NCBI GenBank assembly: GCA_024224155.1
Contig: JAAENP010000269.1
Span: 1 to 37,821, forward strand
Source of the DNA: a bacterium
GTDB lineage: Bacteria; Acidobacteriota; Thermoanaerobaculia; Multivoradales; JAHEKO01
DNA length: 37,821 bases
Direction: 5' to 3'
In this document: in pieces, positions 1 through 37,821 of the stretch
Numbering within the stretch: the stretch's first letter is position 1
Layout: the number at the start of each line of letters is the position of its first letter
Made by a program: the position numbers and the translations under genes
Notes under the pieces: model-generated
Told to the model about the DNA's origin: nothing
Databases searched by the model: none
Seen by the model: the letters and a program-made list of their open reading frames with translations, nothing else

Positions 1-2
1 AC

Positions 3-1016
3 ACCCAGGAGCAGCGCGGCGACGACGAGATCGTCGCCAGCTACAGCGTGACCACCGGCGAACCGGTGTGGCGACACCGCGACGCGGCACGGTTCTGGGA
101 CTCCCATGTCGGCGCCGGTCCGCGCGGGACGCCGGCTTGCGGCGGCGGTCGCGTCTTCACGCTCGGTGCGACCGGAATCGTGAACGCGCTCGACGCCGCT
201 GACGGCGCCGTGGTGTGGTCGCGCAACGCGGCGTCCGACACCGACACGAAGGTCCCGCAATTCGGCTTCACGAGCTCGCCGTTGGTGGTCGACGACATTG
301 TCATCGTCGCCGTCGCCGGCCAGCTCGTCGCCTACGACACCGCTACCGGCGATCCCCGCTGGTTCGGCCCGGATGGTAGCAGCGGCTACAGCTCGCCTCA
401 TCTGTTGACGCTCGACGGGGTCGCGCAGGTCCTGCTGTTGAGCGGCGCGGGCGCGACCAGCGTCGCGCCGGCCGATGGCACGCTGTTCTGGGAGTACACA
501 TGGCCAGGCTACAGCTACCTGCAGCCGGCCCTGACCGCGGGCGGCGATGTCCTGATCAGCGACGTCGAGTTCATGCCCACCGGAATGCGCCGCCTCGCAG
601 TCACCCAGGGGCCCGGCGGCTGGACGATCGAAGAACGCTGGAGCTCGGCGGGGTTGAAGCCGCACTTCAGCGACTTCGTCGTTCACGACGGCCACGCCTA
701 CGGCTTCGACGGCAGCATTCTCGCGTCGATCGGCGTCGCGGACGGCGAGCGCAAGTGGAAGGGCGGGCGCTACGGCCACGGCCAGCTCGTGCTGTTGCCC
801 GACCAGGACTTGCTGCTGGTGCTGTCGGAGCGAGGTGAGCTGGCGCTCGTCGCGGCGACTCCCGACCGGTTCACGGAGCTGGCGCGGTTCCCGGCGATCG
901 AGGGCAGGACCTGGAACCACCCGGCGCTGGTCGGCGACGTCCTGCTGGTGCGCAACAGCCAGGAGATGGCCGCGTTCCGGCTGTCCCGCCTGGCGGGTGA
1001 CGGGGCGGGCGGCTGA
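3..1016 (+). CDS. PQQ-type beta-propeller repeat protein, 5' end outside window
   Basis: The frame is open from the left edge and stops with TGA at 1014-1016, so the N-terminus is missing. A GTG at 48 lies in frame, but the codons before it read on in the same repeat style, so it is not the likely start. The protein carries several PQQ/WD-like propeller blades with the pattern aspartate-x-x-x-G-x-x-x-W: around SVTTGEPVW, LDAADGAVVW, YDTATGDPRW, APADGTLFW and GVADGERKW. Families with this fold include BamB-like scaffold proteins and quinoprotein dehydrogenases. No residues proving PQQ binding or catalysis are visible, and export cannot be judged without the N-terminus. It converges on codA and nothing links it to the transport genes. 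I am confident of the fold only. Confidence 0.75.
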   Translation, partial: TQEQRGDDEIVASYSVTTGEPVWRHRDAARFWDSHVGAGPRGTPACGGGRVFTLGATGIVNALDAADGAVVWSRNAASDTDTKVPQFGFTSSPLVVDDIVIVAVAGQLVAYDTATGDPRWFGPDGSSGYSSPHLLTLDGVAQVLLLSGAGATSVAPADGTLFWEYTWPGYSYLQPALTAGGDVLISDVEFMPTGMRRLAVTQGPGGWTIEERWSSAGLKPHFSDFVVHDGHAYGFDGSILASIGVADGERKWKGGRYGHGQLVLLPDQDLLLVLSERGELALVAATPDRFTELARFPAIEGRTWNHPALVGDVLLVRNSQEMAAFRLSRLAGDGAGG

Positions 1017-1025
1017 CGGGAGTTG

Positions 1026-1050
1026 CCTTCGCTTGTCATGAAAGCGAAGG
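1026..1050. terminator. Hairpin between convergent genes
   Basis: A perfect 9-bp inverted repeat, CCTTCGCTT (1026-1034) and AAGCGAAGG (1042-1050), encloses a 7-base loop. It lies in the 57-base gap between two convergent stop codons, where a bidirectional terminator is expected. Neither side has a T-tract, so termination strength is uncertain. Confidence 0.5.
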
Positions 1051-1073
1051 TCCCGACCGCCCACCGGCCCGAG

Positions 1074-2354
1074 CTACGGCGCCCGAAAGGTGACTTCCTG
1101 CTCCCGGTCGCCCAGGTGCAGGAGGCTCCGGACCCGAGCGGTCTCGGCAATGACCTGGCCGCGACGGATTACGAAGAGCCGCGCCGCCTTCGTCCTCAGG
1201 GCCTCGATCTTGTCGGCCGCCTGCAGGATGACGAAGTCGGCGTTCGAGCCTTCCTGTAGGCCGTAGCCGTCGAGACCCAGGGTCTCGGCACCGTTGACGG
1301 TCACGGCGTCGAACATCTTCGGCATCTCGTCGAGGGCGGTCATCTGGGCGACGTGGAGGCCCATGCTCGCCACCTCGAGCATGTCGTGCGTGCCCAGGCT
1401 GTACCAGGGATCCATCACACAGTCGTGCCCGAAGGAGACGTTTACGCCCGCGGCCATGAGCTCCTTGACCCGGGTCATACCGCGGCGCTTGGGATAGGTG
1501 TCGTGGCGGCCCTGGAGCACGATGTTGATCAGCGGGTTCGGTACCGTGCTCAAGCCCGCCTCGGCAATCAGCGAGATAAGCTTGCTGGCGTAGTAGTTGT
1601 CCATCGAGTGCATCGACGTCAGATGCGAACCGGTGACCCGGCCTTCGAGCCCCAGTCGCAGGGTCTCGTTGGCCAGGGTCTCGACGTGCCGCGACAGGGG
1701 ATCGTCGGTCTCATCGCAGTGCATGTCCACCCGCAGGCCGCGCTCGGCCGCCAGCTCGCACAGGGTCCTCACCGAGGCCGTGCCTTCTTTCATGGTGCGC
1801 TCGAAGTGGGGTATGCCACCGACGACGTCGACGCCCAGGTCGAGCGCACGGCCGACCAGCTCCGGCGCGTTCGGAAAACGGAAGTAACCGTCCTGAGGGA
1901 ACGCCACCAGCTGGATATCGAGGTAGGGAGCCAGCTCCTGGCGCAGCTCGAGCAGGGCCTGGACGCCGACAAGTCGCTCTTCACAGACGTCGACGTGACT
2001 GCGAATCGCCAAGGTGCCCCGGGCAATCGCCCAGTGACAGAGCTCGCGCGCACGCTCCTTCACGGACTCGACCGTCAGACTCGGTTTGAGCTCGCTCCAC
2101 AACCGGATACCTTCGAGTAGGGTGCCGCTTTCGTTCATCCTCGGCTGCCCGACACTCAGAGTCGAATCCAGGTGGAAGTGGCTCTCGACGAAGGGGGCTG
2201 TGACCAGACAGCCGGTGGCGTCGATCTCGCGCTCGGCCTCCCCCTCGATCGCCGGCGCGACCTCTTCTACCTTGCCGTCGCGGACGGCGATATCGATGCT
2301 GCGACGGCCATCGGGGAGATTCGCGTCGCGGACGATCAGGTCGAGAGTCGGCAT
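1074..2354 (-). CDS. codA: Cytosine deaminase (CodA family)
   Basis: This 426-residue amidohydrolase converts cytosine to uracil and ammonia in the cytoplasm (pyrimidine salvage); family members also deaminate isoguanine and related bases. It aligns nearly collinearly with E. coli CodA with an offset of two residues. The metal ligands are H59 and H61 (ESHFHLD), H212 (MHCDE) and D311; E215, Q154 and H244 match the remaining active-site residues. The QGRHDTYPKRRG segment is also CodA-like. The residue after D311 is C312, where E. coli has D314, a position known to affect substrate preference. The ATG start lies 9 bases after the permease stop, making this the last gene of a BMP-type ABC transporter operon, which implies that the transporter feeds bases or nucleosides to the enzyme. 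Confidence 0.9.
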   Translation of the reverse strand: MPTLDLIVRDANLPDGRRSIDIAVRDGKVEEVAPAIEGEAEREIDATGCLVTAPFVESHFHLDSTLSVGQPRMNESGTLLEGIRLWSELKPSLTVESVKERARELCHWAIARGTLAIRSHVDVCEERLVGVQALLELRQELAPYLDIQLVAFPQDGYFRFPNAPELVGRALDLGVDVVGGIPHFERTMKEGTASVRTLCELAAERGLRVDMHCDETDDPLSRHVETLANETLRLGLEGRVTGSHLTSMHSMDNYYASKLISLIAEAGLSTVPNPLINIVLQGRHDTYPKRRGMTRVKELMAAGVNVSFGHDCVMDPWYSLGTHDMLEVASMGLHVAQMTALDEMPKMFDAVTVNGAETLGLDGYGLQEGSNADFVILQAADKIEALRTKAARLFVIRRGQVIAETARVRSLLHLGDREQEVTFRAP

Positions 2355-2363
2355 CTTCTTAGA

Positions 2364-3326
2364 TCACCGCTCTTCCTTCCGAAACGGCACCAGCAGGGCC
2401 GCGGGCGGCGTCGCGCTTCGAGACACCGCGGCCATGGCCACGATGGTCAGCACGAAGGGCAGCATCAGAAAGAACTGATAGGGAATCTCGATCACCCCGC
2501 TGGCCTGCAGCCTGAGCTGGAGGGCGTCGACGAAACCGAAAAGCAGCGCTCCGGCAAGGCACTTCCAGGGACTCCACTGTCCAAAGACCACCAAGGCGAT
2601 GCAGACCCAACCGCGCCCGGAGATGACGCCGAAGGTGAAGGCGTTGAACTGGGCCATCGATAGATAGGCGCCGGCGGCGCCCATAAGCATTCCCGACAAC
2701 ACCAGAGCCTGGTAGCGCATCTTAGCGACGCTCACCCCGGCGCCGTCGGCCGCGCGAGGGTTCTCCCCCACCGCCCTGAGACTCAGCCCCCAGGGCGTCT
2801 GGTAGAGAACGAACGCCGCCGCCGGCACCAGGAGCAAGGCCAGATAGACGAGAGCGAACTGGTTGAACAGCACGGGTCCGAGAACCGGGAGTTTCGAAAG
2901 CAGCGGCAGCGGCAGCGCTTGAAACGCTTCGACATTGGGGGGAACCGACGGCTGACCGAAGATCAAACGATAGAAGAAGAACGCCAAACCGGTGCAAAGC
3001 AGGGTCGTGCCGATCCCCGACACGTGCTGGCTCAGGCCCAGAGTGACGGTCAGGAAACCCATCAACAGCGCCGCCAGAGCGCCGGTCGCCATGGCCGCCA
3101 GGATGCCGAGCCAGAGGCTGCCGCTGTAGTAGGCCGCGGTGAATCCGGTCATCGAGCCGAGCAGCATGATCCCCTCGATGCCGAGATTGAGGACGCCACC
3201 GCGCTCGGTGAACATCTCACCGATCGTCGCCAGAATGAGCGGGGTCGCGATCCGCAGAATCGCGGCGAAGAAGCCGACCTGGAGGATCTCGCCGAAGATC
3301 TCGCTCAAGGAAGCGGCCGCTTGCAA
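2364..3326 (-). CDS. BMP-type ABC transporter permease, second subunit (NupQ/YufQ-like)
   Basis: This polytopic inner-membrane permease belongs to the branched-chain-amino-acid/simple-sugar permease superfamily, in the subgroup that works with BMP nucleoside-binding lipoproteins. Signature stretches are ERGGVLNLGIEG near the N-terminus, LRAVGENPRAADGAGV in the middle and SGRGWVCIALVVFG near the end. It resembles the permease at 14148-15086 along its length. The start is uncertain. The frame is open to a TTG at 3383, overlapping the upstream gene by 44 bases, but TTG at 3326 or 3308 gives a length near the 312-residue paralogue. The ATG that overlaps the upstream stop (3343) is in another frame and ends after 12 codons. 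No good ribosome binding site precedes any candidate, so coupled translation is likely. Confidence 0.85.
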   Translation of the reverse strand: MQAAASLSEIFGEILQVGFFAAILRIATPLILATIGEMFTERGGVLNLGIEGIMLLGSMTGFTAAYYSGSLWLGILAAMATGALAALLMGFLTVTLGLSQHVSGIGTTLLCTGLAFFFYRLIFGQPSVPPNVEAFQALPLPLLSKLPVLGPVLFNQFALVYLALLLVPAAAFVLYQTPWGLSLRAVGENPRAADGAGVSVAKMRYQALVLSGMLMGAAGAYLSMAQFNAFTFGVISGRGWVCIALVVFGQWSPWKCLAGALLFGFVDALQLRLQASGVIEIPYQFFLMLPFVLTIVAMAAVSRSATPPAALLVPFRKEER

Positions 3327-3339
3327 TGGGAGTTGGTTT

Positions 3340-4392
3340 TCATCTTTGAACGCGCACGCGATACTGGGTGAACAGGATGGCAATCAACATCGAGATCAGC
3401 GCCACGCCCTGGAAGACGTCGGCAAGAAACACCGGCACGCCCGTGGCCCTCGACATGGACTCGGCGCCGGTGATGATGACGGCGAAAAAGAACGCCGCCG
3501 GGAGAACTCCGATCGGGTTGAGCAACGCCAGGGTCGCGATCACGATGCCGGTGTAGCCGTAGCCCGGAGACAGTCCGGCCATCACCTGAAAGTGGATACC
3601 CCCCACCTCCCCCACTCCGGCAAGGCCTGCCAGAGCCCCCGACAGCGCGGCCGTGGCGACGATCACCAGCGGGATCCTGATGCCGGCATAGCGGGCGGCG
3701 GTGGCGTTCTCACCCACGGCCCGGATGTTGAACCCGAGAGTCGTGCGCTGCATGAGGAACCAGACCAGTGGTGCGGCCGCAAACGCCAGGATGACGCCGA
3801 GATGCAGGCGCGTGCCGCCGAGGAGGATCGGGAACTCGGCGTCCAGGCGGATGTCGGGTGAGTCGGGATATCCGCTCAGGGGATCCTTCCAGGGCCCGTC
3901 CACCAGGGCCATCATCAGATAGAACATGATGAAGTTGAGCAACAGCGTCGTGACCACGTCGTCGACCCTGTACCGGGTCTTGAGCAGAGCCGGAATCAGA
4001 GCCCATACGGCGCCGGCGGCCATGCCGCTGACCAGCATCAGAGGTACTAGGCTCCAACTCGGAAGCGCGCCCCGGCCACCAATGAACGCCGCGGCCATGG
4101 CGCCTGCCAGTAGCTGGCCCTCGGCGCCGATGTTCCAGAACTTGGCGCGAAAGGCGACCGCGACGGCCAGACCGGTAAAAGCAATCGGGGCCGCCTTCAC
4201 CAGGGTCTCGACGAAGTTGAACTTCGAGCTCACCGCACTCAGCAGCAACTTCGTGTAGGCATCGAGAACGCCGGCACCGGCCAGAGCGACCAGACCGCCG
4301 CAGATGATGAGAGTTGCCAGGATGGCGAAGAAAGGCAGCGACAGCTTGAGCCACGTCGGTGTGTACGGTCGCGTTTCCAGTCGGAATCGCAT
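3340..4392 (-). CDS. BMP-type ABC transporter permease, first subunit (NupP/YufP-like)
   Basis: This 350-residue inner-membrane permease pairs with the product of the next gene to form the channel of the first ABC transporter. Family marks are FRAKFWNIGAEGQLLAGA, TRYRVDDVVTTLLLNFI and IRAVGENATAARYAGI, each followed by hydrophobic segments, and a late GYGYTGIVIATLA. The frame is open much further upstream, but that part only shadows the ATPase gene. The correct start is the ATG at 4392, whose A is the last base of the ATPase TGA stop, a classic coupled TGATG junction. Length and motif order match the plus-strand paralogue at 13073-14158. Specificity is set by the binding protein; nucleosides are inferred from family and context. 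Confidence 0.88.
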   Translation of the reverse strand: MRFRLETRPYTPTWLKLSLPFFAILATLIICGGLVALAGAGVLDAYTKLLLSAVSSKFNFVETLVKAAPIAFTGLAVAVAFRAKFWNIGAEGQLLAGAMAAAFIGGRGALPSWSLVPLMLVSGMAAGAVWALIPALLKTRYRVDDVVTTLLLNFIMFYLMMALVDGPWKDPLSGYPDSPDIRLDAEFPILLGGTRLHLGVILAFAAAPLVWFLMQRTTLGFNIRAVGENATAARYAGIRIPLVIVATAALSGALAGLAGVGEVGGIHFQVMAGLSPGYGYTGIVIATLALLNPIGVLPAAFFFAVIITGAESMSRATGVPVFLADVFQGVALISMLIAILFTQYRVRVQR

Positions 4393-5963
4393 CACGCCGC
4401 GTCCCCACTCCCCGCGGCGGAACTCGAGACCACCCCGGCCATGAGCAGGCCGACCCTCCGAACCGTCGCCTCTTCGATCGGCAGCGTGTCCATGACCCTG
4501 CCCTCGTACATCACCGCGATGCGGTCGGAGAGCAGAAACAACTCCTCGAGGTCTTCGCTGATCAGCAAGATCGCCCCTCCCGATTCCCGGACCTCGAGGA
4601 ATCGCTCGTGGACGAACTGCGCGGCCCCGACGTCCAGACCACGGGTGGGCTGCGCCGCCAGCACCACCAGCGGATCGAACGCCAGCTCCCGTGCCAAGAG
4701 GACCTTCTGCAAGTTGCCTCCGGACAGGGTGCCGGTGCGGACGTCGAGTGCGGCACATTTGATGTCGAAGCGCTCGACCTGCTGTTGGACGAAGGCTCGC
4801 GTCTTCTTTCGGTCGAGCACGCCGTAGCGGCTGAACGGAGCGGCATGAACCCGCGGCAAGACCATGCTGTCGCACATGGGGAGCGACGAGATCAGTCCGG
4901 TCCCGAGCCGATCCTCCGGGATCCTGCCGACCCGGAGGTCTTGAATCGCCCGGGGATTGGGATAGACGACGAGCTCTCCCGCCACCTCCAGCTCACCCCG
5001 CGTCTGTTTGCGGACGCCGGCGATGATCTCGGCCACCTCCAACTGGCCGTTGCCCGAAACACCCGCCAGGCCTAGCACTTCGCCGGCGCGCACCTCGAGG
5101 GAGACCTCACGAAGCGGCACTCCCTCACTTCCGGCCGCATCCGGATTCGTGGCCACCTGCCGCAGGCTGAGCAGCGCCCTCCCGGGGTCGCTCGGCAGCT
5201 TCTCGGGCGGAACGATCTCATGCCCGCACATCAGGCTGCCCAGCTCACGCTCACTCACCGCGGCGACGTCGTCGACGGTCGCCGTAACCCGGCCCCGTCG
5301 CATGATCATCGCGCGGTTGGTGATCGCCTTGACCTCGTAGAGCTTGTGACTGATGAATATGATCCCGAGACCGTCGCCGGCCATCGCGCGCAAGGCCTCG
5401 AACAGGGCATCCGCCTCCTGAGGGGTCAGCACGGCGGTGGGCTCGTCGAGAATCAAGATCCGCGCATCCCGAAACAACGCCTTGATGATCTCGAGCCGCT
5501 GCTGCTCGCCGATCGCCAGCTCCGAGACCGGTGTATCCGGCGCGAGGCTCAAGCCGAAGCGGTCGTCGATCTCGGCCAGCCTCTTCCGGGCACCGGCCCG
5601 ATCGACGTGCCCGCGGCTGCCGGACCGGCCGATCATCAGGTTGTCCAGCACCGTCAGCCGGGGAACGAGGTGAAAATGCTGATGCACCATTCCGACCCCG
5701 AGTGCGAGAGCGTCCGCCGAGTTCGTAATGGAGACCGGGCGGCCTTCGATCTCGATCTCGCCGCTGTCCGGAGCGTAGGTCCCGAACAGCATGTTCATCA
5801 GAGTGGTCTTGCCGGCGCCGTTCTCGCCCAGCAGGCCGAGGATGTCGCCGCGACGAAGGCCCAGATCAACATCCTGGTTGGCCTTGACGGCGCCGAAGCT
5901 CTTCGACATGCCGCGCATGGCGAGAAGCGGCTGGCGCTTGCTTGTCATCCGCTTGCTTGTCAT
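4392..5963 (-). CDS. ABC transporter ATPase with two nucleotide-binding domains (NupO/YufO-like)
   Basis: This cytoplasmic ATPase of about 523 residues powers the first BMP-type transporter. The first nucleotide-binding domain has Walker A GENGAGKTT (46-54), a signature-like IGEQQ (151-155) and Walker B ILILDEP (169-175). The second has the degenerate Walker A typical of this subfamily (GVSGNGQ), an LSGGNLQK signature and AAQPTRGLD in place of a canonical Walker B. The frame opens at GTG 5987, but ATG 5963 has AAGGA seven bases ahead and is preferred. A 15-bp tandem duplication repeats this ATG, so the protein begins MTSKRMTSKR and ATG 5948 is a second candidate. It overlaps the downstream permease by one base. 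Confidence 0.9.
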   Translation of the reverse strand: MTSKRMTSKRQPLLAMRGMSKSFGAVKANQDVDLGLRRGDILGLLGENGAGKTTLMNMLFGTYAPDSGEIEIEGRPVSITNSADALALGVGMVHQHFHLVPRLTVLDNLMIGRSGSRGHVDRAGARKRLAEIDDRFGLSLAPDTPVSELAIGEQQRLEIIKALFRDARILILDEPTAVLTPQEADALFEALRAMAGDGLGIIFISHKLYEVKAITNRAMIMRRGRVTATVDDVAAVSERELGSLMCGHEIVPPEKLPSDPGRALLSLRQVATNPDAAGSEGVPLREVSLEVRAGEVLGLAGVSGNGQLEVAEIIAGVRKQTRGELEVAGELVVYPNPRAIQDLRVGRIPEDRLGTGLISSLPMCDSMVLPRVHAAPFSRYGVLDRKKTRAFVQQQVERFDIKCAALDVRTGTLSGGNLQKVLLARELAFDPLVVLAAQPTRGLDVGAAQFVHERFLEVRESGGAILLISEDLEELFLLSDRIAVMYEGRVMDTLPIEEATVRRVGLLMAGVVSSSAAGSGDAA

Positions 5964-5964
5964 C
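5935..5964. repeat. 15-bp perfect tandem duplication over a start codon
   Basis: The 15-mer CGCTTGCTTGTCATC occurs at 5935-5949 and again at 5950-5964. On the minus strand each copy reads as an ATG start followed by codons for TSKR, so the ATPase gene carries two in-frame initiation codons 15 bases apart. Confidence 0.9.
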
Positions 5965-5978
5965 GACTGGTCCTTCTC

Positions 5979-6022
5979 GGTCGACACCCTTCGCTTCGCT
6001 CGAGGACAAGCGGAGGTCGACC
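5979..6022 (-). other. Intercistronic hairpin between binding-protein and ATPase genes
   Basis: GGTCGAC (5979-5985) pairs with GTCGACC (6016-6022), and inside it CGCTT (5992-5996) pairs with AAGCG (6008-6012). The structure lies 24 bases after the binding-protein stop and just before the ATPase start. By analogy with other ABC operons it may protect the 3' end of the binding-protein message so that this subunit is made in excess. That role is inferred. Confidence 0.45.
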
Positions 6023-6046
6023 GCTACAGATCGGCAACCCTCCCGC

Positions 6047-7108
6047 CTAGTCGGATCTCGGAGTCCCCTCGTCGACGTCCACGCGAAAGGTCCCGGCCAC
6101 GATCTCTTCGGTCTTGGCATCTACCATCTCCTTGACCTCGGCCGGGAGCTTCTCTTCCCAGCCGTGGTAGGGCGCGAGGTAGGAGCCACCCTTGGCCATG
6201 AACGAGAAGGCGCCGAAATCCTGGGCGGTGAACACCCCGGCCTCGACCAGCTTGACCGCCTGCTGGACCGTCGGCCACATATCCCAGACCGGACCGGTGA
6301 TGACGTGATCCGGCCCGAGCTCGCTCTGGTCGGACATGTTCGAGATGGCATAAACGTCCTTCTCCACGCAAGCCTCCACCACCCCGAAACGTTCGGCGAA
6401 GAGCACATCCGCGCCGGCTTCGATCTGTGCCAAGGCCGCTTCCTTCGCCTTGGGTGGGTCGAAGAACGAGCCGATGAAGGACACCTTCGCCTTGATGTCC
6501 GGATTGACCTCCCGGGCGCCGGCGAGGAAGGCATTGGAGATCCGGTTGACCTCTGGAATCGGCATCGCGGCCACGATGCCGATGACGTTCGACTGGGTCG
6601 TCTTTCCCGCGATCATGCCCGAAAGGTAGGCCGGCTCGTGGATCCAGTTATCGAACACGCCGAAATTGGGCTCCGCCGGGCCGATGCCCGAGCCAAACAC
6701 GAAGGCCACGTCCGGATAGGCCGCCGACGTCCGCCGCGCGATGCGCTCGGCGCCGAAGGCGTCACCCATGATCAGCTGATACCCGCCCTCGGCGTACTCA
6801 CGCATCACTCGGGCAAAGTCCGCGGCCTTGACGCTCTCCGACCACGTGTACTCGATACCCAGCTCTGCCTGGGCCTTGAGCAACGCCACGTGGATCTGGT
6901 TCACCCAGGGCTCTTCGATCGGGGTCTCGAACACCGCCGCGACCTTGAGACCCCCGGTCTTTGCCATGGCGGCGTCACCGCCAGCGGCGGGCGCCGCCTC
7001 CTCCTCGGCGCCGCCACACCCGAGTCCGAGGACCGCGAGCGCCAGCAAGAGACCGACCCCGGCCAGATTACGTCTGCTACGGCATGGTTGTTCTTTCGGG
7101 TTGGACAT
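6047..7108 (-). CDS. BMP-family ABC transporter substrate-binding lipoprotein
   Basis: This 353-residue exported protein is the ligand receptor of the first ABC transporter. It has a basic N-terminus, a hydrophobic segment, and a cysteine at 31 followed by an Ala/Glu/Gly-rich linker, consistent with a lipoprotein, although the lipobox (LGLGC) is imperfect. The mature part is the BMP/Med/PnrA fold, with the marks YLSGMIAGK, AAMPIPEVNR and ITGPVWDMWPTV. Characterised members bind purine or pyrimidine nucleosides; which ligand is bound here cannot be told. The start is firm: AAGGAGGAGG sits just ahead of the ATG. It heads an operon that continues with ATPase, two permeases and codA. It is only distantly similar to the binding protein at 10387-11520, so the two transporters probably differ in ligand. 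Confidence 0.9.
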   Translation of the reverse strand: MSNPKEQPCRSRRNLAGVGLLLALAVLGLGCGGAEEEAAPAAGGDAAMAKTGGLKVAAVFETPIEEPWVNQIHVALLKAQAELGIEYTWSESVKAADFARVMREYAEGGYQLIMGDAFGAERIARRTSAAYPDVAFVFGSGIGPAEPNFGVFDNWIHEPAYLSGMIAGKTTQSNVIGIVAAMPIPEVNRISNAFLAGAREVNPDIKAKVSFIGSFFDPPKAKEAALAQIEAGADVLFAERFGVVEACVEKDVYAISNMSDQSELGPDHVITGPVWDMWPTVQQAVKLVEAGVFTAQDFGAFSFMAKGGSYLAPYHGWEEKLPAEVKEMVDAKTEEIVAGTFRVDVDEGTPRSD

Positions 7109-7172
7109 TGCCTCCTCCTTCTGGCCAATGGCCGGTTCGAATCATGGAACTGAAATCTGCCTGGGTACGGGC

Positions 7173-7199
7173 TACGCCTGATCAGCGTATTGGATACGC
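7173..7199. promoter_or_regulatory. Candidate operator: three TACGC/GCGTA half-sites
   Basis: TACGC (7173-7177) and GCGTA (7185-7189) form an inverted repeat around CTGATCA. GCGTAT (7185-7190) and ATACGC (7194-7199) form a second inverted repeat around TGG, sharing the middle half-site. The array lies in the 191-base leader of the minus-strand transporter operon. It looks like a binding site for a dimeric repressor, but no regulator is encoded nearby and no clear promoter can be fixed beside it. Confidence 0.4.
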
Positions 7200-7258
7200 A
7201 GACCCTTCGAGGCCACCAAGCAAGTCTTGCTGTGAGCAGTGTAGCAGGGGGAGTCGAA

Positions 7259-7299
7259 CCCGGGCGCTTCCCCCGGTTCGTAGCGAGTCGGCGCCCGGG
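7259..7299 (-). terminator. Hairpin after malonyl-CoA decarboxylase gene
   Basis: CCCGGGCGC (7259-7267) and GCGCCCGGG (7291-7299) form a perfect 9-bp GC-rich stem with a 23-base loop directly after the TAG stop of the decarboxylase. No T-tract follows, so this is a possible terminator or 3'-protecting structure. Confidence 0.4.
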
Positions 7300-8613
7300 C
7301 TACTTCTTGGGCATCAGAGCACGAACCGCGGCCGATGCGGCGACCCTGCCCCGGTTGACGTAGGCCTCGTGATTGCGCTCGATCTGCTTCGGCCGGTAGG
7401 CGTAGTTCACCATGATGCCCGCGGACTGTTTCAAGCCCTTCGCCGAAGTATCGGCGAGCCAGTTGATGCGCTCGATGCTCGCGCCGTTGCCCAGGTGGAA
7501 TCGAGCCACCGGATCGAGAGGCAAGCCGCTCGACTTTGCTTCCAGCAGGTAGCGGGCACACGAGCGCAGGACCAACTCCTTCAGCGGCTCCTCCTCGGCC
7601 GAGACATGATGCCAACCGCGGGTCTCGAGGACGCTCAGCAGCTCCGACTCCTGCGGCGTGAATCCCTGGCCTTCGCCGACGGAGTCCTCGAGCCAGCGAC
7701 ACAGCCCCGGGACGGGTGAAAGCGTGGCGAAGGTTCTGAGACGAGGCAGCTCGTCGGTGAGCTCGGTGACCACCTGCTTGATCAGGAAGCTGCCGAAGGA
7801 TATGCCGCGCAATCCGTCCTGACAGTTGCTGATCGAATAGAAAATCGCGGTCGTAGCGCGGGACGGGTCCAGGGTCGGACTGCCGCTGTCCAGCAGAGGC
7901 CGGATCGAGTCGGCCATACCGCCTAGCAGAGCAACCTCGACAAAGATCAACGGCTCGTCGGGCAGCGCCGGATGAAAGAAAGCGAAACAGCGCCGATCCG
8001 CCTCGAGGCGCCGTCGCATGTCGGACCAGCCCCGGATCTCGTGAACGGCCTCGTACTCGAAGAGCTTCTCGAGCAAGACGGCAGGCGTGCTCCAGTCGAT
8101 CCTCTGCAGCTCCAGAAAGCCCCGGTTGAACCAGGAGCGCAAGAGATGCTCGAAATCGGCATCGACCGCCTTGAGATCCGGATGGGCAGGCAGCAACGGC
8201 AGGAGATCTCGGCGCATCGCTACGATCGCGGGCGTGCCGTTGGGCGTCATATTGATCCGCCGAATGAGCTCTTGCCTCGGCGGCTCCACCGCCCGGCTTA
8301 GTCCCAGGAGAGTCTCGGCGCCCGGCGCATTGCGGTAGGCATCGGCCGCACGATTGACCGCGGCGACATCCGGCGAGAACGTGTCACCGAGCACCGCGAA
8401 AAACCTAAGTCTCTGGCCATCGTTCATGGCTTCGTATCGTTCCAACAGCTCGCGAGCCAGGGCCATCGCCGACGCCTCACCGGGCTCGGAGAGCAGGTCT
8501 CGGCAGAGGCGCAGGAGGCCGCGACGGCGCCGCGCCCCCCGCCGGGCAACCAGGATCTCCCGACCCCGGTCGGCGATGGATTCCCAGACTTTGCTCAAGG
8601 ACCGGGAGCGCAT
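7300..8613 (-). CDS. Malonyl-CoA decarboxylase
   Basis: This protein of about 437 residues converts malonyl-CoA to acetyl-CoA and CO2. It has the MCD family layout: a helical N-terminal domain followed by an acetyltransferase-like catalytic domain. Diagnostic stretches are FYSISNCQDGLRGISFGSF, TFATLSPVPG with the presumed catalytic S299, DPVARFHLGNGA with H373, and a final MVNYAYRP. These match the Ser-His pair reported for the human enzyme. ATG 8613, preceded by an AGGGTGG-like site, is preferred; a GTG two codons upstream is possible. The gene lies between the two transport arms. Elsewhere it often accompanies malonate genes; no malonate-CoA ligase is seen here, so its malonyl-CoA source is unknown. 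Confidence 0.92.
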   Translation of the reverse strand: MRSRSLSKVWESIADRGREILVARRGARRRRGLLRLCRDLLSEPGEASAMALARELLERYEAMNDGQRLRFFAVLGDTFSPDVAAVNRAADAYRNAPGAETLLGLSRAVEPPRQELIRRINMTPNGTPAIVAMRRDLLPLLPAHPDLKAVDADFEHLLRSWFNRGFLELQRIDWSTPAVLLEKLFEYEAVHEIRGWSDMRRRLEADRRCFAFFHPALPDEPLIFVEVALLGGMADSIRPLLDSGSPTLDPSRATTAIFYSISNCQDGLRGISFGSFLIKQVVTELTDELPRLRTFATLSPVPGLCRWLEDSVGEGQGFTPQESELLSVLETRGWHHVSAEEEPLKELVLRSCARYLLEAKSSGLPLDPVARFHLGNGASIERINWLADTSAKGLKQSAGIMVNYAYRPKQIERNHEAYVNRGRVAASAAVRALMPKK

Positions 8614-8719
8614 GACCACCCTATGCTAGTCCCTTCGACGGGGCGAAGGCCACCGAACTCATTCTCACGAAAGCGGTTCCGCGCGCAGCGATAAGAACCG
8701 TCCGGCGCCGACTTGTTCC

Positions 8720-8728
8720 TGGTATACA
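8720..8728 (+). promoter_or_regulatory. Candidate extended -10 promoter of the plus-strand transport operon
   Basis: TG at 8720-8721 and TATACA at 8723-8728 form an extended -10 element with no good -35 hexamer 17 bases upstream. It lies about 100 bases before the permease start and would give a leader containing the hairpins at 8760-8821. Sequence match only. Confidence 0.35.
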
Positions 8729-8759
8729 CTCGGTCGGACTTTACAGTTTGAACCGCGAG

Positions 8760-8821
8760 CGGGATCGCGGGACGAGCCCGCGCTCCCGACGTCGTGGCGG
8801 ATTTCGTTTTCACGAAGGAGG
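8760..8821 (+). promoter_or_regulatory. Structured 5' leader of the nucleobase permease operon
   Basis: Two hairpins precede the permease start. The first stacks CGGGA (8760-8764)/TCCCG (8784-8788) on CGCGGG (8766-8771)/CCCGCG (8777-8782), with one mismatch and an ACGAG loop. The second pairs TTCGT (8803-8807) with ACGAA (8812-8816) and abuts the GGAGG ribosome binding site at 8817-8821. Such a leader could control translation or mRNA stability. I do not recognise a purine riboswitch core or a PyrR-binding site in it. Confidence 0.4.
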
Positions 8822-8825
8822 TCCT

Positions 8826-10334
8826 ATGCCCGACCCGGCGAAGATCCAACCGATCTACGGTTTGGACGATCGGCCCGAGCTACCCAGAACGCTGGTGCTG
8901 GGAGCACAGCACGTCCTGACCATGTTCGGCGCCACAGTGAGCGTGCCCCTCCTGTTCGGCCCGGTCATGGGAATGTCCCCGGGCGAGGTGGCCCGCCTGA
9001 TCTCGGCGGTGATGCTCTGCTCGGGTTTGGCAACGCTGGTTCAAACGACCATCGGCTCTCGACTGCCAATCGTGCAAGGAGTGTCGTTCTCGTTTCTCGG
9101 AGCGTTCTTCTTCATCATCGGCCAGACCAGCACGGAAGCCGCAGCCCTCGGAGTCCCGGTCGGCCCTCTGGCCATGCGCTATATCGCGGGAGCGATCATC
9201 CTCGGCGCGTTGGTGGAGATGACCATCGGTTTCAGCGGCCTGGTCGGGTTCCTGCGCAAGGCCCTGTCGCCGGTGGTGATCGGACCGGTGATCATGTTGA
9301 TCGGCCTGGCGCTCTTCATGCACGGCGCCCCGAAAGCCGGTACGCACTGGCCCATTGGCGGGTTGACGATTCTGCTGATCATCGTCTTCTCGCTCGTGCT
9401 CTCGCGCACCAAGCGCTACTTTCGGCTTTTCCCTATCCTGACCGCGGTCCTCGGGGTCACGCTCTTGTGCTACCTCCTGTCGAAGATGGGTGTCTTCCCG
9501 GAGGGTCACCCTTCGCACGTGAGTCTGGCGGCGGTTGGTGATTCCCAGTGGGTGCGCCTCAGCCCTGGAGAGCTCATCTTTCCTTGGGGAGCGCCCAAGT
9601 TCCATCTCGGGTTCTTTCTGGCGATCCTGGCCGGATATCTGGCCTCGATGATCGAATCGGTCGGCGACTACCACGCCGTGTCCTACATGTCGGGGGGCGG
9701 CGACCCGACTCCGAAGCAACTGAACCGCGGCATCGGTTCCGAGGGAATCGGCTGTTTCCTGACCGGAGTTTTCGGCGGCTTCGCCTCGACCTCCTACTCC
9801 GAGAACATCGGCCTCATCGGCCTGACCAAGGTCGGCTCACGCTGGGTGGTCCAGGTCGGCGGGATCATCCTCGTGGTCCTCGGCATCTTCGGCAAGTTCG
9901 GCGGTTTTGCCGCCGCGATACCCGGTCCCGTGGTCGGCGGGCTCTACTGCGCGCTCTTCGGGTTGATCTCCGCGATCGGCATCCAGCAGCTCGCCAAGGC
10001 GGATCTCTCGAGTGACCGCAATCTGTTCATTGCGGGCTTTTCGCTCTTCATGGGCCTCTCGGTACCGGCCTATTTCGCCGCTCGAGCCAGCGCCGAGGCT
10101 CTCGGACCCGGTCAGATCCTGGCGCTCTACGTCCCCACGGTCGAGGGTCTCATGGCGACGCTGCCGGCCACTCTCGGCGGCATCGTGGCTTCGATCGGAT
10201 CCACCGGAATGGCGGTGGCCGCGATCTTCGGGATCCTGCTCGACAATCTGATTCCGGGGACACCGGAAGAACGAGGCCTCGGACCCAGCCTGTTGGTGCC
10301 CGAAGGTGGCGACATCGGCGTTGGCACCGAGTAG
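8826..10334 (+). CDS. NCS2 family nucleobase permease (uracil/xanthine type)
   Basis: This 502-residue inner-membrane transporter imports nucleobases by ion symport. It shows the 14-segment NCS2 pattern: LPIVQGVSFSF in TM3, E277 and D281 (MIESVGDYHA) in TM8, and ENIGLIGLTK with E326 and N327 in TM10. TM8 E-x3-D is the arrangement of purine carriers such as UapA and XanQ, whereas the TM10 glutamate matches UraA, so substrate cannot be assigned. The C-terminal half (NRGI-x-x-EGI, LTKVGSRWVVQ, SSDRNLFIAGFSLF) closely resembles animal SLC23 proteins. ATG 8826 follows AAGGAGG. It is first in an operon with a second BMP-type ABC transporter. Confidence 0.92.
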   Translation: MPDPAKIQPIYGLDDRPELPRTLVLGAQHVLTMFGATVSVPLLFGPVMGMSPGEVARLISAVMLCSGLATLVQTTIGSRLPIVQGVSFSFLGAFFFIIGQTSTEAAALGVPVGPLAMRYIAGAIILGALVEMTIGFSGLVGFLRKALSPVVIGPVIMLIGLALFMHGAPKAGTHWPIGGLTILLIIVFSLVLSRTKRYFRLFPILTAVLGVTLLCYLLSKMGVFPEGHPSHVSLAAVGDSQWVRLSPGELIFPWGAPKFHLGFFLAILAGYLASMIESVGDYHAVSYMSGGGDPTPKQLNRGIGSEGIGCFLTGVFGGFASTSYSENIGLIGLTKVGSRWVVQVGGIILVVLGIFGKFGGFAAAIPGPVVGGLYCALFGLISAIGIQQLAKADLSSDRNLFIAGFSLFMGLSVPAYFAARASAEALGPGQILALYVPTVEGLMATLPATLGGIVASIGSTGMAVAAIFGILLDNLIPGTPEERGLGPSLLVPEGGDIGVGTE

Positions 10335-10386
10335 GATCTTCGAGTCACTTACGGAAACCGCATCGAAACCAGAAAGGAATCATCGG

Positions 10387-11520
10387 ATGACACGTCATAT
10401 CAAGAACGCCAGCTGGGGACTCTTGATCGCGGCACTGGCCGTAACCGGTGGCCTGCTTGTGCAGGCCTGCGGCGGCGGGGCCGAGCAGGAGGCCGCCGCT
10501 CCGGAGGCCGCCGAAACCGCGGCCGGAGACGTCAAGGCGGCATTCATCTACGTCAGCCCGGTCGGCGACGCCGGTTGGACGCTCGCCCACGACAACGCCC
10601 GTCAGGTCATCGACGAGCTGCCCTACGTCGAAACCGCCTACACCGAAGCGGTTCCCGAGGGCGCCGAGGCCGAGCGGACCATCAACCAGTACGTACGCGA
10701 GGGGTACAACCTGATCTTCACAACCAGCTTCGGCTACATGGACCCGACGATCAACGTCGCCTCCGCCAACCCGGACGTAACGTTCATGCACTGCTCGGGG
10801 TTCAAGACCGCCGACAACGTCGGAACCTACTTCGGCCGCATGTACCAACCTCGCTATCTGACCGGAATGATCGCCGGCAAGATGTCGAAGTCGAACGTCC
10901 TCGGCTATGTCGCCGCCCATCCCATACCGGAAGTGATCCGCGGCCTGAACGCCTTTGCCCTCGGCGCCCGGTCGGTCAATCCAGATGTCAAAGTCCACGT
11001 GGTTTGGACCCAGACCTGGTATGACCCGGCGAAAGAAAGAGAAGCCGCCGAGAGCTTGCTCGACGTCGGTGCCGATGTAATTGCCCAGCATCAGGACACG
11101 CCCGCACCCCAGCAGGCGGCCGAGAAGCGCGGCCACTACAGCATGGGCTACAACTCCGACATGTCCAGCTTCGCGCCGGCCGCTCACCTCACGGCGCCGG
11201 TCTGGAACTGGGATGTCGTGTACAGGGACGTCGTCGAGCAGGTGCACAACGGTACCTGGAGCTCATCCGAGTATTGGGGCGGACTCGCGGAAGGCGTCGT
11301 CGATCTGGCTCCCTACAGCGATCTCGTGCCGCAGGATGTACGAGACCTTGTCGCGGCCAAGAGGGCCGAGATCGTCTCCGGCTCCTGGGATGTCTTCACC
11401 GGTCCGATCAACAACCAAGATGGCGATCTCTGGGTCCCAGAGGGCGAGGTCATGGTGGACGGCGACATGCTCGGCATGACGGCTTTGGTCGAGGGCGTCG
11501 TCGGCACGATTCCGGGATAG
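10387..11520 (+). CDS. BMP-family ABC transporter substrate-binding lipoprotein (second system)
   Basis: This 377-residue exported receptor has a hydrophobic signal ending in LLVQAC, with cysteine 28 as the likely lipidation site, followed by an Ala/Glu-rich linker. The mature protein has BMP-family marks: YLTGMIAGKMSKSN, AAHPIPEVIRGLNAFALG, HQDTPAPQQAAE and YNSDMSSFAP, with an extended C-terminus (FTGPINNQDG, then VPEGE) absent from the first binding protein. It is probably a nucleoside receptor by family and by neighbours. ATG 10387 has AAAGGAA upstream and lies 52 bases after the permease stop. The ATPase gene follows after 22 bases. Sequence differences from the first binding protein suggest a different ligand. 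Confidence 0.9.
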   Translation: MTRHIKNASWGLLIAALAVTGGLLVQACGGGAEQEAAAPEAAETAAGDVKAAFIYVSPVGDAGWTLAHDNARQVIDELPYVETAYTEAVPEGAEAERTINQYVREGYNLIFTTSFGYMDPTINVASANPDVTFMHCSGFKTADNVGTYFGRMYQPRYLTGMIAGKMSKSNVLGYVAAHPIPEVIRGLNAFALGARSVNPDVKVHVVWTQTWYDPAKEREAAESLLDVGADVIAQHQDTPAPQQAAEKRGHYSMGYNSDMSSFAPAAHLTAPVWNWDVVYRDVVEQVHNGTWSSSEYWGGLAEGVVDLAPYSDLVPQDVRDLVAAKRAEIVSGSWDVFTGPINNQDGDLWVPEGEVMVDGDMLGMTALVEGVVGTIPG

Positions 11521-11542
11521 AGCAAGGGGTGGGGCGAAGTCT

Positions 11543-13069
11543 GTGAGCGACGGCAAGATTGCGGTGGCGCTCCAGGGAATCACCAAGAAGTTCCCGGGCG
11601 TCATCGCGAACGACCACGTCGACTTGGAGCTCCTCGAAGGAGAGATCCACACTCTCCTGGGTGAGAACGGCGCCGGCAAGAGCACGTTGATGAACGTGCT
11701 CACCGGCATCTACCGGCCGGATGAGGGCAGCATCTCGATCTGGGGCAAACCGGTCCAGCTCAAGACACCGAAGGACGCCATCCAGCAGGGCATCGGCATG
11801 GTCCACCAGAGCTTCAAGCTCGTCCCCACCCATACCGTGACCGAGAACATCGTCCTCGGACTCGGCAGCGGCTTTGCGCCGGTCAAGCTCGAAGAGGCCG
11901 AGGCCAGAGTCGCCGAGCTCTCCGAGCGGTACGGCGTCAAGGTCGACCCGAAAGCCTACATCTGGCAGCTCTCGATCGGGGAGCAGCAACGGGTCGAGAT
12001 CCTCAAGATCCTCTACCGCGGCGCGAGAATCCTGCTTCTCGACGAGCCGACCGCGGTTCTCACCCCCCAGGAGGCGGACGAGCTATTCCACACCCTGAGG
12101 GCAATGCGTGAGAAGGGGCACTCGATCGTATTCATCTCGCACAAGCTGGACGAGGTCATGGTGATCTCGGACCGGGTCACCGTGCTCCGCGGCGGCAGGA
12201 ATGTCGGGACAGTCCTGATTCAGGACACCAACCCCCAGGAGCTCTCCAACCTGATGGTCGGCCGCGAGATCAAGTTCGAGACATTCCCCAGGAAGCAGAG
12301 CCCCGGGAACAAGGTTCTCGAGGTGGAAGGCGTGAGCGCCCTCAACAGCCGCGGTCTGCCGGCGCTGAGGAACGTCACCTTCTCGGTGGCGGCAGGCGAG
12401 ATTCTCGGGTTTGCAGGAGTCGCGGGAAACGGACAGCAAGAGCTGGCCGAGGTCGTTACCGGCTTACTCGAGCCGACGGCCGGCAAGGTCCGAGTAAACG
12501 GCGTAGATATGACCCAGGCGAGCGCGAGGCGTTTCATCGACGCCGGCGTGAGCTACGTGCCGGCCGATAGGCATGGCGTGGCGACGGTCGGCGATATGTC
12601 TCTCAGCTATAACAGCGTGCTGCGACGCTACCGCGAACCGAAGTTCGCGAAGGGTCCGTTTCTCAACTTCTCCGCCGCCATCGGCTACGCCAAGCGCCTG
12701 ATCAAGGAGTTCAACATCAGCACGCCGGGACATGCCACACCGGTGCGTTCGCTCTCGGGAGGCAACCTGCAGAAGGTCATCCTGGCGCGGGAGATGACGA
12801 CCCGGCACCAACTCCTGGTGGTCATGTCGGCCACTCGCGGACTCGACGTCGGCGCCACCGAGTTCGTTCGCGAGACCCTGAACGAGCACCGTCACAAAGG
12901 AGGCGCCATCGTACTCATCTCGGAAGACCTGGAGGAGCTCTTGTCGTTGAGCGACCGCATCGCGGTCCTCTTCCACGGCGAGATCATGGGCTGCGTCGAT
13001 GCCGACAGAGCGGAAATCGAGAGCCTCGGACTGATGATGGCCGGTCAGAGCCAAGCAGAGGTCGCCTGA
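11543..13069 (+). CDS. ABC transporter ATPase with two nucleotide-binding domains (second system)
   Basis: This 508-residue cytoplasmic ATPase energises the second transporter. The first domain has Walker A GENGAGKST (40-48), the signature SIGEQQR (144-150) and Walker B ILLLDEP (163-169). The second domain has a degenerate Walker A (GVAGNGQ) and LSGGNLQK, and where relatives read AAQPTRGLD it has MSATRGLD, a further loss of the usual proline. The first site is therefore the likely catalytic one, as in related double ATPases. Initiation is at GTG 11543, with a G-rich site a few bases upstream. The stop is followed three bases later by the permease start, so the genes are surely cotranscribed. 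Confidence 0.9.
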   Translation: MSDGKIAVALQGITKKFPGVIANDHVDLELLEGEIHTLLGENGAGKSTLMNVLTGIYRPDEGSISIWGKPVQLKTPKDAIQQGIGMVHQSFKLVPTHTVTENIVLGLGSGFAPVKLEEAEARVAELSERYGVKVDPKAYIWQLSIGEQQRVEILKILYRGARILLLDEPTAVLTPQEADELFHTLRAMREKGHSIVFISHKLDEVMVISDRVTVLRGGRNVGTVLIQDTNPQELSNLMVGREIKFETFPRKQSPGNKVLEVEGVSALNSRGLPALRNVTFSVAAGEILGFAGVAGNGQQELAEVVTGLLEPTAGKVRVNGVDMTQASARRFIDAGVSYVPADRHGVATVGDMSLSYNSVLRRYREPKFAKGPFLNFSAAIGYAKRLIKEFNISTPGHATPVRSLSGGNLQKVILAREMTTRHQLLVVMSATRGLDVGATEFVRETLNEHRHKGGAIVLISEDLEELLSLSDRIAVLFHGEIMGCVDADRAEIESLGLMMAGQSQAEVA

Positions 13070-13072
13070 AGC

Positions 13073-14158
13073 ATGGCCATGCGCTTAGAGCTGCGGCTCG
13101 AAAGATCCCGCAAGCTCGAGGTTCTCGTCCCGATCATCTCGGTTCTCCTGTCCCTGGTCGTGGTTGCTCTGCTGCTTCTCAGCACCGGGACCAACCCACT
13201 TACGGCCTACGGGGCGATGTTGAAGGAGGCGTTCGGCACCTCCTACGGCTTCACGGAGGTCCTGGTCAAGGCGACTCCGCTGATCCTGTGCGGTCTGGGC
13301 GTGATGCTGGCTTTCAAGATGCTGTTTTGGAACATCGGCGCGGAAGGGCAACTGCACATGGGCGCCTGGGGAGCGACCGCGGTAGTGATGACCGGGTGGG
13401 ACGGATCACCGTGGCTGATGATCCCCGCGATGATGCTCGGCGGCTTCACAGCAGGGGCCCTCTGGGCCCTGATCCCGGCGTATCTGAAGGTCAAGCTGAA
13501 CACCAACGAGATCATCACCACTCTTCTCCTCAACTACGTCGCGATCCTCTGGGTGGCTCATTTCATCTATGGGCCGTGGAAGGATCCGGTGAGTTTCGGT
13601 TTCCCTATGACCAAGCAGTTCCCGGACGGCGCGCAACTGCTCCGATTCGGCGACACGCGCGTGCATCTCGGCTTTCTCTTCGCGCTTGTGATCGCCGTGG
13701 CGCTCTACTTCCTTCAGGAGAAGAGTCGCTGGGGCTTCGAGATCGCGGTGACCGGCAGTAACCCGAGGGCGGCCGAGTACGCGGGCATGAACGCCGGTCG
13801 CAACGTCCTGTTGGTGATGTTGATCAGCGGCGGACTCGCCGGGCTCGCCGGCATGGTCGAGGTCAGCGGCATCCAGCTCAAGCTGTTGAAGGACATCTCG
13901 CCCCACGCGGCTCCCTACGGCTACACCGCCATTATCATCGCCTGGCTCGCGCGCCGGAACCCATGGGGGGTGGTTCTGGTGTCGATCCTGATGGGAGGTC
14001 TCTACGTCGGCGGCGAAACCGTGCAGATCACCATGAAGCTGCCGGTCAACATCGTGCTCATCATTCAGGCCCTCATCCTGTTCTTCGTCCTCGGCGGGGA
14101 CATTCTGTCCCGGTATCGCCTGGTCTTCGACCGAAAGGAGGCGCTCGGTGGAGGGTAG
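13073..14158 (+). CDS. BMP-type ABC transporter permease, first subunit (second system)
   Basis: This 361-residue inner-membrane protein is the counterpart of the permease at 3340-4392. Shared marks are FKMLFWNIGAEGQLHMGA, NTNEIITTLLLNYV, the YGPWKDP loop, a G-S-N-P-R-A-A-EYAG segment and YGYTAIIIAWLA. It begins with a basic stretch and a long hydrophobic helix. ATG 13073 is three bases past the ATPase stop; a second ATG lies two codons on. Its end overlaps the next permease by 11 bases. It forms a heterodimeric channel with that protein; nucleoside specificity is inferred from the whole operon. Confidence 0.9.
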   Translation: MAMRLELRLERSRKLEVLVPIISVLLSLVVVALLLLSTGTNPLTAYGAMLKEAFGTSYGFTEVLVKATPLILCGLGVMLAFKMLFWNIGAEGQLHMGAWGATAVVMTGWDGSPWLMIPAMMLGGFTAGALWALIPAYLKVKLNTNEIITTLLLNYVAILWVAHFIYGPWKDPVSFGFPMTKQFPDGAQLLRFGDTRVHLGFLFALVIAVALYFLQEKSRWGFEIAVTGSNPRAAEYAGMNAGRNVLLVMLISGGLAGLAGMVEVSGIQLKLLKDISPHAAPYGYTAIIIAWLARRNPWGVVLVSILMGGLYVGGETVQITMKLPVNIVLIIQALILFFVLGGDILSRYRLVFDRKEALGGG

Positions 14159-15086
14159 TCTGCTCGTCCTGATCGTCGCCATTCTCCAGGCAGCGGTGCG
14201 CTCCGGAACCCCGATCCTCTTCGTCTGCATCGGCGAGATCTACGCCGAGCGCTCGGGAATTCTGAACGTGGGCCTCGAAGGCCTGATGCTGGTCGGTGCC
14301 ATCGCCGGCTTCACGGCCGGCTACTCCGCCGGCAACCCCGTGGTCGGCGTGTTCGCCGCAGCGGTCGCCGGAGCCCTGTTCTCGTTGATCCACGCCTACG
14401 TCACCATCACCTTGCGCGCCGATCAGATCGTGAGCGGCCTGACCCTGACGATCCTCGGCACCGGAATCAGCGGCTTTTTCGGCAAGCCGATGATCGGCCA
14501 GGTCGGCCCCGGCTTCGACCAGGTCGCGATCCCGGGCTTGTCGAAGATTCCGATCCTCGGCCAGGTCCTGTTCCAGCAGGACGCCATGGTGTACCTTTCC
14601 TTCGTGCTCGTGCCGATCGCCTGGTGGGTGATGTACAAGACCCACCTGGGCCTCGCGATTCGCTCGGTGGGTGAGAACCCCGCCACCGCCGACTCGCTCG
14701 GCGTTTCGGTCGCCAAGGTCCGATACGGCTGTGTGCTCTTTGGCGGCGCCATGGCCGGCCTCGGCGGCGCCTATCTGTCGCTCGCGTATACGACCATGTG
14801 GATCGAGCAGATGAGCGGCGGACGCGGCTGGATCACTCTGGCTCTGGTCATTTTCGCGGCCTGGAATCCGGGGAGAGCGATGCTCGGCGCCTATCTCTTC
14901 GGCGGAGCCGACGCTCTCCAACTCCGCATTCAGGCCGTCGGACTGGACATTCCGACCTATTTCCTGATGATGCTGCCCTACGTCCTGACCATTGCGATTC
15001 TGGTGTTGGCATCCCGGGCTTCGCTGCGCCGGCGAATCGGCGCGCCCGCGGCTCTGGGCCTACCGTACGCGCGAGAGGAGCGCTAG
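14148..15086 (+). CDS. BMP-type ABC transporter permease, second subunit (second system)
   Basis: This 312-residue permease is similar throughout to the product of 2364-3326: ERSGILNVGLEGLMLVGA, IRSVGENPATADSLGVSVAK and GGRGWITLALVIFAAWNPG are shared landmarks. It starts at GTG 14148 inside the end of the upstream permease gene, with AAAGGAGG correctly placed ahead of it, so translation is coupled but has its own strong ribosome site. It completes the second ABC transporter (binding protein, double ATPase, two permeases). A Tsx-like channel gene follows after a 61-base gap. Confidence 0.9.
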   Translation: MEGSLLVLIVAILQAAVRSGTPILFVCIGEIYAERSGILNVGLEGLMLVGAIAGFTAGYSAGNPVVGVFAAAVAGALFSLIHAYVTITLRADQIVSGLTLTILGTGISGFFGKPMIGQVGPGFDQVAIPGLSKIPILGQVLFQQDAMVYLSFVLVPIAWWVMYKTHLGLAIRSVGENPATADSLGVSVAKVRYGCVLFGGAMAGLGGAYLSLAYTTMWIEQMSGGRGWITLALVIFAAWNPGRAMLGAYLFGGADALQLRIQAVGLDIPTYFLMMLPYVLTIAILVLASRASLRRRIGAPAALGLPYAREER

Positions 15087-15147
15087 CGACGTCGCTGGAG
15101 CTTCCAGATAGGAGCAACTCTAACCACTAGAAAAAAGGGGGTCCCAC

Positions 15148-15951
15148 ATGTCCGGTAAACGAAGTCACCTCAAAGCCATGGCCACCGTCGCCTTCCTCGC
15201 GGTGATGGTCGTCGGCTCGCAATCGGCTCCGGCAGCGATCTGGAGCAACACCGAGCTGCATCTTCAATACGGCTCTTTGGACACGCCGCAATTCCTGCCG
15301 GATTCCCCGGAGGAGGACAAGGATACGCTCATTTTCACCCTGCAACACGCCAGCGGCTGGAAGTACGGCGACAACTTCTTCTTCTTCGACGTCATCTCCT
15401 CGGAGAACGGAGGCTTCAACGACAACGATACCTACGGCGAGTGGTACTCCTACTTCAGCCCCCGCAAGATGAGCGGCAAGGAGGAGATGAAGGGCGCGAT
15501 CAAAGACATCCGGATCATCGCCGGTTTCAACTGGGCGCCGGATGCGAACGTGATCAAGTACCTGCCGGGCATCGGGCTGTCCTGGAACGCCAAAGGCTTC
15601 GCGTTCCTGAACACGGATTTCACGCTCTATATCGATGACAGCGTGGGGATTCTCGGACCCGGCGGCGATCCCAACGGCGCCCCCAGCGAGGACGACTCCT
15701 TTATGGTCGACATCAACTGGGCGTACCCGATCGGCGAGAAGGGCAGCATCGAGGGTCATATGGAATACATCGGCGAACGCACCAACGAGTTCGGCGGCAA
15801 CGTGGAGGCCTGGATCCTGGCCCAACCGCAGTTTCGCTACTTCGTCTCCGAGACCGTCGCCATCGGCATCGAATACCAGTACTGGATGAACAAACTGGGT
15901 TCCAAGACGGACGAGAACACGGCCCAGGCACTCCTGGTCTGGAAGTTCTAG
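15148..15951 (+). CDS. Tsx-like outer-membrane nucleoside channel
   Basis: This 267-residue exported protein has a signal peptide with cleavage probably near SAPAA. The mature part alternates short amphipathic strands, opens with SNTELHLQYG, contains FTLQHASGWKYGD followed by a run of four phenylalanines, and ends in WKF; a terminal aromatic residue is typical of outer-membrane barrels. Length and these motifs fit the Tsx/OmpK nucleoside-channel family, whose E. coli member lets nucleosides cross the outer membrane. It lies directly downstream of a nucleoside-type ABC transporter, which supports the assignment and suggests a continuous route across the envelope. ATG 15148 is preceded by an AGGGGG ribosome site. 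Confidence 0.82.
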   Translation: MSGKRSHLKAMATVAFLAVMVVGSQSAPAAIWSNTELHLQYGSLDTPQFLPDSPEEDKDTLIFTLQHASGWKYGDNFFFFDVISSENGGFNDNDTYGEWYSYFSPRKMSGKEEMKGAIKDIRIIAGFNWAPDANVIKYLPGIGLSWNAKGFAFLNTDFTLYIDDSVGILGPGGDPNGAPSEDDSFMVDINWAYPIGEKGSIEGHMEYIGERTNEFGGNVEAWILAQPQFRYFVSETVAIGIEYQYWMNKLGSKTDENTAQALLVWKF

Positions 15952-16001
15952 GGCTGCGAAGCGCTCGAGCACGCCGACTCCGGTGACTCCCCGGCCTGCG
16001 G

Positions 16002-16031
16002 GCCGGCGCAGCGGTTCGAGACTGCGCCGGC
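16002..16031 (+). terminator. Strong hairpin after the Tsx-like gene
   Basis: GCCGGCGCAG (16002-16011) and CTGCGCCGGC (16022-16031) form a perfect 10-bp stem with a 10-base loop, 50 bases past the channel stop codon. A smaller CCGGCC/GGCCGG hairpin lies just upstream and overlaps it. There is no T-tract. It may end or attenuate the transport operon before the next gene. Confidence 0.45.
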
Positions 16032-16063
16032 CTCCGGTTCGACCCTGTGCGCCGAGCTTGAAA

Positions 16064-16069
16064 TACAAT
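16064..16069 (+). promoter_or_regulatory. Possible -10 box before the COG2403-type gene
   Basis: TACAAT at 16064-16069 lies downstream of the strong hairpin and about 64 bases before the TTG start of the next gene. No convincing -35 element is spaced at 16-18 bases, so this is weak support for a separate promoter. Confidence 0.2.
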
Positions 16070-16132
16070 CCGGGTCGACCGGACCGCCACCGGCGCGCCG
16101 GAAGCGAAGTTCTTACCAAGGGGGACTCCACA

Positions 16133-17449
16133 TTGGGCCGTAGAAAAGTCGTGATCATGGGTGCCGCGGGCCGGGATTTTCACAATTTCAATACCCTCTT
16201 CCGAAACGAGCCGGACTGGGAGGTCGTCGCCTTCACCGCGGCGCAGATCCCCGACATCGAGGGCCGCCTGTACCCACCCGAGCTGTCGGGTGAGTTGTAT
16301 CCGGAGGGGGTGCCGATCCGGGGGGAGGCCGAGCTCGAGCATCTGATCCGAGACAGCGAGATCGACGAAGTCTGGTTTTCCTATTCCGACGTCTCTCACG
16401 AATACGTCATGCACAAGGCCAACCGAGTGATCGCATGGGGCGCCCATTTCGGGGTCTTCTCGGCCCAGAGTACGATGCTGGACTCGAAGAGGCCGGTCAT
16501 AGCGATCACGGCCGTGCGAACCGGCTGTGGCAAATCGCAGACCACCCGGTACCTCTCCAAGATCCTCCGGGGCCTGGGGAAGAAGGTCGTCGCCGTTCGA
16601 CACCCGATGCCCTACGGTGATCTGAGCCGTCAGATCTGCCAGCGCTTCGCCAGCTACGATGATCTCGACCGCCACGACTGCACCATCGAGGAGCGCGAAG
16701 AATACGAGCCCCTGATCGACAATGGCTTCGTCGTATATGCGGGAATCGACTACGAGCTGATCCTGCGTCGGGCCGAGAAGGAGGCCGAGGTCATTCTCTG
16801 GGACGGCGGCAACAACGACACGCCCTTCTATCGACCCGACCTTCACCTGACACTGGTCGATCCCCACCGGCCGGGACACGAGACCAGCTACTACCCTGGC
16901 GAAGCCAACCTGCTCATGGCAGACATCCTGGTCGTGAACAAGGTCCAGACCGCCAAGCCTCCGGACCTCGCGGCGGTTCTCGAGAGCTGTCGCCGACACA
17001 ACCCCGGCGCGCAGATCGTCGAGTGCCGCTCCGCGGTATCGGTGAGCAAACCGGAACTCATACGCGGCAAGCGCGCCCTGGTGATCGAAGACGGCCCGAC
17101 CCTCACGCATGGCGGCATGAGCTACGGCGCCGGCTGGTACGCCGCACAGCAAGCCGGCGCCGCCGAAGTCGTCGATCCGGTTCCCCACGCGGTGGGCTCA
17201 ATTCGTGAGACCTACGAAAAATACCCGAACGCCCGCAAGATACTGCCCGCCATGGGCTACGGCCAGCGGCAGATCGAAGAGCTCGAGGCCACCATCAACG
17301 CGACCCCGGCGGATGTCGTCGTCGAAGGCACTCCGATCGAGCTGAGCCGGGTGTTGACGGTCAACAAGCCCATCGCCGATGTGGCCTATGAGCTCGAGGA
17401 GCTCGAACCGGGAGCGCTCGAGTCCGCGATTCGCGCGATGCTCGGCTAG
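16133..17449 (+). CDS. COG2403-type P-loop protein (cyclic 2,3-diphosphoglycerate synthetase-like)
   Basis: This 438-residue cytoplasmic protein has an N-terminal Rossmann-like region (VVIMGAAGRDFHNFN), then a P-loop AVRTGCGKS (127-135), an acidic ILWDGGNND (221-229) and a guanine-site-like VVNK (267-270). It matches the COG2403 family, often named cyclic 2,3-diphosphoglycerate synthetase after archaeal members, although bacterial members generally have no proven reaction. TTG 16133 is chosen because AAGGGGG lies at the right distance upstream and the conserved region begins at once; the frame extends to 15983, but that stretch is low-complexity and arginine-rich. It lies just past the nucleoside transport genes. 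Its stop shares a CTAG with the convergent gene. The family call is sound; the function is open. Confidence 0.75.
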   Translation: MGRRKVVIMGAAGRDFHNFNTLFRNEPDWEVVAFTAAQIPDIEGRLYPPELSGELYPEGVPIRGEAELEHLIRDSEIDEVWFSYSDVSHEYVMHKANRVIAWGAHFGVFSAQSTMLDSKRPVIAITAVRTGCGKSQTTRYLSKILRGLGKKVVAVRHPMPYGDLSRQICQRFASYDDLDRHDCTIEEREEYEPLIDNGFVVYAGIDYELILRRAEKEAEVILWDGGNNDTPFYRPDLHLTLVDPHRPGHETSYYPGEANLLMADILVVNKVQTAKPPDLAAVLESCRRHNPGAQIVECRSAVSVSKPELIRGKRALVIEDGPTLTHGGMSYGAGWYAAQQAGAAEVVDPVPHAVGSIRETYEKYPNARKILPAMGYGQRQIEELEATINATPADVVVEGTPIELSRVLTVNKPIADVAYELEELEPGALESAIRAMLG

Positions 17450-20400
17450 CCCTTTGCCGGCTTGACCACCATTCCTCGGTTGTCTTTGCCGTCCAGAACC
17501 ACCGTCAGCTGCCTGCGAAACCGCAGGTGGCGCAGATGTTCGGTTTCGCGACGCGCCTGCCGGGAATCGAGCCAATCCCAGTCCAAGAACTCGTCATCAC
17601 CGGCGGAATCCTCCGGCGGCTTCTGGGCCTTCTCGGCTCCCGGCGGCAGCGTCAGGTAGCCGATCCGAAGGGAGGTGATGTTCTGGAAGAAGTGAGTCCC
17701 CTGCGAGGGCTCGACGTTGTATCCCCTGGGCGAGGCCTCGACGATCACCTTGGCGTTCGAGATTTGCCGCCACTGCACCGGGATTCCCAGCCACTCGTCG
17801 GCTGTGCCCCAACGGCCCGGTCCGACGAGAAGGTAAGGCCTTCTGTCCTCGCGAAGCGCCTGGTTGATCTCTTCGATTTCCCGGGTAATCGCCTTGTTCT
17901 TGGACGGCTGCCAGCGATCGCGGCGCACGTAAACCAGATCGCGTAGCTTGCTGACTCCTTCACCGAGGCTACTGAGGCTCGAGCACAAGAGATCGGCTCG
18001 CTCGTACGGCTGGCGGGCCACCCTCGACCCCACATAGCGCGAACCCATCGGGCGCATTTGCAGCAGATAGAGCTCGGGCCCCATCCTGGGCCTGCCGCGA
18101 GTTGCGCGTCGTCCGAAGTCCCCCATGTCGCAGGCGAACTCCACCTCCACGGCTCCGCCCAGTCCCCTTCTGGCGACCTTCATCACCTCCTCCAGGGTCG
18201 CAGCCAGCGGTATCGCACCGTGTCTGAGGATGTTCGCAAAGGTGATGACGCGAGGTCCCGCCAGAGAAAGGTCCTCCCGGAGCCGCTGCTCATTGGCTAT
18301 GTAGACACTTCCCACCGAGGACAGAACATCGTCGCTTTCCGCTGTTTTGAGGTCGAACTCGCGCAAGTTCGCCGACGCGTCAAGATACCCATCGTTGAAA
18401 TCGTAGTCGGTATCGACGGCGTAGAAACTCCTCTGGGTGCCATCCAGCATGGACTTCGGGGTCCCGAACTGCGGCAGGATCTCCGGGTTTCTGGGACTGA
18501 AACGCAGAGCCAGTCCGCCCTCAACCACCGTGCGCCCGAGGCCCAGGGCGACGTAGACGACACCATCCTTGCCTTGCTGCGCTCCGACCGGATAGTAGTT
18601 GAACGACTGCGCGACCCCGGAAAAGGTGGGATAGAACCGGTTCCCGTGCCTGCGTCCGATCAAGGGTTGGACGATCACCGCCATCTTCTCCTCTTCCTTG
18701 AGGTGGCCGGTGGTGTCCAGATACGAGCGCGCGTTGGAGCTGAACGTGGACGCGTATACGAGTTTGACCGCATTGGCCAGCCCCAAGAGTCGTCGTTCGA
18801 GATCGGGGTTGTTGTTGGGGATCATCAACGTCGCGTAGATGCCGGCAAACGGCTGATGAAGCGAGTCCTCGAGCAGGCTCGAAGAGCGAACCGCCAAGGG
18901 GCCTTCAAGCCGCTCGATCAGGAACCGCAGGTCCTCGACAAGCTTGGCGGGCAGCGGCGAAGCAAGAAACCTCCTGACGAGCTCGCCGTCGTCTTCACAG
19001 CTGAAGGCGAAGCCCCGTAGGTTTCTGCCATCCAGAAACGCGTCGAAATAATCGGTGGTTATCACGACCGTCTTCGGAATCTTGACCGGCAGCGCGAGGC
19101 TGTCAGGGAACTCCGCCTGGGGCAGAAAGCGGTTCAGGAATGCGATGCCACGGGCCTTGCCACCTAAGGCTCCCTGCCCCGTCCGCACGATCAGATCCTG
19201 CTCGAAGCGCTCCCGCTTGAAGTCAGCGACGTGGCCCCGATACGAGCTGCGGCGAGCATCCGACAAGACCCGAACGAGATACCCACGGGTTTCCTCGATG
19301 CCGCCGAAGTCGGACGTCTTCTGTGGCCTGAGCAGCTCGGCCAGCTCGAATTCGCAGCGAGCCATCAACCAGATCGAAAAGTGGTTGTTCGCCGCGTGAT
19401 ATCCAACCGACACTCCGGGAACCGTCTTCAGGACCTCCTCCATCTCGGCCAGGTCGTGGGCTCGACCGACTTCCCTGCCGTCGGGCAGCCGGAATACGAA
19501 ATCGCCGAAACCCAGCTGCTCGGTCATGAAGGATCGGATCTCGGCCAGCAATGTCGGCGAGCTCTTATCGGCAAACGTCGCCGACATCTCCTTGGCCACG
19601 TCTGCGTTGCTTGGTTCCGCGGACTGGAGCAGAACCGGCAGCTCTGCGATCCGCTTCCGAGCATGTTTCGAGAACTCCACTCCCGCCCTCGGATCGACCT
19701 TCCCAGCCCTGGGGATTGCTACATCGCTGATCACGGCCATCACGTTCGCTTCGAACTCACCGAACAGCTCCATGCCCTCCTCATACGACCTGGCGTGGAG
19801 AATCTTGGGACGCGACCTCATATACATCAGCCGATGGAGCTCGTTGACCCCCTCCGAGGACAGAGAGCGGGACTGACTCATCAGCTCCTTGTAGACCAGG
19901 CCCAGGAACGCCGAGTAGAAGCGTGGTGAGTCCTCGAGCAGAATGATGACTCGGATGTTGCCGACCCGGATGTCGTGCTGGACGTTGTCCCGATCCTCGA
20001 CGTACTTGACGACCGCCAACAGAATCCGAGCGTCTCCGCTCCACAGAAAAGTCCCATCGATCACTTCGGTGTCAATGCCTTCCTGGGCCTCTTCGAGCTC
20101 TCGATCGTCGACGGCCAGGAACACCACCGGCCGGCCCGGCCGGAGCTCTTTTACCCTGCGCCCGAAGGCGTTGACCCCCATGCCCGACAGACTGCTCATC
20201 ACCAGAATCAGGTCGAACCGCCGCTCGGCCAGCGCCGCGAAGGCCGCCTTGGCAGTGCGAACGTGGGTAAAGCGAGGCGGGCTGGATGCGCTGACCTCGC
20301 GGTACTCGAAGAACACCTGCTCGGTGAGCTGGCCGTCCTCCTCGAGAATGAAGGCATCGTAGGGCGAGGAGACCAGCAACACCTCGCGGATGCGGAAAGG

Positions 20401-20469
20401 CGTCAGATCGTGAAAACGAAGAGCCTTGAGACTCCCACGGCCCTGAAACCTCATTCGTTGCCGGCCCAT
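17446..20469 (-). CDS. Receiver-PPDK_N fusion protein (PEP/pyruvate-binding-domain protein)
   Basis: This 1007-residue protein has three parts. Residues about 27-155 form a receiver-like domain that lacks the phospho-acceptor aspartate (LILVMSS). Residues about 171-315 form a second receiver-like domain that keeps an acidic pair (E179, D180), the acceptor D249, S283 and K302. From about 428 comes an ATP-grasp PPDK_N domain like that of PEP synthase: GALGGKARG, LAVRSSSLLEDS, then LYLLQMRPM. No phosphohistidine swivelling domain or PEP/pyruvate barrel follows; a different C-terminal segment (PYLLVGPGRWGTADEWLGIP, THFFQNITS) ends the protein. It could transfer phosphate from ATP to an unknown acceptor under receiver control. 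ATG 20469 is preferred; ATG 20454 is possible. It lies 79 bases downstream of gdhA. Confidence 0.8.
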   Translation of the reverse strand: MGRQRMRFQGRGSLKALRFHDLTPFRIREVLLVSSPYDAFILEEDGQLTEQVFFEYREVSASSPPRFTHVRTAKAAFAALAERRFDLILVMSSLSGMGVNAFGRRVKELRPGRPVVFLAVDDRELEEAQEGIDTEVIDGTFLWSGDARILLAVVKYVEDRDNVQHDIRVGNIRVIILLEDSPRFYSAFLGLVYKELMSQSRSLSSEGVNELHRLMYMRSRPKILHARSYEEGMELFGEFEANVMAVISDVAIPRAGKVDPRAGVEFSKHARKRIAELPVLLQSAEPSNADVAKEMSATFADKSSPTLLAEIRSFMTEQLGFGDFVFRLPDGREVGRAHDLAEMEEVLKTVPGVSVGYHAANNHFSIWLMARCEFELAELLRPQKTSDFGGIEETRGYLVRVLSDARRSSYRGHVADFKRERFEQDLIVRTGQGALGGKARGIAFLNRFLPQAEFPDSLALPVKIPKTVVITTDYFDAFLDGRNLRGFAFSCEDDGELVRRFLASPLPAKLVEDLRFLIERLEGPLAVRSSSLLEDSLHQPFAGIYATLMIPNNNPDLERRLLGLANAVKLVYASTFSSNARSYLDTTGHLKEEEKMAVIVQPLIGRRHGNRFYPTFSGVAQSFNYYPVGAQQGKDGVVYVALGLGRTVVEGGLALRFSPRNPEILPQFGTPKSMLDGTQRSFYAVDTDYDFNDGYLDASANLREFDLKTAESDDVLSSVGSVYIANEQRLREDLSLAGPRVITFANILRHGAIPLAATLEEVMKVARRGLGGAVEVEFACDMGDFGRRATRGRPRMGPELYLLQMRPMGSRYVGSRVARQPYERADLLCSSLSSLGEGVSKLRDLVYVRRDRWQPSKNKAITREIEEINQALREDRRPYLLVGPGRWGTADEWLGIPVQWRQISNAKVIVEASPRGYNVEPSQGTHFFQNITSLRIGYLTLPPGAEKAQKPPEDSAGDDEFLDWDWLDSRQARRETEHLRHLRFRRQLTVVLDGKDNRGMVVKPAKG

Positions 20470-20548
20470 GGCGGCCCTTCGAACGTCAGTCTGCGCGGCG
20501 CCCCGAGGCCGCACCAGCCGGCTCCATGAAGCCTCGGGGTCACGGCCT

Positions 20549-21889
20549 CTACACGACCCCCTGATCCAGCATCGAGTCGGCCACCTTGATGAAGCCAGCG
20601 ATATTGGCGCCATCGATGTAGTTGACGAAATCGCCGTTCTTACCGTGGCGCACGCAGGTCGCGTGAATGTCCTTCATGATCATCCGGAGCCGCTGATCCA
20701 CCTCTTCGCGGGACCAGGAGATGCGCATGGCGTTCTGGGTCATCTCGAGACCCGATACCGCCACGCCGCCGGCGTTGGCTGCCTTGCCCGGCCCGTAGAG
20801 GATTCCGGCGTCCAGGTAGCGGCCGATGGCCTCATGATCGGAAGGCATGTTGGCGCCTTCGGCGACGCAGATGCAGCCGTCGTCCAGAAGAGTCTTGGCG
20901 TCGTCGCCGTTGATCTCGTTCTCGGTGGCGCACGGCATGGCTACGTCACACTTCACAGACCACGGCCGCTCACCCTCCAGGTAGGTGGCACTGGGGTACT
21001 GCTCCGCGTACTCCTTGATCCGTCCTCTGCGGTTGTTCTTGAGGTCCATTACATAGCTGAGTTTTTGAGAATCGATGCCGTCCTCGTCGACGATCGTACC
21101 GCTCGAATCGGACAGCGCCAGCACCTTGCCGCCGAACTCCAAGGTCTTCTCGGCCGCGTACTGAGCAACGTTGCCCGAGCCGGAGATCAGCACTCGCTTG
21201 CGTTTCAAGGTCTCGCCGCGAGTGGCCAGCATCTCGTTGACGAAGTACACGGTACCGTAGCCGGTCGCCTCGGGCCTGATCAGTGAGCCGCCCCAGTTGA
21301 TTCCCTTCCCGGTCAGGACTCCGGTGAACTCGTTGGCCAGCTTCTTGTACATCCCGAACAGATAGCCCAGCTCGCGGCCGCCGACCCCAATATCGCCGGC
21401 GGGTACGTCGGTGTTCGGGCCGATGTGGCGATAGAGCTCTCTCATGAACGCCTGACAGAACCGCATGACCTCGCCGTCGCTCTTTGCCTTGGGATCGAAG
21501 TCGGAACCGCCCTTGCCACCTCCCATCGGCAGGGTTGTGAGGCTGTTCTTGAAGACTTGCTCGAAGGCCAGGAACTTCAAGATCCCCTGGGTGACGCTGG
21601 GATGAAACCGCAGGCCGCCCTTGTAGGGGCCGATGGCACTGTTCATCTCGATCCGGAAGCCACGATTGACCTGAATCTCACCCTGGTCGTCTACCCAAGG
21701 AACTCGAAAGCTCACTAACCGTTCCGGCTCGACCATTCGCTCCAGAATCCTGCCGCTCCGATAGCGTGGGTTGCTTTCGATGACCGGCCAAACCGACTCG
21801 ACGACCTCGCGTACGGCCTGATGAAACTCATGCTCCGCTGGGTTCTTGGCGATCACTCTCTCGACAAAACTCTCAACAGAATCGGACAT
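20549..21889 (-). CDS. gdhA: Glutamate dehydrogenase, NADP-type
   Basis: This 446-residue enzyme interconverts 2-oxoglutarate plus ammonium and glutamate. Its length and sequence follow the E. coli GdhA class: the substrate-binding region GPYKGGLRFHPSV, the catalytic lysine segment LPMGGGKGGSDFDP, PAGDIGVGGRE, and the nucleotide-binding loop GSGNVAQYAAEK followed by LSDSSG, which favours NADP. It would assimilate ammonium, for example that released by cytosine deaminase, though that link is inference. ATG 21889 is preceded by CAGGGAGAA at good spacing. The receiver-PPDK_N gene follows on the same strand. A 105-base gap with GC-rich inverted repeats separates it from the upstream coiled-coil gene. 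Confidence 0.95.
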   Translation of the reverse strand: MSDSVESFVERVIAKNPAEHEFHQAVREVVESVWPVIESNPRYRSGRILERMVEPERLVSFRVPWVDDQGEIQVNRGFRIEMNSAIGPYKGGLRFHPSVTQGILKFLAFEQVFKNSLTTLPMGGGKGGSDFDPKAKSDGEVMRFCQAFMRELYRHIGPNTDVPAGDIGVGGRELGYLFGMYKKLANEFTGVLTGKGINWGGSLIRPEATGYGTVYFVNEMLATRGETLKRKRVLISGSGNVAQYAAEKTLEFGGKVLALSDSSGTIVDEDGIDSQKLSYVMDLKNNRRGRIKEYAEQYPSATYLEGERPWSVKCDVAMPCATENEINGDDAKTLLDDGCICVAEGANMPSDHEAIGRYLDAGILYGPGKAANAGGVAVSGLEMTQNAMRISWSREEVDQRLRMIMKDIHATCVRHGKNGDFVNYIDGANIAGFIKVADSMLDQGVV

Positions 21890-21930
21890 CGTGTTCTCCC
21901 TGCCTTGCTCTGGTAGTTATTACGTGAGTT

Positions 21931-21962
21931 CTCCGGGAACCCCTCGGAGCTCCCCCGGGGAG
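21931..21962 (-). terminator. GC-rich inverted repeats upstream of gdhA
   Basis: The 105-base gap before gdhA holds CTCCG/CGGAG around a 9-base loop next to CTCCCC/GGGGAG, flanked by GTGAG and CTCAC copies. It could end the ribosomal-protein transcript or form a gdhA leader structure. No T-tract is present, so confidence is low. Confidence 0.25.
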
Positions 21963-21994
21963 TCTACTCACTAGCCGCCGGATTCATCACCACC

Positions 21995-22555
21995 CTAGCG
22001 AGTGGGGGGACTTCCCCGCCCCCTGGGACGTTGGGCCTCGGACCCCAAAGCACCCGCCTGGTGGCGAAGTCGCTCGACCTTCTGGTCCAGCAGGCTGAAC
22101 AGTGCCTCGGTCTGACGAGCCAGGTCCTTCAGGCCCTCGGCTTTGAACACCGCAAAGGCCACATCTAGCTCTTGAAGATCGGTGTTGATCTTGTCGAGGT
22201 CGTTGACCAGATCGCTTTGCACCTCCCGTAGATCCCCCACGATCTCGCCCTGAACCCGCTGCAGATCGCGCCCCAGGTCACCCAGACCGATCTGCAGGTC
22301 TCTCACCTTCTCCAGATGTGCCAGCAAGACCAGATTGAACTGGCGCTGACGATCCCACATGTCGGCCTGGGGAGCTCTCACCAGCGGCCGTAGGAGCTTC
22401 TTTAGCCAGACAACCAACCTGCCCCCTGCGCCCCTCCGGCTGCGAATCGGGAACTCGTGATCGCCCTGCCAAAGCCAACGCCAGTCCGCTATCTCCTCGG
22501 TCGGCTCTCCGAGAAACCGATCCAGAGTGGGCTCAGCTACCGGATCTTCCGCCAT
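21995..22555 (-). CDS. Coiled-coil protein of unknown function downstream of rplI
   Basis: This 186-residue protein matches no family I can name. The N-terminal 70 residues are rich in tryptophan and arginine (ADWRWLWQGDHEFPIRSRR, WLKKLLRPLVRAPQ). Residues about 70-165 carry heptad-like repeats of leucine, aspartate and glutamine (GDLGRDLQRVQGEIVGDL and following), strongly suggesting a coiled coil. The tail is basic and disordered-looking. There is no signal peptide or clear membrane helix. It starts 27 bases after rplI, where many bacteria have dnaB, and no good ribosome site precedes its ATG, so it may depend on readthrough or coupling. Somewhat similar N-terminal pieces occur in sugar- or methyl-transferase operons, a weak resemblance recalled from memory. 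Confidence 0.65.
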   Translation of the reverse strand: MAEDPVAEPTLDRFLGEPTEEIADWRWLWQGDHEFPIRSRRGAGGRLVVWLKKLLRPLVRAPQADMWDRQRQFNLVLLAHLEKVRDLQIGLGDLGRDLQRVQGEIVGDLREVQSDLVNDLDKINTDLQELDVAFAVFKAEGLKDLARQTEALFSLLDQKVERLRHQAGALGSEAQRPRGRGSPPTR

Positions 22556-22582
22556 AGAGATCGACGGTACCAGATGGGGGTC

Positions 22583-23029
22583 CTACTGCTCCGGAACGAC
22601 GTGAACCTTGATCTCGGCCGCTACTTCGGAATGCAGTTCGAGTCTGACGAGATGCTCGCCGACCGCCTTGATTCCCCCACCCAGGTCGATGCGGCGCTTG
22701 TCCACCGTGATGTCCTTGGCTTCCAGGGCTTCGGCGATCTCGCTGGCGGTGACGGACCCATAGAGAGTCCCACTCTCGCCGACGCGCTTCGGAATCTCGA
22801 GCTCGACGGCGCCGATCTCGGCCGCTCGGGCGCTCGCGGTCTCGCGCTCCTTCTCGTGCTTGACCTCGATCTTCTGGCGATGCTGCTCGAAGTACTTGAT
22901 GTTGCCGGGAGTGGCCTCGAGAGCCATACCCTGCGGAACCAGATAGTTGCGCGCGTAGCCGGACTTCACATTCACAACCTCGCCACGGTGTCCGGTGTGC
23001 CGGACGTCTCGCATCAAGATGACTTTCAT
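22583..23029 (-). CDS. rplI: 50S ribosomal protein L9
   Basis: This 148-residue protein has the classic L9 N-terminal domain (MKVILMRDV, then GYARNYLVPQGMAL), the long charged linker helix (about 45-75) and a C-terminal domain containing GTLYGSVTASEIAEAL. L9 binds 23S rRNA at the base of the L1 stalk and extends from the ribosome surface. It has normal length. The start follows AGGAGCG and lies 9 bases after rpsR, in the conserved rpsF-rpsR-rplI order. The usual downstream partner dnaB is absent and a coiled-coil gene takes its place. Confidence 0.97.
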   Translation of the reverse strand: MKVILMRDVRHTGHRGEVVNVKSGYARNYLVPQGMALEATPGNIKYFEQHRQKIEVKHEKERETASARAAEIGAVELEIPKRVGESGTLYGSVTASEIAEALEAKDITVDKRRIDLGGGIKAVGEHLVRLELHSEVAAEIKVHVVPEQ

Positions 23030-23038
23030 GGGTCGCTC

Positions 23039-23287
23039 CTAGTCCGCCGTGTACGGCAGCAGCGCTATGTGCCGGGCGCGTTTGATCGCCTGCTGGATGA
23101 TTCGCTGATGCTTGGCGCAGGTGCCGGAGATCCGGCTCGGCAGGATCTTGGCGCGGTCGACGATGAACTGGTGCAGCGTCTGCGTGTCCTTGTAGTCCAC
23201 GGTCTCGATCTTGTCCGCGCAGAAGCGGCATACCTTGCGACGCTTGATGAATGTCTTCTTCTTGCGGCGTGTTGGTCGACCCCTCAT
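23039..23287 (-). CDS. rpsR: 30S ribosomal protein S18
   Basis: This 82-residue basic protein has the S18 core ([34 protein letters not shown]). It pairs with S6 on the platform of the 30S subunit. It carries the cysteine-containing (C+) pattern CRFC near the N-terminus plus CAKH later, consistent with a zinc-binding form; many genomes also have a cysteine-free copy, which is not visible here. Its ATG overlaps the rpsF stop (ATGA), giving tight coupling that helps balance S6 and S18. Confidence 0.97.
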
Positions 23288-23688
23288 GACGCCTCCTCTT
23301 TTCTAGCCGGGCTAGCCGGGCTAGCCGGGCCTATCGGGCGTGCCGACTCTGCCGGGACCGCCTCCGCAACGACCGGCTCCCCTCGGCGCCGCAGCCGGCC
23401 GGCGTCCAGCCGCACCGTCATGTAACGCAGCACCTTGTCGTTCTGCTCCAGCCTCTGCTCCACCTCTGGAAACGGGTTGCTCCCCTCGGTCTTGACCGTG
23501 AAGAACACGTACCGAGCCTCGGTCAGCTTCTGAATCTCATAGGCGAGGCGCTTCTTGCCCCAGCTCTCTTCCTTGACTATCTCGGCGCCCAAGCTGGTCA
23601 GCAACTCCTTGACGCCGTCACTCAGCCCGGCCACTTCCTCGTCGGGCAGACGAGGATCGAACAGGACAGCTAATTCGTACAAACCCAT
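23284..23688 (-). CDS. rpsF: 30S ribosomal protein S6
   Basis: This 134-residue protein has an S6 core of about 95 residues ([40 protein letters not shown]) and an Ala/Pro/Arg-rich C-terminal extension. It binds 16S rRNA with S18. The extension is encoded partly by a 9-bp unit repeated three times, producing the PASPASPAR end, so its length may vary between strains. ATG 23688 follows GAAGGGAGG. It is first in rpsF-rpsR-rplI, with its own candidate promoter and a GC-rich leader hairpin. No ssb lies between rpsF and rpsR, unlike in Firmicutes; ssb is at 35007. Confidence 0.95.
23303..23329. repeat. Three tandem 9-bp repeats in the rpsF 3' end
   Basis: CTAGCCGGG occurs three times in a row at 23303-23311, 23312-23320 and 23321-23329. 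Because the unit is a multiple of three, gain or loss of copies would keep the S6 frame. Confidence 0.9.
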
Positions 23689-23755
23689 CTAGATTAAGCC
23701 TCCCTTCGGCCTAGAATCGGTCCCTCTCTTCGTAAGAGGAACAGGGAGTGGAAGT

Positions 23756-23782
23756 TAGCAGCCGGCCCAGCGGACCGGCCAC
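23756..23782 (-). promoter_or_regulatory. GC-rich hairpin in the rpsF leader
   Basis: In the roughly 100-base untranslated leader of rpsF, GCCGGTCC and GGGCCGGC can form an 8-bp stem (one G-T pair) with a 3-base loop, preceded on the transcript by AGGTG. Many bacteria autoregulate rpsF through an S6:S18-binding leader motif. I can see a hairpin in the right place but cannot confirm that motif by eye. Confidence 0.3.
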
Positions 23783-23797
23783 CTGTGAAACCGGCGT

Positions 23798-23825
23798 ATT
23801 CTACCTGTTTTTCACTCAATCACAA
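23798..23825 (-). promoter_or_regulatory. Candidate sigma70-type promoter of rpsF-rpsR-rplI
   Basis: On the minus strand, TTGTGA (23825-23820) and TAGAAT (23803-23798) are separated by 16 bases, directing transcription into rpsF about 110 bases downstream. The elements match four and five consensus positions. Confidence 0.5.
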
Positions 23826-23829
23826 GCGA

Positions 23830-23845
23830 ACCGAGTTTCTTCGGT
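23830..23845 (-). terminator. Weak hairpin after the membrane pyrophosphatase gene
   Basis: ACCGA (23830-23834) and TCGGT (23841-23845) form a 5-bp stem 12 bases past the hppA stop, just ahead of the rpsF promoter. The stem is short and no T-run follows, so termination may be partial. Confidence 0.3.
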
Positions 23846-23856
23846 AAACGGCTCTT

Positions 23857-25932
23857 CTAGACCAGCAGCGGTGCAATCACCAAAGCCACCACGCTCATGA
23901 GCTTGATCAGGATGTTCAGGCTCGGTCCAGCGGTGTCCTTGAATGGGTCACCGACCGTGTCTCCAACGACGGACGCCTTGTGGGCGTCGGATCCCTTGCC
24001 GCCGTGCGCTCCGGACTCGATGAACTTCTTGGCGTTGTCCCAGGCGCCACCGGCGTTGGACATGAAGATTGCCATGAGAACGCCCGAAGACGTCACGCCT
24101 GCGAGGAGGCCGCCGAGTGCCGCGGTGTCGTAGAAGCCGACCGCCACTGGAACGACGACCGCCATCAGCCCGGGCACAACCATCTCGCGGATCGCCGCCT
24201 GCGTCGAAATGTCGACGCACTTGGCGTATTCGGCCTTGCCGGTGCCCTCCATCAATCCCGGAATCTCACGGAACTGGCGCCGAACCTCTTCGATCATCCG
24301 GAAGGCCGCGCGGCCCACCGCTCGCATGGCCATCGAGGAAAACAGAAACGGCATCATCGCGCCGACAAACAGGCCTCCCATGACCCTGGCATTCGAGAGA
24401 TCGATCACGTCCAGACCGACCGTGGTTCGAAAGGCCGCGAAGAGCGCGAGCGCAGTCAGCGCCGCCGAACCAATTGCGAACCCCTTGCCGATAGCGGCGG
24501 TCGTGTTCCCAACCGCATCGAGCTTGTCGGTTCGAGCGCGAACTTCGGCGCCCAGAGCACTCATCTCGGCGATGCCGCCGGCATTGTCGGCAATCGGGCC
24601 GTAAGCATCGACCGCGAGTTGAATCCCGGTCGTGGAGAGCATGCCCAGAGCCGCGATCGCGATGCCGTAGAGTCCGGCCTGGTCGTTGGCCACGATAATC
24701 GCGGCCACCAGAACTACGATCGGGAGAGCGGTCGAGCGCATGCCGGTCGCGAGCCCGGAGATGATGTTCGTTGCCGAGCCGGTCAGGCTGTCTTTGGCGA
24801 TCTCCTGCGCCGGCTTTTTGGCTTCAGACGTGTAGTACTGGGTGATCAAGCCGATCGCGACCCCCCCCGCGAGCCCGGCCACGGTGGCGTAGAAGACGCC
24901 GGTAGCGTCGAACTCGGCACCCGCGATGACGTAGGTGCCGTCGAGCAGCCGCTGCGCCAGGAAATAGATGGCGACCAGCATGACGGCCGCGGCCCCGAAG
25001 GTGCCGCGGTCGAGCGCGTGAGCGGGATTGCCCCCTTCGGCGGTGCGGACCAGAAACGTCGCCGCCAGGGAGATGAGCACGCCGACGCCCGCCAGAACCA
25101 GCGGCAGAACCACCAAGCCCGGCGTATAGGCCTCACCCGCCAACGTCGTGGCGTTGACGCCCAGCACCAGCGATCCGATGATCGAGCCGACGTAGGATTC
25201 GAAGAGATCCGCGCCCATGCCGGCAACGTCTCCCACGTTGTCGCCCACGTTGTCGGCGATCACCGCCGGATTTCGAGGGTCGTCTTCCGGGATCCCGGCT
25301 TCGACTTTGCCGACCAGGTCGGCGCCAACGTCGGCCGCCTTGGTGTAGATGCCTCCACCCACGCGGGCAAAAAGCGCGATCGAGCTGGCGCCGAAAGAGA
25401 AGCCGGTCAGCACGGTAACGACGCGAAGGAGATCCGCCTGAGCCGAGCCGGTGTCAAAGAGCTTCATGTAGACCAGGTAGAGCCCCGAAAGGCCCAGAAT
25501 GCCAAGTCCGACGACGCAAAACCCCATGACCGAACCACCCGAAAAGGCGATTTTCAGTGCCGGATTGAGACCCGAGCGAGCCGCGGCGGCGGTCCGTACG
25601 TTCGCCTTCGTCGCGATCTTCATGCCGAAGTAGCCGGCGAGAGCGGAACAGAAGGCACCGGCGATCAGCGAAACCCCGATCAGCTTCGAGCTCTCCGCGT
25701 TGCCGCTGTTGGCCCAGCTCAGGAGCACGGCTGCGGCTACGACGAATATCGCCAAGACGCGATACTCCCGTCGCAGAAACGCCATCGCGCCCTCGGAGAT
25801 GTGGCGCGCTATGACCGCCATTTCCTTGGTGCCGGCCTCTTGCTTCGTGATCTCGGCGCTGCGCAGCCAAGCGAAAATCAATGCCGCGACGCCGCAGATC
25901 GGCACCAGATATGTCATTTGTTGGAACTCCAC
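23857..25932 (-). CDS. hppA: Membrane-bound ion-pumping pyrophosphatase, K+-dependent type
   Basis: This 691-residue protein has about 16 membrane segments and hydrolyses pyrophosphate to pump ions across the cytoplasmic membrane. Catalytic marks are [20 protein letters not shown] (201-220) and DNVGDNVGD (228-236), plus the C-terminal [20 protein letters not shown] at 475-480 has alanine where K+-independent pumps have lysine, so the enzyme should need K+. E245 (ADLFESY) sits at the position of the key glutamate of the sodium-pumping Thermotoga enzyme, so Na+ transport is plausible; a dual Na+/H+ pump is possible. GTG 25932 follows AGGAGG. It lies 20 bases after pth, between pth and rpsF, and probably shares their transcript. 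Confidence 0.95.
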
Positions 25933-25952
25933 CGTAGCTTCCTCCTGTTCCT

Positions 25953-26531
25953 CTATCCGTTGTAACGGTTCATCGTGACTTCAAATCCATCGCGCAGCCA
26001 GCTCTCGCAGGCATCCGCGGCGCGTTTCTCCATGACACCAACCGCCTCGATCTCTTCTGGAACGAACGGAGCCAGGACGAAGTCGGACAACTCCTCCTCG
26101 TCCATTTCCTGGTCCGGCAGGATGCCGAGGCGCAGTCGGGCGATCTCGTCGGTGCGCAGGTTCCGAATAACCGACTCCATGCCCCGATGTCCTCCCGGCC
26201 CACCCTTCCTTCGCAATCTGAGCCTCTCCAGGGGCAGCGCCACGTCATCGTAGACCACGAGAATGTCGCTCGGCTCGAAGCCATGTCGTTCCACGAGGCA
26301 TCTTACGGAATAGCCGCTTCTATTCATGTAGGTCTGTGGCCATGCCAGAAGGGCCCGTCCCGAGCTCGCCACGAGTGCATTGCACTCGAGCCGGCGCTCT
26401 CCGAGTCGCCATCTCCGGGTCAACTCGTCCAGAACCCGAAATCCGAGGTTGTGGCGCGTCTCTCGGTACTTTTCTCCCGGATTCCCGAGCCCCACGATGA
26501 GGGCTCGCGACTCCTCCGAAGTCGGCGTCAC
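25953..26531 (-). CDS. pth: Peptidyl-tRNA hydrolase
   Basis: This 192-residue enzyme frees tRNA from prematurely released peptidyl-tRNA. The bacterial Pth fold is clear: VGLGNPG with N17, ETRHNLGF with the catalytic H27, TYMN with N70, YDD with D95, then a glycine-rich loop ending GGHRGMESV. In E. coli that loop reads GGHNG with N114; here arginine (R116) takes its place. The start is GTG 26531, preceded by AGGGAA. It follows rplY by 18 bases in the conserved prs-rplY-pth order, and its C-terminus (VTMNRYNG) is normal. Confidence 0.95.
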
Positions 26532-26549
26532 GTCCCGGGTTCCCTGCGG

Positions 26550-27224
26550 CTACTCGCCCGCAGACTCCCCGGACTCCTCCTTGCCGCGTCCGATGACCTC
26601 GGGCTCTTCCGCCTCGGCCTCCAGGAGCAGCTCTTCTTCCTCGCCCTCCTCGACCTCGCTCACCCGGGCGTGAGCGATCGACACGATGACCTTGGTCAGG
26701 TCGTCCAGAATCTCGACTCCCTCCGGGATTACCAGATCGCTGGCTTCTAGGTGCTGTCCGGTATGCAGCCCGCTGACATCGACCTCGATCACCTGCGGGA
26801 TCTTGTCCGGCAGGCATTCGACCTCCACGGCTCGATTGACGAAGTCCAGCACGCCGTCCTCGGTCTTGACGCCGATCGACTCGCCCACGACCTCGATGTT
26901 GACCTGAACCTTAACTTTCTGAGCCATGTCGATTCGTTGAAAATCGATGTGGCTTATCTGCCGGGAGATCGGATCGATGTCGATCTTGCGAACCATCGTG
27001 TGACGGCTCTTGGCCGTACCTGCCAGCTTGAGCAAGAACACGGCGTTCTCGCCGCCGACCTCCTTCAGCAGACGGTGAATCAACTTCTGATCGACTTGAA
27101 TCGGAACCGAGTCCTTGCCGCCTCCGTAGACGACAGCCGGCAGTAGACCCGCCTTGCGCAAGCGCCGGTTCGGCCCGGTTCCCGTTTGTTCTCTCCGTTG
27201 AACTTCCAATGTCAGTTCGTCCAT
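26550..27224 (-). CDS. rplY: 50S ribosomal protein L25, CTC form
   Basis: This 224-residue protein has an N-terminal 5S rRNA-binding L25 domain (ETGTGPNRRLRKAG-like opening, LPAVVYGGG, HIDFQRID) and the C-terminal TL5/CTC domain (residues about 100-190), ending in a strongly acidic tail rich in glutamate. The long two-domain form is usual outside enterobacteria. It binds 5S rRNA in the central protuberance; the Bacillus homologue Ctc is stress-induced. ATG 27224 has GAGGAG ahead of it. It lies 20 bases after prs and 18 before pth. Confidence 0.95.
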   Translation of the reverse strand: MDELTLEVQRREQTGTGPNRRLRKAGLLPAVVYGGGKDSVPIQVDQKLIHRLLKEVGGENAVFLLKLAGTAKSRHTMVRKIDIDPISRQISHIDFQRIDMAQKVKVQVNIEVVGESIGVKTEDGVLDFVNRAVEVECLPDKIPQVIEVDVSGLHTGQHLEASDLVIPEGVEILDDLTKVIVSIAHARVSEVEEGEEEELLLEAEAEEPEVIGRGKEESGESAGE

Positions 27225-27244
27225 GACGACTCCTCGCGGCGGGC

Positions 27245-28186
27245 TCAGACAAAAAGCGAGCTCACCGAACTGTTGGTGTGAATCCTCTGTATAGCCTCCG
27301 AGAGCAGCGGAGCTACCGAAAACGGTTTCAGTTTCGAACAGCGCTCGAGCTTGTCCTCGAGCGGTGTCGTATTGGTGATCAGAACGGACTCGACCGCCGA
27401 GTCCATCAAACGGTCGATGGCCGGCCCGGACAGCACTGCGTGGACGCCGGCCGCGAAGATCCGCCGAGCACCCTCTTTGTGCAGGGCTTCGATCGATTTG
27501 TACAACGTTCCGGCGGTATCGATGATGTCGTCCAGGATCAAGACATTCTTGCCCTCGACCTCGCCGATGATGTGCCGGACCTCGGCCTCGTTCGCCGCCA
27601 CCCGCCGTTTGTCAATAATGGCCAATCCCGCTTGCAGCCGCTTGGCGATCGCCCGGGCGCGCTCTACGCCTCCCGCGTCCGGAGACACGATCACCAGGTC
27701 GGGCATCTCGAGGGCCCGAATCGCCTCCAGGATCACGGGAGCAGCAAAGAGATGATCGACGGGCACGTCAAAGAAACCTTGGATCTGCGCCGCGTGCAGA
27801 TCCATCGTCAGAATCCGGTCTGCCCCGGCGCTGGAGAGAAGATCCGCAACGAGCTTGGCGGTGATCGGCACTCGCGGCTTGTCCTTCTTGTCCTGCCGGG
27901 CGTAGCCGTAGTAGGGGACCACCGCGGTGACCCGGAACGCGGACGCTCGCTTCAGAGCATCCATGATGATCAGCAACTCCATCAGATTCTCGTTCACCGG
28001 CGTGCAGGTGGGCTGAACTACGAAGATGTCGCCGCCGCGAACGTTTTCGTCGATCTGGCAGAAGATCTCGCCGTCGGAGAAGTTGTAGAGGTCGGCCTTG
28101 CCCAGGGGTATCTGGAGGCACTCCGCGATCTCCCTCGACAGACTCGGGTGGGCACCGCCGCTGAAGATCTTCAGTTCACCGTACAT
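27245..28186 (-). CDS. prs: Ribose-phosphate pyrophosphokinase
   Basis: This 313-residue enzyme makes PRPP from ribose 5-phosphate and ATP for purine, pyrimidine, histidine and NAD synthesis. Motifs include FSDGEIFCQIDENVRG, the ATP loop YGYARQDKKDKPR, the flexible KRR region (IIDKRRVAANEAEV) and the PRPP loop VLILDDIIDTAGT. Length and N-terminus are typical (class I). PRPP is also what salvage phosphoribosyltransferases use on imported bases, although no such gene lies in this window. ATG 28186 is 55 bases after tRNA-Gln, which is probably processed from the same transcript. Confidence 0.97.
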   Translation of the reverse strand: MYGELKIFSGGAHPSLSREIAECLQIPLGKADLYNFSDGEIFCQIDENVRGGDIFVVQPTCTPVNENLMELLIIMDALKRASAFRVTAVVPYYGYARQDKKDKPRVPITAKLVADLLSSAGADRILTMDLHAAQIQGFFDVPVDHLFAAPVILEAIRALEMPDLVIVSPDAGGVERARAIAKRLQAGLAIIDKRRVAANEAEVRHIIGEVEGKNVLILDDIIDTAGTLYKSIEALHKEGARRIFAAGVHAVLSGPAIDRLMDSAVESVLITNTTPLEDKLERCSKLKPFSVAPLLSEAIQRIHTNSSVSSLFV

Positions 28187-28241
28187 CGGGCTCTATCCAT
28201 TTGGTTTGTCCAGAACATGCTGAAACTGGAAATCGTGACAT

Positions 28242-28316
28242 TGGCTGGGGCGGCAGGATTCGAACCTGCGAATGCCGGATCCAAAGTCCGGTGCCTTACC
28301 ACTTGGCGACGCCCCA
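28242..28316 (-). tRNA. tRNA-Gln (anticodon UUG)
   Basis: A complete 75-base tRNA with encoded CCA reads on the minus strand. The acceptor arm pairs TGGGGCG with CGCCCCA, discriminator G follows, and the T arm is GCAGG-TTCGAAT-CCTGC. The anticodon arm is CCGGA-CTTTGGA-TCCGG, giving anticodon TTG (Gln). It lies between spoVG and prs, a place where Pseudomonas also has tRNA-Gln. Confidence 0.95.
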
Positions 28317-28367
28317 GTAGTCCTTGCGAGTTTGCCATAGCTCGGCAGCACGCTCGTCAGCGCTCTC

Positions 28368-28934
28368 CTAGGTGCCCCAAAAGGAATCGCGCAGATGGAG
28401 CTCCGTCACTTCCTCCAGCGACTTGTCGGCGCCCTCCCCGCCGGCGGAGTCATCTTCGCCTTCCCCGGGAGCGTCGCCGTCGACCTTCCGGGCGCTGGGC
28501 TGAGGCTCAACCTCTGGTCGGCTCTCCGGTTTGGGTACAGATTCCGACTCGACGACCGGCGGTTCGACCGCTTCGACCTCGGCCGCAACCGGCTCTCTCC
28601 TCCTGGGCTCGGAGCGAGGCTTCTCGACCTCCCCACCACCGGTGGGGCGAGCCTTGACCTGGGGCTCCGCTTCCGAGGTCCCCGCGAGCTCCCCTTCGTA
28701 AGCCGCAAGGATCTCCATCTCCATGGCCTGGCGGGTTTCGTTGTTGAGCGGATGGGCGATGTCCTTGAACTTGCCGTTGCGCTTCCGACGGCTGGGCATG
28801 CTGATGAAGAAGCCCTCTTTCCCCTTGATGACCTTGATGTCGTTCACCATGAAGCACTCGTCGAGAACGATCGAGATGAACGCCTTGAGCTTCTCCTCGC
28901 GCACCGGGAAAACCTTGATGTCTGTAATTCTCAT
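28368..28934 (-). CDS. spoVG: SpoVG-family regulator with a long acidic tail
   Basis: This 188-residue protein has an N-terminal SpoVG domain of about 90 residues: MRITDIKVFPV, LKAFISIVLDECFMVNDIKV, then FISMPSRRKRNGKFKDIAHPLN. SpoVG proteins bind DNA and RNA and regulate division, capsule and stress genes in Firmicutes and spirochaetes. Residues about 95-188 form an extra Pro/Glu-rich, low-complexity tail that is absent from the usual 85-100-residue proteins. The frame extends to 29069, but ATG 28934 is right: it begins the conserved domain and has GGAGAGG just ahead. It precedes tRNA-Gln and prs, as in the Bacillus spoVG-glmU-prs order. Confidence 0.9.
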   Translation of the reverse strand: MRITDIKVFPVREEKLKAFISIVLDECFMVNDIKVIKGKEGFFISMPSRRKRNGKFKDIAHPLNNETRQAMEMEILAAYEGELAGTSEAEPQVKARPTGGGEVEKPRSEPRRREPVAAEVEAVEPPVVESESVPKPESRPEVEPQPSARKVDGDAPGEGEDDSAGGEGADKSLEEVTELHLRDSFWGT

Positions 28935-29029
28935 CGACCTCTCCATCTCGCGAGCCAGCCGCAGCACACCCTGGAGAACCCTCCAGCATCCCCGGAAACC
29001 CTGCTGTGACTTGCGTTTTATGGTCTGGC

Positions 29030-29075
29030 AAAAAAGAGCGCAGGCCGGCCGCCCGTGCCACCGCTCCAATAGCGG
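29030..29075 (-). terminator. Rho-independent terminator after the LolB-like gene
   Basis: On the minus strand, GAGCG (29066-29062) pairs with CGCTC (29040-29036) around a GC-rich, partly self-complementary interior, followed at once by six T residues (29035-29030). An overlapping alternative hairpin, CCGCT/AGCGG, spans 29061-29075. It separates the TPR-lipoprotein pair from spoVG. Confidence 0.6.
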
Positions 29076-29102
29076 CTCATGGTAGCAAACCGTGGCCGAA
29101 AT

Positions 29103-29834
29103 TCAATGCCCATCTGCGGCATTCTCGGCCGGAGTCGGCCAATCCTCACAGCCGATCTCGATGTGGTCGGGCGTCAGGGCAAGCGGAGGAATCTCCCCGA
29201 TCATGGGCTCTCCGGCCACCCGTCTCCATCGCAGCTGGGTGCCGGCACGATGGGAGAGCACTCCTTGGCCGGCGGCCTCCTGAAGCCACCACAGCCAGGG
29301 CGCGCCCGCTTGCCAAACCGTCCATCTTGAGAGCCGTGCCCCGGTGACGGCCACGGTCCAGCGACGACCCTGGCGATCCCGGTATTCTCCTTCGGAGGCA
29401 CCCGGCTCGAGTCCTCCGGGCAACCTGCCCAGCAGAATCGCCGGCAGCTCTCTGATCGGCAGCGTTTCCAAAGCCATCTCTGGAATCCTGATCTCGCCGT
29501 CGCTCACGCAGAACAAATCCTGGCGGTCATCGACCAGGACGGTACCGGTAGGACCCGCTGCGATTCGCCAGAGTCCCCGGCCAAATCGGTCCCGGGTCTC
29601 GACCAGATAGCGGTCGGCACTTTCGAGTTTCAGAACGAGCCGGAAAGCTCCGGAGCCCGCCTGGCCACTGTAGTGCACTCGAAACAGGCTCTGCGTGCCG
29701 AGATCTTCGGCGAGCAGCCCGGTCGGCAGAGGCGAGTCGCCACCAGCGACCGCTTCGATCGGCAGTGTATGAGCACAGCCACCTGCCAGCGTGCCGAGCA
29801 GCGTTGCCGCGGTCAGAAGCCGGCTCGAGATCAC
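29103..29834 (-). CDS. Probable LolB-like outer-membrane lipoprotein
   Basis: This 243-residue protein has a short hydrophobic leader ending LAGGC (cysteine 20), consistent with a lipoprotein. The mature part looks like a single beta-rich domain (FRVHYSGQAGSGAFRLVLK, RFGRGLWRIAAGPTGTVLV), in keeping with LolB or LolA-like lipid-binding folds; LolB accepts lipoproteins at the outer membrane. Sequence similarity by eye is weak. Position helps: in Pseudomonas a TPR gene, lolB, ispE, tRNA-Gln, prs, rplY and pth follow one another, and here this gene lies between a TPR gene and spoVG-tRNA-Gln-prs-rplY-pth. GTG 29834 starts 5 bases after the TPR stop. Another exported lipoprotein family remains possible. 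Confidence 0.6.
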   Translation of the reverse strand: MISSRLLTAATLLGTLAGGCAHTLPIEAVAGGDSPLPTGLLAEDLGTQSLFRVHYSGQAGSGAFRLVLKLESADRYLVETRDRFGRGLWRIAAGPTGTVLVDDRQDLFCVSDGEIRIPEMALETLPIRELPAILLGRLPGGLEPGASEGEYRDRQGRRWTVAVTGARLSRWTVWQAGAPWLWWLQEAAGQGVLSHRAGTQLRWRRVAGEPMIGEIPPLALTPDHIEIGCEDWPTPAENAADGH

Positions 29835-29839
29835 CGCGG

Positions 29840-31795
29840 TCAGGAGTCGCCGTTCAGCTGCTCGAGTTTTCGCCGAACCGCTTCTTCGTTGTCGTCCGCC
29901 AGGGCCAGGGCCTTCTGATAGGACTCGGCAGCCAGGGTGCGCCGCCCCAGCGTGGCGTAGAGGTCTCCCAGGTGCTCGAAAACCACCGCATCCTCGCCCA
30001 CCAGCCGTGCCGCTTTCTCGAGGTGCCCTCTCGCCAATTCATAGTCGCCCATCTGATAGTAGACCCAGCCGAGAGAATCTATGTAAGCACCGTTGTTGGG
30101 CTCGAGAGCGACGGCCTTCTTCACCAGATCCACGGCTTCGGTGAGGTTCTCGCCGCGCTCGGCCCACATGTAGCCCAGGTAGTTCAACGCCGGTGCGAAC
30201 AACTCGTCCCGAGCCAGTAAATCGCGAAACTCCTGAATCGCCGTGTCTCTCCGACCGCTGCGTTCGTAGGCGCTGCCCAACCAGAACCGGACGTCCAGCG
30301 CCTCGGGATCCTCGTTCTTGGCGTCCAGCCACAGCGGAATCGCCTTCTCGTAGAGCTCCAGTCGATGCAGCGTCCGAGCGGCCAGGACCACTTGCTGGAT
30401 GTCGCCGGTCTCGGAAAGGCGCATCAGCTTCTTCTCGGCTGCCTCGGTCCTACCCGCCCGAAAAAGAGCTTCCGCCTCGCGCGCTCGCGCCCGATGACCG
30501 ACCTCGGCATCCGACCCCAACTTCTCGAAGAGATCGATCGCCTCCTCGGTGCGTCCCATCTCGAGCAGAGCCTGGCCTCGAACCAGCTTCAGATCACCCT
30601 CCGAGGGCAAGGCTGCCGAAGCCGAGAGCCTGTCGGTTATCTCGAGGACCCGCTCCCAGTTCCCTGCTCGGACTTCCAGGTCGACCAACTCGAGCCTCGT
30701 TCGCAATGCCTGGTCGGCCTGTCCGTCGGCCTCGAGGCTTTCAGCGGCCCTCGAGAGAATCTCGGCGGCTTGCGCCGCCCTCCCTTGCCGCTCCACGACC
30801 TCTGCCAGCACGCGCGCAACGTCGAAAGACCTCTCGTCGGCTTCGTAGAGGACACGCAGGCCGGCCTCGGCTTCGACGAACCGGGCCAGGGCCGACAGGG
30901 CCAGGGCATTCAAATAAACAGCTGGCGGCTCGCCCGGGGCGACCTCGAGCCACCTTTCGCTGGCTTCGAGCGACTTCTGCCAGGCCCCCACCCGATAGAG
31001 CTCCAGCGCCAGGAGTCGAAGCACCTCGAGGCTGTCGCGCTGAGCGTCGGCCCCGCCCTCGAGTACCGCCACGGAATCGGCGTGACGCTGCTGTTCGGCC
31101 AGAAGATTGGCCAGCGTCAGGCGCGCATCCAGGAACTCGGGGTACCGCGCAAGCAACTCGCGCAGTCCTTTCTCGGCTTCGGCCCGATTCTCCGAGCGTT
31201 GATAGGCGGTCATCAGAATCGAGGCCAGGCGCAGGTCCCCGGGTCTGAGCTCGTAGGCCTCACGCAACGCCGAAACCGCCTCGTCGAAGCGACCCAGGTT
31301 GATCAGGAGGCGGCCAGAGTTGACCCTCGATTCGACATCTTCGGGGAGGAGCTGTCTCAACTCCTCAAAAAGGCGGATAGCGTTCTCGAGCGCTTCGGGC
31401 GACTTGTCGGCCTGGCGCAGCTCGATCCTCGCCAGCAAGCGCAACGCCTCCGGGTTCTCAGGGCCCAGTCCCCGTGCCGCGGATGCCTGTTGTGACGCCG
31501 CATCCAGCTCCCCGAGCTGATAGAGAAACTCGGCGAACGAGAGTCTCAAGTACGGTTCCGACGGCTCCGCTGCCACGGCGCGTTCGAACGCTTCGCGCGC
31601 TCCCTTGTAGTCCGCTTCGTGACGAAGGGCCTGCGCGAGGGCGAACAGATAACGCGCCTCCTCGGTCGCCACAGAGGACTCGGTAGTCTCGTCCGACGTC
31701 ACGCCGGCTCGCTCCTGCGCCATCGCCGAGGTCGCCACCAAGAGCACCATGAGCGCCGCGCTCGATCTCAGCCAGTTCCGGGGAATAACGCGCAT
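29840..31795 (-). CDS. Exported tetratricopeptide-repeat protein
   Basis: This protein of about 651 residues has a signal peptide (basic start, hydrophobic LMVLLVA, cleavage probably at AMA-QE) followed by roughly fifteen TPR or TPR-like helical pairs, for example GAREAFERAVAAEPSEPYLR, RFDEAVSALREAYELRPGDL and YELARGHLEKAARLVGEDA. TPR arrays are protein-binding scaffolds; this one would act in the periplasm or at the outer membrane. It is paired with the LolB-like gene, as in Pseudomonas. The frame is open to 32086, but that is antisense to the next gene. ATG 31795 is chosen; GTG 31804, with AAAGGA upstream, is an alternative. The partner protein is unknown. Confidence 0.85.
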   Translation of the reverse strand: MRVIPRNWLRSSAALMVLLVATSAMAQERAGVTSDETTESSVATEEARYLFALAQALRHEADYKGAREAFERAVAAEPSEPYLRLSFAEFLYQLGELDAASQQASAARGLGPENPEALRLLARIELRQADKSPEALENAIRLFEELRQLLPEDVESRVNSGRLLINLGRFDEAVSALREAYELRPGDLRLASILMTAYQRSENRAEAEKGLRELLARYPEFLDARLTLANLLAEQQRHADSVAVLEGGADAQRDSLEVLRLLALELYRVGAWQKSLEASERWLEVAPGEPPAVYLNALALSALARFVEAEAGLRVLYEADERSFDVARVLAEVVERQGRAAQAAEILSRAAESLEADGQADQALRTRLELVDLEVRAGNWERVLEITDRLSASAALPSEGDLKLVRGQALLEMGRTEEAIDLFEKLGSDAEVGHRARAREAEALFRAGRTEAAEKKLMRLSETGDIQQVVLAARTLHRLELYEKAIPLWLDAKNEDPEALDVRFWLGSAYERSGRRDTAIQEFRDLLARDELFAPALNYLGYMWAERGENLTEAVDLVKKAVALEPNNGAYIDSLGWVYYQMGDYELARGHLEKAARLVGEDAVVFEHLGDLYATLGRRTLAAESYQKALALADDNEEAVRRKLEQLNGDS

Positions 31796-31825
31796 CGGCG
31801 GCACAATACCAATCGTTCCTTTTTC

Positions 31826-31854
31826 TTTACAACCGAATGCGCCGTTCCTATAAT
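31826..31854 (+). promoter_or_regulatory. Near-consensus sigma70 promoter
   Basis: TTTACA (31826-31831) and a perfect TATAAT (31849-31854) are exactly 17 bases apart, directing transcription toward the gene at 31910 with a leader of about 50 bases. On the other strand TTGTAA (31832-31827) overlaps the same -35 region and could serve the divergent TPR gene, with a weaker TATTGT 18 bases on. Confidence 0.75.
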
Positions 31855-31909
31855 TCCGTAGCGACTGGTAACCCCTGAAAACACTGGGCTTAATCGAGTA
31901 AGTTTGTAG

Positions 31910-33118
31910 ATGCCCAAAACGGAACTCGGCGCCCTGTTGATTTCCCGGGGCTTGCTCACCGAGAGACAGCTGGACAGGGCCCTCGAACGGCAGCGCAACT
32001 TCGGGGGTCGACTCGGCACATGTCTGCTCGAAATCGGGGCGCTCGGAGAAGAAGACCTGCTCGCGGTGCTGTCCGAACAGCTCCACGCGCCAACAGCCAC
32101 CAGGGAGGATCTGCAGGACCTGTCGCCCGAGATGATCGGACTCCTGCCCAGATCGACTGCACTGAACTGTTCTGCGATACCGTTTCGGTACTCAACGGGA
32201 CGCATCGACGTGGCGCTGGTCGATGCCGGTGACCTCGCTCTGGAAGACGAGCTCTCATTTTCGATGGGTCAGCGGATCCGGCCACACATTGCCAGCGAGC
32301 TGAGAATCGTCGACGCGCTGCACCGCTACTACGGCAGCGACATTCCGCTGCGGTTCCGGAGCCTTCTCGAGACCGCCGATAGCCGGCAGGACTCCCCCGC
32401 TGGGGCCGCCAACGGTCCCGCTCTCAGCCCGGTCCCAGCCTACCTCCGGCCCGGCGCGCCGAACAGCCCCTCCTCCGTGTCACGAAGACGGGTGTTCTCT
32501 CCTCCGAAGTTCGATCGGCAGGCCATTCCCCTAACTCCCGAGGAGCGCGCCGCCCTCGAGGCCAGCCGGGGACCGATGCCGGAGCTGAGAACCTCGGCGG
32601 AGGCCGTCGCTCCCACCGAAGGCACCGATCACGAGCTGTACGGCCAGAGGTTGAGCGATGCGGAAACGGCGTCCCAGATCGGTGCGGCTCTGATCCAGGT
32701 TCTCGCCGGGCAGTTTCCGAGGGTGCTCCTGTTCAGAGTGTCTTCGGGTCACGAAGAGGTGACCGGATGGATGAGTCACGGTTCCGACTTGAACCTCGAC
32801 TGGTTCCGCCACTACTCGGTGGGGCTACATCACGCTACGGTGTTTCGGACCTTGTCAAAAGGTGCCGCCCTGTTTACGGGCCGGCTGGAATCGACGCCCG
32901 CCCACAAAGCGCTGGCGCGCTGCTGGGGCGGCTCCCTCGAGCGCGAGTGCTTGCTGCTACGGGTAGCCATCCGGGGCAAGCTCGTCTGCGCGGCCTACGT
33001 CGATCGGGGCGATGCCGGTCTCTCCGACATCGACCTGGATTTCCTGAAAAAGCTGGGCTCCATGACGGCTCTTGCCTTCGAGCGATGCATCTTGAGACGC
33101 AAACTGCAAACAACCTGA
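31910..33118 (+). CDS. MshEN-domain protein with a GAF-like C-terminus
   Basis: This 402-residue soluble protein begins with an MshEN domain. Two 24-residue motifs of the form (R/K)LG-x2-L-x3-G-x6-L-x3-L-x2-Q occur at 5-28 and 34-57, separated by exactly five residues as in the c-di-GMP-binding MshE N-domain; only the first position of motif one deviates (E5). A Pro/Ser-rich linker follows (about 150-240). Residues about 243-398 alternate strands and helices like a GAF domain (IGAALIQVLAGQF, VLLFRVSSG, LKKLGSMTALAFERC). There is no secretion ATPase domain, so it is not a GspE or PilB enzyme. It probably senses c-di-GMP; its output is unknown. A strong promoter lies upstream. Confidence 0.8.
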   Translation: MPKTELGALLISRGLLTERQLDRALERQRNFGGRLGTCLLEIGALGEEDLLAVLSEQLHAPTATREDLQDLSPEMIGLLPRSTALNCSAIPFRYSTGRIDVALVDAGDLALEDELSFSMGQRIRPHIASELRIVDALHRYYGSDIPLRFRSLLETADSRQDSPAGAANGPALSPVPAYLRPGAPNSPSSVSRRRVFSPPKFDRQAIPLTPEERAALEASRGPMPELRTSAEAVAPTEGTDHELYGQRLSDAETASQIGAALIQVLAGQFPRVLLFRVSSGHEEVTGWMSHGSDLNLDWFRHYSVGLHHATVFRTLSKGAALFTGRLESTPAHKALARCWGGSLERECLLLRVAIRGKLVCAAYVDRGDAGLSDIDLDFLKKLGSMTALAFERCILRRKLQTT

Positions 33119-33125
33119 AACTTCG

Positions 33126-33155
33126 TTGACACTTCGTCGAGTGCGCTGCTACATT
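33126..33155 (+). promoter_or_regulatory. Promoter of the HU-like gene
   Basis: A perfect TTGACA (33126-33131) and TACATT (33150-33155) are separated by 18 bases. The predicted transcription start falls only about 8 bases before the ATG at 33170, so the transcript would be nearly leaderless. Confidence 0.55.
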
Positions 33156-33169
33156 GGGCGCCCTCCAAA

Positions 33170-33436
33170 ATGATCAAGAACGACCTCGTCACTCGCGTTG
33201 CCGAAACCTCCGACGTCTCTCGGGTCAAGGCGGCACTCGCCGTAGACACGATCCTGAACGCTATGAAGCTTGCGCTGCGCCAGGGCAAGCGCATCGAGTT
33301 GCGAGGATTCGGGGTCTTTCAGGTACGGGACCGCAAGCGTGGCATCGGTCGGAACCCGAAGACGGGCGTCGAGGTGGCGATAGCCCCCGGCAAGACTGTC
33401 CGCTTCAAGCCGGGCAAAGAGCTCCGCGGGATCTAG
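33170..33436 (+). CDS. HU/IHF-family DNA-binding protein
   Basis: This 88-residue protein has the HU fold: [12 protein letters not shown] helix, an [16 protein letters not shown] saddle, the arm [10 protein letters not shown] and a closing [17 protein letters not shown] and IHF dimers bend DNA and organise the nucleoid. The arm carries the conserved R-N-P-K-T-G segment; HU and IHF subtypes cannot be separated by eye, though IHF-like variants are common in this position. The start has no ribosome binding site, in line with the short leader predicted from its promoter. The protease gene begins 14 bases after its stop. Confidence 0.95.
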
Positions 33437-33450
33437 CCGTTTCGCGACCG

Positions 33451-34413
33451 GTGGAAAGCAACGCTCTCCCGGCCGCGGATTTCCCACGGCCGGGACACAA
33501 GACCTGGCAACTGGGCCTCGCCGCGGCTCTGTTCCTCCTTGCCCTGTTCACGACCACGACCCTGGGCGCCATATGGTCGGTCGCGACGCACACCGAGGAC
33601 AGCACGGATCTCGGAATGTGGATGGGCTTCGAGACCATTCGTACGGTGTGGAGCGATCCCGGCATGCTGGTCGCGGGCATCAGCTTCTCGATCCCACTGC
33701 TGGTGATCCTGCTCTGCCACGAGCTCGGGCACTACCTGCCCTGCCGCCGCTACCGGCTGCCGTCGACTCCGCCCTATTTCCTGCCCGTGCCCTTCGCTCT
33801 AGGTACCTTGGGCGCCTTCATCAAGATCCGAAGCCCGATTCGAAATCGGCGTGAGCTTCTGATCGTTGGCGCGGGAGGTCCGCTGGCTGGCTTCGTGGTT
33901 CTGGCTCCGTTTCTCCTGATCGGCATCGCCCTTTCGGAACCCGCCCCGTACGAGCCAGCTCCCGCGGAAGCCGCACGCGCCCTCCTCTTTCTGCCCGGGC
34001 AGTCTCTGGCCTCCCAGATCACGACCTGGGCGTTTCACGGCCCCCTCCCCGAGAACACCGTTCTCAACCTGCACCCATTCGCCCTCGCCGCCTGGGTGGG
34101 TCTGTTGGCGACTTCTCTCAACCTGCTGCCGCTGGCACAGCTCGACGGCGGGCACATCCTCTATGCGCTCGCCGGCCGCCTCCAGCACAAGCTCGCCCTG
34201 CCGTTGTGGATCGCACTGGCCGCCTGCAGCTACTTCTGGCTCGGTTGGTTGCTATGGTGCCTGATCATTCTCATCATCGGACTGCGCCACCCACCGGTAG
34301 CGGACGAAGCGCTCGGGCTCGAGCCCAGGCACAGAGCCGTCGGCTGGCTCTGTCTACTGATCTTCGCGCTTTCCTTCATGCCGATCCCACTCGACGTCGT
34401 CCCGGTCAGCTAG
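33451..34413 (+). CDS. M50 family (site-2-type) membrane metalloprotease
   Basis: This protein of about 320 residues has six or more hydrophobic segments. The zinc site is CHELGHYL (HExxH) in an early membrane helix, and the third ligand lies in LNLLPLAQLDGGH, the LDG motif of site-2 proteases. Between them, FLPVPFALGTLGAFIKI resembles the compact M50 group seen in plants (EGY) and many bacteria. No PDZ domain is present, unlike in RseP. Its substrate is unknown. The frame is open to 33154, but that overlaps HU; GTG 33451 is the first sensible start, without a ribosome site, so coupling to HU translation is likely. Its stop shares a CTAG with convergent dtd. Confidence 0.88.
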   Translation: MESNALPAADFPRPGHKTWQLGLAAALFLLALFTTTTLGAIWSVATHTEDSTDLGMWMGFETIRTVWSDPGMLVAGISFSIPLLVILLCHELGHYLPCRRYRLPSTPPYFLPVPFALGTLGAFIKIRSPIRNRRELLIVGAGGPLAGFVVLAPFLLIGIALSEPAPYEPAPAEAARALLFLPGQSLASQITTWAFHGPLPENTVLNLHPFALAAWVGLLATSLNLLPLAQLDGGHILYALAGRLQHKLALPLWIALAACSYFWLGWLLWCLIILIIGLRHPPVADEALGLEPRHRAVGWLCLLIFALSFMPIPLDVVPVS

Positions 34414-34853
34414 GCACCAAGCTCGAGGATCAGCGTCACCGGGCCGTCGTTGACCAGCTCGACTTCCATGTGGGCTCCGAATCGGCCCACGGCCACCGCA
34501 TGATCTTGTCGGCGAAGACCGTCGGCCAACAGCTCCAGCAGTTTCTCAGCCCGGGCCGGTTGTGCCGCCCTTTCGAACGACGGGCGACGTCCCCGATCGA
34601 GGCGGGCGGCCAGGGTGAACTGCGAGACCAACAGGAACTCGGCTCCCGCCCGCGCCGGATCGAGGTTCATGCGCCCGTTCTCGTCCGGGAAGCAGCGCAC
34701 GTTCGACAGCTTATCGACTGCCGAGGCCACCGTGGATTCGTTGTCCCCGCGCTCGACCGCGATCAACGCCACCAGCCCGGGCCCGATCGTGGCAACCTGC
34801 ATCCGCTCGACCCGAACCTCAGCGCGCGAAACTTTCTGCAAGACGATGCGCAC
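34410..34853 (-). CDS. dtd: D-aminoacyl-tRNA deacylase
   Basis: This 147-residue enzyme removes D-amino acids (and misattached glycine) from tRNA. Family marks are MRIVLQKVSRAEV at the start, LLVSQFTLAA, RGRRPSFERAA and the C-terminal GRFGAHMEVELVNDGPVT, whose Gly/Pro-rich loops form the cross-subunit active site. Length is typical. It starts with GTG 34853, with only a weak ribosome site. It is divergent from ssb and converges on the M50 gene, the two stop codons overlapping in a CTAG. Confidence 0.95.
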   Translation of the reverse strand: MRIVLQKVSRAEVRVERMQVATIGPGLVALIAVERGDNESTVASAVDKLSNVRCFPDENGRMNLDPARAGAEFLLVSQFTLAARLDRGRRPSFERAAQPARAEKLLELLADGLRRQDHAVAVGRFGAHMEVELVNDGPVTLILELGA

Positions 34854-35006
34854 GTTTTGCGTCTATCCAGGTGGGGTTGAAGGCCGGTTTCGGCTCACGA
34901 ATCGAGCTTGTCGCTGTGATAGCTTACCGACTCTTCGGACCCCGTGAAAGTGCTGGCCACTGAGCCCAGAAGAGAACATCAACCCGAAGAATAGTAGGAG
35001 ACAAAC

Positions 35007-35447
35007 ATGCTCAACAAAGTGATGTTGATCGGAAACCTCGGCCGTGATCCGGAAGTTCGCTCGACTCCCTCGGGACAGAACGTAGCCTCTTTCAGCCTTG
35101 CCACCAATCGCAAGTGGAAGGACCGCGATGGCAACCGCCAGGAACAGACCGAATGGCACAACATCGTCTGCTGGGGCCGCCAGGCCGAGATAGCGGGTCA
35201 GTACCTGTCCAAGGGCCGCCAGATCTTCGTCGAGGGACGCCTCCAGACCCGCTCCTGGGACGACAAACAGACCGGGGAGAAGAAATACCGGACCGAGATC
35301 GTGTGCGACAACTTTCAGATGCTGGGAAGCCGAGGCGGTTCCGACAGCTACTCCGGTGGAGGCAGTGGCAGGTACAACGCGGGCGGAGGCCCGTCGGCCG
35401 ATACCGGCGGCGCAAGCGGCCCGGACGACGACGACATCCCGTTCTAG
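35007..35447 (+). CDS. ssb: Single-stranded DNA-binding protein
   Basis: This 146-residue protein has the OB fold ([62 protein letters not shown]), a Gly/Ser-rich linker from about 108, and the acidic tip DDDDIPF that binds repair and replication partners. It coats single-stranded DNA as a tetramer. ATG 35007 follows AGGAG. A strong hairpin terminator comes directly after the stop. The gene is separate from rpsF-rpsR, unlike in Firmicutes, and lies next to mutS on the opposite strand. Confidence 0.97.
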
Positions 35448-35450
35448 CTC

Positions 35451-35475
35451 GGGGACACGATTCCATCGTGTCCCC
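35451..35475 (+). terminator. Strong terminator hairpin of ssb
   Basis: GGGGACACGAT (35451-35461) and ATCGTGTCCCC (35465-35475) form a perfect 11-bp stem with a 3-base loop, three bases past the ssb stop; a TTTT run lies about ten bases further on. The most stable hairpin noticed in the window. Confidence 0.65.
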
Positions 35476-35593
35476 TCCCGACTCGTTTTGCCACGAGACG
35501 CCGCACCGAGCAGTCAGTGACCTATCGCGGTCAGGTCGACCTGGCCCGCCCCTTCCCGGTCAATGAAGGAGCGTCGCGTGCGCCTCGGAAGGA

Positions 35594-35626
35594 GCCTCTC
35601 CATCTACTGATGGCTCCCAGAGAGGC
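35594..35626. terminator. Interrupted hairpin downstream of mutS
   Basis: GCCTCTC (35594-35600) pairs with GAGAGGC (35620-35626), and inside it CATC (35601-35604) pairs with GATG (35609-35612) with a 7-base bulge. It lies 46 bases past the mutS stop in the 225-base gap between convergent ssb and mutS. No T-run follows, so it is a possible terminator only; the rest of the gap shows nothing recognisable. Confidence 0.35.
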
Positions 35627-35672
35627 GGCACCGGCGCGACACTCTCGTTTCGGCCTGGGCGCGGGCGGGCCG

Positions 35673-37821
35673 CTACGAATCCAGCCGCGACTTCAGGCTC
35701 TGGAGCAGATTCAGAGCCGCGAGCGGCGTCATCCGATCCAGGTTGACCTCCCGCAGAATCGAGGCCACCAGCTCGTCCGCAGGGGCGAACAGACCGAGTT
35801 GCCCCGGTTTGTTTTCAACCACCTCTGAGCCCGCGGCCAGACGTGGCCTTCCCGCCACGTCATACTCCTGCGCTTCGAGATTGGCCAGAATCTGACCCGC
35901 TCGATCGATCACCTCGCCGGGCATCCCGGCCAGGCGAGCGACGTGCAAACCGTAGGACTTGTCGGCACTACCGGAAACGACACGGTGCAGGAAGACGATA
36001 CGGTTCTCCCACTCCTTCACCGACATCGTTCGATTCACCACCCTCTCGAAGAGCCCCTCGAGCTCGGTCAGCTCATGATAGTGAGTCGCGAAGAGCGCCT
36101 TGGAGCCGGCCCTCTCGTGCAAGAACTCGACCGTTGCCCAGGCCAACGAAAGCCCGTCGAAGGTGGCCGTGCCGCGGCCGAGTTCGTCCAGGATTACGAG
36201 GCTCTCCCTGGTGGCGTGACGGAGGATGTTGGCGGTCTCGACCATCTCGACCATGAACGTCGACTCACCCCGCGTGAGGTCGTCGCTCGCACCGACACGA
36301 GTGAAGATGCGATCGACCAACCCTATTTCGGCGCGCTTCGCCGGCACGAACGAGCCCGCCTGGGCCATCAACACGATCAACGCGTTCTGACGCAGATAGG
36401 TCGACTTGCCACCCATGTTGGGACCGGTGAGGATGACGACCTCGCCCGATTCACCGCCGAGATCGAGGTCGTTGGGGACAAACGTCTCCGAAGTGAGCTT
36501 CTCGACCACCGGGTGCCGGCCGTCTTCGACCCGAATAGGCTCGCCGGCCGGTCGCATGACGGGACGACAGTAGCCGTTGCGGGCCGCGACTTCCGCGAGT
36601 GCACCGAGTACGTCGACGCGGGCCAACACGTCCGCCAGCGTTCGCACGCGCGGACCCGCCGACACGATCGCGGTCAGCAATGCTCGGTAGTGACGGTCCT
36701 CGAGCTCGATCTGCCGTTCTTCGGCCTCCAGCACCTGTTCTTCGAGCTCTTTGAGCTCGGGAGTGATGTAGCGCTCTGCGTTGACCAGGGTCTGCTTGCG
36801 GACGTAGCGTTCGGGCACCAGGCCCTGGTTCGCCTTGGTCACCTCCAGGTAGTAGCCGAAGACCCTGTTGAAGCGGATCTTGAGCGAGGCGATCCCCGTC
36901 TGCTCGCGCTCTCGCGCCTCGAGCGCCGCCAGGTGCTTCTTGGTGTCCTGGGTGAGCGATCGGTAGCGATCCAACTCCGCGTCGACGCCGGCTGCGATCA
37001 CGCCCCCCTTTGCCACGCTCATCGCGGGGCTCTCGGCCAGCACCCTATCCAGCTCGGCCTGCAGATCCGAAACCGGATCGGTTGCCGCGAGCTCGCTCGG
37101 CAGAGGGCCCTGCAGCCGTGCGACTTCCGCCAGAATCGCCGGCGACACGGTCAGCGCCGAACGCAGCGCGTCGGCTTCCCTGGGCGACAGGGAGCCCAGT
37201 ACGCCTCGGGCCAGCAGCCGCGCCGGATCACCGACCGAGCGCAACAGATCCCGCACCCTATCGCGGGCCTCTTGCTGCTCGATCAACTCGCCGACCGCGC
37301 TCTGCCGGCTTTCTATCTCAGACTCCGACCGCAGCGGCCTGCCCAGCCAGGACCTCAACAGGCGGCCTCCGGGAGGCGTGACGGTTCGATCCAGAATCCC
37401 GAGCAAAGTGCCACTGCGCGACCCGGTTCGGAGATTGCGAAACACCTCCAGGTTGGCCAGCGTGGTCGCGTCGAGTTGGAGATGCCCGGATGGCGAGCGC
37501 ACGACGAGGCTGCGAATGTGCTGCAACTCGTTCTGCTGCGTCTCGCGGGCGTAGGACAGCGCCAGCGCCGCCGCCTGCACGGCCTGGTCCTTGCCGTCAC
37601 CAAGTCCGAACGCTCTCAGCGTCTTGGTCTGGAACTGCTCCTCGAGAATCTCGCGAGCCCGCCGAGGCTGGAACCAGCCGCTCTCGTCGACCTGGGTCAG
37701 GGTCACCGAGCTCAGGCCCAGCGGCCGGTAGTGGGCGGACTGCATGCGGAGATCGGCCTCCTTGGTCGTCGCTGCGAGGACCAGCTGGACGCGGGCGCCG
37801 CGCGGAAGCGCTCGGCGGTAG
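35673..37821 (-). CDS. mutS: DNA mismatch repair protein MutS, 5' end outside window
   Basis: The frame is open through the right edge, so only the C-terminal 716 or so residues are present; the methionine at 37745 is internal. The visible part starts at the end of the connector domain and includes the lever region (LQLDATTLANLEVFRNLRTG), clamp (about the middle), and the ATPase domain with Walker A GPNMGGKST, the Walker B segment VILDELGRGT, ATFDG and ATHYHEL. The mismatch-reading N-terminal domain (F-x-E motif) lies outside the window. MutS binds mismatches as a dimer and recruits MutL. It converges on ssb. The C-terminus is short, with VNLDRMTPLAALNLLQSLK as the usual end helix. Confidence 0.97.
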   Translation of the reverse strand, partial: YRRALPRGARVQLVLAATTKEADLRMQSAHYRPLGLSSVTLTQVDESGWFQPRRAREILEEQFQTKTLRAFGLGDGKDQAVQAAALALSYARETQQNELQHIRSLVVRSPSGHLQLDATTLANLEVFRNLRTGSRSGTLLGILDRTVTPPGGRLLRSWLGRPLRSESEIESRQSAVGELIEQQEARDRVRDLLRSVGDPARLLARGVLGSLSPREADALRSALTVSPAILAEVARLQGPLPSELAATDPVSDLQAELDRVLAESPAMSVAKGGVIAAGVDAELDRYRSLTQDTKKHLAALEAREREQTGIASLKIRFNRVFGYYLEVTKANQGLVPERYVRKQTLVNAERYITPELKELEEQVLEAEERQIELEDRHYRALLTAIVSAGPRVRTLADVLARVDVLGALAEVAARNGYCRPVMRPAGEPIRVEDGRHPVVEKLTSETFVPNDLDLGGESGEVVILTGPNMGGKSTYLRQNALIVLMAQAGSFVPAKRAEIGLVDRIFTRVGASDDLTRGESTFMVEMVETANILRHATRESLVILDELGRGTATFDGLSLAWATVEFLHERAGSKALFATHYHELTELEGLFERVVNRTMSVKEWENRIVFLHRVVSGSADKSYGLHVARLAGMPGEVIDRAGQILANLEAQEYDVAGRPRLAAGSEVVENKPGQLGLFAPADELVASILREVNLDRMTPLAALNLLQSLKSRLDS

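Follow-up and report, generated by a model that had tools for sequence, protein, structure and literature searches.

Domain architecture of the MshEN-GAF protein

MshEN domains are known mostly as sensors of secretion and pilus motors, which raises the question of what such a domain does in a protein that has no motor. A protein of this kind, 402 aa long, is encoded in the window (the whole stretch of 37,821 nucleotides that was analysed, from a 5.7-Mb genome) at 31910..33118 on the plus strand, between an ATG start and a TGA stop, as supported by its orthologues and their alignment (A1). The start codon is kept in two same-genus relatives (MAGs), which were the sole matches of the contig scan. 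Residues 69-144 (32114..32341, +) are the MshEN C-subdomain by their match to PF05157, which Pfam placed in the protein at 6e-14 and 52.2 bits against a cut-off of 23.1 and detected in 30/30 orthologues. Residues 6-57 match the NCBIfam c-di-GMP_motif profile NF053729 above its cut-off (4.2e-15), as do 30/30 orthologues. Solved MshEN domains found to be similar by phmmer were those of Thermus PilF (6f8l, 1.1e-27), type IVa PilB (3jc8, 3.3e-17) and MshE (5htl, 2.7e-13). No T2SSE or other ATPase domain was detected in the 402 aa by Pfam at E values up to 1, where the only matches were MshEN and a sub-threshold DUF4388 (PF14332), whose 12.7 bits against a curated cut-off of 25 leave the protein outside that family. 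By eye, no signal peptide was seen at the N-terminus. The same genome encodes a separate PilB, above its family cut-off, and among its other three MshEN proteins the c-di-GMP motif is found at 1e-10 in PilB only. The MshEN/GSPII domains of the PilB, MshE and PilF ATPases have the same tandem 24-residue motifs, 5-residue spacer and MshEN_C, and most of the same contact positions (PMC5013675), whereas the MshEN-GAF protein lacks the ATPase, starts motif I with Glu and continues into a linker and a GAF domain.

The linker, residues 147-242 (~96 residues; 32348..32635, +), appears Pro/Ser/Ala-rich by eye and is variable: across 30 sequences, the stretch from alignment position 148 to position 240 spans 80-202 residues. 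It is followed at residues 243-402 (32636..33115, +) by a domain assigned to GAF from orthologue profiles, an AF2 model and a structure search. Pfam over 30 orthologues detected GAF_2 in 7/30 (best 1.4e-5) and GAF in 7/30 (best 0.0018), with the window protein itself unmatched, and, when PDB sequences were searched with a profile of this domain, 3oov alone was returned (E 0.89). Full-length AF2 modelling from three sequences gave a pLDDT of 41.7, too low for use; a model of residues 240-402, likewise built from three sequences, was of moderate confidence (mean pLDDT 63.7, pTM 0.64). Structure prediction of the C-terminal part had been proposed as a check in the initial annotation, and the best PDB matches of the 240-402 model are indeed GAF domains, with 5w10 as the best Foldseek match (E 5.5e-5); comparison of the model with a GAF domain gave VIA Z 12.9, rmsd 3.7 Å and 146 aligned. 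The predicted C-terminal domain thus matches a GAF fold. Residues R271, W287, G324 and H332 in this domain are invariant or nearly so among the orthologues. With no ATPase recognised by Pfam and a GAF fold indicated by both the model and the orthologue profiles, the earlier proposal that a linker and a GAF-like domain take the place of the ATPase is borne out.

Tandem motifs and ligand-contact positions

Motif I comprises residues 5-28 (ELGALLISRGLLTERQLDRALERQ; 31922..31993, +) and motif II residues 34-57 (RLGTCLLEIGALGEEDLLAVLSEQ; 32009..32080, +), with residues 29-33 as the spacer between them, so that the spacing of two 24-residue motifs and a 5-residue spacer is exact. A relaxed tandem search, in which motif I position 1 was left free and spacers of 4-8 were allowed, matched the window protein and 0/200,000 shuffles of its sequence, which rules out a chance origin of the tandem motif. 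Motif I starts with E-L-G and, having Glu rather than Arg at position 1, fails the R consensus, the relaxed [RKPN] form and the extended R/K/L form. Motif II has R at position 1 and conforms to the relaxed form, although its position 11 is Ala and not the L/V/I of the strict form. The other contact positions (L2, G3, L17, L21 and Q24) are all present in both motifs of the window protein. Of the initial description of both motifs with an exact spacer, the 24-mers and the spacing therefore stand, and the first residue of motif I, which is not Arg, Lys or Leu, does not.

Across the 30 orthologues, motif I retains Gly3 and Gln24 in every sequence and Leu2 in 29/30, and motif II retains Gly3 and Leu17 in every sequence, Arg/Lys1 in 29/30 and Gln24 in 28/30. 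Position 1 is R/K/L in all 30 for motif II; for motif I it is R/K in 13 and another residue in 17, with Glu in 3/3 sequences from the window's genus, g1. For motif I, none of the 30 sequences has the strict form and 10 have the relaxed published form; for motif II these counts are 2 and 15, and the turn Gly (position 10) of motif II, present in the window protein, is kept in only 15/30. Mutation of the motif across the family, named earlier as an outcome that would speak against a receptor, is thus seen at motif I position 1, whereas most other contact positions are conserved. Wang et al. 2016 gave position 1 as R and, in the relaxed form, as R, K, P or N (PMC5013675); later work widened it to R/K/L and reported 6 nM binding with K and L in GSPII-B (PMC11731258). 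Alteration of Arg9 in MshE cost at most about fivefold in binding (PMC5013675), and in PilF GSPII-A constructs binding depended on the Arg that opens motif II (PMC12002112). With Glu as its first residue, motif I may bind c-di-GMP less tightly. Judged from its residues, binding of c-di-GMP by the MshEN-GAF protein is likely, not certain, and the suggestion of a c-di-GMP receptor with a protein-binding output is plausible, with the contact residues mostly conserved.

Genomic locus and promoters

The gene lies between a divergent TPR-repeat gene (29843..31795, −) and a gene for an HU-family DNA-binding protein (33170..33436, +), both of them conserved neighbours. In 40 compared neighbourhoods (29 belonging to the sequences of alignment A1, plus 11 further relatives), TPR is present in 38/40 and HU in 36/40. 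The exceptions are two loci of family f2 (L067 and L073) that have neither gene, one whose contig stops at the gene (L076) and one without HU in the remaining 0.5 kb (L042). Counting the window, HU is downstream in 37/41 in-order loci, at a distance of 37-248 nt in the 36 measured, and it has a promoter-like site of its own (≥9/12) in 23/41; in the window this is TTGACA-18-TACATT (33126..33155, +), in the gap between the two genes. The position of the MshEN-GAF gene between divergent TPR and HU is mostly fixed. HU is also present in 3/3 loci fetched from the same class outside the order (L118, L120 and L123), and one of these (L118:8231-11340) has two MshEN-GAF genes, one on each side of HU. 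In 7/13 outside-order loci, which belong to other classes (L117, L119, L121, L122, L125, L126 and L127), the gene is directly 3' of pnp in an infB-truB-rpsO-pnp cluster, the genes being named by Pfam in L119 and by BLAST to L119 in the other loci; three of these relatives (L119, L125 and L126) have an eroded motif II. The neighbours identified are housekeeping genes and none are pil genes. The check proposed initially, a search for conserved neighbours or type IV pilus links, gives TPR and HU as conserved neighbours, with indirect support for pili from a joint absence described below.

Upstream of the gene, a TTTACA-17-TATAAT promoter (31826..31854, +) agrees with the consensus at 11/12 positions. 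It is the single match of this pattern in the 5.7-Mb genome, compared with 0 for a reversed-pattern control, and the same promoter or a near variant (a spacer of 17/18, or one base changed) recurs in 27/41 loci, the window included. This promoter, noted earlier as near-perfect, is real and conserved. The closest relative (L038) retains CTTTACAA and lacks the −10 and the downstream element. On the opposite strand, a TPR promoter, TTGTAA-18-TATTGT with a TG extension (31803..31832, −), has its −35 bases in common with the MshEN-GAF promoter. A minus-strand TTGTAA, shifted by one base relative to the −35 hexamer of MshEN-GAF and paired with a −10 at a distance of 16-18 bases towards TPR, occurs in 17/27 promoter-bearing loci, whereas shuffling of the upstream flank gave a mean of 1.5 loci and reached 17 in 0/1,000 rounds, which indicates that TPR and MshEN-GAF have back-to-back promoters with a common −35. 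The divergent TPR protein had been named as a possible partner. As its product starts like a Sec-exported protein, with an apparent signal peptide (by eye) of the kind not seen on MshEN-GAF, it is probably exported and is unlikely as a direct partner; common to the two genes is the overlapping divergent promoter.

Beyond the −10, at a distance of 13-15 nt, lies a conserved bipartite element, TAA-N18/19-TTA (31869..31892, +), which is found at this distance in 26/27 promoter-bearing loci. An RNA stem or strict palindrome was rejected for this element, as complementarity outside TAA/TTA did not exceed that of shuffled columns (smallest p 0.097).

Distribution of the family and of its GAF domain

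In 59 genomes (the source genome and its relatives, tallied by hand), a full-length frame over both halves is present in 43. Six others (G014, G024, G047, G051, G052 and G055) have only fragments, seen at contig ends, on split contigs or with a stop, and the remaining 10, all of which belong to genus g11, have no match. In family f6, some genomes encode an additional copy at another site. Outside the order, a hand count of a phylum sample gave a full-length match in at least 27/281 genomes. MshEN-GAF is thus an order-wide Acidobacteriota family and not an oddity.

Relatives were detected throughout the order with a profile (A2) built from the GAF domain. In the source genome, a single-sequence search with this domain returned the query alone, whereas the profile located four more places. 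We assigned architectures by Pfam to 27 GAF-type proteins chosen, non-randomly, from the match lists (7 + 20): 13 have DUF4388, 6 MshEN (one of them, L113, below the Pfam cut-off), 2 PilZ and 6 none of these. NF053729 is matched at 0.001 or better by 19/27, presumably the 13 DUF4388 and the 6 MshEN proteins. The two PilZ proteins with the same GAF type (L108:1591-2493, −; L109:1437-2444, −) match PF07238 above its cut-off. DUF4388-type proteins with this GAF type are also encoded in the source genome (L129, L130 and L131, on C13, C198 and C50); L129 matches NF053729 at 2.2e-12, and L130 and L131 have a similar tandem motif by eye. These DUF4388-GAF proteins (L129 and L130) resemble MshEN-GAF in GAF type and, for L129, in the c-di-GMP motif profile, and differ from it in having DUF4388 in place of MshEN_C and in lying at other loci. 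No literature linking DUF4388 with c-di-GMP was found. The occurrence of one GAF type behind MshEN, PilZ and DUF4388 suggests a shared output of c-di-GMP receptors, and the Acidobacteriota MshEN-GAF protein accordingly has the look of a self-contained signalling adaptor. The protein had been called an orphan, which holds in that the motor is missing; it is also one of several receptor-GAF fusions.

Absence from genus g11

Order-wide searches covered 72 genomes, 21 of them from g11. Within g11, MshEN-GAF is matched in 0/10 genomes of the 59-genome set, and the A2 profile gives no match in 19/21 and weak 54-position matches in 2/21; outside this genus, one genome (G055) is also without a GAF profile match. 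All 21 g11 genomes encode one GGDEF protein each, compared with 4-30 in the other 51, and PilT is above its cut-off in 51/72, the 21 genomes without it being those of g11, as read from the table. Genome size in g11 remains 3.7-5.3 Mb despite the reduction in GGDEF and PilT. Each g11 genome has one MshEN protein, and in the one genome examined (G027) this protein is GspE/PilB-like and without the c-di-GMP motif at 1e-10. In 4/4 g11 loci checked, PRPP synthase, LolB-like, TPR, HU, DTD, SSB and MutS genes are kept, and there is no MshEN-GAF match; the aligned ends of TPR and HU lie 242-316 nt apart. Two sister genera of the same family (G048 and G352) retain the gene next to HU, and a third genus of that family has an MshEN-GAF protein (G341); their GGDEF counts are 18, 23 and 30, respectively. 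The joint absence of MshEN-GAF, PilT and nearly all GGDEF proteins suggests a link to pili and c-di-GMP. As g11 is one genus, this may reflect a single event, and as both were lost together, the loss of c-di-GMP signalling and that of pili are inseparable there.

Function and alternative explanations

The reading that we favour, with about even confidence, is that the MshEN-GAF protein is a cytosolic c-di-GMP receptor or adaptor whose GAF domain serves as the protein-interaction output and whose target is probably the type IV pilus. From the sequence, a role as c-di-GMP receptor appears quite probable; the type IV pilus as target, taken strictly, is a possibility we rate somewhat below even. 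Binding of one c-di-GMP by the four-helix MshEN_N bundle, as the conserved ligand-contact residues suggest, may shift the seating of MshEN_N on MshEN_C, and this shift could be relayed via the flexible linker to the C-terminal GAF domain, which would act as a module for protein interaction or dimerisation. As target, the machinery of the type IV pilus or the placement of that machinery seems likeliest, and MshEN-GAF would then let c-di-GMP act on pili by a route other than the sensor within PilB. Other Acidobacteriota families (for example f10) have N-terminal matches in ATPase-sized frames only and no full-length MshEN-GAF; such ATPases therefore exist without it, which counts against this reading, as does the housekeeping character of the neighbours identified. 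A wider proposal, which we advance only tentatively, is that Acidobacteriota use the GAF domain as an output module behind MshEN, DUF4388 with an MshEN motif, and PilZ. MshEN-GAF might then be an ancient, order-wide core member of this set that works alongside PilB as a further point of c-di-GMP control over type IV pili and is retained only in genomes with both pili and a c-di-GMP network.

The locus itself could point to another target, with a c-di-GMP receptor whose GAF domain signals to the nucleoid or RNA machinery rather than to pili, as HU is the downstream neighbour in nearly all in-order loci and in the three same-class loci outside the order, and pnp, encoding PNPase, adjoins the gene in 7/13 outside-order loci. 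However, the promoter-like site of HU in 23/41 loci means that one transcript is not required, the HU and pnp loci are unlike each other, which would be expected if the gene is simply lodged among stably kept housekeeping genes, g11 retains the HU locus without MshEN-GAF, and family f2 has the gene away from HU. We regard a nucleoid or RNA target as rather unlikely. At the other end of the protein, the Glu shared by all three g1 sequences, the 17/30 orthologues without R/K at this position and the loss of motif II residues in some outside-order relatives would fit an MshEN that, in the window's genus, no longer binds c-di-GMP and serves as a structural docking domain, with the GAF domain, given its (nearly) invariant R271, W287, G324 and H332, as the real sensor of another small ligand. 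Such a dead site would not be expected to hold its other contact positions, as the window protein does and the order largely does. The absence of the gene also coincides with the GGDEF collapse, and at position 1 K and L allow tight binding (PMC11731258), so that we think this improbable as well. Decay of a PilB/GspE-type ATPase into a remnant without motor domain or independent function would explain why the MshEN part is plainly PilB-related, but it is contradicted by full-length conservation across the order, the mostly fixed locus, the conserved promoter and the separate PilB, and we consider it highly improbable.

Relation to known systems

MshEN has been found fused to REC, HD-GYP, CheA, CheX, cyclase and kinase domains (PMC5013675), and these fusions, like MshEN-GAF, place an MshEN input outside secretion motors. 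MshEN on non-motor domains is thus already known; a GAF output has 0 occurrences in the main text of that founding paper. In literature on MshEN, GAF, PilZ and Acidobacteriota pili, covered mostly at the level of titles, we found no title describing an MshEN-GAF protein, and titles on Acidobacteriota c-di-GMP effectors were few. A motor-free MshEN with a GAF output, at one locus across most of an order, would represent a testable effector family in this phylum. If the MshEN-GAF protein acts on pili as we favour, it would have functional analogues in separate adaptors that feed a pilus motor, although their domains differ: c-di-GMP acts on PilB/MshE directly or via FimX-PilZ (PMC11580455), and the PATAN regulator PixE has been hypothesised to bind PilB1 (PMC7690835). 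In its layout it resembles the published description of SopA of Myxococcus xanthus, a cytoplasmic protein of 405 aa with two conserved domains and an unstructured joiner that is needed for polar localisation of PilB, and whose domains, according to its authors, have no similarity to characterised ones (PMC11580455).
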